From Oscillospiraceae bacterium (lineage in GTDB: Bacteria > Bacillota > Clostridia > Oscillospirales > Oscillospiraceae): 44,235 bases of DNA. The notes under the pieces are model-generated. The model did not search any database. It was not told the origin of the DNA and was given only the letters and a program-made list of their open reading frames with translations. The stretch spans positions 1 to 44,235 of the forward strand of contig WQWL01000015.1 in assembly GCA_009785345.1 (NCBI GenBank), given 5' to 3'. The translations under genes were made by a program, and so were the position numbers. Positions 1 to 44,235 of the stretch are shown piece by piece (the stretch's first letter is position 1; each line of letters begins with the position of its first letter).

Positions 1-507
1 GCGCACTTCCTCTTCGGCATACTGTTCTACATCGTAGGCAGCAAGACCAAGAGGAGTTTCTTTATACCCTTTTTCTCCAAAATAGATACCTCCGGTTAAC
101 TCGCGTACGACGAAAATATCAATTCCATCTCCAATGATCTCAGGTCTGAGAGGACAAGCGTCGACAAGCTCTTCGAATAATGTAGCGGGTCGCAGGTTTG
201 CAAAGAGGTTGAGTTCTTTCCGAAGTCCGAGTAATGCTTGTTCGGGGCGTTCATTGCCGGGGAGTGTATCCCACTTCCATCCACCAATAGCACCTAAGAG
301 CACAGCATCAGATGCTTTACAGGTTGCTATTGTCTCAGATGGCAAGCACTCACCAACTTGGTCAATTGCACAGCCTCCTGCAAGTGCAGCCTCATACTGA
401 AAGCAATGACCAAAACGCTCCCCGACTTTATCTAAGCAGAGCAAGGCTTGCTCCATTACCTCAGGACCAATGCCATCTCCGGGAATTACTGCAATTGTGT
501 AGTTCAC
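1..507 (-). CDS. leuB: 3-isopropylmalate dehydrogenase, N-terminal part
   Basis: The enzyme oxidises and decarboxylates (2R,3S)-3-isopropylmalate with NAD+ to give the leucine precursor 2-oxoisocaproate, in the cytoplasm. Only the first 169 codons are here; the C-terminal half lies beyond the left edge. The N-terminus reads [18 protein letters not shown], the nucleotide-binding start of the isocitrate/isopropylmalate dehydrogenase family, and later come LLGAIGG and the substrate loop FANLRPA. The start is GTG, and it overlaps the leuD stop in a GTGA arrangement, so translation is coupled. It is the last visible gene of leuA-leuC-leuD-leuB. The order and the isopropylmalate-type substrate loop favour leuB over a tartrate or isocitrate paralogue. 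Confidence 0.93.
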
Positions 508-1013
508 GCTGAATCCCTCCCTTGTCTTAGCTTGATAGATGCCAGAAGTCCTCCTGCTTGTATGATTTCCTTGATAAACTCTGGAAACGGTTCAGCAGTA
601 TAGCTCTCGCCTTTAGTTAAATTCGTGATTATTCCGGTGTCAAAATCTATCTTAACATTATCGCCCGCATCAATTTTTTCGCAAGCTTCTTGGCATTCTA
701 AAATTGGAAGACCAATGTTTATTGAGTTGCGATAAAAAATATGTGCAAAACTTCCTGCAATGACACAGGAAATGCCGGACTCTAAAATCACCATGGGTGC
801 GTGTTCACGAGAAGAACCACAACCGAAATTTTGACCACCAACCATTATATCACCAGGTTTCACAGTTTTAACAAAGGTGGGATCTATATCCTCCATACAG
901 TGAGCAGCCAGCTCTTTCTTGTCGGCGATGTTCAAGTAACGAGCCGGGATAATGACATCTGTATCTACATTGTTGCCGTACTTATGTACAGAACCTTTTA
1001 CTTCCATGTGCAT
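504..1013 (-). CDS. leuD: 3-isopropylmalate dehydratase small subunit
   Basis: LeuD is the swivel-domain subunit that pairs with LeuC to isomerise 2-isopropylmalate to 3-isopropylmalate. The N-terminus has the family signature [18 protein letters not shown], followed by [15 protein letters not shown], the substrate-binding loop. At about 169 residues it has the usual length of the bacterial/archaeal short LeuD. Three ATGs lie close together. GGAGG at 1021-1025 is only one base from the ATG at 1019 but seven bases from the ATG at 1013, so I chose 1013. The ribosome site overlaps the region of the leuC stop, and the 3' end overlaps the leuB start, so leuC, leuD and leuB are translationally coupled. 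Confidence 0.93.
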
Positions 1014-1025
1014 GATCATTCCTCC

Positions 1026-2288
1026 TTACCCTTTCTTCCTCGGATCGCTGATTTTACCTTTGATAGCAGAGGCTGCCGCGACTTGCGCACTAGCTAGATA
1101 AACCTCTGAGTCAACATGTCCCATACGGCCGACGAAGTTGCGATTGGTTGTGGCAACACATCTCTCACCTGCAGCCAAAACACCCATGTGACCACCGAGA
1201 CAGGGACCGCAAGTCGGTGTAGAAACAGCGCAACCGGCTTGGATGAAAGTTTTCATATAACCCAGCTCAATGCAATCCAAATAAATTTGTTGAGTACCGG
1301 GGAAAATAATGCAACGCACGTCAGGGTGAACCTTTTGACCTGCAAATATTTCTGCTGCTGCCTTCATATCGCTAAGCCATCCATTGGTGCAAGATCCGAT
1401 TATTACTTGGTTGATCGGGATTTCGCCTACCTCGTCAATTGTTTTTGTATTCTCTGGCAGATGAGGGAAAGAAACTGTTGGCTTTAGCGCAGAAAGGTCA
1501 ATTTCAATAGTTCGGCTATAGTGTGCATCCGCATCTGCTTCGTAGATGGTATATGGACGGTTTACACGCCCTTGCATATAGGATTCGGTCACAGCATCTA
1601 CAGGGAAGATTCCATTTTTTGCTCCGCACTCAATGCTCATATTGGCAATACAGAGGCGATCATCCATTGTGAGATTTGCAACACCATCTCCGGTATATTC
1701 CAGGCTTTGATATAAGGCTCCGTCAACACCAATCATGCCGATGAGGTGGATGATAACATCCTTTCCACTGACCATTGGTTGGAGCGACCCTGTAAGCTTC
1801 ACTTGGATAGCATCCGGCACCCTAAACCATGCTTCGCCGGTGACCATTCCTGCAGCCATATCTGTAGAGCCAACGCCTGTGGAAAAAGCACCTAAAGCAC
1901 CATAGGTGCAAGTATGAGAGTCGGCACCAATGATACATTCACCTGCAGCAACAATACCTTGCTCTGGTAAAAGTGCATGCTCAATACCCATCACCCCAAC
2001 ATCGTAAAAGTGAGTGAGATTATGTTTTTTTGCAAATTCGCGACAAGTCACACATTGCTCAGCAGCTTTAATGTCTTTATTCGGAGCAAAGTGATCCATA
2101 ACCAAGGCGATTTTATCAGGGTCAAATACTTTATCAAATCCTGCGCCGTAAAACTCTCTAATAGCGACAGGACCTGTAATGTCATTACCCAAGACCAAGT
2201 CAAGCTTAGTTGAAATAAGCTGTCCGGGATGTATTTCCGGCAATCCGGCATGGGCGGCTAAAATTTTTTGAGTCATTGTCATTGGCAT
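1026..2288 (-). CDS. leuC: 3-isopropylmalate dehydratase large subunit
   Basis: LeuC is the iron-sulfur catalytic subunit of isopropylmalate isomerase (aconitase superfamily). The protein starts [15 protein letters not shown], has [23 protein letters not shown] in the active site, and carries the [4Fe-4S] cysteines in IGSCTNG and CGPCLGG. The length of 420 residues fits the shorter LeuC form common in clostridia and archaea, not the roughly 465-residue enterobacterial form. AAGGAG lies nine bases before the ATG. It sits 20 bases downstream of leuA and 12 bases before leuD in the same transcript. The assignment to leuC rather than homoaconitase rests on the leucine operon context. Confidence 0.94.
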
Positions 2289-2307
2289 AACTAGATTCTC
2301 CTTTTCA

Positions 2308-3990
2308 TTATTTTGACGTATCAGCTGAGACTTCTTGATTTACTGCTGAAACCAGAGCCAGGGCTGAGGCTGTTGCGATATCATTGTGAACTCCAATGCC
2401 CCAGTATGATTGGTTATTTCCATTGGAAAGTTTAACATAGGCTGCAGCACGCGCATCAGATTTATGCTCAATTGCATGTTGCATGTAGTCAGTCAGGTTA
2501 AGGCTAAGCTCAGGATACAATTTTTTCAGTGCATCACTTACAGCATCGAGAGAACCGTTACCCTTTCCTACGAAGTGATGTGTTTTACTGTTAACTATTA
2601 GTTGTACATCGGCAATAGTGTGTTCACCTTCTCGTCTCCAGTCCACTTGCTCTAGAGTAATTGGAGTGCTGACGTTAATATAGCGAGATTGGAAAGCTTG
2701 ATGAACTTCTTGTGGTGTGAGCTCTTTTTGGCTACGGTCGGAGATTGATTTAATATAACCACCAACTTCACGGCGAAGCTCTTTTGGTAGCTGATAGCCA
2801 AAGTTTTGCTCTAAGACATAGGCAACACCTCCGCCACCAGATTGACTGTTAATACGGATGACATCAGTTTCATACTCTCTGCTCACATCGCCGGGATCAA
2901 GTGGAAGATATGGAACTGTCCAAAATGGGGTATCGTTAGTTTTGCGATACTCAAGACCTTTTGCAATCGCATCCTGATGAGAACCTGAGAAAGCAGCAAA
3001 TACCAATTGTCCGGCATAGGGGTGTCTGGGACTAATGGGTAAATCTGTTGCCTCTTCGAATGTTCTGGTAAGATAAGGCATATCGCTCAAATCAAGTCCG
3101 GGAGATACGCCATGTGTGTACAGATTTAATGCCAAAGTTACGATATCGACATTTCCAGTTCTTTCACCATTACCAAAAAGAGTTCCCTCAACTCGATCAG
3201 CACCGGCTAAAAGAGCCATTTCTGCTGCGGCAACGCCTGTTCCTCTGTCATTATGAGGATGAATGGAGAGAATGACATGTTCTCGATTGTGGAGATTTTG
3301 ATTCATGTAAGCGACCTGTTGAGCATAAACATGAGGCATGGAAGTCTCCACTGTTGCAGGCAGGTTAATAATGACTTTACGCTCGGAGTTAGGCTGCCAG
3401 ACATCGATGACAGCATTACAAATCCGAAGTGCAAATTCCGGTTCAGTGCCTGTGAAACTTTCCGGTGAATATTCAAAGGTGAATTTGGTTTCCGGCATTT
3501 TATCAGCATATTGGTTGAATAATTGTGCGCCCTCTTTGGCGATAGCAATGATTTCATCTTGTTCCATTCGAAATACCTGCTGTCGCTGCGCTTGTGAAGT
3601 AGAGTTGTAGAGGTGGACAACAACCTGCTTCGCGCCTTGAATTGACTTGAAAGTTTGTTCGATAATATGTGCTCTGGACTGCGTCAAAACTTGGATTGTG
3701 ACATCATCAGGGATTAAGTTATCCTCAATCAATGTGCGCAAAAAGGCATACTCAGTTTCTGATGCAGCGGGGAAACCTACCTCAATTTCTTTGAAACCAA
3801 CATTGAGCAAAAAGTCGAAATATGCGAGTTTCTCATCAAGGCTCATTGGTGTTATGAGTGCCTGATTGCCGTCGCGGAGATCTACGCTACACCAAATAGG
3901 GGCTTTAGTTAGCCTGTCTTGATTCACCCAGTCGGTGTGACCTTGAGGTGGCATGTAATAAAGGGGTTGGTACTTGTTTGAGTTTTTCAA
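2308..3990 (-). CDS. leuA: 2-isopropylmalate synthase (type 2 LeuA)
   Basis: LeuA condenses 2-oxoisovalerate with acetyl-CoA, the first committed step of leucine synthesis. Metal and substrate motifs are visible: [12 protein letters not shown] near the N-terminus, [16 protein letters not shown] in mid-barrel and [13 protein letters not shown]. The C-terminal ~130 residues match the LeuA allosteric domain where leucine feedback-inhibits. About 560 residues with the [10 protein letters not shown] start marks the longer type 2 subgroup. The frame is open up to 4023. An AAAGGA site at 4003-4008 lies 12 bases from a TTG at 3990, the same spacing seen at three other genes here, so TTG 3990 is my preferred start; ATG at 4002 is the alternative. 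Its mRNA leader carries a T-box and a dispersed hairpin. Confidence 0.93.
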
Positions 3991-4017
3991 ATTAATAATC
4001 ATTCCTTTCTTCGGCCT

Positions 4018-4091
4018 CGTCATTCTGCGCGAAGTCGCAGAATCTAGTAAGTACAGAAATCTTGGATTCTGCGACTTCGCGCAGAATGACG
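4018..4091. repeat. Dispersed palindromic repeat, copy A
   Basis: Perfect inverted repeat with 27-bp arms (4018-4044 and 4065-4091) around a 20-base loop, beginning CGTCATTCTGCGCGAAG. A second copy at 33261-33338 keeps both the arms and the loop (TAGTAA.TA.AGAAATC). It lies in the leuA mRNA leader, between the T-box terminator and the leuA start, and would fold into a very stable hairpin in RNA. Confidence 0.85.
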
Positions 4092-4140
4092 TTAGTTTTC
4101 ATGGACTATTTGACATTACTCGGAAACGAATTTTGGAAAC

Positions 4141-4171
4141 AAAAAATCGCCTCCTATAAAATCAAGAGACG
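4141..4171 (-). terminator. T-box controlled terminator
   Basis: On the minus strand CGTCTC (4166-4171) pairs with GAGGCG (4148-4153), followed by a run of six T (4141-4146). It directly follows the T-box core, as expected for the terminator that competes with the antiterminator. Confidence 0.75.
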
Positions 4172-4362
4172 AAAGCATAAAAGCATCCGCGGTACCACTC
4201 TTGTTGGCGTCAAGCAACGCCCACTCGTTTGGATTGCACTCCGGGGTGAGACGCTGACTCTTCCATACGGTCTCGCACCAAATGACCGCTCTCTGAAATG
4301 GAGGTGATGCAGCATATTCCCTTCAATGTGCACTTTATTGAATTATTTTGCCACGGGTTATG
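4141..4362 (-). promoter_or_regulatory. T-box riboswitch (leucine) ahead of leuA
   Basis: The leader binds uncharged tRNA-Leu and lets transcription continue into leuACDB when leucine is short. On the minus strand the order is: an AGAGAGCGGTC / GGTGCGAGACCG stem I pair (about 4271-4300), the specifier codon CTC at 4248-4250 followed by A and CCCCGGAGTGC, the T-box core GAGTGGTACCGCGG at 4187-4200, and then a terminator. The bulge TGGT fits a tRNA ending in A-CCA, as tRNA-Leu does. The specifier CUC (Leu) matches the operon. Limits are set from the promoter side and the terminator; stem I was paired by eye only. Confidence 0.9.
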
Positions 4363-4368
4363 ATTCAT

Positions 4369-4397
4369 ACAATACTGCATTTAGAACGGCTTGTCAA
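4369..4397 (-). promoter_or_regulatory. Promoter of the leu operon
   Basis: TTGACA (4392-4397) and TATTGT (4369-4374) are separated by exactly 17 bases on the minus strand, just upstream of the T-box leader. The perfect -35 box makes this a good vegetative sigma factor promoter, with transcription expected to start near 4362. Confidence 0.75.
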
Positions 4398-4513
4398 TAG
4401 GAACTTTGTCGTTTGTTAACTCATCGCGCTAAAACTGATAAAATGGTAGATTATGAAATGCGTCAAGGTCAAGCTTGCTAGTTAATTTCAAACGGTCGCT
4501 TGTTTCAAAACTT

Positions 4514-4551
4514 TTTAGAGGCTATTGCATCGTTTTGCAACAGCCCCTAAA
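4514..4551 (-). terminator. Terminator downstream of topB
   Basis: Fifteen-base arms, 4514-4528 and 4537-4551, pair fully if two G.U pairs are allowed on the minus strand, with an eight-base loop. They are followed by AAGTTTTG, a weak U-rich tail. The hairpin lies 45 bases past the topB stop. Confidence 0.6.
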
Positions 4552-4595
4552 TTTGGGTCCAGCAGAATTTCAGCTGCGTTCCATGAGTCATTTTC

Positions 4596-6782
4596 CTAAT
4601 CTTGCTGCTCCATCCATTTTGCCAGTTGGCTTGCCAGTGCGGAGTTGCCTTTTTCACTATTTTGCTTGTTTTGATTTCGCAAGTAATTTTCCGTATCTCG
4701 TTTTGACGCACCTGATTCACTGCGGCGTTTCTCAAAGTCTGAGAGTCTCTCCCTATATCCGCAGACGCACACGAAAAGACGCTTCTCTCCATCGCCACGC
4801 ATCGCCAGCCTCTTGTGACAGTTAGGGCATCTTGCATTGGTTTGCATCGATAGATTTTTGCGATAGCCGCACTCTCTATCCGGACAAACGCGCATGGTTC
4901 CCTTTTTACCTTTTACTTCCAATAAAAACTTCTCACAGTCAGGACACTTGTCTCGTGTCATGTTATCATGGACATAGTTTGCATCGCTTGAGGCAACGGC
5001 GCTGACTAACGCTGAGGCATACTTTCGCATTTGCTCAATAAATGCATTTTTTTGTGCCGCTCCACGACTTATAAGTGCCAGTTCTTGCTCCCACTTCGCG
5101 GTTAACTCGGCGGAGCGGAGATCTTCCGGAACCAGGCCCACAAGTTGGATTCCTTTTGAGGTCGGCACAATCTCCTTGCCACGCCGCTCAATACAAAAAG
5201 ACGAAAGTAGCTTTTCAATAATGTCCGCCCGGGTAGCCGGTGTGCCCAGCCCGCTTGTCGTTTTAAGGATAGCGCGCATGTCGGCGCTCATTTCCTTGCC
5301 ACTCGGATTCTCCATTGCTGTGAGTAGCGTCGCTTCGTTATATCGTGCAGGGGGCTTTGTTTTGCCGGTTACGATGTCACAGGATTTTATATCCAACTTA
5401 TTGCCTTGTTGGATCTGCGGCAAGGTTTGCTCTTTTACATCTGAGTCATCTTCTTCCTCATCGTCGCTAAAGGCTTGTCCATAGGCGACCTTCCAGCCAG
5501 GTGCGCGTATTATCTTGCCTTTTGCGGCAAAGCGTTCCTTGCCGACTGTTATGGTCAATTTGGTCTCCTCATACTCAAATGCAGGACTGAGCACCGCCAG
5601 AAAACGGCGCACAACCAGGTCATATATATTGCGCTCCTTCGGGTTCAGGTATGATAAATCAACCGGCTCGTCCGTAGGGATGATTGCATGATGGTCGCTG
5701 ACTTTGCTGTTGTCCACAATGTATTGTGTTTTTAGCGGTCGTATCTTCGCCAGAGACAGAGCAAGCTCCCGATAAGGACCAACCGCAACGCTCCGCAGCC
5801 GATCAGGAAGCGTTGAGATAATGTCGTCTGTGATGTAACGTGAGTCGGTACGAGGGTAGGTGAGTAGTTTGTGATATTCGTAAAGCGACTGCATAATCGA
5901 TAGCGTCTCCTTGGCAGAGTACGCAAACTTGCGATTTGCGTCGCGCTGTAGTTCGGTTAAATCATAGGCAGCGGGCGGTGTTTTGTATTTGTACTGTTTT
6001 TTTATATCAGACACGATACCCTGCTTACCCGAAACTTTCTGCAAAACCGCCTCCGCGTCCGCTTTGCTTGATAGGCGAGACTGTTTGCTAGCAGATAGCC
6101 ATGTCGCTGAAAATCCGACGAATTGTGCTTTTATGGTGTGGTAATCTTTTGGCACAAAGCTCTTTATTTCTTGCTCTCTATCCACGATCATGGCAAGCGT
6201 AGGTGTCTGCACACGTCCGGCAGAAAGGCTGGCACCGTACCTACATGTGAGCGCTCGCGTGGTATTTAAGCCGACGAGCCAGTCAGCTTCGGAGCGAGCT
6301 TCCGCCGACAAGAACAGATTATAATAATCCTTGGCGGGTTTGAGGTTTTGAAATCCGTCGCGGATTGCCTTATCCGTTTGTGATGAGATCCACAGTCGTT
6401 TTGCAGGTTTCTTACAAGCTGCTTTGAGCAGAATCCAGCGGGCGACAAGCTCACCCTCACGCCCTGCGTCTGTAGCTATAATAATGTCGGAAACATCCGC
6501 GCGTCTAAGTAGTTTTTGCACAATACCGAACTGTTTGGAACTCTCCTTTATGACCACAAGCTGCATCTTGGGCGGGAGCATTGGCAGAGTTTCCAAACTC
6601 CATGTTTTGTAGTCCTTGCTATAGATTTCAGGATCGGCCAGCGTTACAAGATGCCCTAGAGCCCAGGTAACAATGTAGCGGTCTCCGATCATGCATCCTT
6701 CACCCTTCTGTCGGCATCCCAATACTCTGGCAAAGTCTTTGGCCACCGATGGCTTTTCAGCCAATACTAACGATTTTCCCAC
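4596..6782 (-). CDS. topB: DNA topoisomerase III (type IA)
   Basis: Type IA topoisomerase that nicks one strand and passes another through it, decatenating replication or recombination intermediates. The N-terminus MGKSLVLAEKPSVAKDFARVLG is the Toprim start, and TDAGREGELVARW is the acidic Toprim motif. The catalytic tyrosine lies in LLTYPRTDSRY. Two C-terminal zinc ribbons are visible (CPDC..CPDRECGY and CPNC..CVCGY). The length of 728 residues is normal for plasmid or firmicute-type TopB. Translation starts at GTG, eight bases after AGGAG; a nearby ATG is out of frame. It is a single gene between convergent and divergent neighbours. Topoisomerase I is less likely given the compact zinc tail and the TopB-like N-terminus. 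Confidence 0.93.
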   Translation of the reverse strand: MGKSLVLAEKPSVAKDFARVLGCRQKGEGCMIGDRYIVTWALGHLVTLADPEIYSKDYKTWSLETLPMLPPKMQLVVIKESSKQFGIVQKLLRRADVSDIIIATDAGREGELVARWILLKAACKKPAKRLWISSQTDKAIRDGFQNLKPAKDYYNLFLSAEARSEADWLVGLNTTRALTCRYGASLSAGRVQTPTLAMIVDREQEIKSFVPKDYHTIKAQFVGFSATWLSASKQSRLSSKADAEAVLQKVSGKQGIVSDIKKQYKYKTPPAAYDLTELQRDANRKFAYSAKETLSIMQSLYEYHKLLTYPRTDSRYITDDIISTLPDRLRSVAVGPYRELALSLAKIRPLKTQYIVDNSKVSDHHAIIPTDEPVDLSYLNPKERNIYDLVVRRFLAVLSPAFEYEETKLTITVGKERFAAKGKIIRAPGWKVAYGQAFSDDEEEDDSDVKEQTLPQIQQGNKLDIKSCDIVTGKTKPPARYNEATLLTAMENPSGKEMSADMRAILKTTSGLGTPATRADIIEKLLSSFCIERRGKEIVPTSKGIQLVGLVPEDLRSAELTAKWEQELALISRGAAQKNAFIEQMRKYASALVSAVASSDANYVHDNMTRDKCPDCEKFLLEVKGKKGTMRVCPDRECGYRKNLSMQTNARCPNCHKRLAMRGDGEKRLFVCVCGYRERLSDFEKRRSESGASKRDTENYLRNQNKQNSEKGNSALASQLAKWMEQQD

Positions 6783-6883
6783 AACTCATGCTCCTGTCTT
6801 TTAGTGTCACAAGGCTATTAATGCAAGCCCTGTCGAGTTTTTGTAGATTTAATAATTATATGACAGTATCCCAACCTTGCTCC

Positions 6884-6892
6884 ATTATATAC
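6884..6892 (-). promoter_or_regulatory. Probable extended -10 promoter of topB
   Basis: On the minus strand TGGTATATAAT lies about 100 bases upstream of the topB start, a TG-extended -10 with no clear -35 box. The rest of the 6783-7091 gap holds the divergent promoter of the ROK-type gene and one inverted repeat; no further gene is seen. Confidence 0.4.
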
Positions 6893-7004
6893 CATATCTT
6901 GACGAAAAACACTATTAATACTAATCTTTGTTCCAAAACTTGTAAATTTTCATTGTGTAAAACAACCAACAGAATTCGGCAATACAGAGAATTTTCAAAA
7001 GCTG

Positions 7005-7034
7005 TTGACAAGATAAATAATGCTGTGATATCTT
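7005..7034 (+). promoter_or_regulatory. Promoter of the ROK-type regulator
   Basis: TTGACA (7005-7010) and TATCTT (7029-7034) are 18 bases apart, and the -10 is preceded by TGA, an extended -10 element. It lies about 58 bases before the gene. Confidence 0.6.
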
Positions 7035-7039
7035 GTCTG

Positions 7040-7072
7040 CAACACTTATTCCGAAGCTCGTATAAAGTGTTG
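7040..7072. promoter_or_regulatory. Inverted repeat, possible operator for the ROK-type regulator
   Basis: CAACACTT (7040-7047) and AAGTGTTG (7065-7072) form a symmetric site with a 17-base gap just downstream of the promoter. A dimeric winged-helix repressor could bind it and autoregulate; this is inferred from position only. Confidence 0.45.
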
Positions 7073-7091
7073 GTAAAAAGGAATAAATTAT

Positions 7092-8003
7092 ATGTTGGAA
7101 CAACTTAAATATAAGAATACGGCTGACATTCTTCTCTATTTATTTGCCAACGGAGCTGTGACGAAACCAGAAATAGTTAGGAGCATGTTGCTGGGAAACT
7201 CGACAGTATCTGACGCGATTAACGAATTGATTGATATTAAACTGGTACACGCTATTGGTAAGGAGGATTCAATTGGTGGCAGGAGAGCCATTATATATGA
7301 CTTGAATCGTGATCATGGAAGTTTTGTCGGAGTTGTTTGTAGCGAAGACTGTATTGACTTTGTCATAAGTGATTGTCATAGTCGCATTGTGAAATCATGG
7401 ATCACTCAAATTGATTGTAAAATGTCTGCATTTTCTATTTTGCTAAATGAACTACGAATGATTATTGGCAGTGAAAAAAACATCTTGGGTATTGGCATTG
7501 GATTACACGGACAAATCGATTACGAATCTCAAGTCGTGATATCTTGTGATAGCTACGACTGGTATCATGTACATCTGAAGGAAATAGTTGAGCGAGAATT
7601 TCGCATATTTACAGTGGTTGACCACTGCTCAAATGGAGCGGCTCTGAGAGAAAAATGGCTAGGCGCAGCTAAGCGTGTCCAAAATTATATATACTATATA
7701 GATACTTCACCGAAAAAAGCAGCGATTATCCTTGATGACAGGGTATGTAGAGGGAAAGACAATCTGGCGGGTAGTATGACTGAACCGCATACAGAATGTT
7801 ATCAACGCATAATTGAATTGCAGAAAATACTAAATATTGAAAAAGTAGTAATTGCAACTAATGATTCAATAGTAAGAACACAAGTACAACACGAAAAGAA
7901 TATCATTCTGTTGGATGTATGCCGCTATGATTTGGCAAGAGGAATGGCAACATTAGTGCAGACAATTTGGTTTAATTACGTGCTGATACGGAAAGGGGGT
8001 TGA
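7092..8003 (+). CDS. ROK-family transcriptional regulator (degenerate kinase domain)
   Basis: Probable sugar- or metabolite-responsive repressor. Residues 1-70 form a winged helix (GAVTKPEIVRSMLLGNSTVSDAINELIDIKLV) with the wing SIGGRRAIIYDLN. The remaining part follows the ROK actin-like fold: GIGIGLHGQID and NGAALREKWLGAA are recognisable. At 303 residues it is about 90 short of typical ROK repressors, and the ROK zinc-binding cysteine cluster is absent, so it is unlikely to have kinase activity. AAAGG precedes the ATG. It is the first gene of the plus-strand cluster ending at 17785 and the likely regulator of it. The ligand is unknown. Confidence 0.75.
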   Translation: MLEQLKYKNTADILLYLFANGAVTKPEIVRSMLLGNSTVSDAINELIDIKLVHAIGKEDSIGGRRAIIYDLNRDHGSFVGVVCSEDCIDFVISDCHSRIVKSWITQIDCKMSAFSILLNELRMIIGSEKNILGIGIGLHGQIDYESQVVISCDSYDWYHVHLKEIVEREFRIFTVVDHCSNGAALREKWLGAAKRVQNYIYYIDTSPKKAAIILDDRVCRGKDNLAGSMTEPHTECYQRIIELQKILNIEKVVIATNDSIVRTQVQHEKNIILLDVCRYDLARGMATLVQTIWFNYVLIRKGG

Positions 8004-8145
8004 GGGCTTTATACGTGGTCGATAAAATAGCCATAAACACACAGTGCTGCTAGAAAGGAGCGATGCCGGGAGAGCTGAGCTAATCAAAATTGAAATATAT
8101 TATACCTATTTATCACATTAACTTATAAGAAGGGATTATTAAAAT

Positions 8146-9459
8146 ATGATAACTGCATTAATTATTGTTATTTTTCTCGTAATGTGTGCATTGATGTACA
8201 CTAAGAAACTCTCTGCATTGTTTGTGTTGCCGATTATGGCATTCCTGATTGCACTAGTATCGGGTATACCATTTGGTGACGTTGCAACAGATGAGGGTAC
8301 AAGTGCGGGTATTTGGACACTGCTATTCGTAGATGGTCCGGTAAGATTAGCAGGAACCATTATGATGCTTATTTTTGGTGCGATTTTGTCACAATTAATT
8401 TACGTTACAGGTATAGCAGGAACCATTGTTAGAAAAATCTCAGAACTTGCAGGTGACAGACCCTTAGTTTTAGGGGTACTGCTTTTCCTTGCACTTAGTG
8501 CTCTATTTACAACACTAGGCGGTTTAGGAGCTGTAATTATGGTCGGTACAATTGTACTTCCAATCATGGCTTCTGTCGGGATTAAGCCTATAACATCAGC
8601 ATGTATTTTATTGTTTGGTTTGAGTACAGGTGGTATTTTCAACTTGACAAACTGGGGATTATACATAGATGTACTCGGGCTTGAAGTGGCAACTATCAGA
8701 ACTTTTGCATTCCCACTTGGTGGAATATTCGCTTTAATGGGAATTTTGTTCATCATCGTAGCAGAAAAATTTGGCGGAAAGATATTTAAAGGTAAAGGCA
8801 AAAAAATTGCATGGCCGAAACCATCTGTACCAGATGAGCAAGCTGAACCACAGAAAAATGCGAGATTCTTCACTTTAATAACACCAATTATTCCTTTGGT
8901 ATTAGTGTTGGTTCTTGATACACACATCATTACTGCTCTCACAGCAGCAATTGTTTACTGTGTAATTACAACAATCAGCAGAGATACGGCGAAGAATCTC
9001 ACAAAAGCTGTAGTTGAAGGAATATCGAATGCAGCAGGCGCAATCTTCTTGTTGATTGGAATCGGCATGCTGTTGGTAGTCGTAATGGATGCAAGAGTAA
9101 CCGAAAACATTGGTCCGGTTATCGCAAACATTCTTCCTCAAAATCCATTCCTCTATGTAATATTCTTCGCGGCATTGGCTCCACTTGCACTTTACCGAGG
9201 TCCGTTAAACATCTGGGGATTGGGGCTTGGTCTCGGTGCAATTATGTTTGGAACAGGTGTACTTCCTGCATTTGCGATTATGGCAGCACTAATGTCAACA
9301 GGGCAACTGCAAGGAATTTGTGATCCGACAAACACTCATAATGTATGGACAGCGTCTGCTACAGGTGTCGATGTAAACGACATTTTGAGAAGAACATTGC
9401 CATTTGTATGGCTCGGAGCCATCATAGGGCTGATCATTGCAGGATTTATGGCATTTTAG
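8146..9459 (+). CDS. Ion-coupled permease, citrate/gluconate-transporter-like
   Basis: Integral membrane protein of 437 residues with roughly eleven hydrophobic segments spread over its whole length. The two halves look alike: each carries a broken helix region rich in Gly and Asn (STGGIFNLTNWGLY around residue 165-178, and YRGPLNIWGLGLGLGA around 348-363), as in the ion transporter superfamily of CitMHS, GntP and Dcu carriers. A polar loop near residues 205-245 separates them. I therefore expect proton- or sodium-driven uptake of an organic acid. AAGGG precedes the ATG. It is followed four bases past its stop by the reading frame of the HyuA-like gene, so it probably imports the substrate of this cluster. 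The exact family is not certain. Confidence 0.7.
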   Translation: MITALIIVIFLVMCALMYTKKLSALFVLPIMAFLIALVSGIPFGDVATDEGTSAGIWTLLFVDGPVRLAGTIMMLIFGAILSQLIYVTGIAGTIVRKISELAGDRPLVLGVLLFLALSALFTTLGGLGAVIMVGTIVLPIMASVGIKPITSACILLFGLSTGGIFNLTNWGLYIDVLGLEVATIRTFAFPLGGIFALMGILFIIVAEKFGGKIFKGKGKKIAWPKPSVPDEQAEPQKNARFFTLITPIIPLVLVLVLDTHIITALTAAIVYCVITTISRDTAKNLTKAVVEGISNAAGAIFLLIGIGMLLVVVMDARVTENIGPVIANILPQNPFLYVIFFAALAPLALYRGPLNIWGLGLGLGAIMFGTGVLPAFAIMAALMSTGQLQGICDPTNTHNVWTASATGVDVNDILRRTLPFVWLGAIIGLIIAGFMAF

Positions 9460-9516
9460 TTAGTGAAAACTTTTTTCACAGCCACACTACGTAATACTAA
9501 TCATAGGAGTATCAAG

Positions 9517-11676
9517 ATGATGAATCAAGCAATACGAATCGGCATTGATGTGGGAGGAACTTTTACTCATGCTGTAGCTGTTGACTACATGACGAGCAAG
9601 GTAATAGCACATGCTGTAACGCCGACAACGCACTCATCAAAAAACTCTGTATCTGAAGGGATAGTAAAGGTTTTTAGTGATGTAATTTCAAAAGTTGGAA
9701 CAGAGAAAAATGAAGTTGTTTTTGTTGCTCACAGTACAACCCAGGCAACCAATGCATTGCTGGAGGGTGATGTTTCCAAAGTTGGAATCATTGGTATGGG
9801 TAAAGGCGCAGAAGGATTGAGAGCGAGTAGCGATACAAACATAAAAAAACTTGAATTAAGTCAAGGGAAAATCTTAGAGACTGAGCATAGTTACATTGAC
9901 ACAAACGGCAAAGACTTTAACGACGACAACATCGCACGTATCGTTAATGATATGAATGAACGCAAATGTCGTGTCATCGTAGCAAGCGAAGCTTTTGGTG
10001 TTGATGATGTGCAAAACGAGGAAAGAATCGTAAAAATAGCGTTTGAGAATTCTCTTGCAAGTACAGCGGGGCACGAGATATCGCAGCTATACGGTTTGAA
10101 GGTACGTACACGCACAGCGGTTATAAATGCGAGTATATTGCCAAAAATGACAGAAACAGCAAATTTGACGGAAGATAGTATTAAAAAAAGTGGTATCTCC
10201 GCACCTCTGATGATAATGCGTAGTGATGGCGGTGTCATGGATCTGGAGCAGATGCGCAAGCGACCGATATTGACTCTACTTTCAGGTCCTGCGGCAGGCA
10301 TAGCGGCAGCATTGATGTTTGCAAAAATCTCCGACGGTATTTTTCTTGAAGTAGGTGGAACGAGTACAGATATTTCAGCTATCAAAAATGGTAAGGCGAT
10401 GATTAAAAGCGCCTCTGTGGGTGGTCACTCTACCTATCTAAAAACCCTCGACTCCAGAACTGTAGGTATTGGCGGAGGCTCTATGTCGCGTGTCAAAGGA
10501 AATGATATTCTAGAAGTAGGACCAAGAAGTGCTCATATAGCTGGGTTGGGATATATTGCCTTTAGCAATCCCGATGAATTAGTAGGCTTGAAACCTATAT
10601 TGTTCTCACCTATGCCTTCCGACCCGGCTGACTACTTAGGTGTAATAAATGAACAAGGCAAGAAATTCGCAATTACGCTCACGGATGCCTCCATTTTATT
10701 GGGAATGTCGAAAGAGGGCGATTATGCATATAATAATTTCGACATCGTGAAGCAAGTGTTTGACATAGTTGGTGCTCATTTTAACAAGAGTGGCGAGCAA
10801 ATAGCAGAAGAAATTCTTGATGGAGCAATAAAGAAGGTTAGACCTGTAGTTGTAGAACTGTTGAATGAATATGAAATGGATTACGAGCTAGTTTCTCTCG
10901 TAGGCGGTGGTGGTGGTGCGACGACAGTAGTGCCGTGGCTAAGTAAGAAAATTGGAATGTCATATATAGTTGCTGAAAAAGCCGAAGTTATCTCTGCAAT
11001 TGGAGCGGCTCTGGCGATGCTTCGAGATTCAATAGAGAGAACGGTTTTAGATCCGAATGAAGAAGATATTCTGTCTATCAGAAAAGATGCATATAATAGC
11101 CTAGCTTCGATGGGTGCAGACGCAAACACAATCGACGTGCAAATTGAAGTAGATCAGGCAAAAAACATTCTTAGAGCTATAGCGACAGGCTCATTTGAGA
11201 TGGATCAAGATTACCACACTATGCAAAAATTGGATGAAGCGGAAATTCGTTTGAGTGCCATAAAATCGTTTAAGACCGACACTCCAGAAAACATTATGCT
11301 AGCTGCAGAAACCAATGGTCTTTACGTTTATGAAGAAACTGAAACAAAGAAAAGATTGCTGGGCATTTTAAAAACAAGCAAGAAGAAATACAGGGTTTTG
11401 GATTCTTTTGGTATTGTCAAATATCAAACAAATAACGGATCATGTTTTGTTCGGAAAAAGAAGGATTTCTTTACCTCAGTAAACCAGTTTATTGAATCGG
11501 CATCTGAGTATTCCGATGCAGGCATCACCCTTGCGCAGTTTTTGCTTGTGTATAAGAATAGGATTGCAGACTTCTCATCTGTCCTCGAACTGAAGCAACT
11601 TTTAAGTCTCGTAAATATTGAGCTACAAGGTTTAGATGACAATGAAACTGTCGTTATGCTATCGAGCAAACGCTAA
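9517..11676 (+). CDS. Hydantoinase/oxoprolinase-type ATPase (HyuA-like)
   Basis: The N-terminus IRIGIDVGGTFTHAVAVD is the phosphate-binding loop of the HyuA/acetone carboxylase/oxoprolinase superfamily. VAHSTTQATNALLEGD, SDGGVMDLEQMRKRPILTLLSGPAAG and LEVGGTSTDIS are the following family motifs, and VGGGGGATTVVPWL closes the ATPase core near residue 465. These enzymes usually phosphorylate an amide, lactam or ketone during hydrolysis or carboxylation. Residues after about 540 form a tail I do not recognise. The usual HyuB partner is absent. The frame opens at 9463, but AGGAG seven bases before ATG 9517 decides the start. It lies between the permease and a TIM-barrel gene. Confidence 0.82.
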   Translation: MMNQAIRIGIDVGGTFTHAVAVDYMTSKVIAHAVTPTTHSSKNSVSEGIVKVFSDVISKVGTEKNEVVFVAHSTTQATNALLEGDVSKVGIIGMGKGAEGLRASSDTNIKKLELSQGKILETEHSYIDTNGKDFNDDNIARIVNDMNERKCRVIVASEAFGVDDVQNEERIVKIAFENSLASTAGHEISQLYGLKVRTRTAVINASILPKMTETANLTEDSIKKSGISAPLMIMRSDGGVMDLEQMRKRPILTLLSGPAAGIAAALMFAKISDGIFLEVGGTSTDISAIKNGKAMIKSASVGGHSTYLKTLDSRTVGIGGGSMSRVKGNDILEVGPRSAHIAGLGYIAFSNPDELVGLKPILFSPMPSDPADYLGVINEQGKKFAITLTDASILLGMSKEGDYAYNNFDIVKQVFDIVGAHFNKSGEQIAEEILDGAIKKVRPVVVELLNEYEMDYELVSLVGGGGGATTVVPWLSKKIGMSYIVAEKAEVISAIGAALAMLRDSIERTVLDPNEEDILSIRKDAYNSLASMGADANTIDVQIEVDQAKNILRAIATGSFEMDQDYHTMQKLDEAEIRLSAIKSFKTDTPENIMLAAETNGLYVYEETETKKRLLGILKTSKKKYRVLDSFGIVKYQTNNGSCFVRKKKDFFTSVNQFIESASEYSDAGITLAQFLLVYKNRIADFSSVLELKQLLSLVNIELQGLDDNETVVMLSSKR

Positions 11677-11692
11677 GAAAATGGAGAACGTT

Positions 11693-12379
11693 ATGACTGA
11701 TTTTAAGAATTTATTACTAAATAACAAACATACACTCATAGTCAGCTTACCGGCAAATGACCCGGAACTTGCCAGAATATCGTGGCAAGAGGGTGCAGAT
11801 GCGGTAAAATTACACATAAATGTGGCTCACAGAGCAAGTGGGAGTTCTTTTGGCAGCTTCCAAGAAGAGCAAGATGTTTTGAAGCAAGTTATTGCCGAAG
11901 CTAAAGGACCTTGCGGCATTGTGCCCGGTACAGATGTTGGAGTCATAGATGTAGACTACAAGCATGTCATTGATGCCGGTTTCAGTTTTCTTTCCATGTA
12001 CGCTCATCACATGCCGGTATCATTGGTGAATGAAGGCTCTGTAAATACAATGGCGGCACTTGATAATACATATGACTTAGCTTATTTAAAGTATCTTGAA
12101 AATATAGGCATTGACATATGTGAGGCTTCCATAGCATGCCCCGAAACGTATGGAGATAGATTAAGTGCTGCAGAACTGATGATTTATAACCGAATTTGCC
12201 AAAACACGAACTTACCGGTTGTGGTGCCTACTCAACGTAACATATTGCCGTGTGAAGTGGCAAATCTTGCAGCATGTGGTGTAAATGCAACCATGATAGG
12301 TGCCATTGTCACAGGCAAAACTCCTGATAGTATTAGACGTGCTGTTGCGGAGTTCAAAAATGCCATAGAGAAAATTTGA
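11693..12379 (+). CDS. TIM-barrel enzyme of unknown specificity
   Basis: A 228-residue protein with the regular beta-alpha pattern of a TIM barrel: TLIVSLPAND, GADAVKLHINVAH, GIVPGTDVGVIDVDYKHVIDAGFSFLSMYAHHM, IGIDICEASIACPE, LPVVVPTQRNILPCEVANLAACGVNATMIGAIVTG. The last segment resembles the C-terminal phosphate-binding part of phosphate-sugar epimerases such as NanE, but I see no motif that fixes the reaction. GGAG lies six bases before the ATG at 11693; the open frame to 11636 overlaps the previous gene and is not needed. Only 16 bases separate it from the HyuA-like gene, so they are co-transcribed. It probably acts on the same substrate or product. Confidence 0.6.
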   Translation: MTDFKNLLLNNKHTLIVSLPANDPELARISWQEGADAVKLHINVAHRASGSSFGSFQEEQDVLKQVIAEAKGPCGIVPGTDVGVIDVDYKHVIDAGFSFLSMYAHHMPVSLVNEGSVNTMAALDNTYDLAYLKYLENIGIDICEASIACPETYGDRLSAAELMIYNRICQNTNLPVVVPTQRNILPCEVANLAACGVNATMIGAIVTGKTPDSIRRAVAEFKNAIEKI

Positions 12380-12473
12380 TTTAATATCAAAATTTCTTAA
12401 AATGTGCCAGCTTGCGATCTTTCTATTCATGGCTGTTTTGTGACTGAGCACGATGAAAGGAATGGTCATAATT

Positions 12474-13958
12474 ATGATGAAAACATGCGTATTGCCAATA
12501 GATTCAAGACCGTGTAGCTATGACTTCGTCAAGGATCTTGCAGATATAAATGGAGCGGAGTGTATTCTTCCTCCACTTAGGATTATGGATGACTTTCGTC
12601 AACCTTCGGATTTTTCGACAATATCAAAATGGCTTGATACAGTGAGTTGTGACACCTTAATTCTTTCTATAGATCAATTATTGTATGGTGGCTTGCTTGC
12701 TTCACGACAAAGTGGAATCTCTTTACAAGCTGCTCTTGAGCGACTAAACATATTAAAGAAACTAAAACAGAAAAACCCGAATCTCCGTGTTTTTGCGTCG
12801 AGTGTCCTAATGCGCACAACAGTGAGCACACTTAGCCTTGAATCAAAAGTATGGTGGGAAGATGTAAGTCAATATGCAAAAGCCTCATATTTTGTGAGCA
12901 TAGACGAAACGGATCAAGTGAATAAAGAGCGTCTTTTGGAACTTGAAAAGAAAATACCGGAAAGTGTGCTAAGTGAATTTCTATCAGTGCGCAAACGTAA
13001 TCATGAAGTCAACAAAAAATGTATTGAACTCGTAAATTATGGGTTAATTGACTTCTTGCTAATCTTACAAGAAGATTGCAGTGAATATGGAATGCATAGA
13101 GCTGAACAGAAGAAGTTGCTGGAGATTATTGACAAATATGAACTTCAAAATCGAGTGCTTCTGCACAATGGAACTGATGAATCAACGACAGAGCTATTAG
13201 CTCGGGCTGCTTCGACTAAGCCAAAGCATATTCAAGTAAAGTGGTTGGGCGAAAACTCAGATTTTATAGCACTTTTCGAAGACAGACCTTTTATCGACAA
13301 CCTAAAAAGCCATCTCAACATCATGAACATACATGAAGACGAAGAATCGGATACAATACTCTTCATATATTTGCCAAAAAATGGACAAAAAGACTTTTGT
13401 GCCGATTGGGAAAAACAACCTGATTCGGGATATGACCCAGGAGAACTTGAATCGTTTGCTCAGAGCATTGCTGATGCTATAAATCAGGGCAAAGATTGTT
13501 ATCTTCTGGATGTTGCCTTTGCAAATGGTGGAGATCCGGAGCTGTTACAAAGTTTGGCAAAGCAAGTCGAGGTAAGCAAGTTGTGTGGTTATTCGGCGTG
13601 GAACACAGCAAGCAATGCATTAGGCACAATCTTGTCACAGATTGTTTTATCAAAAGGTGAAAACAGCGAGGCAAATAAGCGTTTTACTACAAGTCGTATT
13701 ATGGATGATGTGATTTATCAAGCCGTTATAAGAAAGCGGCTGGAGAAAGATCTTAGGGAAAGAGGACTTGATCCATTTAGTATCGCCAATGTTGACTTGG
13801 CAGAAGCACTACTGCAAGTGAGATATGAAGAGGTTAAGCCTCTCATTGAAGAAATTATTCCGAACGCATTAACCAGCCTTGGGTTCACCCTGCGATGGTA
13901 CAGAACATTTGAAATTGAGATTTGTAACAGAAGTAAATCGAAGGGAGTAGTATTTTGA
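12474..13958 (+). CDS. DUF4127 family protein
   Basis: Family of unknown function. Recognisable features are LPIDSRPCSYDF at the N-terminus, LILSIDQLLYGGLLASR near residue 75, SSVLMRTTVSTLS, NGTDESTTELLARA around residue 240 and YSAWNTASNALGTILSQ around residue 375. The 494-residue length is ordinary for the family. There is no signal peptide or membrane segment, so it is cytoplasmic. AAAGGA at 12456-12461 sits 12 bases before the ATG at 12474. The 3' end overlaps the next gene by four bases (TTGA), which points to translational coupling with the FAD oxidoreductase. DUF4127 genes in other genomes sit in sugar catabolic regions, but no activity is established that I know of. Confidence 0.8.
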   Translation: MMKTCVLPIDSRPCSYDFVKDLADINGAECILPPLRIMDDFRQPSDFSTISKWLDTVSCDTLILSIDQLLYGGLLASRQSGISLQAALERLNILKKLKQKNPNLRVFASSVLMRTTVSTLSLESKVWWEDVSQYAKASYFVSIDETDQVNKERLLELEKKIPESVLSEFLSVRKRNHEVNKKCIELVNYGLIDFLLILQEDCSEYGMHRAEQKKLLEIIDKYELQNRVLLHNGTDESTTELLARAASTKPKHIQVKWLGENSDFIALFEDRPFIDNLKSHLNIMNIHEDEESDTILFIYLPKNGQKDFCADWEKQPDSGYDPGELESFAQSIADAINQGKDCYLLDVAFANGGDPELLQSLAKQVEVSKLCGYSAWNTASNALGTILSQIVLSKGENSEANKRFTTSRIMDDVIYQAVIRKRLEKDLRERGLDPFSIANVDLAEALLQVRYEEVKPLIEEIIPNALTSLGFTLRWYRTFEIEICNRSKSKGVVF

Positions 13959-15307
13959 AAGACACTTTTGATGTAGTCATTTGCGGAGGCGGAACAAGTG
14001 GAATCCCCGCAGCACTGGCAGCGGCAAGAAATGGGATGCGCGTTGCCATTATTGAGAAAAATTCGTGTTTTGGTGGAGCAAATACTGTTGCCATGGTTTC
14101 GCCACTAATGACGTTTCACGATGGAGATAAGCAAGTTGTAAAAGGCATTGCACAAGAGATCGTTGATAGACTGATGGAGCGAAATGCTTCACTTGGGCAT
14201 GTCAAGGATTCAATAGGAATGGTGGCGACGATTACACCAATTGACTCTCAGGCACTTAAACTACTTTACTTTGAAATGCTGGCGGAGGAACCTAATATAT
14301 CAGTGTTATTAAATAGCACGATTTCTGGAATTACTGTTGAGTCAAACTTAATTAAAGCGGTAAAGATATCCGGGAAATACGGCAAAATGACAGTTTCGGG
14401 TAAGACATTTATCGATGCTACCGGTGATGGAGACATTGTAAGTCTTGCAAAAGAAGGTTTTGTAATCGGACGCAATCCGGACGGACTGCCTCAACCTATG
14501 AGCTTAATGTTCAAAGTCGGCGGAATAGACATGGAGAAAGTACGGAACTACATAAGACAAAATCCGGAGCAGTTTATTTGGAATAGAGATTGTGATGTCG
14601 ATGATTATCTGGCGGTTTCCGGCTTCTTCGGTCTTGTTAAAGAAGCACAAAAAAATGGAGACTTGAGCATTCCGAGAGACCGTGTCCTTTTCTTTGAAGG
14701 TATGATTGAAGGAGAGGTGCTTGTTAATATGACAAGAGTAATTAAACTCTTTGGAATTGATGCACATGACCTGACAAAAGCTGAGTTTGAAGCTCATAAA
14801 CAAGTAAATGAGATTGTTAAATTTTTCAAAGATTACATCCCCGGATTCGAAAACTGTTACTTGAGCTCAGTTGCAAGTGAGATCGGAATAAGAGAAAGTC
14901 GTCGCCTCAATGGCGTATACACTTTGACTGCAAACGACGTGATTGACAATCGTGAGTTTGATGACAGTGTTGCAGTTTGCGCATTCCCAATCGATATACA
15001 TAGTCCGATTGGCAAAGAGTTAAACTGGACTCAAAAGGAGAGGTTTGGCTGTTTTGATGTGTCGTACAGGACAATGTTGCCTAAAAAAATAAAAAATTTA
15101 TTAGTTGTCGGCAGATGCATTTCAGCCACTCATGAAGCACTTGCAGCAGCGAGGATTTCAGCCACTGCTATGGCTCTTGGGCAAGCAGCAGGTGTAGCAT
15201 CAGCCATGAGTCTTAAAGAAAAAGTCGCGTTACATGATTTGGACACATGTGAGCTACAGGAAAATTTAGCAAATCAAGGCGCTATCCCTGGGAAAAAATG
15301 GGTATGA
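13955..15307 (+). CDS. FAD-dependent oxidoreductase
   Basis: A 450-residue flavoprotein of the FAD_oxidored type. The dinucleotide fold is visible at the very start (VVICGGGTSGIPAALAAARNG, then VAIIEKNSCFGGANT). FIDATGDGDIVSLA lies near residue 155, and the C-terminal FAD-ribityl segment reads LLVVGRCISATHEALAAARISATAMALGQAAG. The start is TTG, seven bases after GGGAG, and it overlaps the DUF4127 stop. No signal peptide or cysteine cluster is present, so it is a soluble enzyme. Substrate unknown. The context suggests it oxidises or reduces an intermediate handled by the neighbouring HyuA-like, TIM-barrel and DUF4127 proteins. Confidence 0.82.
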   Translation: MKDTFDVVICGGGTSGIPAALAAARNGMRVAIIEKNSCFGGANTVAMVSPLMTFHDGDKQVVKGIAQEIVDRLMERNASLGHVKDSIGMVATITPIDSQALKLLYFEMLAEEPNISVLLNSTISGITVESNLIKAVKISGKYGKMTVSGKTFIDATGDGDIVSLAKEGFVIGRNPDGLPQPMSLMFKVGGIDMEKVRNYIRQNPEQFIWNRDCDVDDYLAVSGFFGLVKEAQKNGDLSIPRDRVLFFEGMIEGEVLVNMTRVIKLFGIDAHDLTKAEFEAHKQVNEIVKFFKDYIPGFENCYLSSVASEIGIRESRRLNGVYTLTANDVIDNREFDDSVAVCAFPIDIHSPIGKELNWTQKERFGCFDVSYRTMLPKKIKNLLVVGRCISATHEALAAARISATAMALGQAAGVASAMSLKEKVALHDLDTCELQENLANQGAIPGKKWV

Positions 15308-15308
15308 T

Positions 15309-15890
15309 ATGTCCCATGCAAACATGTTGACGGATGCAGAAGTCCGTGAAATAGATGAGCTGTTGTGGCTTTCATTACCGGGATTTGCCAAAAATGTGGA
15401 AAAGCGTAAAGTGTTACATATAGAGGCGACACGTATTGGCAAAGAAACAGCAAAAGACTATCCGGTAAATATGGACAACATTGTCTTGTCATTGGAGAAC
15501 ATAAACGTAAATGGGCTAGAGTTCTTTTCAAAAGAAGACAGCGATCGTGCATACTATATGGTTGATGAAAGAAAAATTTATGTAAACGAACTGTTTATTA
15601 TTGAAATGGCAGATTACTTTAAAAGTCAAGCTATGCCATATTACACTTTTGAAACGATAAAAAATGCGTTGGTTTTGCATGAAGCATATCACCATATAGA
15701 GGAAACGATTACAAAACCAACAGATGAGTTGTTAGAAAGTAAATTCAACACATTTGTGCCGCAAATCTACAGAGATATCGCTGCATTCTCTTATGCAAAT
15801 TCAATCATGGGTACAACAATATGTCAAATGATAGACATTTTCTGGCTGAAAAAACATCACCCAAGGCAATTTAAAGCTTTCTACCAGTGA
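15309..15890 (+). CDS. Unknown protein with an HExxH motif
   Basis: A 193-residue soluble protein that I do not recognise. Its outstanding feature is ALVLHEAYHHIEE near residue 125: an HExxH zinc motif with a second His and a Glu three residues later, as in zinc-dependent peptidases. This sits in a helical C-terminal half; the N-terminal half is mixed, with no signal peptide. It starts one base after the stop of the FAD oxidoreductase, with only a weak ribosome site, so it is probably coupled to that gene. It could be a small metallohydrolase of the cluster, or a structural protein with a chance motif. Confidence 0.55.
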   Translation: MSHANMLTDAEVREIDELLWLSLPGFAKNVEKRKVLHIEATRIGKETAKDYPVNMDNIVLSLENINVNGLEFFSKEDSDRAYYMVDERKIYVNELFIIEMADYFKSQAMPYYTFETIKNALVLHEAYHHIEETITKPTDELLESKFNTFVPQIYRDIAAFSYANSIMGTTICQMIDIFWLKKHHPRQFKAFYQ

Positions 15891-15940
15891 TCAGTATTAG
15901 TATAACTAAGAATGTAATAAATTAATGGAGGAACTACAAT

Positions 15941-17785
15941 ATGTCGAAATCGAAAAAACTTTTATCAATCCTATTGGTGGTACTTTTAGTAATGGCAACT
16001 CTTTCTCAAACAGCACTGGCCCGAAATAACTATGTAAATGCGGACATTCCGGAAGAAGTGTATGAGGAAAACTTCCATGCGACATACGAATTGCAATTTA
16101 CAGTCGAAATTGAAAATGTTTTAAATGGAGTTATCCGAGCCGTTTACCCAGATGGAACAGCTGTAGAACTCGGTTTGGTACGTCGCCCTGCAACAACAGT
16201 TGGTTTTTCCGCTGCAGGCTTTTGGGCAGCATATTACACAAAAGCTCAAGATGGCACATTCTCTAATGTTATTGCATCCGCGGTAAACAATTTCCACATG
16301 AAATTTGGTCCGCAAGAAGCTTACGATCCATTAGCATTTCAAGACTGGAGCAACGTGCCAGCAGGTCAACCTCGCCCATGGATTCCAAGACAGGTAACCG
16401 TGGCACCGCATTCGGAATGGCAGAGAATTTTGGCATGGGCAGTTCCACAAAACAATATTATCTACACAGATATTCATGGTGGAGATTCAATTTTCGGTGG
16501 AGCGTACTCGCCTTTCGTTGGTAGCCCAATTGAACATTTAAATTCAGAAGGAGAGTGGGAAAGCCTGGATATTCTGTACTATGATGGAGATTTTGATGGA
16601 ATAGGAGCTCCGGAGAAACTGCGCATTAGAGTATATGAGGCTTCAACTTCCAGAGGGCGTCCGATTTACTTCGAGTTTGAAAACTGGGCCGCCGGCGATA
16701 CAGTTGCAAATGTTAAACAAGAAAATAACGGTCGAGTGATGATGAGCACCGAAGACGGCGTAACGAGACACATTGCGGACATAATTCAAAGAGTACAAGG
16801 GACAGGGCGATTTGGTGGTATTGAATATGCGCACCATGGAGCGGTCAGAGCTTCTCATCCCGGTGTAATTTGTCTTTCAACAACCCCGCGTGTTGGGCGA
16901 ACATATGACGCTGAACTGCGTGGTGGATTCCAATTTGTGCCTGCAAATCATGCAAAATTCCTTAACTACAATTTAAATCAAAACAGTTTTATCGATAGAG
17001 ATCAATGGGGCATAATTGCACATGTTGGAGCAACAAGTGAAGCTCTATTTGATTCAAGATACGTTATTGATGGAGAAATTTCATACAATCCTATATGGGA
17101 AGGTGTTGCGCCCTTATTTTCCGGCTTCTTGAACTCAAGGTTTGTTGAGGATGAGCGTGAAAATTCAACATTCTTTATGGTGTCCACGAATTTTGGTGCA
17201 ACATGGGAAGAGCCTCCGGTTATCTGGGCAACGACCGGATTAACCTCTGCAGGAAACCTTCCGTCACCTGTATCAGATTGGACAAATATTCGAATTTATG
17301 TAAATTATGTTGAGAAATCTGCAGAAGTATTTACTGGATCAAACCCGAATACGCTAAGAAATATGTTAAACGAAGGGGATGTAATACTTTCAACTCGGGG
17401 CAACTTGGGTATCTTTGAACATCACACTCCATTTGTGATACCGGAAGGCAGAACGCTAACCGTAACAACTTCACTAAATATACAACGCAATTCGACGCTA
17501 CTGGTTGAGGGTACGCTTATCGTGGCCGAAGGTGGCAGAATTAATAATCAAGGTGGAACTGACCCACTTCGTGGAGGCGGCACAATAGTGGTAGCGCCTA
17601 CCGGAAGACTTTTAAATAACGGGCATGTTGAAAATGTATCAAACTCATCTGTGTACAATTATGGTATCATTATCAACAATCAAAGATTTGAAGTTCGTGC
17701 CGATACAAATTTGACAAATGAAGCGGGCAGTGCAATTATTGGTTCAGCGCCACTGAATACGCACCGTGATGCAAATGTCAATTAA
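15941..17785 (+). CDS. Large secreted protein with C-terminal beta-helix-like region
   Basis: The first ~27 residues form a classical signal peptide (KSKK, then LLSILLVVLLVMATLSQ, cleavage likely after TALA). The mature part (about 587 residues) is rich in aromatic, Asn and Gly residues and lacks cysteine clusters. Around residues 490-610 short repeated turns (NLGIFEHHTPFVIPEGRTL, IQRNSTLLVEGTLIVAEGG, RLLNNGHVENVSNSSVYNYG) look like a right-handed parallel beta-helix, as in pectate-lyase-like folds. No sortase, S-layer or dockerin motif is seen, so it is probably released. GGAGG lies nine bases before the ATG. It ends the plus-strand cluster and may capture or process the substrate imported by the permease. 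The function is unknown. Confidence 0.65.
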   Translation: MSKSKKLLSILLVVLLVMATLSQTALARNNYVNADIPEEVYEENFHATYELQFTVEIENVLNGVIRAVYPDGTAVELGLVRRPATTVGFSAAGFWAAYYTKAQDGTFSNVIASAVNNFHMKFGPQEAYDPLAFQDWSNVPAGQPRPWIPRQVTVAPHSEWQRILAWAVPQNNIIYTDIHGGDSIFGGAYSPFVGSPIEHLNSEGEWESLDILYYDGDFDGIGAPEKLRIRVYEASTSRGRPIYFEFENWAAGDTVANVKQENNGRVMMSTEDGVTRHIADIIQRVQGTGRFGGIEYAHHGAVRASHPGVICLSTTPRVGRTYDAELRGGFQFVPANHAKFLNYNLNQNSFIDRDQWGIIAHVGATSEALFDSRYVIDGEISYNPIWEGVAPLFSGFLNSRFVEDERENSTFFMVSTNFGATWEEPPVIWATTGLTSAGNLPSPVSDWTNIRIYVNYVEKSAEVFTGSNPNTLRNMLNEGDVILSTRGNLGIFEHHTPFVIPEGRTLTVTTSLNIQRNSTLLVEGTLIVAEGGRINNQGGTDPLRGGGTIVVAPTGRLLNNGHVENVSNSSVYNYGIIINNQRFEVRADTNLTNEAGSAIIGSAPLNTHRDANVN

Positions 17786-17881
17786 TTAGGTGGCAAGCTA
17801 TACGTCAAAATATTTTCTGCGTCCGGAATTGATTCAAAAGCAACTATACCACTGAAAAGTAAGGCTTTGAGATAAAGAAAA

Positions 17882-17931
17882 GGGTTTCAATTTTCGTACA
17901 GTCTAACAAAACTGCTCCAAAATTGAAACCC
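17882..17931 (-). terminator. Terminator of the DUF1016 gene
   Basis: Perfect 13-bp arms, 17882-17894 and 17919-17931, beginning GGGTTTCAATTTT. On the minus strand the stem is followed by TTTTCTTT, so it serves the minus-strand nuclease gene; it may also stop readthrough from the secreted-protein gene. Confidence 0.7.
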
Positions 17932-18031
17932 GGATCAGGCGATATAGGACTTAAATAAATCCTGTAATATCAATTGTGTATAGACTTTCAAGTGAGTAGA
18001 ATCTATAAAAACGTTAGACCAGCCTGCGCCA

Positions 18032-19063
18032 TTACTCTTGATTTTCTTGTTCGTGCCAATCTTTTAAGACCGCTTCAACCTGTGTAATCAACTCATTCTT
18101 ATTTGGAATGTAGTACACATACCGTGATGCAAAGATGTTATTTGACAACCCACCTAACGCATATTCAGCATCAATGCTATCTTTATCAGTGCAAAGAATA
18201 ATGCCAATCGGTGGATTATCAGTTTCATCATTTACCTCTGCACTGTAGTAGTTCAAGTAAGCATTTAACTGACCTACCGCTTCCGGCATAAACTTCACAG
18301 TTTTTAACTCTATCAGGATGTAAGCTCGCAGTATTTTATTATAAAATACCATATCAACGTATCTATGAGTATTATTAAGCGTTACACGCTGTTCTGTTCC
18401 CACGAAATGAAAACCCCTACCAAGCTCTAGCAGGAATTTTTCTATATGGAGTACAAGAGTTTTTCGCAAATCGTCTTCCTTCATAGGTTTATTTTCGGGA
18501 ATATTCAAAAACTCGAAAACATAGGGGTCTTTTATTATATCGGTTGGATTCGAGATTTCTATACCTTCTTGTGCGAGCGATAAAACTGTTTCCTTATTTG
18601 ATTCACCATCAGATAAAAGCAAACGTTCGTATAAAGATGTGCTGATTTGCCGTTTTAGCTCTCTGACTGACCATTTGGAGTTTTGTGTTTCTTTTTCGTA
18701 AAAGCTACGTTTATTCTTGTCAGAGATGGAAAGAAGCTCGCAATAATGAGACCAACTTAGCTGTCCAGACAGTGTCTGGACATCAGGAAAGTTTAGATAA
18801 AAGCTCCTCATATTGAACAAATTTGATCGTGAAAACCCTTTGCCAAGCTCTGTTGTTAAATCCTTAGAAAGCTCAAGGATAAAGCTACGTGCGGATATGT
18901 CATCTACCCCGGTTGACCTTTCACTGTCGGCAATCAGTTTTCCAATTTGCCAATACGAATATAGAAGTTCACGATTGATTGCAAGTGATACGTTTTGTCT
19001 CGCCTGCTCGATAATGTTTTTTATTTGGTTGATTATAGCCTGATTTGTTTTAGCAATATCCAT
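18032..19063 (-). CDS. DUF1016 / PDDEXK nuclease domain protein (YhcG-type)
   Basis: The N-terminal half (to about residue 155) is the DUF1016 helical domain: VSLAINRELLYSYWQIGKLI, GFSRSNLFNMRSFYLNFP, LSWSHYCELLSI. The C-terminal half is a PD-(D/E)XK nuclease fold with RYVDMVFYNKILRAYILIELKT, giving the D...ExK catalytic pattern. The 343-residue length is typical. The frame opens with a TTG at 19075, but that codon is part of the GGAG ribosome site; ATG 19063 follows six bases later. It stands alone with its own promoter-like site and terminator. Proteins of this family are often mobile or linked to restriction systems; no restriction gene is nearby. The biological role is unproven. Confidence 0.85.
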   Translation of the reverse strand: MDIAKTNQAIINQIKNIIEQARQNVSLAINRELLYSYWQIGKLIADSERSTGVDDISARSFILELSKDLTTELGKGFSRSNLFNMRSFYLNFPDVQTLSGQLSWSHYCELLSISDKNKRSFYEKETQNSKWSVRELKRQISTSLYERLLLSDGESNKETVLSLAQEGIEISNPTDIIKDPYVFEFLNIPENKPMKEDDLRKTLVLHIEKFLLELGRGFHFVGTEQRVTLNNTHRYVDMVFYNKILRAYILIELKTVKFMPEAVGQLNAYLNYYSAEVNDETDNPPIGIILCTDKDSIDAEYALGGLSNNIFASRYVYYIPNKNELITQVEAVLKDWHEQENQE

Positions 19064-19101
19064 AATTATCTCCAACTTAATAAGTCTATACTATAGCTCA
19101 C

Positions 19102-19110
19102 ATTGTAACA
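19102..19110 (-). promoter_or_regulatory. Probable extended -10 promoter of the DUF1016 gene
   Basis: On the minus strand TGTTACAAT gives a TG-extended -10 (TACAAT at 19102-19107), about 40 bases before the gene. No good -35 box is seen. Confidence 0.4.
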
Positions 19111-19204
19111 TAAATCTCAGCAAAATTATACACCAAGCGAATCCCATCAGCAAGTGATTGAGCGCGGATGGCGATATAGGAATTGCCGCTCACAAACCAT
19201 TGCA

Positions 19205-19251
19205 AATACAAAGAACAATCCCCTCGAAACCCAAATCTTGAGCTCAAGGGG
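19205..19251 (-). terminator. Terminator of tRNA-Leu
   Basis: On the minus strand CCCCTTGA (19244-19251) pairs with TCGAGGGG (19220-19227) and is followed by the U-rich tail ATTGTTCTTTGTATT. It begins just two bases past the CCA end of the tRNA. Confidence 0.75.
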
Positions 19252-19252
19252 A

Positions 19253-19337
19253 TGGTGCGGATGAAGGGACTTGAACCCCCACGCCTCTCAGCACGAGAAC
19301 CTAAATCTCGCATGTCTGCCAATTCCATCACATCCGC
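19253..19337 (-). tRNA. tRNA-Leu (anticodon UAG)
   Basis: The acceptor stem is GCGGATG (19331-19337) with CATCCGC (19257-19263), then discriminator A and an encoded CCA (19253-19255). The anticodon arm reads CGAGA-TTTAGGT-TCTCG, giving anticodon UAG, which reads CUA/CUG leucine codons. A long variable arm and the T arm GTGGGGGTTCAAGTCCC are present, as in class II tRNAs. Length is 85 bases with CCA. Two open frames cross this gene on either strand and are spurious. Confidence 0.95.
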
Positions 19338-19368
19338 GGATATTAACCTAATTTTAAGCGCGAGCAAC

Positions 19369-19397
19369 ATAATACCACAAATAATAACGTCGTGCAA
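19369..19397 (-). promoter_or_regulatory. Promoter of tRNA-Leu
   Basis: TTGCAC (19392-19397) and TATTAT (19369-19374) are separated by exactly 17 bases, about 32 bases before the tRNA. This indicates that the tRNA is transcribed separately from recN upstream. Confidence 0.75.
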
Positions 19398-19453
19398 GGC
19401 TTTCTAAAAATAAACATATAATTCTTACAAAAGGTTTTGAAAAACTTTGATGA

Positions 19454-21172
19454 CTACATACTGCTCTTGAACTTTTTGGCAGCGGCTAGATTTTCTTCTG
19501 CACTTGATAGAGCTGTTGCTGTTATATTTTCGCCACTACTTAATCGAGCAAGTTCATTTTTGCGACCTTCAATATCTAATTCTGTAACTTGAGTATATGT
19601 TCTGCCATCACTTACACTTTTACTTATAACAAAATGCGTATCTGCCATGACCGCTATTTGTGGGAGATGTGTAACGCAAAGCACTTGTCTGGCTTTGGCG
19701 AGCTCTGCAAGCTTTTCTCCCACGCGTTGTGCTGCAATGCCTGACACACCTGTGTCTACTTCGTCAAATACCATAGAGGCAGTATCGAATTTGCTACTTA
19801 GGACATTCTTTAAAGCAAGCATAATTCTCGCAAGCTCACCACCGGAAGCAATTTTGTTAATTCGTCCCGGCGCTTCACCTGCATTTGCTGACATGAGATA
19901 CCAAACATTGTCACCGCCGGTTGCATTCAAACCATCATCACCATCAACTACGCCAAATTCGACCTTGAACTGCACGCCTTTCATATTCAACTGCGCAAGT
20001 TCATCTTCAACTTGCTTTTGCAGTTTTTTTGCGGCACTTTCTCTACTTTTTGTCAAAGCAGTACTTAGCTTTTTGGCTTCATCAAAAAATTTCATTAACT
20101 CTTTTTCGTATTTTGCAAGTCTACCGGAGGAGTCTTCGATTTCGGATAGCTCATCTTTTGCGACTTCTAAATATTCAATGGCTTCTTCTTCGCTTCCATA
20201 TTTGCGCGTTATACGTTTTAGAACATCGAGTCTGGCTTCAAGCTCTTCAAGTTCGCCGGGAGAAAAATCCAGTTGCGCTTTGAAATCACGCAATTCGTCT
20301 GCGATGTCTTGTGCGGTATATCCCATATCGTTCAGACGTTCGCTTAGTAAACGCAAATCTTCAGAATAAGTGGCAGCTCGGTCGAGCTGCGTTTGTGCAT
20401 CACTAATAAGTGCGACAACACCTGTGCTATCATCGCCACCATACAATGCTTCAAATGCTATTTCCAGTGATTCTGTCAGTTTCGATGAATTAAGCAGAAG
20501 CTCACGTCTTGAAGATATGTCTTCTTGCTCGCCAAGGTTCAAATTAGCTTGCTCAATTTCACTAATTGATTGCTTTAGACGCTCAATACGAAACTCTTTT
20601 TCCTCCTCGTCCATAGTGAGCTTCTTTATTTCAGTTTTTTTGTTTTTTAACTTTGTATATGCTTCTTTGTATTGTGCAATCTCGCTGTCATGACCACCGA
20701 AGATATCGAGGTATGTGAGATGTGCGCCTTCGTCAAGAAGCTTGCGCCCATCATTTTGCCCGTGTATATCAAGCAAAGTTGCACCAAGTTCGCGTAGAAC
20801 ACCTGCCGGAACAGGGGTGCCATTGATTCTGCAAACACTTTTGCCATCAGATGATATTCGACGTGCTAAGAAAACCTCACCGCTATCATCGGACTCGATT
20901 CCATTTTCTTCAAGCCATGTATTCAGAGCTATATTGCTTGAATCGGTTGTGTTATCAGAATTACCTGAAAAGACAGCTGTAACAGAGGCAAAATCTGCCC
21001 CTGTTCTTATAATTTCCTTTGATGTTCTGTTACCAGTAGCAGCAGACAATGAATCTATAACAATTGATTTACCGGCACCTGTTTCACCTGTCAGAACATT
21101 TAGTCCCTCGGAAAATGTGATATCCGCTTCTTCAATAACGGCCACATTTTCTATGTGAAGTAGTTTAATCAT
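19454..21172 (-). CDS. recN: DNA repair protein RecN
   Basis: SMC-like ATPase that acts early in double-strand break repair. MIKLLHIENVAVIEEADITF opens the protein and the Walker A site is GETGAGKS. The long central part (about residues 150-370) is coiled-coil, rich in Glu, Lys and Leu. The ABC signature is GGELARIMLALK, followed by the Walker B segment MVFDEVDTGVSG and then VTHLPQIAVMAD. At 572 residues it is full length. GAAGGA precedes the ATG. It follows argR by 27 bases and is the last gene of the OLE RNA operon, the place it has in many firmicutes. A separate promoter for tRNA-Leu follows it. Confidence 0.95.
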   Translation of the reverse strand: MIKLLHIENVAVIEEADITFSEGLNVLTGETGAGKSIVIDSLSAATGNRTSKEIIRTGADFASVTAVFSGNSDNTTDSSNIALNTWLEENGIESDDSGEVFLARRISSDGKSVCRINGTPVPAGVLRELGATLLDIHGQNDGRKLLDEGAHLTYLDIFGGHDSEIAQYKEAYTKLKNKKTEIKKLTMDEEEKEFRIERLKQSISEIEQANLNLGEQEDISSRRELLLNSSKLTESLEIAFEALYGGDDSTGVVALISDAQTQLDRAATYSEDLRLLSERLNDMGYTAQDIADELRDFKAQLDFSPGELEELEARLDVLKRITRKYGSEEEAIEYLEVAKDELSEIEDSSGRLAKYEKELMKFFDEAKKLSTALTKSRESAAKKLQKQVEDELAQLNMKGVQFKVEFGVVDGDDGLNATGGDNVWYLMSANAGEAPGRINKIASGGELARIMLALKNVLSSKFDTASMVFDEVDTGVSGIAAQRVGEKLAELAKARQVLCVTHLPQIAVMADTHFVISKSVSDGRTYTQVTELDIEGRKNELARLSSGENITATALSSAEENLAAAKKFKSSM

Positions 21173-21199
21173 GATAAGTCCTTCTTCGGTTTGTATGGA

Positions 21200-21652
21200 T
21201 TATACTAATCTTTCCTCTATCTCCTTGCGGAACTTTTCTGCAGTAGCAGAGTCGGTCATTGCTAAAAAAGCTGTGTCATCACCAGCAAGTGTACCGACAA
21301 TGCTTTTTACGCCCATATCATCAATTGCACTGCATGCTGCCGGAGCAAGACCTGGAAGTGTTTTAATTACAACGATATTTTGTGCACAAGCTGATGACAT
21401 AATACTCTCTCTTAGAATGTTTTTTAGTCGTACAGAATTATTCTGTATCTCAGGTCTTTCACTAACAGCATACCTATATGTGCCGCGTGATGTGAGTTCT
21501 TTGATGAGGTGTAACTCCTTGATATCTCTGGAAACTGTCGCTTGTGTGCTTTCTATTCCGATTTTTGCAAGTTCCTCAATCAAGTGATTTTGAGTTTCTA
21601 CCTCTGTTGATGTAATGATATTCAATACTGCTCTTTGTCGTTCTCTTTTCAT
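21200..21652 (-). CDS. argR: Arginine repressor ArgR/AhrC
   Basis: A 150-residue hexameric regulator that senses arginine and controls arginine synthesis and breakdown. The N-terminal winged helix is seen in RQRAVLNIITSTEVETQNHLIEELAKIGIESTQATVSRDIKELHLIKE. The C-terminal arginine-binding domain contains KTLPGLAPAACSAIDDM and IVGTLAGDDTAFLAM, with the Asp pair that contacts arginine. GGGAG lies before the ATG, which shares one base with the nadK stop (TAATG), so the two are coupled. Position between nadK and recN is the conserved firmicute arrangement. Confidence 0.95.
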   Translation of the reverse strand: MKRERQRAVLNIITSTEVETQNHLIEELAKIGIESTQATVSRDIKELHLIKELTSRGTYRYAVSERPEIQNNSVRLKNILRESIMSSACAQNIVVIKTLPGLAPAACSAIDDMGVKSIVGTLAGDDTAFLAMTDSATAEKFRKEIEERLV

Positions 21653-22518
21653 TATCGTTCTCCCAACTTTTCGCTTACTTTTCTATAAAAACTCTTATCT
21701 GATAGGCGCACTAACTGTGTGTTTCTTTCTGATTTAAGAACTCTCACAACGTCACCGCTTTGAATATTTGTGTGCTTGCCACCATCTACAGAGATATATG
21801 CAGGATTGGCCTTTTTGTAGCCGATATCGACTGTGACAATTCTCCCCGACAGAAGCACGAATGATCTGGCTTCAAGAACATGTGCACATATCGGAGTTAT
21901 AATGATGTTTTTTGCAGCAGGATCAACAATAGGTCCACCAGCGGACATAGAGTACGCTGTAGAGCCAGTCGGAGTGGCAATAACAACACCATCCCCGGTA
22001 AAGTGAGTTATTTTTTGATTATCGCCAAAAATAGTCATGTCAATGACTTTGTTGTCACCTTTAATTACAATGTCATTCAACGCATAATCATGCCAAATGA
22101 CCTCGCCATCCCGGAGTAAATGCACGTCAATCATAAGACGGTTTTCTATATTATATTCACTATTTATAGCTGCATCTAGTTGATGAATATCATCAACTTC
22201 AAGTTCAGCCATGAAGCCCTTGCCACCTAAGTTGATCCCGAGAATGGGCACACTCAAATCCGCTGCTGCACGCGCAGCTTTCAATATTGTACCGTCTCCA
22301 CCTAGTGTTACTATCATCTCTGCATTGTGAAGCTCATCATCAATATATGAGTATATATAGCCGGACGGTGGGGGAACAGTCGTAGTTTCATCAAAGATTG
22401 CCGGGCATAGCACTATTTGCCACCCGTTGCTTTTGAGTATGTTTGCGACCTGCTTTGTTACACCAAAATTGACATCACTTTCAACATTCGCATAGAGTAT
22501 GATTTTTCTTTGACTCAT
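21652..22518 (-). CDS. nadK: NAD kinase
   Basis: Phosphorylates NAD+ to NADP+ with ATP or polyphosphate. The diagnostic nucleotide loop is VTLGGDGTILKAARAA near residue 70, followed by GINLGGKGFM and the NAD-binding segment TGDGVVIATPTGSTAYSMSAGGPI near residue 170. The 288-residue length is normal. Two ATGs are possible; AAGGA is six bases from the second (22518), which I prefer over 22524. The 3' end overlaps the argR start. It lies 33 bases downstream of tlyA, matching the tlyA-nadK-argR-recN order in clostridia. Confidence 0.94.
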   Translation of the reverse strand: MSQRKIILYANVESDVNFGVTKQVANILKSNGWQIVLCPAIFDETTTVPPPSGYIYSYIDDELHNAEMIVTLGGDGTILKAARAAADLSVPILGINLGGKGFMAELEVDDIHQLDAAINSEYNIENRLMIDVHLLRDGEVIWHDYALNDIVIKGDNKVIDMTIFGDNQKITHFTGDGVVIATPTGSTAYSMSAGGPIVDPAAKNIIITPICAHVLEARSFVLLSGRIVTVDIGYKKANPAYISVDGGKHTNIQSGDVVRVLKSERNTQLVRLSDKSFYRKVSEKLGER

Positions 22519-22551
22519 AAACATTCCTTATAATATAGTGTGCTTATCTTG

Positions 22552-23208
22552 CTAATTCAATTCACCATGGGATTCAGTTACGATTTTTTTTGTATCTATC
22601 TCGGCGCTTGCTCCGTAACTACTTAGCAGTCCGAGATATTCGATATTTCCCTTTGGTCCTTTTACCGGAGAGTGGGTTATACTCTCAACTATAAAGCCGG
22701 AATTTTCAGCATTAACAATAAATGCATCGAGTACTTCTTTATGTACTTCGGGATCACGCACTATGCCTTTTTTGCCAACCTTGCCTTTTCCTGCTTCAAA
22801 TTGTGGCTTTATTAGGCATACGGTCTGGCAATTTTCAGTCATTAACTTTCTTACAACAGGCAAAACGAGTGCAAGAGAAATGAATGAAACATCAATTACA
22901 GCAAGTTCGGGAGCTTTATCAATCATATCCGGTGTCACGTAGCGTATATTTGTACGTTCCATGACTACAACACGTTCATCGGTACGAAGACTCCACGCAA
23001 GTTGTCCGTATCCAACATCTACTGCATATACGAGTTGTGCACCTCGTTTCAACAGGCAATCTGTAAAACCGCCGGTTGAAGCACCACAATCGATACACAC
23101 CTTGTCTTTTGGTGAAATATCGAAAAAATTAAGAGCTTTTTCTAGTTTTTGTCCTCCTCGACTTACATATTCAAGTTCGCTAAAGAGGTCAAGGTCATTA
23201 TTTGCCAT
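22552..23208 (-). CDS. tlyA: TlyA-type rRNA 2'-O-methyltransferase lacking the S4 domain
   Basis: TlyA methylates ribose positions in 16S and 23S rRNA. The SAM-dependent FtsJ-like domain is complete: EYVSRGGQKLEKAL, VCIDCGASTGGFTDCLL (SAM site), AVDVGYGQLAWSLR, AVIDVSFISLALVLP and CLIKPQFEAGKGKVGKKGIVRDP. Standard TlyA has an N-terminal S4 RNA-binding domain of about 60 residues before YVSRGG; here only 14 residues precede it. An in-frame stop lies 15 codons upstream and oapA ends 44 bases away, so no S4 coding sequence remains. The ribosome site is weak. The dxs gene often found before tlyA is also absent. It may still methylate rRNA or be a remnant; the methylase domain looks intact. Confidence 0.85.
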   Translation of the reverse strand: MANNDLDLFSELEYVSRGGQKLEKALNFFDISPKDKVCIDCGASTGGFTDCLLKRGAQLVYAVDVGYGQLAWSLRTDERVVVMERTNIRYVTPDMIDKAPELAVIDVSFISLALVLPVVRKLMTENCQTVCLIKPQFEAGKGKVGKKGIVRDPEVHKEVLDAFIVNAENSGFIVESITHSPVKGPKGNIEYLGLLSSYGASAEIDTKKIVTESHGELN

Positions 23209-23252
23209 TGTTTTGATTACTCGTTTCGGTTTTTTGGATTAAAGTTACTAAT

Positions 23253-23852
23253 TTATTTTTGTCCGTTCTGTTTATCGGACTTATTTGACTTGTCAGATTT
23301 ATCTCGTTTCTCAGGCTTTGCAAAAGGCATTATACGAAAAAACTTACATATTTTGCCGACACCCAGTATAATTGCGGTGCTCTTATTAAAAGCAAGTGTT
23401 TTGCCGACAGCTTTACCACCGACAGTCACCCCGGTTACGACAGCCGAAATAATTACGGGGAACATAATGCTTTCCGTATTAAAGCCTTCCATAAGTCGTG
23501 CGGCTATCAACGCGGCAGTTGTTCCGCTGATAATTCCCGTAACATCGCCGATTACATCATTGCAGTAACATGTAACTCGGTTTGCGTTTTTGACCAGTCG
23601 CAGAGCCTCTGCTGCACCCTTTTGACGACGTGTTGCCATTGAGTTAAATGGTGCTTCATCAGCTGCCGTTACAGCAATGCCAACAACATCAAAGACGATA
23701 CCAACAATTATGAACACAGCAAGTACAGCAAATGACATGATGTAACCTGCATTACCCAAAATTTCTGTGGACGCAAGTGTAAACACAACAGATGCCACAA
23801 GACTGATTACAATTATTTTAATGAGCCATTTTATATCTGTTTTTTTATTCAT
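23253..23852 (-). CDS. oapA: OLE-associated membrane protein OapA
   Basis: A 199-residue membrane protein directly downstream of the OLE RNA. Four hydrophobic segments are visible at about residues 9-28, 34-60, 98-118 and 128-150. The segment VGIVFDVVGIAVTAADEAPFNSMA resembles the helix of CNNM/CorC magnesium-transport proteins, to which OapA is known to be distantly related. The C-terminus is strongly basic and polar (about the last 25 residues are mainly Lys, Asp and Ser), a plausible RNA- or membrane-surface contact. OapA is established as the protein that anchors OLE RNA at the membrane in related firmicutes. The ribosome site is weak (GAAAAG). Identification rests on topology, motif and position. 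Confidence 0.85.
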   Translation of the reverse strand: MNKKTDIKWLIKIIVISLVASVVFTLASTEILGNAGYIMSFAVLAVFIIVGIVFDVVGIAVTAADEAPFNSMATRRQKGAAEALRLVKNANRVTCYCNDVIGDVTGIISGTTAALIAARLMEGFNTESIMFPVIISAVVTGVTVGGKAVGKTLAFNKSTAIILGVGKICKFFRIMPFAKPEKRDKSDKSNKSDKQNGQK

Positions 23853-23999
23853 AGTCTTTTCAAAACGTTTCCCTCATCTCAACTCGATACGCAGTATCGA
23901 AAAGGACGAGCAACGAAGCGAGTATGCATTCGACTTTAGTCGGATGCGAACTTAGCGTAGTTTGCAAGGATGCGCGGCAGCGGGTGAAGTAAATCTTAC

Positions 24000-24862
24000 G
24001 GCTTAGGTCGGGCTGGATTTCCCCCGTGGATATCTTCCGTTGCCGTGAAGACGGTTTCCCATTAAACCCACGTCCGGAGTGTCGCCATTGTCAAGTAACC
24101 TTAACAATTGGAACTGTGTACTGAAACAGTAAAAGTTCCTCTCCGCTGCCCGATTGCCACTTAGTCCGTACTGTAATCCTCCGCCCGCCTCGTGAATGAT
24201 GAATATCACTCAATGAGCAGCCTAGGTGTTTTCCACCACAGTCAAACCGTCTCTTAGCCTCTTTTGCAGTAAATATTTCAAAGGCAGACTTGTTTTTTGT
24301 TATGGCCACAACGCAAACAAGTGATCCCCTTATCCGCATTTACCACTCAAGGCAGGCTACGCTGCACACAGCACAGGGAGAGTATAAGATATTTCACTTA
24401 CACCTACTCCACAAGCTTTCGCTCAAGCCGAAAAGAAGGCTTTACGCACCGCAATACAGGTTCACGCCTGATTCGTACGGGATCTGCATAGAGTCTGCAA
24501 AGAGAGTTCTCTTTAAGAGAATAAGCTCCTAGCATATCTCCGAACTGTCCCGCACAAGATCAGGTCTCCACGCAAGCAGGGTCGGGTTCTCCATGCCATT
24601 GGAGATCGCCCTGAGAGCGCAAGTGTGCAAGCAGTCTTGCGCACTTCCCCCCAGCACCCACCCCGAACTGGGCGTTCGAAGCAAGCACAAGGGGTTTCAA
24701 CGATATGCCCTTTAAAGGATTTTTAGGCCCTTCCTGGTAGACGGTAGATCTGACTAGGATACTGCGCCGCTAGATTGGTACAGTTATTTAAAAACCGGTA
24801 CACTATCAAAGTAGTTAACAAAGACACCGTACATACCGATATCTTTTCGGTACTTTCGATGT
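24000..24862 (-). ncRNA. ole: OLE RNA (ornate, large, extremophilic RNA)
   Basis: A roughly 0.8-kb non-coding stretch, much richer in G+C than its surroundings, lies between ispA and oapA, exactly where OLE RNA sits in other anaerobic and extremophilic firmicutes. Read on the minus strand it contains many local helices, for example CGAAC/GTTCG near 24670, AAGTG..CAAG/CTTG..CACTT near 24630, TTCTCT/AGAGAA near 24515 and CCGT/ACGG inside CGTGG/CCACG near 24010-24080. OLE RNA forms a complex with OapA at the membrane and has been tied to stress and magnesium responses. The 5' end is set from a strong promoter at 24869-24897; the 3' end near 24000 is approximate. Short open frames inside are not genes. 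I rejected a group II intron because no domain V or reverse transcriptase is present. Confidence 0.82.
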
Positions 24863-24868
24863 CATTTC

Positions 24869-24897
24869 ATTATACCAAATTTAAAGTGAATATTCAA
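24869..24897 (-). promoter_or_regulatory. Promoter of OLE RNA
   Basis: TTGAAT (24892-24897) and a perfect TATAAT (24869-24874), 17 bases apart on the minus strand, with TGG before the -10 (extended -10). This is among the best promoters in the window and would start OLE RNA near 24862. A 28-bp palindrome abuts the -35 box. Confidence 0.8.
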
Positions 24898-24925
24898 CAT
24901 ATTTTTTGAATATTCAAAAAATATG
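24898..24925. promoter_or_regulatory. Perfect 28-bp palindrome beside the OLE promoter
   Basis: The half-site is CATATTTTTTGAAT, followed directly by its exact reverse complement with no loop. It touches the -35 box of the OLE promoter. It could be an operator, an upstream activating element, or an A/T-rich bidirectional terminator for ispA. Confidence 0.55.
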
Positions 24926-24962
24926 CAGGGGATTTGTTACTATCACACTACGCATACCATCC

Positions 24963-25057
24963 GCCTCCATCAAGCAATATGTCACGAATTTTTCGCTAGA
25001 ACGGGTCTCATCGCCCTACATACGCGAAAAATCCGAGACATACCGCTTGATAGAGGC
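24963..25057. repeat. Long imperfect hairpin after ispA
   Basis: Arms 24963-24996 and 25024-25057 pair along about 34 positions with a few mismatches; the outer ends are GCCTC / GAGGC and the inner ends TTTTTCGC / GCGAAAAA. The 27-base loop holds a further GGG/CCC pair. It lies between the ispA stop and the OLE promoter and has no U-run, so it looks more like a dispersed repeat than a simple terminator. No second copy is seen here. Confidence 0.6.
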
Positions 25058-25081
25058 TAATCTGTGACTAGTTACGGGGAT

Positions 25082-25978
25082 TTAGTTCTTTCTTTCAGCC
25101 AATGCGTTTGCGATCCATATGAGAAATTCTATGTTTTCAAACTTGTCTTTGATTGCGTTTATGGCAGTTTCGGTTTCTCTGTTAACTATTTGTTCACTTG
25201 CTTCAACACCTAATAGTGAAGCAAATGTGGATTTTTCGTTATCGACATCTGAGCCAATTGGTTTCCCAAGTTCTTCTGCGGTCGCTGTACAATCGAGGAT
25301 ATCGTCACGCACTTGAAACGCAAGTCCAATCGCTTGTGCATATGCATCGGATGCATCCACTTGCTCTTGTGTTCCTCCACCTGCGATAACTCCCAATCTT
25401 GTTGCTGCAGATATAAGTGCGGATGTTTTTAGTGAGTATAGCTCTTTTAATTCGTCTATGGTGTGCTGCGTTCCTTCGCCAGATAAGTCAAGATATTGTC
25501 CTCCACATACTCCATGCGGTCCTGCGATTTGTGCGAGTACTTGCACCATTTTGACAATTGAATCTGTCGGCAAATCTGATTTAGAGAGCGATTCAAATGC
25601 TGCCGCTTGCAGAGCGTCACCTGCTAATATAGCGGTAAACTCACCATATGCAATATGGTTTGATGGTTTACCACGTCTCGTATCGTCTCCGTCCATACTG
25701 GGCAGGTCATCGTGAATTAGTGTATACGCATGTAACATCTCTATCGCACATGCGGCATCGAGCGCATCTTCAAGCTCTCCTCCGGTTGCTTCGCAAAATT
25801 TCATGCATAGTACAGCTCTCGCACGCTTACCACCGGAAAGCAGGCTATAACGCATAGACTCAATTAGTGTCGCATATCTTGAGTTGGTTTCGGTAAGAAG
25901 TTCATTCAGCCTGATTTCAATCATGTCGCGACATAAATCCATTTCGCTCTGCATGTTTGTACCCTTATTGCTAATCAT
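25082..25978 (-). CDS. ispA: Polyprenyl synthetase, farnesyl diphosphate synthase type
   Basis: Condenses IPP with allylic diphosphates to make geranyl/farnesyl diphosphate. The core starts LLSGGKRARAVLCM. The first Asp-rich motif is LIHDDLPSMDGDDTRRGKPSNH, with Gly where most relatives have Asp (MDDDD); the second is FQVRDDILD. GGQYLDL and the final K-rich helix are also present. Two starts are plausible: ATG 25978, ten bases after AAGGAG and overlapping the xseB stop (chosen, 298 residues), or ATG 25954 after AAGGG. The frame is open further upstream but overlaps xseB. It follows xseB in the usual firmicute order and precedes OLE RNA. Confidence 0.92.
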   Translation of the reverse strand: MISNKGTNMQSEMDLCRDMIEIRLNELLTETNSRYATLIESMRYSLLSGGKRARAVLCMKFCEATGGELEDALDAACAIEMLHAYTLIHDDLPSMDGDDTRRGKPSNHIAYGEFTAILAGDALQAAAFESLSKSDLPTDSIVKMVQVLAQIAGPHGVCGGQYLDLSGEGTQHTIDELKELYSLKTSALISAATRLGVIAGGGTQEQVDASDAYAQAIGLAFQVRDDILDCTATAEELGKPIGSDVDNEKSTFASLLGVEASEQIVNRETETAINAIKDKFENIEFLIWIANALAERKN

Positions 25979-26246
25979 CGAAGAGATACTCCTTAATATT
26001 TGTTTCATTGCTTGCAGGTTCATCGTCACTTGCTGGATCATTATTGATTGTGTTTTTCAGACGCACAACGGTTTGCTCAGCGGTTTCTAGCATTGTTGTG
26101 CAAGATTTAATCAGCTCAACACCCTCTTCAAATAATGCTAATGATTTATCAAGGGGTGCGTCTCCGGTTTCAAGTGATGTAACAATCTCATCAATTCTAG
26201 AAACAGCTTGTTCAAATGTTTGCTTCTCTTTAGATTTATTAGCCAT
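25971..26246 (-). CDS. xseB: Exodeoxyribonuclease VII small subunit
   Basis: A 91-residue helical protein that combines in several copies with XseA to form exonuclease VII. The family motif is clear: TFEQAVSRIDEIVTSLETGDAPLDKSLALFEEGVELIKSC, followed by a second helix. The acidic C-terminus (about 25 residues) is longer than in many relatives. GAGGA precedes the ATG. The end of the gene, KEYLF, encodes the AAGGAG ribosome site of ispA, and the stop overlaps the ispA start region, so the two are coupled. It is 125 bases downstream of xseA. Confidence 0.95.
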   Translation of the reverse strand: MANKSKEKQTFEQAVSRIDEIVTSLETGDAPLDKSLALFEEGVELIKSCTTMLETAEQTVVRLKNTINNDPASDDEPASNETNIKEYLFDD

Positions 26247-26338
26247 ATCAATTCCTCACTAATTTGTATATTGTTTCTGTTTTTATATACGAACTTATAG
26301 ATATTATTGTGTTGAGAATGACAAGAGGTAGTGATATT

Positions 26339-26369
26339 AACCCTTAAACCCTAGCCCCTAACCCCTAAA
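26339..26369. repeat. Short telomere-like degenerate tandem tract
   Basis: Between xseA and xseB, about 31 bases read as imperfect CCCTAA units (ACCCTTAAACCCTAGCCCC and onward), in plus-strand orientation. It is only four to five units long and is not coding. Significance unknown; slippage-prone tract. Confidence 0.5.
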
Positions 26370-26371
26370 AA

Positions 26372-27562
26372 TCAGTCAACTGTACATGAAATTTCGTCCT
26401 GTTTCAATCTGATTTTTAATTGGTCTCCTCGACTTACATCTGACGCATTTTTAACAATTGTTCCATCATCGAGCTGCGCGATTGCGTATCCGCGACCCAG
26501 AACTTTTAGCGGACTCATTGCATCGAGTGATGCCGAAAGGCGAGTATAGCGTTCTCGTTTTTTATATATTGAACCTTGCATTGACGAGAGGAGTCTTTCA
26601 GCGCTTCGGTCTACTTGAATTCTTCTGTCATCAATATAATATTTTGGGTTTTGTAAAACACGCTTGTTAGCAACATCTTGTAAACGTTGCTTGCGATGCT
26701 TAATATCACGGCTTATGGCTTGCTGTAGTCGCCCATCTGTAGTTTTAATCCAATTATAGACATCAATTATATCAGGAACAGCAATCTCTGCTGAGTTTGA
26801 GGGTGTGGCTGCTCTTACGTCAGCAACATAGTCGGCAATGGTTACGTCCGGCTCGTGACCAACGGCTGAAATTACAGGTATTTCTGATGCGAAAATTGCT
26901 CTTGCCACTCGTTCATCATTGAATGCCCATAAATCCTCTATAGAGCCACCGCCTCGTCCTGTGATGATGATATCTGCAAGTTTTTCTCTATTTGCATATT
27001 CAATCGCATTCACAATCTCGGGTGGTGCTTCAACACCTTGCACACGGACGGGTACAACGACTACTTTTGTCAATGGCCAACGACTTCCCAAAACTCTGAT
27101 TATATCTTCCACTGCAGCTCCCACCGGAGACGTTATTACTGCAATGGTTTTTGGAAAACGTGGCAGGGATTTTTTATGTATTTGATCAAAAAGACCTTCT
27201 TTAAAAAGCTTTTCTTTAAGTTGCTCAAAGGCAACATATAAATCGCCAACGCCATCCGGGGTCATTTCGTTAACATATAATTGATACGCGCCGTCTCTGG
27301 GATAAACGGCGATTCTGCCAAATGCAACGACGCTCATTCCATTTTCGGGTTTGAAGCGTAATTTTGCAGCACTACCCTTGAACATCACACAAGACAACCT
27401 GCCTTCAACATCCTTCATGGTAAAGTAATGATGACCTGACGGGTAGGTTTTATAGTTCGACAACTCTCCTTTGACATATACCCTAGCCAGGGTGCTATCA
27501 GAGTCGAGTAGCCGCTTTATGTAATTATTTAGTTCACTTATAGTGAAAATCTTATCGGACAT
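26372..27562 (-). CDS. xseA: Exodeoxyribonuclease VII large subunit
   Basis: Catalytic subunit of exonuclease VII, which degrades single-stranded DNA from both ends. The N-terminal OB-fold is visible in FTISELNNYIKRLLDSDSTLARVYVKGELSNYKTYPSGHHYFTMKD. The catalytic region contains IAVITSPVGAAVEDIIRVL, ITGRGGGSIEDLWAFNDERVARAI, PVISAVGHEPDVTIADYVADVRAATPSNSAE, followed by a coiled-coil region and the C-terminal GRGYAI. At 396 residues it is slightly shorter than average. It precedes xseB. The spacer upstream toward nusB, where folD often lies, holds only an inverted-repeat element. Confidence 0.95.
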   Translation of the reverse strand: MSDKIFTISELNNYIKRLLDSDSTLARVYVKGELSNYKTYPSGHHYFTMKDVEGRLSCVMFKGSAAKLRFKPENGMSVVAFGRIAVYPRDGAYQLYVNEMTPDGVGDLYVAFEQLKEKLFKEGLFDQIHKKSLPRFPKTIAVITSPVGAAVEDIIRVLGSRWPLTKVVVVPVRVQGVEAPPEIVNAIEYANREKLADIIITGRGGGSIEDLWAFNDERVARAIFASEIPVISAVGHEPDVTIADYVADVRAATPSNSAEIAVPDIIDVYNWIKTTDGRLQQAISRDIKHRKQRLQDVANKRVLQNPKYYIDDRRIQVDRSAERLLSSMQGSIYKKRERYTRLSASLDAMSPLKVLGRGYAIAQLDDGTIVKNASDVSRGDQLKIRLKQDEISCTVD

Positions 27563-27587
27563 GCCTATGTGCTCATTTCCCTGATTT

Positions 27588-27748
27588 ATACTAACCTCTG
27601 TTAGAAATCGTAGTATCTTTATGGTCTGTTTTCCCTTTGCCTACGTTAAAAATCCTTGAAAGGCCACAGGCATTTTTGCGTATTTTTGCCTTGCCAAATG
27701 AAAAATAGTCGCATAAAGCTATCAACGATTTTTAACAGGGATTAGTAT
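27588..27748. mobile_element. 161-bp element with terminal inverted repeats (MITE-like)
   Basis: The left end (from 27588, ATACTAACCTCTGTTAGAAA) and the reverse complement of the right end (ending 27748, ATACTAATCCCTGTTAAAAA) match over about 37 bases with few differences. It carries no gene and fills the gap between nusB and xseA. Its right end includes the nusB stop codon. The short size, inverted ends and lack of coding capacity suggest a non-autonomous miniature element. A target duplication is not obvious. Confidence 0.6.
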
Positions 27749-28197
27749 GAGTTATCAACTTCTTTGCGTGTAAAGCTACCTAAAATACCGTTTATAAAAG
27801 AAACCGTTTCCGGTGGCTCATATTGTTTTGCTAGTTCAACAGCATCGTTAATTGACGCACCATTAGGAATATCAGGCATATACAATATCTCATACATGGC
27901 AAGCTTCATTATTGCAACTGCAGTTCTCGATATTCTGCCAAATTTCCATCCGACGGCATATTTTTCGATATAGCCATCGAGTTCGACCGAATGTTCTGAT
28001 ATTCCTGTAATCAAACGTGTTATATAGTCGAGCTGCTTTTTGTTCGGCTTGCTCACATATAACTCATCTTCTTCTTTCAAGGAGTTATAGTATTGTTCGT
28101 CAAAGGTTCTAGATAATAGCTCTTTTGGGTCAGAGGGGTTTTCAGAAATAGCAAAACACAGTCTGACAGCTATTTCCCTTGCCACGCTTCTTTTCAT
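27742..28197 (-). CDS. nusB: Transcription antitermination protein NusB
   Basis: RNA-binding factor that works with NusE (S10) in antitermination, mainly of rRNA operons. The N-terminus MKRSVAREIAVRLCFAISEN is the first helix of the NusB fold. ISRTAVAIMKLAMYEILYMPDIPNGASINDAVELAKQY and SFINGILGSF are the conserved C-terminal helices. The length is 151 residues. It starts six bases after the stop of the Asp23-family gene. The stop codon lies in the terminal repeat of the 161-bp element, so the last residues (DNSY) may have been shaped by its insertion. Confidence 0.95.
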   Translation of the reverse strand: MKRSVAREIAVRLCFAISENPSDPKELLSRTFDEQYYNSLKEEDELYVSKPNKKQLDYITRLITGISEHSVELDGYIEKYAVGWKFGRISRTAVAIMKLAMYEILYMPDIPNGASINDAVELAKQYEPPETVSFINGILGSFTRKEVDNSY

Positions 28198-28203
28198 AGT
28201 GTA

Positions 28204-28617
28204 TTACTTCGCTTTTTCAGTTTGCTCAGGTGCTTCTTGCGGTCTGGCTTTTTTTAGTGATATACCGCAAATATTTACGTTTACAGCACTAACATTGACA
28301 CCGACAGCTTCTTCAATTGCAGCCTTTACAGCTTTTTGCACTTCTTCGCCAACTTCGTTGACAGCAAGTCCGAGCTTTGCAATAAAGTGTACATCTACAA
28401 CAATGCTACCATCTTCGTTAGAATGAATTTTAATACCTTTTGACAATCCTTTTTTGCTGCTTACTTTAGTTAGTTCACGGCTTGCCGATTGATATAGTCC
28501 ATATACTCCATCAACCTCTACTGTAGCTGTTGCTGCAATAACAGAGACAACACTTCTAGATATATTGACGCTGCCTCTCTCGTCTGCTGATCTAATATAA
28601 CCTTTATGTTCTGCCAT
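28204..28617 (-). CDS. Asp23/Gls24 family envelope stress protein
   Basis: A 137-residue protein of the Asp23 family, which in Gram-positive bacteria lies beneath the cytoplasmic membrane and responds to envelope stress. Visible are GSVNISRSVVSVIAATATVEVDGVYGL, then IVVDVHFIAKLGLAVNEVGEEVQKAVKAAIEEAVGVNVSAVNVNICGI. The C-terminus is a polar tail. The frame opens at 28638, but AAAGGA at 28630-28635 is 12 bases from ATG 28617, which I chose. It is the first gene of the nusB-to-recN operon and has an extended -10 promoter upstream. In many firmicutes an Asp23 gene sits right before nusB. Confidence 0.9.
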   Translation of the reverse strand: MAEHKGYIRSADERGSVNISRSVVSVIAATATVEVDGVYGLYQSASRELTKVSSKKGLSKGIKIHSNEDGSIVVDVHFIAKLGLAVNEVGEEVQKAVKAAIEEAVGVNVSAVNVNICGISLKKARPQEAPEQTEKAK

Positions 28618-28668
28618 TTTTATGACCATTCCTTTCATGTTTCATCTTATGTTTCGTAAGTTTTTTTG

Positions 28669-28697
28669 ATTGTACCATATTTATGATTCAATTAAAA
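28669..28697 (-). promoter_or_regulatory. Promoter of the asp23-nusB-...-recN operon
   Basis: On the minus strand TACAAT (28669-28674) is preceded by TGG, an extended -10, with a weak -35 (TTTTAA, 28692-28697) at 17 bases. It lies about 50 bases before the Asp23-family gene. Confidence 0.55.
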
Positions 28698-28707
28698 GTG
28701 CTTATTG

Positions 28708-28750
28708 ATGGGATTGCTACTCGGAGGTTGCAATGGCGACAGGTGTGAGC
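28708..28750. repeat. Degenerate fragment of the dispersed repeat
   Basis: GGGATTGCTACTCGGAGG followed by TTGCAATGGCGACAGG resembles the GGGATTGCGGCTCGGAGG and GAGGTCGCAATGACGG segments of the repeat at 30999-31221. It looks like a decayed or solo unit. Confidence 0.45.
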
Positions 28751-28776
28751 TTGGCAGTAAAGTGTTGTTTGAATGA

Positions 28777-29727
28777 CTACTTTGTTAACGCCAGCACGTC
28801 AGGCTCATCCGGAACGCTTAATATTCCGCCGAATTTTTCCGTGGAAAGACTTGCCGCTGTTGTAGCAAATTTTGCGATGCCTTCAAGGTCTCTATCACAT
28901 AAGTCTTCTGGATTCTTGCCAATCTTAAGAAATCTGCTTATTGCACTACCACCGAATATATCCCCGGCTCCTGTTGTGTCAACTTGCTTCACTTGAGGAC
29001 ATTTGGCAAATGCTGATGTTTTCGTCGTTTGCAAGAGAGCACCCTTTGCACCACATGTAACCATTGCGAGCTTGACATTGTACTCATTGAGCAATTTCTC
29101 TGCTCCGATATGTTCATCACAACCCCATAAAAATTTAACTTCATCATCGCTGATTTTGACAATATCTGCGTGCTCAAGTCCCCAAAGGATTTGAGCTTTT
29201 GCGTTTTCCAGACAATCCCAAAGAGATTCTCTCAAATTTGGGTCGAAAGTGATGAGTTTACCTGCGTTTTTCGCATACTCAACGGCTTTGATAGTTGCGC
29301 TTTTCGCAGGCTCATTTGTTAAACTTAGTGTGCCGAAGTGAAATATTTCTGTATTGTCAATTAAAGACAAGTCAAGTTCCTCATATTTTATACATATGTC
29401 AGCGCCGGGTTTTCTTGCAAAACTAAATGAGCGCTCACCAAACTCATCCAATGTTACAAAGGCAAGTGTTGTAAACACGGTGTCGTCTCTAGCAATTCCG
29501 GAAGTTTCAATACCAACATCAGCAGTTGTTTTTATGAGCAGCTTTCCAAATGCATCGTTTCCAACCTTACTGAGAAGGGCTGTTTTTGCGCCGTACTTTG
29601 TGAGTGCTGCAAGAAAATTTGTTGGTGCGCCACCGGGTTTAGCAGCCAATGTTGGATAGCCGTTTTCATCAGTACTTACTGGAGCAAAGTCAATTAATAA
29701 CTCGCCAAGTGCTACTACATTGTACAT
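28777..29727 (-). CDS. scrK: Fructokinase, PfkB family
   Basis: Phosphorylates fructose to fructose 6-phosphate. The 316-residue protein begins VVALGELLIDFAP and continues with AKPGGAPTNFLAALTKYG (substrate-binding) and LLSKVGNDAFGKLL. The C-terminal PfkB signature is QVDTTGAGDIFGGSAISRFL, with the catalytic Asp in DTTGAGD. The cytoplasmic kinase would act after the D-lyxose/D-mannose isomerase encoded two genes upstream, which can produce fructose from mannose. The ribosome site is weak. It follows the Imm51 gene by ten bases, so the three genes are one transcript. A related ketose or nucleoside substrate cannot be excluded. Confidence 0.85.
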   Translation of the reverse strand: MYNVVALGELLIDFAPVSTDENGYPTLAAKPGGAPTNFLAALTKYGAKTALLSKVGNDAFGKLLIKTTADVGIETSGIARDDTVFTTLAFVTLDEFGERSFSFARKPGADICIKYEELDLSLIDNTEIFHFGTLSLTNEPAKSATIKAVEYAKNAGKLITFDPNLRESLWDCLENAKAQILWGLEHADIVKISDDEVKFLWGCDEHIGAEKLLNEYNVKLAMVTCGAKGALLQTTKTSAFAKCPQVKQVDTTGAGDIFGGSAISRFLKIGKNPEDLCDRDLEGIAKFATTAASLSTEKFGGILSVPDEPDVLALTK

Positions 29728-29737
29728 TTCATCACGC

Positions 29738-30148
29738 TCATTTCTTTTTAATGTTTAGAATATCATCGAGGATATTTTGTATATCATCAACTGTTATAGG
29801 CTTCTGAGGTGTTGTGCGTGAAAATAGATCCGCTATCAACTCGTCATTTTCACAGGCCTCTTTGAATCCAATAGCGAAGCACCTGAATGCATCTAGCTCA
29901 AATGAGTATGCGCAAAACATCATATGCTCTGAATCAAATTCAATTGCACTTTGTGAATCAGGAAAATACTCTTGAATATAGACTTCTGCCAACGATTCCC
30001 AGTCATATCCACTTCCTTCAAAGCCCTCATTTTCACGCGTTTTAAATAGCTCTGTTTTATAATTGTCGCTTGTATACAAAACAACTGCAGCACCCCCATT
30101 TTCATGTTCAATCCATGAAAATGGAGTTATTTGAGTTGTAAAATCCAT
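29738..30148 (-). CDS. Imm51 family immunity protein (orphan)
   Basis: A 136-residue acidic protein with the Imm51 pattern: ITPFSWIEHENGGAAVVLYTSDNYKTELF, then EGFEGSGYDWESLAEVYIQE, FDSEHMMFCAYSFELDAFRCFAIGF, and ELIADLFSRT. Imm51 proteins are predicted to neutralise polymorphic toxins delivered between bacteria. GAGG lies six bases before ATG 30148; the frame opens with a TTG inside that ribosome site. No toxin gene is adjacent; it is placed between a sugar isomerase and fructokinase. It may be an orphan immunity gene or a housekeeping member of the family. Confidence 0.8.
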   Translation of the reverse strand: MDFTTQITPFSWIEHENGGAAVVLYTSDNYKTELFKTRENEGFEGSGYDWESLAEVYIQEYFPDSQSAIEFDSEHMMFCAYSFELDAFRCFAIGFKEACENDELIADLFSRTTPQKPITVDDIQNILDDILNIKKK

Positions 30149-30172
30149 AATGCGCCTCAACTTTCTTTTAAG

Positions 30173-30859
30173 TTATTTTGAAGCAGGGTACTCATTACAC
30201 AGTAGCCTATAAGGTGGTTCGTCCTCTTCTATTGCGGGGAAGCGGCCTATGCTTTCGTAGAAACGGTTGTCTATGTTATCATCGTTGCACTCGCTGACTT
30301 CGCCGAGTAGTACCGGACCTGTGCCTTTTTCTACGGCAAAATCGTGGTATAAGTATGGTTGAATTGAAATACTTTCTCCGGGAGTAAGGCGCACTTTTGT
30401 GCCTGCAGGAACAACGACTTCACGTCCATCGAGATATACTTTAACATCAGATACCTTGTCGAGATCTTCGTCTTTGGTGGAGTTATAAACAGTAATGAAT
30501 ATGTTACCACCACCACGATTAATAATATCTTCCATCTTTGCCCAATGGAAGTGGAGCGGTGCGTATTGCTCTTCACGCAAATAGAGCAGCTTTTCTGCAT
30601 ATGTTTTAGTATATTTCTCCTTCATAGCAAGATTCCCATTGCGAATAGTTATCAACGAAAATCCAACATTATCAAAATCACCTAAACCATAGTCAGTTAT
30701 ATCCCAACCGAGCATGTTGTCGCGAATCTCATCATAGTCATGCCCTTTGCTTTTCCATTCATCGGGAGTGAAGTGACAGAATGGAGGGAGTGCAAATCTG
30801 TAATCATTAATGAATGCTTCCATTTCTTTAAGAGCTTTGTTAATCTCGCTTCGTTTCAT
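30173..30859 (-). CDS. D-lyxose/D-mannose isomerase (cupin)
   Basis: Cupin-fold ketol-isomerase that converts D-lyxose to D-xylulose and D-mannose to D-fructose. The metal ligands are visible in APLHFHWAKMEDIINRGGG (two His and a Glu), with the third His in PYLYHDFAVEKGTGPVLLGEVSECNDD. MKRSEINKALKEMEAFI and LPPFCHFTPDEW at the N-terminus are typical for the family. The length of 228 residues is normal. The start is ATG 30859; the frame is open 29 codons upstream but no ribosome site supports that. Together with fructokinase it suggests mannose or lyxose use through fructose 6-phosphate. Confidence 0.88.
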   Translation of the reverse strand: MKRSEINKALKEMEAFINDYRFALPPFCHFTPDEWKSKGHDYDEIRDNMLGWDITDYGLGDFDNVGFSLITIRNGNLAMKEKYTKTYAEKLLYLREEQYAPLHFHWAKMEDIINRGGGNIFITVYNSTKDEDLDKVSDVKVYLDGREVVVPAGTKVRLTPGESISIQPYLYHDFAVEKGTGPVLLGEVSECNDDNIDNRFYESIGRFPAIEEDEPPYRLLCNEYPASK

Positions 30860-30891
30860 AGTATTAGTCCCGCCTTTATAATTTTTTTTAC

Positions 30892-30900
30892 ATGATAACA
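30892..30900 (-). promoter_or_regulatory. Probable extended -10 promoter of the isomerase operon
   Basis: On the minus strand TGTTATCAT gives a TG-extended -10 (TATCAT at 30892-30897), about 33 bases before the isomerase start. The -35 region is poor. Confidence 0.4.
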
Positions 30901-30998
30901 CAAAAGTAAGACGCAGTACAGACCCGAGCCCACTTATGGAGGACAATTTCTTTCGATTTATTACTATTCACGGTTAACTCGAAACAGTATAAAAACTT

Positions 30999-31221
30999 CG
31001 TCATTCCGTGCTTGACACGGAATCAATTTGATAAAATGCGCATTATTCAGGGGATTGCGGCTCGGAGGCGAGGTCGCTGACAAAGTGCATATTTTTACCT
31101 ATCGTCATTGCGGCCTCCGAGCCGCAATCTGATAGAATCAAGCTTTGTAATAGATCCCGGGTCAAGCCCGGGATGACAAATGGGACCTTTTCAGCAGCCT
31201 CCTCGGAGGTCGCAATGACGG
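30999..31221. repeat. Composite palindromic repeat, copy C
   Basis: Non-coding block made of several palindromes: ATTCCGTG/CACGGAAT (31003-31023), 17-bp perfect arms starting GATTGCGGCTCGGAGGC (31053-31069 with 31113-31129), and ATCCCGGG/CCCGGGAT around TCAAG (31154-31174), ending with CTCGGAGGTCGCAATGACGG. A second copy, inverted, lies at 34793-34991. The rest of the 30860-31364 gap holds the promoters of the two flanking genes and nothing else I can see. Confidence 0.8.
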
Positions 31222-31298
31222 GTAGGGCATGAGCTGTAACTTCGATTTTTGTCGTTCTAACATGCGAAGCAACCTGTTAATGTGGTAAAATAAAAACA

Positions 31299-31336
31299 AA
31301 CACGACAGAGTGTTGTCGTGTTGCGTGTGGTATACT
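31299..31336 (+). promoter_or_regulatory. Promoter and probable operator of the WYL regulator
   Basis: TGGTATACT (31328-31336) is an extended -10. Immediately upstream AACACGACA (31299-31307) and TGTCGTGTT (31314-31322) form a perfect 9-bp inverted repeat with a 6-base gap covering the -35 region. This is a good candidate for autoregulation by the WYL protein. Confidence 0.55.
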
Positions 31337-31364
31337 ATGATGACGAAATACACGGAGGCAGACT

Positions 31365-32267
31365 ATGAAGCTAGATCGATTAATAGGCATACTCACCGTT
31401 TTATTACAAAATGAGCGGGTGACTGCTCCGTATTTGGCTGAGAAGTTTGAAGTGAACCGTCGCACTATCGGTAGAGATATTGATGCCTTATGTCAGGCGG
31501 GTATTCCTATTGTTACTCATCAAGGTACAGGCGGTGGCATCTCAATTGCTGAGGGATTCAAGCTGGATAAGAGCGTTCTGACAACAGGCGAACTGTCGGG
31601 TATTATTGCGGCACTCAAAGGTCTTGGTAGTGTAACAAAACAAACGCATATAGAGCGAACATTAGATAAATTAGGTGCTAATTCGGATTCAGTAGTATCT
31701 CTATCTGAACCTATTGTCATTGACCTTGCCTCCCATTACAAAGGATATTTAACATCCAAGATTGAGACAATTAAGCAAGCCATACTTGAAGGAAAGTTGG
31801 TTCAATTTGACTATTTCTACAGTAAGGGTGAAAGCCATAGACGAATTGAGCCATATGTTGTTATTTTCCAATGGACATCGTGGTATGTGCTTGGATTTTG
31901 TATGGAGCGGATGGACTGGCGAATGTTTAAACTACATCGTCTTTGGAATCTCAAAGTATGCGAAGAAAAATTCGTAGTGAGAGATATACCACCGGATAAG
32001 CGAGACTTCAACAGCTATCTATCTGACGATGTAAAATTGGTAGCCTTGTTTGATGAGTCAGTAAAATACATGCTAATTGAAGCATATGGTCTTGATTGCT
32101 ACCATGAAACTTCTGAAGGACTGCACTTTGAGGTGGGTTTTACCAATCGGGGTTATATGCTGAGCTGGATATTGGGGTTTGGTGATAAGGTCAAAGTACT
32201 AGAGCCGCCTGACCTTGTTGCGGAGATCCAGACAAATGCAAGAAATGTTTTGAATAGTTATATGTAG
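31365..32267 (+). CDS. HTH/WYL-domain transcriptional regulator (YafY type)
   Basis: The first ~60 residues form a helix-turn-helix: MKLDRLIGILTVLLQNERVTAPYLAEKFEVNRRTIGRDIDAL, followed by GIPIVTHQGTGGGISIAEGF. The middle contains the WYL domain (VQFDYFYSKGESHRRIEPYVVIFQWTSWYVLGFCMERMDWRMFKLHRL) and a WCX C-terminal extension. WYL domains sense nucleic-acid or small-molecule ligands. GGAGG lies seven bases before the ATG. The 300-residue length is typical. The nearest target candidates are its own promoter, the AlkZ-related gene downstream and the divergent isomerase operon. Confidence 0.88.
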   Translation: MKLDRLIGILTVLLQNERVTAPYLAEKFEVNRRTIGRDIDALCQAGIPIVTHQGTGGGISIAEGFKLDKSVLTTGELSGIIAALKGLGSVTKQTHIERTLDKLGANSDSVVSLSEPIVIDLASHYKGYLTSKIETIKQAILEGKLVQFDYFYSKGESHRRIEPYVVIFQWTSWYVLGFCMERMDWRMFKLHRLWNLKVCEEKFVVRDIPPDKRDFNSYLSDDVKLVALFDESVKYMLIEAYGLDCYHETSEGLHFEVGFTNRGYMLSWILGFGDKVKVLEPPDLVAEIQTNARNVLNSYM

Positions 32268-32291
32268 TTAAATATTGAACCATAGATGTTT

Positions 32292-32320
32292 TGTAGGGGC
32301 GGCAACCTGTCGCACCTACA
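32292..32320. repeat. Short palindromic repeat of another family
   Basis: TGTAGG (32292-32297) and CCTACA (32315-32320) flank GCG/CGC and a short loop. The GTAGGGGCG-type hairpin resembles small dispersed palindromes seen in other genomes. One copy here. Confidence 0.5.
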
Positions 32321-32406
32321 GAAAATCAATAGACAAGCAAATAAAAAATGTATGAGCAGGGAAATTTTAGTTTTACAATCGATTAATATTGAATGTAGGA
32401 GGAAAT

Positions 32407-33099
32407 ATGATACATTGTTATGATGATTTTGTAGAAACACTACTGAATGCTGGCTTTTCAATGGCATACGGAGGCTCACAGGGGATTTATTCCATAATTA
32501 ATTGGAGTTGGGATGATCCACCACCCTATGAAACAAAAATCGCATTTCATACCGGCAACCCGGAAACTGACCCGTGGGAATGGCGTATGCGTGTCTTGGA
32601 TGAACGAGATGACATTGCCTACGCTAAATTGTTCTTCAAGAAAAGCGGTTTTATAACTAATGAGTGGTATCCATTCTTCTTATCTGCTCGTCGAGGAGGT
32701 TTGACTTTCGATGAAGCTTATGATGATGGAACAATCAGCCATTATGCAAAACGAATTTACGATGCTGTTGTCGAAAATGAGGCATTGGCTACACATACAA
32801 TCAAACAGGTGGCGGGATTCAGTAGAGATGAGAAAAGTAGTTTCGATAAGGCATTGATTGAACTTCAAATGAAGATGTACTTGACAGTGTGTGGCAAACA
32901 GTACAGGTCAATAAAAGCTGAGATTAACAATTGCTGGGCATCAACGGTAATGACGACAACGGAAAATTTCTTTGGAGAAGATGTATTTGAAAAAGCAGAT
33001 TCTATACCGCAAGAAATGGCTGTGGAGAAAATAAGGGAACAAATTTTGAAACTTAATCCATCGGCTGATGATAAGAAAATCAGTAAATTCATATTTTAA
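32407..33099 (+). CDS. AlkZ-related protein (winged-helix DNA glycosylase relative)
   Basis: A 230-residue cytoplasmic protein resembling the C-terminal part of AlkZ/YcaQ, DNA glycosylases that unhook damaged or cross-linked bases. The pattern HTGNPETDPWEWRMRVLDERDDIAYAKLFFKKSGFITNEWYPFFLSARR near residues 45-95 and FDKALIELQMKMYLTVCG near residue 150 is what I recall for the short AlkZ-related family. The glycosylase QxQ catalytic motif is not evident. AGGAGG precedes ATG 32407; the frame opens with a TTG beside it. It lies 139 bases after the WYL regulator in the same direction and is followed by a terminator, so the two may be co-transcribed. Confidence 0.65.
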   Translation: MIHCYDDFVETLLNAGFSMAYGGSQGIYSIINWSWDDPPPYETKIAFHTGNPETDPWEWRMRVLDERDDIAYAKLFFKKSGFITNEWYPFFLSARRGGLTFDEAYDDGTISHYAKRIYDAVVENEALATHTIKQVAGFSRDEKSSFDKALIELQMKMYLTVCGKQYRSIKAEINNCWASTVMTTTENFFGEDVFEKADSIPQEMAVEKIREQILKLNPSADDKKISKFIF

Positions 33100-33126
33100 T
33101 AGAAAATAATCAAAAAACTTGAGATT

Positions 33127-33176
33127 TTGCACTCATTAAGTTATTATTAGTAATGGCTCAACGAGTGCAATTTTTC
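33127..33176 (+). terminator. Terminator of the AlkZ-related gene
   Basis: TTGCACTC (33127-33134) pairs with GAGTGCAA (33163-33170), followed by TTTTTC. The hairpin starts 28 bases after the stop. Confidence 0.75.
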
Positions 33177-33260
33177 GCGGTCTTTTTGTGTAAATGATAC
33201 TTTATTAGTAATTAGTGTGAAGCATCTTAGGGTAACGTCAAACAGTCTATGAAAAGCTAA

Positions 33261-33338
33261 CGTCATTCTGCGGGTCGTCGCAGAATCTAGTAAATATAGA
33301 AATCCTTGATTCTGCGGCGACCCGCAGACAATATGACG
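33261..33338. repeat. Dispersed palindromic repeat, copy B
   Basis: Arms 33261-33287 and 33308-33338 match those of copy A at 4018-4091; the stem core is changed (GCGGGTCGTCGC instead of GCGCGAAGTCGC) with the pairing largely kept, and a CAAT insertion sits near the right end. The loop is almost the same as in copy A. It lies just upstream of the sugar kinase. Confidence 0.8.
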
Positions 33339-33360
33339 AAACGAGAGGAACAGACATTTT

Positions 33361-34818
33361 ATGAATACGAAAATGCACCTTGCGATTGATATTGGAGCGT
33401 CAGGTGGACGTCATATTTTAGGTTGGTTGGAAGAAGGCAAGATATATACAGAAGAAGTCCATAGATTTCAAAATGGAATGAAGCAGATGGGCGAGCATTT
33501 ATGTTGGGACATAGATGCTCTGGTCAACGAAGTGGTTACTGGGCTGAAAAGATGTGCCACATTAGGCAAAATCCCTGCAACTGTGGGAATAGACACATGG
33601 GGTGTGGATTTTGTCCTCTTGGATAAAAAAGGAAATATTGTTGGTCCGACGATTGCGTATCGTGATAGCCGTACCGATGCTATGGATATTGAGGTCAGTA
33701 AATGCATTTCTGAATCTGAGTTGTATTCTTATGTTGGTTTACAGAAAATGTTAATAAATACGATTTATCAGCTCATGGCGATAAAAGTTCAAACACCACA
33801 ATATCTAAATGAAGCAGCGCATCTATTGATGATGCCTGATTATTTGCATTATCGTCTTTGTGGTGTGATGAAAAATGAGTATACTATTGCATCTACGAGT
33901 GCTCTTTTGAACGCAGAATCCAAAACTTGGGATTATGAGATTCTAAAACGCTGTGGTTTTCCACAAGAGATATTTTGTGATATAGCACCACCCGGAACAG
34001 CTCTCGGTGGATTTACTGATGAGATTAAGGAAATTGTTGGGTTTGACTGCACAGTAATAATGCCACCATCACATGATACGGCAAGCGCATTTCTGGCTGT
34101 TCCGGCTAAGTCAGAAAACTCAGTGTATATTTCGAGTGGCACGTGGAGTCTTATGGGTGTCGAATTGACGAAACCAATTACAACAGAAGCTTCTCGTGTT
34201 GCCAACTTCACAAACGAAGGCGGTTATGATTATCGGTATCGCTATTTAAAGAACATCGCAGGATTGTGGTTGCTTCAATCGATACATAAGGAGATTGGAA
34301 ATAACATGGGGTACGCAGAGCTGGTTAAGTTGGCACAAGCTTCAAGTTGCAACTGTATTTTTGAAGTAAATGACGAACGCTTTGCCGCACCTGATAGAAT
34401 GGTAGATGCCATTCGTGATGCTTGTCTGGAGCAATGTACTGAAAGCACATGTACAGTGCCTGCCCCACAAAGTGTAGGCGACTTTGCGCGTAGTATCTTT
34501 TTGAGCTTGGCGAAATCATATGCTGATACAATGAATGATTTGCAAGAGCTGACCGGCACTAAATTTGACAGCATAAATATTATTGGCGGCGGCAGTCAAA
34601 ATGCATACTTGAATCAACTAACAGCCAATGTTTGTAAATTGCCTGTATACGCAGGTCCAACTGAGGGTACAGCACTTGGCAATATTGTGTCGCAAATGAT
34701 TGCATCAGGTGTATTGTCTGACTACAAAGCTGCAAGACATGCAATAAGCCAAAGTTTTGATATAAAATTATTTGAGCCTGAGCTTGATTTAGATTGCGGA
34801 TCAAGTCGAGGCTGCTGA
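33361..34818 (+). CDS. rhaB: Rhamnulokinase-like sugar kinase (FGGY family)
   Basis: The 485-residue protein has the FGGY kinase layout: LAIDIGASGGRHILGWLEEG (phosphate loop 1), VGIDTWGVDFVLLDKKG, AYRDSRTD, SHDTASAFLAVP and SSGTWSLMGVE (second domain), and INIIGGGSQNAYLNQLTANVCKLPVYAGPTEGTALGNI at the C-terminal adenosine site. It is closest by eye to rhamnulokinase, which makes L-rhamnulose 1-phosphate. The last residues (about CGSSRGC) and the stop are encoded by the dispersed repeat at 34793-34991. AGAGGA precedes the ATG at 11-base spacing. RhaA and RhaD are not present, so the natural substrate may be another ketose. First gene of a four-gene operon. Confidence 0.8.
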   Translation: MNTKMHLAIDIGASGGRHILGWLEEGKIYTEEVHRFQNGMKQMGEHLCWDIDALVNEVVTGLKRCATLGKIPATVGIDTWGVDFVLLDKKGNIVGPTIAYRDSRTDAMDIEVSKCISESELYSYVGLQKMLINTIYQLMAIKVQTPQYLNEAAHLLMMPDYLHYRLCGVMKNEYTIASTSALLNAESKTWDYEILKRCGFPQEIFCDIAPPGTALGGFTDEIKEIVGFDCTVIMPPSHDTASAFLAVPAKSENSVYISSGTWSLMGVELTKPITTEASRVANFTNEGGYDYRYRYLKNIAGLWLLQSIHKEIGNNMGYAELVKLAQASSCNCIFEVNDERFAAPDRMVDAIRDACLEQCTESTCTVPAPQSVGDFARSIFLSLAKSYADTMNDLQELTGTKFDSINIIGGGSQNAYLNQLTANVCKLPVYAGPTEGTALGNIVSQMIASGVLSDYKAARHAISQSFDIKLFEPELDLDCGSSRGC

Positions 34819-34991
34819 AAAAGTCCCATTTGTCATCCCGGGCTTGACCCGGGATCTATTACAAAGCTTGATTCTATCAGATTGCGGCTTCCTGAATCAA
34901 GTTCAGGACAGGCTCCGGCCAGCAATGACGATAGGTAAAAATATGCACTTTGTCAGCGACCTCGATCAAGTCCGCAATGACGGTGACGATA
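34793..34991. repeat. Composite palindromic repeat, copy D (inverted relative to C)
   Basis: The reverse complement matches copy C over most of its length: CCCGGGATCTATTACAAAGC, GATTCTATCAGATTGCGGC and GACGATAGGTAAAAATATGC are shared. The central palindrome differs: copy D has CCTGAA/TTCAGG around TCAAG where copy C has GGCCTCCGAGCC. It starts inside the kinase gene and provides its stop, and it ends about 35 bases before the SDR gene. Confidence 0.8.
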
Positions 34992-35025
34992 ATGGTTAGA
35001 TTATAATATTTTGGAGGGTATCAAT

Positions 35026-36162
35026 ATGAATAATAATGAACTTAACTTCGACATGGAACTTGCGTGTTCAATTGCTCCTGCTATTAGAATGTTGTATTCC
35101 AGTAATGGTATGGCAACAGTCAGATTTTTTTCAGATGAATTGTTAGCAAAAGACGATGAAGTAAACGAGTCGATAACCGCAAACACGCTTGTTGTTGATG
35201 ATGTTGCTAGTGTTGATGATGTGGCATCTGCATTTGAAGCATATAAGGCTGAGAATGGTCGAGTACCCGAAAAAGTTGCTGTAGGTGGGCTTGGTCAATT
35301 TCATATATGTGATGAAGCGGAAAGTGTCAATACGGGCAGGCTTGTCGGGAAAATAATTATTGTAACAGGCGGCGCTCAAGGATTTGGCAAAGGTATTGCA
35401 GAGTCGTTGGTAGCGGAGGGTGCACGTGTTGTAGTTGCAGATTTGAATTTAGATGGTGCTATGGCGTGTGCAAAGGAACTTAATGAATCACGTGGTGGAT
35501 CACAGATGGCGCTGCCGATGGAAGTTGACGTATCTAACGAAGAGTCGGTCAAACTTATGGTGCAGAAAACAATACTTTGGTTTGGTGGATTGGATGTACT
35601 GGTGTCAAATGCAGGTGTTTTAGTTGCAGGCAGCGTTAGTGATTTAACTAAAAAGAATTTTGAGTTTGTAACAACAGTTAATTACACAGGATATTTCCTC
35701 TGTACAAAATACGCTTCAGAGCCGATGAAAATTCAAAGTAAATATTCACCTGGATATTTGACTGATATAATTGAAATTAACTCAAAATCAGGTCTTGAGG
35801 GTAGTAATAAAAATTCTGCTTACGCAGGAAGCAAGTTCGGCGGTATTGGTCTTACTCAAAGTTTTGCTATGGAGCTTATAGAATATGGAATAAAAGTAAA
35901 CGCAATTTGTCCGGGCAATCTTTTAGATGGTCCACTGTGGTCAGACCCTGAACGCGGCCTTTTCAAACAGTATCTGGATTCAGGTAAGGTGACAGGTGCA
36001 AAGACTATTGAAGATGTCAGAGCATTTTATGAGGCGAAAGTCCCAATGGGGAGAGGCTGCACAATAACTGATGTTGCACGTGCAATATTTTATGTAGTAG
36101 AGCAACAATACGAAACCGGACAAGCAATCCCGGTAACAGGCGGACAAGTGATGTTACGGTAG
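35026..36162 (+). CDS. SDR-family dehydrogenase with N-terminal extension
   Basis: The C-terminal ~265 residues are a classical short-chain dehydrogenase: IIIVTGGAQGFGKGIAESL (cofactor site), VVVADLN, LVSNAGVLVAGS, catalytic Ser in IIEINSKSG, YAGSKFGGIG (YxxxK), and ICPGNLLDGPLWSDP. It resembles sorbitol-6-phosphate dehydrogenase and the dehydrogenase half of rhamnulose-1-phosphate aldolase fusion enzymes. The first ~110 residues lack a recognisable fold; RVPEKVAVGGLGQFHICDEAESVN looks like the linker of the aldolase fusion, so this may be a shrunken fusion. GGAGGG is six bases before ATG 35026. Probably oxidises or reduces a sugar phosphate in the kinase operon. Confidence 0.8.
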   Translation: MNNNELNFDMELACSIAPAIRMLYSSNGMATVRFFSDELLAKDDEVNESITANTLVVDDVASVDDVASAFEAYKAENGRVPEKVAVGGLGQFHICDEAESVNTGRLVGKIIIVTGGAQGFGKGIAESLVAEGARVVVADLNLDGAMACAKELNESRGGSQMALPMEVDVSNEESVKLMVQKTILWFGGLDVLVSNAGVLVAGSVSDLTKKNFEFVTTVNYTGYFLCTKYASEPMKIQSKYSPGYLTDIIEINSKSGLEGSNKNSAYAGSKFGGIGLTQSFAMELIEYGIKVNAICPGNLLDGPLWSDPERGLFKQYLDSGKVTGAKTIEDVRAFYEAKVPMGRGCTITDVARAIFYVVEQQYETGQAIPVTGGQVMLR

Positions 36163-36187
36163 TGGGATTTATGAAAAGGAGAAACAT

Positions 36188-37393
36188 ATGAAACACAAGC
36201 ATTTTGATAATTTGAATGCACCTAATAAAATGGAGAGACTTGAAGCGCTAGGAGAGCTAAAGCTTTTGTGCGATACAGGTGCGATAGACCCTCCGATAAT
36301 CGGAAATAATGTAAATAATCATATCCATACGACATATTCGTTTTCTCCATATTCGCCGACTAAAGCAGTCTTTATGTCATGGTTGAGTGGGCTTGCAACG
36401 ACAGGTATTATGGATCACGATAGTGTTGGTGGAGCAGAGGAGTTTATTGAGGCTGGGGACATAATCAATATGCCTGTGACAGTTGGATTTGAGTTGCGCT
36501 GTAGCCTAAAGGATACGCCATTTGAAGGTAGACGGATTAATAATCCTGACCAAATTTCCGTTGCATACCTCGCGATGCACGGAATACCTCATCATATGCT
36601 TCCTGAAGCGGAGAGGTTTTTAGCTCCATATCGTGAGAAACGCAATGTCAGAAATTGGAAAATGGTTGAAAAATTGAACGAATATCTCGAACCATATGAG
36701 ATTGAGTTAGATTTCCACAATGATGTGCTCCCGCTTTCACAATATTCAAATGGAGGTTCTGTGACTGAACGGCATATTTTATATGCATTATCTTCAAAGC
36801 TAACCGAAAGAGAGATGCCAAGAAATTTCTTGCTCGGACTCTTTAAAAGTCAGTTGGTACAGAGTTTTTATATAGATGCCGACAACGAATTACCACATAT
36901 CACAGATTTCATTAATCTTGCAGAAAGGCTAGGAGCAATTCCGGCATATGCATATCTTGGTGATGTTGGAGTTTCTGTCACAGGGGATAAAAAGACTCAA
37001 CAATTTGAGGATTCTTATCTCGATGAGTTGATTGAGTATTTGAAGAAAATCGGCATGAAAGCCATAACATATATGCCTGCACGAAATACAGATGAGCAAT
37101 TAACCAGAATCAAGGCTCTGTGTGAAGCGAACGGCTTATTTCAAATCTCAGGCGAAGATATCAATTCGCCTTTACAAAAATTTGTTTGTGAAAAAATTGA
37201 AACACCGGAGTTTAGCCATTTGATAGATTCAGCATGGGCGCTGATAGGACATGAAATTGCGTCAGAGCATGGACTTGAAGATGGAATGTTTTCCTCCGAA
37301 ACAATTGCAAAATTTCCAAACTTAAACGATCGCGTAGAACATCTTGCGAAGCTTGCAAAAGAGAAATATGACAAAAAGAGAAAAGTTGATTAA
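36188..37393 (+). CDS. PHP-domain protein (putative metal-dependent phosphoesterase)
   Basis: A 401-residue protein with PHP features: NNHIHTTYSFSPYSPTKAVFMSWLSGL near residue 43 (HIH metal ligands), GIMDHDSVGGAEEFIEAG (DHD motif), and VGFELRC. Further acidic and His ligands may lie in DFHND and YAYLGDVG. PHP proteins hydrolyse phosphoesters with two or three metal ions. GAAAAGGAG precedes the ATG. It is 25 bases after the SDR gene and 72 bases before the sorE-like gene, in the same operon. A role in dephosphorylating the operon's sugar phosphate is an inference; relatives include histidinol phosphatases and polymerase subunits, neither of which fits the context. Confidence 0.75.
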   Translation: MKHKHFDNLNAPNKMERLEALGELKLLCDTGAIDPPIIGNNVNNHIHTTYSFSPYSPTKAVFMSWLSGLATTGIMDHDSVGGAEEFIEAGDIINMPVTVGFELRCSLKDTPFEGRRINNPDQISVAYLAMHGIPHHMLPEAERFLAPYREKRNVRNWKMVEKLNEYLEPYEIELDFHNDVLPLSQYSNGGSVTERHILYALSSKLTEREMPRNFLLGLFKSQLVQSFYIDADNELPHITDFINLAERLGAIPAYAYLGDVGVSVTGDKKTQQFEDSYLDELIEYLKKIGMKAITYMPARNTDEQLTRIKALCEANGLFQISGEDINSPLQKFVCEKIETPEFSHLIDSAWALIGHEIASEHGLEDGMFSSETIAKFPNLNDRVEHLAKLAKEKYDKKRKVD

Positions 37394-37465
37394 ACAAGGA
37401 CAAATTTGCAGACATCTATCTTACTAATATTCAATATTGAGGCATTGAAAGGAATGGATTTTAAT

Positions 37466-38704
37466 ATGAAAACTAAGGCTGTCAGAATTTATGGGAAAAG
37501 CGATTTGCGTTTAGAGGAATTTGATCTACCGGAGATTAAGGATGATGAGATTCTTGCTTCTGTGGTGTCAGACTGCATATGCATGTCCAGTTATAAAGCT
37601 GCGATTCAAGGTCCGGCGCATAAACGAGTTCCTGATGATGTGGCGGAAAATCCCACAATAATAGGGCATGAATTCAGTGGCGAACTCATAAAGGTGGGAA
37701 AAAAATGGGAAAAAGACTTCACAGTGGGGCAGAAGTATTCTATTCAACCTGCGCTCAATTACAAGGGTTCTCTTGAAGCGCCTGGTTACTCTTTTCCGCA
37801 TATCGGTGGAAACGCAACATATGTAGTTATTCCAAATGAAGTAATGGAAATGAATTGTCTGCTTCCTTACGATGGGGAAGCGTACTTTTATGCATCTCTT
37901 GCAGAGCCAATGAGCTGTGTTATTGGTGCGTTTCATGCAAATTATCACACAACCACAGGTGTTTATGAACATACAATGGGCATTGTTCCCGGTGGTAATA
38001 TGGCGATACTTGCAGGAGCGGGACCAATGGGTCTTGGTGCGATTGACTATATTATTCACGCCGACCGCAAGCCCGGACTGCTCGTTGTTACAGATATTGA
38101 CGATACAAAGCTAAACCGTGCTGCAGAGGTATTAACAGTAGCGGAAGCAGCTGAAAATGGTGTACAGCTTGTATATATGAATTCGAGTGACCCTAATGAG
38201 TTGTTGAAATTAACAGATGGAAAAGGATATGATGATGTCTTTGTCTATGCTCCGGTTGCTCCATTGATTGAGTTAGCTGATAAAATACTGGGCAGAGATG
38301 GCTGCTTAAACTTTTTTGCCGGTCCGACAGATCCGTCGTTCACAGCATCATTCAACTTCTACAACGTGCACTATGCATCAACGCACATTGTTGGTACGAG
38401 CGGTGGCAATACGAATGATATGCTTGAATCTTTGGAAATGATGGCGCAAGGACGACTCAATCCTGCAGCAATGATAACCCATGTCGGTGGTCTTGACAGC
38501 GTTATTGATACAACGTTGAATTTGCCAAATATTCCCGGTGGGAAAAAACTGATATATACGAATATTTCAATGCCACTCACTGCAATTGATGAATTTGAAA
38601 ATATTGATGACCCGGTGTTCCAAAAGCTTGCAGAAATAATTAAAAAAAATAACAACCTTTGGTCTGCGGAAGCTGAGAAGTTCCTATTGGAACAGTTGGG
38701 ATAG
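37466..38704 (+). CDS. sorE: L-sorbose-1-phosphate reductase-like zinc dehydrogenase
   Basis: A 412-residue member of the medium-chain dehydrogenases that closely follows the SorE pattern: AVRIYGKSDLRLEEFDLPEIKDDEILASVVSDCICMSSYKAA, PTIIGHEFSGELIKVGKKW (GHE zinc motif), GYSFPHIGGNATYVVIPNEVME, and AGAGPMGLGAIDYIIHADRKPGLLVVTDID (dinucleotide site). SorE reduces L-sorbose 1-phosphate to D-glucitol 6-phosphate. AAAGGA lies 12 bases before ATG 37466; the frame is open from 37406. It is the last gene of the kinase-SDR-PHP-dehydrogenase operon, whose SDR could in principle carry glucitol 6-phosphate on to fructose 6-phosphate. Confidence 0.85.
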   Translation: MKTKAVRIYGKSDLRLEEFDLPEIKDDEILASVVSDCICMSSYKAAIQGPAHKRVPDDVAENPTIIGHEFSGELIKVGKKWEKDFTVGQKYSIQPALNYKGSLEAPGYSFPHIGGNATYVVIPNEVMEMNCLLPYDGEAYFYASLAEPMSCVIGAFHANYHTTTGVYEHTMGIVPGGNMAILAGAGPMGLGAIDYIIHADRKPGLLVVTDIDDTKLNRAAEVLTVAEAAENGVQLVYMNSSDPNELLKLTDGKGYDDVFVYAPVAPLIELADKILGRDGCLNFFAGPTDPSFTASFNFYNVHYASTHIVGTSGGNTNDMLESLEMMAQGRLNPAAMITHVGGLDSVIDTTLNLPNIPGGKKLIYTNISMPLTAIDEFENIDDPVFQKLAEIIKKNNNLWSAEAEKFLLEQLG

Positions 38705-38751
38705 TTCGCAATACTTTTTAATATAATGAAGTAAATCGCTATACAAAACAA

Positions 38752-38794
38752 AAGTTCGGCTAAAGTTGGAGCGACACCAACTTTAGCCGAACTT
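38752..38794. terminator. Perfect 18-bp hairpin, convergent terminator
   Basis: Arms 38752-38769 and 38777-38794 (AAGTTCGGCTAAAGTTGG and its complement) with a 7-base loop. The T-rich tail (TTTGTTTTGTATAG) is on the minus strand, where it would serve the lipoprotein gene; on the plus strand it still follows the sorE-like gene by 48 bases and has no U-run. Confidence 0.65.
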
Positions 38795-38855
38795 CAGTCA
38801 TTATTCGTCATGTATGTTATTTGCCAATCTTTACTTGATCTTCATGCATAGCTAA

Positions 38856-39011
38856 TACTGAACACCGATAGAAGAGTAGATAAGATTTTCGAGAATATTA
38901 TTCGTCTGGTGAGGCGGATGACGCGGCCTTACTATCGTAAGGCAAGGAGGACAACGATGTCAGACGGAAAATATTCCGAAAAGATGGCTACTCTTTTATT
39001 GGTGTTTAGTA
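38856..39011 (+). other. 156-bp structured element, possible non-coding RNA or MITE
   Basis: A nested hairpin without coding capacity. The outer arms, starting TACTGAACACCGATAGAAGA (38856) and ending GGTGTTTAGTA (39011), pair over about 50 positions. Three purine differences in the arms leave G.U pairs if the plus strand is transcribed, which favours an RNA fold on that strand. The centre holds GCCTTAC-tatc-GTAAGGC, flanked by 17-base strands closed by CGTCTG/CAGACG. The rest of the 38705-39036 gap contains only the hairpin before it. Confidence 0.6.
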
Positions 39012-39036
39012 TAAATATAGATATTTTAAACGGGTA

Positions 39037-39492
39037 TTAGTAACCAAGTAAATCAAAGATATCAGTAACATAGTCTCTGTTTTCTGCACTAGTGACTGAA
39101 ATGAGAATTGTGTTTTCAACACGAGTAATCATTTCAAAGCGACCACTAGTTGTTTGTCTAAAACGGCTAAAGTTTGCAATACTGGTTGAACTGTGAGATG
39201 AGGCACTTCCTCTTCCATCTTCGAAATTGCGTACAATACCATTATATGTCGATCTGGCATATTGTTCTGACCCAAAGACGATAAATTCTACTTCAAAAGC
39301 ACCGGTATGTGCAATAAACATACTTTCTATTTCAGGAACTTGTGCTATATGCGTGATGTCCTCTACAATATGACCTTCGGCTTCCATTCGAGATGTAAAT
39401 TCATTAGCAGACAACACCGTCAAGGGGCTACACCCTGTAAGTGCAATTACAGCAACAATAATTAGCGCAATCAAAGGGACAATACGTTTCAT
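39037..39492 (-). CDS. Small putative lipoprotein
   Basis: A 151-residue protein with a lipoprotein signal: MKRIVPLIALIIVAVIALTGC, lipobox LTGC at residues 18-21, so the mature protein would be anchored on the outer face of the membrane. The mature part (about 130 residues) is hydrophilic with no cysteine other than the lipid anchor. EFIVFGSEQYARSTYNGIVRNFEDGRG and ENTILISVTSAENRDYVTDIFDLLGY suggest a small alpha/beta domain. AAGGAG precedes the ATG. It is monocistronic, with a hairpin terminator downstream beyond the structured element. I do not recognise the family. Confidence 0.75.
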   Translation of the reverse strand: MKRIVPLIALIIVAVIALTGCSPLTVLSANEFTSRMEAEGHIVEDITHIAQVPEIESMFIAHTGAFEVEFIVFGSEQYARSTYNGIVRNFEDGRGSASSHSSTSIANFSRFRQTTSGRFEMITRVENTILISVTSAENRDYVTDIFDLLGY

Positions 39493-39638
39493 ATAGTTAT
39501 TCTCCTTCTATAAACTCAAAAATTCAAAATTGCAACATGCATGAAGCAAATTGTAACACGTTCAAAATTAAATGTCTATGTGATATTTTTTGACAATTCT
39601 ACAATGTTTTTGACAAACTAGTTACAGTATACAGGGGA

Positions 39639-39782
39639 ATGCTTGTGTGGGGACTCATTTTTGGTTCATTTTCGATGTGTTTTGCATCTTTTTTTATTGA
39701 CGAAGAAGAGGTGTTGATTTACTATAGATATGGGACAGTGTGTATTGAACAATCAATCATAATTTACACAAGTACTGTCTAG
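39639..39782 (+). CDS. Possible small membrane protein (about 45 residues)
   Basis: Short open frame in the otherwise empty 39493-39870 gap. It starts at ATG 39639 or, more likely, GTG 39645, which is seven bases after AGGGG. It would encode one hydrophobic segment (LIFGSFSMCFASFFI) followed by a polar tail with DEEEVLIYYRYG. A promoter is not clear. It may be a real small protein or chance; nothing else is recognisable in this gap. Confidence 0.25.
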   Translation: MLVWGLIFGSFSMCFASFFIDEEEVLIYYRYGTVCIEQSIIIYTSTV

Positions 39783-39870
39783 AAAAATAAAGCAGTCGGT
39801 AAGTTGGAAAAGTTTGAATAAAATATAGTTGTTTTGTGACAGAACTTAGCGAAAGGAATTATCATTAACT

Positions 39871-40284
39871 ATGCCAAAAATATTACGCCCCAGAGAAATG
39901 AATAAATGTCTTGGTTGTTTTTCATGTATGACAGTATGTGCAGCGACCGGACAGAAAAATCACTCCCTTGTAAAAAGTGCAATCAAAATACGCACAACAG
40001 GAGGGATGGATAGTAGCTTCATTGCAATTGTGTGCCTTGCTTGTCAAGAACCTGCGTGTATGGAAGTCTGCCCAAGTGATGCCCTTGAGTTGCGTGACGG
40101 TGGTGGTGTGCTATTAGTCCCTGATAAATGCATCGGATGTCGACAATGTGAAACTGCATGTATAATGCGTGCTGTGAATTTTGATGAAGAGACAAAGAAA
40201 CCAATAATATGTCGCCACTGCGGAATTTGTGCACGTTTTTGTCCACATGATTGCCTCCAGATGGTGGAAGCGAGTGAGGTGTGA
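39871..40284 (+). CDS. Polyferredoxin, electron partner of the aldehyde oxidoreductase
   Basis: A 137-residue iron-sulfur protein with four cysteine groups: CLGCFSCMTVC, CLACQEPACMEVCP, CIGCRQCETAC and CRHCGICARFCP. This suggests four [4Fe-4S] clusters, as in the electron-transfer subunits next to tungsten oxidoreductases and formate dehydrogenases. No signal peptide, so cytoplasmic. AAAGGA lies 13 bases before the ATG. The gene ends four bases before the start of the aldehyde ferredoxin oxidoreductase, so it very probably receives the electrons of that enzyme and passes them to ferredoxin or NAD-linked partners. Confidence 0.88.
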   Translation: MPKILRPREMNKCLGCFSCMTVCAATGQKNHSLVKSAIKIRTTGGMDSSFIAIVCLACQEPACMEVCPSDALELRDGGGVLLVPDKCIGCRQCETACIMRAVNFDEETKKPIICRHCGICARFCPHDCLQMVEASEV

Positions 40285-40288
40285 GCAG

Positions 40289-42055
40289 ATGATTAACGAA
40301 AAATATATACGCATTCTATACGTAGATATGGAAACAGGCAAGATACGTGTAGAACAACGTGAAGATTTAGTGGCGTATTTAGGTGGAGTGGGTGTTGCAA
40401 GTAGGTTGCTAAGGGAGAACATGAACCCGGATCTTGCAACAACAGATCCTGCTCAACCCATTGTTTTCGCGATTGGTGCGGGTGCATATGTATTTCCGGT
40501 TCTTACAAAAGCTGTTGCGATGTTCATATCACCATTGACAGGAGATTTAGGTGAAAGTTATGCCGGAGCTAGAATGGCAATGTCTATGTTCATGGCTGGA
40601 TATGACGCACTAGTGATAACGGGTAAGGCTCCAAAACCCAGTTATTTATCAGTTTCTAATGACAATGTATCTGTTCGTGATGCTCGTGCAATATGGGGTC
40701 TCAATGTTGATGAAACAGGACGTACACTACGAGATCGTGAACATCATCGTGGTCAATCTGTCGGAAAACGCTCAATTATTAGAATAGGTCCTGCCGGTGA
40801 AAATGGTGTCGCATTTGCATGTGTATGTGTAGATACATATCGTCATTTTGGTAGATTAGGACTCGGTGCGGCAATGGGTAGCAAGAACCTCAAAGCAGTT
40901 TCAATCTATGGCAATCGTTCGATACCGATTCTTGATTATAAAAGCTATTTCAAAGCTTATCGCGAAATTTACAAGAAATGCACATCAACCGATATGATGG
41001 CGAAATATCATGATGCAGGAACGCCAATAAATATAATGCCGCTTAACAAAGCTGGTGGATTACCTACACGCAATATGCAATCCGGAACATTTGAAGCTGC
41101 TGATGAAGTGTGTGGAGATACATTTGCACAAAAGAATTTAGTCAGGAAGATGGCATGTACAGGGTGTCCGGTTGGCTGCATTCATATTGGTATGTATCGT
41201 CGCGAGTTCGACAAGGGTCATGAGTATGAGGCGATTAATGTTTCATATGACTATGAATTGATTTTTGCATTAGGTACATTCCTAGGAATAGGTAACACAG
41301 ATGATATTCTTGCGTTAATTGACGTGGTTGAGCAAACCGGAATGGATGCAATGAGTACCGGCGTATGCTTAGGGTGGGCAACCGATGCGTTTCAAAAAGG
41401 TTATGTCACCACAGAAGATACGATTATTGAGCTAGAGTTCGGCAATACAGCGAACTATCTATTAGCAATAAGGTATATAGCAGATAGAGCGAATGAGTTT
41501 TATCACAGCTTGGGCAAAGGCGTAAAACATGCATCATCCAAGTATGGCGGAGAAGATTTCGCTATGCATATTGCCGGCAATGAAATGGCCGGTTATCATA
41601 CGGGTTATGGTTCATTGGTAGGAGCAGCTGTCGGTGCAAGACATTCACACCTATGTAACGGTGGGTATAGCTTTGATCAGGACAAATCTGAATTTGATGA
41701 AGACAAGTTGGTTGAAAAGTTATTTGCGGAGGAAGCTGAGCGTTGTATGACTAACTCGCTGGTAATGTGCTTATTTGCGAGAAAGATATATGATCGCCAA
41801 ACAATACTTGAAGCCCTTAACTCAATTGGTTGGTCTTTGACTGATGAGGATCTAACAGATGTTGGCAAACGCACATTACGAGACAAGTTGCTTATTAAAA
41901 AAGCGCTTGGATTTAAGCAAAAGAGTGTGAAATTACCAAAACGCTTCTTTGAAACACCTAGCATGAATGGTATGTTGGATGAAGAGGTAGCGAATAGTAT
42001 AATCCGCAAGTATTCAGAAAAAGCTGATGCGTTAATGAAAGAAAAGTTTGATTAA
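40289..42055 (+). CDS. aor: Aldehyde ferredoxin oxidoreductase (tungsten/molybdenum)
   Basis: Oxidises aldehydes to acids (or the reverse) with a bis-pterin tungsten site and a [4Fe-4S] cluster. The N-terminal domain opens YIRILYVDMETGKIRVE and has YLGGVGVASRLLRE; SPLTGDLGESYAGARM and GRLGLGAAMGSKNLKAV are family motifs. The cluster is bound by ACTGCPVGC around residue 290 and the later CNGGYSFD. The length of 588 residues is typical. The start ATG 40289 follows GAGGTG and leaves the long upstream extension, which overlaps the ferredoxin gene, untranslated. Its stop shares one base with the MoaD-like gene (TAATG). The aldehyde substrate is unknown. Confidence 0.92.
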   Translation: MINEKYIRILYVDMETGKIRVEQREDLVAYLGGVGVASRLLRENMNPDLATTDPAQPIVFAIGAGAYVFPVLTKAVAMFISPLTGDLGESYAGARMAMSMFMAGYDALVITGKAPKPSYLSVSNDNVSVRDARAIWGLNVDETGRTLRDREHHRGQSVGKRSIIRIGPAGENGVAFACVCVDTYRHFGRLGLGAAMGSKNLKAVSIYGNRSIPILDYKSYFKAYREIYKKCTSTDMMAKYHDAGTPINIMPLNKAGGLPTRNMQSGTFEAADEVCGDTFAQKNLVRKMACTGCPVGCIHIGMYRREFDKGHEYEAINVSYDYELIFALGTFLGIGNTDDILALIDVVEQTGMDAMSTGVCLGWATDAFQKGYVTTEDTIIELEFGNTANYLLAIRYIADRANEFYHSLGKGVKHASSKYGGEDFAMHIAGNEMAGYHTGYGSLVGAAVGARHSHLCNGGYSFDQDKSEFDEDKLVEKLFAEEAERCMTNSLVMCLFARKIYDRQTILEALNSIGWSLTDEDLTDVGKRTLRDKLLIKKALGFKQKSVKLPKRFFETPSMNGMLDEEVANSIIRKYSEKADALMKEKFD

Positions 42056-42318
42056 TGGAAGTTACTTTTTACGGAAGTATAAAAAAGCATACTAACGGAG
42101 ACAAGATTTTTTCTCCTAAAACAACTCACCAAACTCTGCGAGAGCTTCTCGGAGAGCTTGGTGAGTTTTATGGTGAAGATTTCAGTTGCTTTCTTCAAAG
42201 CGATGAAACATGTCTTATACTCATAAATGGTAAAGGTATTGCTCTTTCAGGTGGGATTGACTCAATACTTAGAGCGGGAGACAAGGTTGAGATACTACCA
42301 TTTGTGGAAGCGGGATAG
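42055..42318 (+). CDS. MoaD/ThiS-like ubiquitin-fold protein
   Basis: An 87-residue protein with the sulfur-carrier fold: VTFYGSIKKHTNG at the start, LRELLGELGEFYG in the first helix, CLILINGKGIALSGGIDSILRAGDKVEILPFVEAG at the end. MoaD and ThiS end in Gly-Gly; here the end is Ala-Gly, still with a terminal Gly for thiocarboxylation. It overlaps the aldehyde oxidoreductase stop, the usual place for the MoaD-like partner in pterin-cofactor synthesis for tungsten enzymes. It may supply sulfur for the dithiolene group. Confidence 0.85.
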   Translation: MEVTFYGSIKKHTNGDKIFSPKTTHQTLRELLGELGEFYGEDFSCFLQSDETCLILINGKGIALSGGIDSILRAGDKVEILPFVEAG

Positions 42319-42379
42319 TGAGGGAGAGACAGTTAATCATAAAAAATATTCAAATATTTATCAGAGAAGAGGTGCCCAA

Positions 42380-43351
42380 TTGTCACAAATTTATAACCAT
42401 ATTAACAATAAACTTAATGTTCCGGATATTGTTGTTTATGACGTGAGCGGTACAGACCCAAGATTTACTGAGACAGCCATTAAATGGCATTATGAAGGTG
42501 AATTAAATGGGAAAATGCCACACATAGAGTATACAACGATAACATCAGGAAAAAACCTAATCGCTAACGCTAGCATAAATGATTCATATATTGAGTTTGT
42601 TCCTGTAACAGATCAGGGACGCGGAACGGCAGCGATAACCATAAGCATTGGAGATACCAGAAGAACTATTTTTGTCAAAATGTATGACCTGAGTCTAAGA
42701 CTGATGGCGCTGGAGTTCGACGATGGTTCAAGTCGATATACTAGAGAAATCGTAAAAACCCTAAATAATGCCGGTGTAAGTGCATCATTTTATGTAACAG
42801 GTAGAACCTTTCATGATATTGCGCATGAGTTCATTGGAGTTGAAGTTCATCCTGAAATTGCAGTATTGACATTTACATCAGGTCATCATATTGGCAATCA
42901 CACATATTCTCACCCCTGGATGAGGGAATATTCCGGTGGATTCGCAACTGCATTTCCAGATGGTCAACTTAAGCTTTGGCAGGAATATACTGAGGAAGAA
43001 GTTGTTAGGCAAGTAGTTCGTGCTGATGAAGCAATATGTGAAGTACTGGGAATTATTCCATCATATTATGCCCCAACATACTGCTATGAGGGGCACAATG
43101 AGTACATAGCTAAAACAGGCAAAACATTTGCCTTTAGAGAAGTTGCTCCAAATGTTGATGATTGGGATCAGAAAACCACCAAGGATGATATTGTTGAAAG
43201 AGTGTTGTCCGCACCTGCAAACAGCACTATTATAGTACACGATGTTTATCAAAAAACTGCTGATGCAATTTCAATAATCGTTAATTCACCGCAAGCACAA
43301 CAAATACAGTTTGTCACCGGATATGAAATGGACATGATATTAGGACGTTGA
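42380..43351 (+). CDS. NodB-type polysaccharide deacetylase domain protein
   Basis: The C-terminal ~210 residues are a NodB domain: LMALEFDDGSSRYTREIVKTLNNAGVSASFYVTGR (motif 1), GHHIGNHTYSHPWM (metal His pair), APTYC (motif 3 variant), REVAPNVDDWD (motif 4) and STIIVHDVY (motif 5). The first ~110 residues look like a beta-sandwich of bacterial Ig-like type. No signal peptide is seen, unusual for this family. The frame is open into the MoaD-like gene, but no ATG lies between; TTG 42380, five bases after AGAGGTG, is the best start. It may be part of the aldehyde oxidoreductase operon. The substrate is unknown. Confidence 0.75.
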   Translation: MSQIYNHINNKLNVPDIVVYDVSGTDPRFTETAIKWHYEGELNGKMPHIEYTTITSGKNLIANASINDSYIEFVPVTDQGRGTAAITISIGDTRRTIFVKMYDLSLRLMALEFDDGSSRYTREIVKTLNNAGVSASFYVTGRTFHDIAHEFIGVEVHPEIAVLTFTSGHHIGNHTYSHPWMREYSGGFATAFPDGQLKLWQEYTEEEVVRQVVRADEAICEVLGIIPSYYAPTYCYEGHNEYIAKTGKTFAFREVAPNVDDWDQKTTKDDIVERVLSAPANSTIIVHDVYQKTADAISIIVNSPQAQQIQFVTGYEMDMILGR

Positions 43352-43445
43352 TCATCAAATTTATTTAACTCAGCACCTTGCCACCAAAACTTATTGCGGA
43401 CACGGTTAAAAATAAATTTTCACGGTGACGAAGCTGACGTTTTTC

Positions 43446-43490
43446 TTGACAAGTATAATGTTCGATGTTACGATGTTAACATCGAACATT
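43446..43490 (+). promoter_or_regulatory. Promoter with overlapping operator of the DeoR regulator
   Basis: TTGACA (43446-43451) and TACGAT (43469-43474) are 17 bases apart. A perfect 14-bp inverted repeat, AATGTTCGATGTTA (43457-43470) and its complement (43477-43490), spans the spacer and the -10. This is the arrangement of an autorepressor; binding would exclude RNA polymerase. Confidence 0.7.
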
Positions 43491-43522
43491 TGTTTGTTAA
43501 AAATTAACATTACGGTGTGACT

Positions 43523-44235
43523 ATGAACGAACGTCAACAAAAAATTCAATCATTTATCAGCGCGAATGGTGAAGCGAAACTTGTCGAGCTTGAATCTTTG
43601 TTTCCGGATATTTCATCAATGACATTGCGTCGTGATTTGGAGAAATTGGAACTGCTCGGTGGAATAGTTCGCACGCGTTCCGGTGCTAAATCAATTGCGT
43701 ATTTATCACGACTTAGCGAAGCGCAATTTTCTGAGCGTGAAAATGTAAACACAGCAGAAAAATTATCAATCGCACAAATTGCATATGAGTATATTAAACA
43801 GGAAAGTTCTATTTTCTTGGATACAGGTACGACTGTTACAGGCTTATCAAGATTGCTTAGCAATGATAAGCTTTTTATTATAACTACAGCTCCAAACATA
43901 GCGCTAGAATGTGCAAAAAATCCGAATAACACAGTATTTATGACAGGTGGGCAGCTCAGTAGTGGAAACCTCTCATTGTCAGGAGTTAACGCATTGAGTT
44001 TTCTGGACAATATAAATATCGATGTCGCATTTATGGGAGCGTCAGGATTCAATTTTAGTAATGGTTTCACTTGTGGTAATTATGATGAGTGTCAAATGAA
44101 AAAACGTGTTGTAGAAAAGGCAGCGCAAGTAATAATGTTGATGGACAGTTCTAAGTTCAGCAAGAATTTGCCGTTTACTTTTGCAAATTTGTCCGACATT
44201 GATTTACTTGTAACAGATAAAAACATCGCAAATGA
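43523..44235 (+). CDS. DeoR-family transcriptional regulator, 3' end cut by the window
   Basis: The reading frame is open to the right edge (237 codons plus two bases), so only the last few residues are missing. The N-terminal DeoR helix-turn-helix is MNERQQKIQSFISANGEAKLVELESLFPDISSMTLRRDLEKLELLGGIVRTRSGA, with the LRRDL recognition helix. The C-terminal part is the sugar-phosphate sensor domain: SIFLDTGTTVTGLSRLL, IITTAPNIALEC, FMTGGQLSSGNLSLSG, VAFMGASGFNFSNGFTCGN. It would bind the 14-bp repeat in its own promoter. The ribosome site is weak (GGTG). The regulated operon lies outside the window. Confidence 0.88.
   Translation, partial: MNERQQKIQSFISANGEAKLVELESLFPDISSMTLRRDLEKLELLGGIVRTRSGAKSIAYLSRLSEAQFSERENVNTAEKLSIAQIAYEYIKQESSIFLDTGTTVTGLSRLLSNDKLFIITTAPNIALECAKNPNNTVFMTGGQLSSGNLSLSGVNALSFLDNINIDVAFMGASGFNFSNGFTCGNYDECQMKKRVVEKAAQVIMLMDSSKFSKNLPFTFANLSDIDLLVTDKNIAN

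Follow-up and report, generated by a model that had tools for sequence, protein, structure and literature searches.

An enlarged OLE RNA beside oapA in an Oscillospiraceae nusB-recN operon, with a promoter overlapped by a putative tandem operator

The window, by which we mean the whole stretch of 44,235 nucleotides that was analysed (Oscillospiraceae bacterium, contig WQWL01000015.1), carries an authentic OLE RNA beside its partner gene oapA, and this OLE is an enlarged form specific to its genus, with an added branched stem. OLE is membrane-associated and is among the largest structured bacterial RNAs whose biochemical job is unknown. The locus as a whole is best explained as an OLE ribonucleoprotein with enlarged stems and an operator-gated promoter, a reading to which we give a probability of roughly 0.7. 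Three observations extend the initial annotation of this DNA, namely the internal enlargement of the RNA, a tandem palindrome over its promoter, and the presence of such a promoter in nearly all relatives. The genome assembly that contains the window is 86% complete.

The Rfam model RF01071 matches positions 24786-23958 of the minus strand over its entire length (model positions 1-616 of 616) with a score of 395.2 bits (E 9e-113), compared with a gathering score of 50 bits for this model. The OLE RNA proposed in the initial annotation is thus borne out by the covariance search. Neither of the findings that would have spoken against it appeared, as no RNA family other than OLE overlaps 24786-23958 in an Rfam search of the whole window, and the open reading frames within the OLE region are all short (at most 82 aa) and overlap one another. 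A tRNA is the sole further Rfam match at gathering score within the window. The full covariance match and the ispA-ole-oapA neighbourhood are common to the window and the OLE of Halalkalibacterium halodurans and Clostridium acetobutylicum (RF01071). The window also keeps L4 GCCUAAAAAUCC and the P9.3 GGCC loop, both of which are used in the cryo-EM dimerisation of known OLE (PMC12286853). The RNA and its neighbours are as follows.

25082-26041, minus strand: ispA, upstream neighbour of ole (gene annotation).
23958-24862, minus strand: predicted primary OLE transcript, ~905 nt, with its start placed from the -10 position and its 3' end from the end of the OLE match.
23958-24786, minus strand: OLE RNA, full-length RF01071 match, 829 nt for a 616-position model.
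23253-23852, minus strand: oapA, OLE-associated membrane protein A, 199 aa (CNNM match and co-occurrence with ole).
22552-23208, minus strand: tlyA, downstream neighbour of oapA (gene annotation).
21200-21652, minus strand: argR (ahrC), downstream of ole in the same operon (gene annotation).

The gene order read in the window, nusB-xseA-xseB-ispA-ole-oapA-tlyA-nadK-argR-recN, places ispA, OLE, and oapA together inside the nusB-recN operon, as had been noted from the letters alone. The assignment of OapA next to OLE also holds. Its match to CNNM is weak (22.6 bits, below the Pfam cut-off), and ole and oapA are found together in 18 of the 19 genus genomes, while searches with OLE and with the protein found neither in the remaining one (G003). 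Since the two are present or absent together and G003 is 97% complete, the 199-aa protein behaves as expected of OapA. The other known partners, OapB and OapC, are not universal and occur in ~60% and ~45% of OLE species, respectively (PMC11332333). In every ole locus whose operon was read, argR lies downstream of ole. The gene dxs is missing from the oapA-tlyA interval of the window, where 23208-23253 leaves no room for it; other families have an oapA-tlyA gap of a size fitting dxs, which was found there in relatives, and in the OLE-less G003 (L247) dxs comes after ispA.

The window OLE measures 829 nt plus a leader of ~76 nt, compared with ~577-630 nt in H. halodurans and C. acetobutylicum, and the larger part of this increase is internal and not in the 5' leader. 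Relative to the OLE of these two species, P7, P8, and the stem before P12.2/P13 are enlarged (stem names are those of the published model, which assigns J6/7 to the kink turn and places the GGCC kissing loop in P9.3; PMC12286853).

24621-24645, minus strand: 25-nt insertion relative to the OLE model, a potential hairpin before P6 (Rfam alignment).
24484-24544, minus strand: enlarged P7, 61 nt replacing 7 model positions (Rfam alignment and genus spacing).
24375-24445, minus strand: enlarged P8, 71 nt replacing 2 model positions (three hairpins on the P8 base).
24415-24422, minus strand: invariant GCGAAAGC, a GAAA tetraloop hairpin in the enlarged P8 (identical in 13/13 species).
24082-24138, minus strand: enlarged stem preceding the P12.2/P13 region, 57 nt replacing 4 model positions (weak folding z).

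Across the genus the conserved blocks keep fixed spacings of 50/40/16/38/42/37/15 nt, and the intervals that hold the three stems range from 46 to 110 nt for P7 (110 in the window), from 31 to 150 nt for P8 (102), and from 55 to 118 nt for the stem before P12.2/P13 (107). Short stem forms are retained in four members (G006, G007, G008, and G013). An origin of the inserts as mobile elements was ruled out, as the 905-nt region is single-copy in the genome. P7 and P8 are also variable in OLE variants 1 and 2 of the TANB77 and RF39 clades, which have P7 and P8 shortened or missing (PMC11332333); in the window neither stem is short or missing, both are expanded, and P8 carries a fixed subdomain. 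Because the described variants are shortened, the window OLE is an expanded variant, and this form complements those reported earlier.

Length drift is common in the peripheral stems of structured RNAs. This favours the unlikely alternative of an ordinary OLE-OapA locus whose extra stems reflect neutral drift and whose palindrome is an AT-rich promoter or UP element without a regulator. Such drift does not readily account for the GCGAAAGC octamer, which is identical in all 13 species with an enlarged P8 amid flanking sequence that cannot be aligned, nor for the covariation of the helix that precedes it, with two-sided changes at 5/5 pairs among the 13 species. In the helix beside GCGAAAGC, 89.5% of cells are paired, compared with 77% after shuffling and at most 58% when the alignment is slid, and the value of 89.5% is slightly understated because the MAFFT alignment shifts three sequences by one base within the variable P8 hairpin. 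Folding of the window P8 gives three hairpins on a single base (z -3.2). Outside the genus, parsing of 32 loci revealed no P8 with the GCGAAAGC element; scanning of the region returned the octamer itself in 3 of these 32, two of which have it in a differently built P8. The conserved added domain of this OLE form therefore lies inside P8. In the genus, three peripheral stems have grown and P8 has acquired a fixed GAAA-tetraloop hairpin, which most likely stabilises the particle through an additional tertiary or quaternary contact. The enlarged form with its fixed hairpin indicates where the OLE particle tolerates or exploits new contacts. Docking of P7 onto P8 was considered and is weakened as an idea, as the GAAA hairpin is also present in G011 and G017; both have a short P7, so that a P7-P8 contact is not required.

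Upstream of the RNA, the ole promoter consists of TTGAAT (24897-24892), a 17-nt spacer, and TG-n-TATAAT (24874-24869), matching 10 of 12 hexamer bases; the -10 element is perfect and extended, and the -35 element scores 4/6.

24940-25070, minus strand: multicopy hairpin element, MITE/REP-like, a near-perfect inverted repeat between ispA and the ole promoter.
24887-24916, minus strand: tandem palindrome TGAATATTCA-N10-TGAATATTCA, putative operator, with its proximal copy overlapping the -35 element.
24869-24897, minus strand: ole promoter TTGAAT, 17 nt, extended -10 TGGTATAAT (conserved in the genus).
24787-24862, minus strand: extra 5' leader, ~76 nt, with a 7+7 bp hairpin (folding z -3.2).

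The perfect extended -10 promoter that the initial annotation had described as dedicated to this RNA is real, but it is not a peculiarity of the locus. A promoter-like match precedes ole in 81 of 88 loci of the order, compared with ~26 on average in Markov controls (score of at least 9 of 13 within 130 nt preceding the conserved CAGTAT core), and a promoter at the ole 5' end is thus the rule across the order. As in the window, ole in H. halodurans is served by a promoter of its own and is "embedded in a large operon" (PMC9723947); OLE is reported to be abundant in that species (PMC12265935), and ethanol reportedly raises its level about five-fold (PMC9723947). The long hairpin at 24940-25070 was rejected as a part of OLE or a terminator, as this long-stem element has 55 full or partial matches genome-wide.

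The distance from the -10 element to the CAGTAT core is ~104 nt in the window, a value counted by hand since the -35 element fell outside the 130-nt scan, and is the longest of the set (median 16 nt, 88 loci). The unusually long 5' region previously remarked upon is therefore confirmed, although the added domain suspected in it is not. The leader at 24787-24862 folds better than all 200 shuffles (z -3.2), and the leaders of relatives are shorter, unrelated in sequence, and absent in most, so that the segment is a lineage-specific leader and not a conserved added domain. It could be supposed that leader and promoter form a separate regulatory RNA or attenuator ahead of OLE. The folding of the leader would suit this idea, and so would the G006 locus (L007), in which the stretch from the ole promoter to OLE contains a perfect hairpin with a run of U behind it that resembles a terminator or attenuator. 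However, the window leader has no Rfam match at the gathering threshold, and leaders that are non-homologous between species and mostly absent make a separate RNA highly improbable.

Several ole 5' ends in the genus are irregular. In G016 (L017), the OLE 5' end (GTGGCGCAGTATCC) is partly duplicated immediately upstream of the real one. Four genus assemblies have a break in or close to the 5' part of ole (G002:C84, G009:C29, G010:C71, and G005:C38; L031-L033 and L028), and in three of the four broken loci the ole promoter lies on a different contig end. The conservation of ole between co-occurring species probably confuses metagenome assembly, and therefore ole 5' ends may be under-recorded.

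The TGAATATTCA-N10-TGAATATTCA array over the promoter is found in 8 of the 19 genus genomes when two mismatches are allowed. All genus matches with 0-1 mismatch lie at ole or at contig ends that carry the missing ole 5' end (G002, G009, and G010); among two-mismatch matches, one in G009 lies away from ole and the remainder are ole-linked. Some genus members have a single palindrome or a degenerate one. Among 150 family genomes, the 0-1-mismatch matches are likewise all at ole (G000, G002, G019, and G107), and two of the three two-mismatch matches (G373 and G438) occupy the equivalent operon position, immediately upstream of dxs; no OLE was found in the genus of G373 and G438. In a control with 30 half-site permutations, TGAAT alone gave 10-bp palindromes at ole promoters (10 of 17 genus loci and 3 of 71 other loci, with 0 for the other permutations). 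Single TGAATATTCA sites were rejected as a regulon, as the 13 further loci in the genome are mostly inside genes and share no common theme. Such scattered intragenic sites, together with an A-tract between the two palindromes at the position of an UP element, count in favour of an AT-rich promoter without a regulator. Nevertheless, an UP element leaves unexplained the symmetric ATTCA that follows the -35 element within the spacer, the exact 20-bp repeat, and the near-restriction of the array to ole, and an operator is the reading that we prefer.

The half-sites of this putative operator point to the arginine repressor. The ArgR/AhrC operator (ARG box TGNATWWWWATNCA) shares with it the TGAAT/ATTCA half-sites, the overlap with the -35 element, and the paired sites; unlike the ARG box, the genus operator has abutting half-sites that form a 10-bp palindrome with a repeat period of 20 bp. 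At the 71 ole promoters outside the genus, the ARG box TGNAT-W4-ATNCA is exact in 7 and present with at most one mismatch in 18, and 11 other permuted motifs at the same promoters gave at most 1 exact match and 4 with at most one mismatch. The signal was present in the first set of 68 ole loci (5 exact, 0.08 expected) and again in a held-out set of 20 fetched later (2 exact, 0.04 expected); these are raw sequence counts, uncorrected for relatedness, and the boxes occur in at least 4 genera of two families. Judged by sequence, the ole promoters of families f13 and f19 carry canonical ArgR boxes. Boxes of the same kind precede argG in the ARG-box families, and boxes are found at argG/argC of these taxa. 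ArgR boxes at ole in two families, repeated in the held-out set, would offer a directly testable regulator.

Within the genus itself, none of the 17 ole promoters has an ARG box with at most one mismatch, and a canonical ARG box at the ole promoter of the window was accordingly rejected, TGNAT-W4-ATNCA being absent there even with one mismatch allowed. Genus argC promoters do have 14-bp ARG boxes (exact in G002 and G011, and two with one mismatch in G000); upstream of argG, none was found in three genus members. Because argC of the genus has ARG boxes and ole has none, the operator of the window, with its ArgR half-sites lacking a spacer, is not classed as an ARG box, and ArgR as the protein at the genus operator is only a hypothesis. 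A different regulator, specific to the ole/dxs-argR unit in the family of the window, may bind the tandem palindrome, and we regard this as falling only a little short of an even chance. It would agree with the canonical argC boxes of the same genomes, with their different spacing, and with the palindromes upstream of dxs-tlyA-nadK-argR in relatives without detected OLE (G373, G438, and G032). Against this, the half-sites match those of ArgR exactly while other permutations are absent, true ARG boxes occupy the same position in other families, and no candidate protein was identified.

OLE RNA is a reported binding target of ArgR protein in H. halodurans cells (PMC10898510), and binding in vitro is mentioned as unpublished work, with the contact site unmapped (PMC10898510, PMC12054373). 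In the literature searched, we found no link at the DNA level between ArgR and ole and no regulator of the ole promoter. The ARG boxes of f13 and f19, the downstream argR, and the binding of ArgR to OLE RNA together make an ArgR-ole feedback loop a testable prediction. In such a loop, ArgR at the ole promoter would repress ole-oapA-(dxs)-tlyA-nadK-argR and hence itself, OLE RNA would bind ArgR, and the genus operator would have been rebuilt as tandem abutting half-sites. This proposal is tentative and stands clearly below an even chance. If true, it would link arginine status and the OLE particle in a closed loop.

OLE dimerisation, OapA-dependent membrane localisation, and stress phenotypes are known from other species. 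In the preferred reading of the window, a promoter of the sigma-A type within the nusB-recN operon would give rise to a stable OLE RNA of ~0.83-0.9 kb, with transcription starting near 24862 and reading through from ole into oapA, tlyA, nadK, argR, and recN. OLE would fold around its conserved core and dimerise, and OapA would anchor it to the membrane, steps shown in other species and represented here by sequence elements only. A DNA-binding protein at the tandem operator would gate the ole promoter, and since the operator overlaps the -35 element this protein probably represses. Considered across the order, the operator position would most simply be a point at which the arginine repressor controls the ole-oapA-...-argR unit, although binding of ArgR at the genus operator is hypothetical because the genus argC boxes are canonical and the ole half-sites are spacerless.

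Elsewhere in the window, positions 29738-30160, upstream of the operon, encode an Imm51-family immunity-like protein beside a PfkB sugar kinase gene, and a tRNA gene lies downstream of recN at 19256-19337 on the minus strand.
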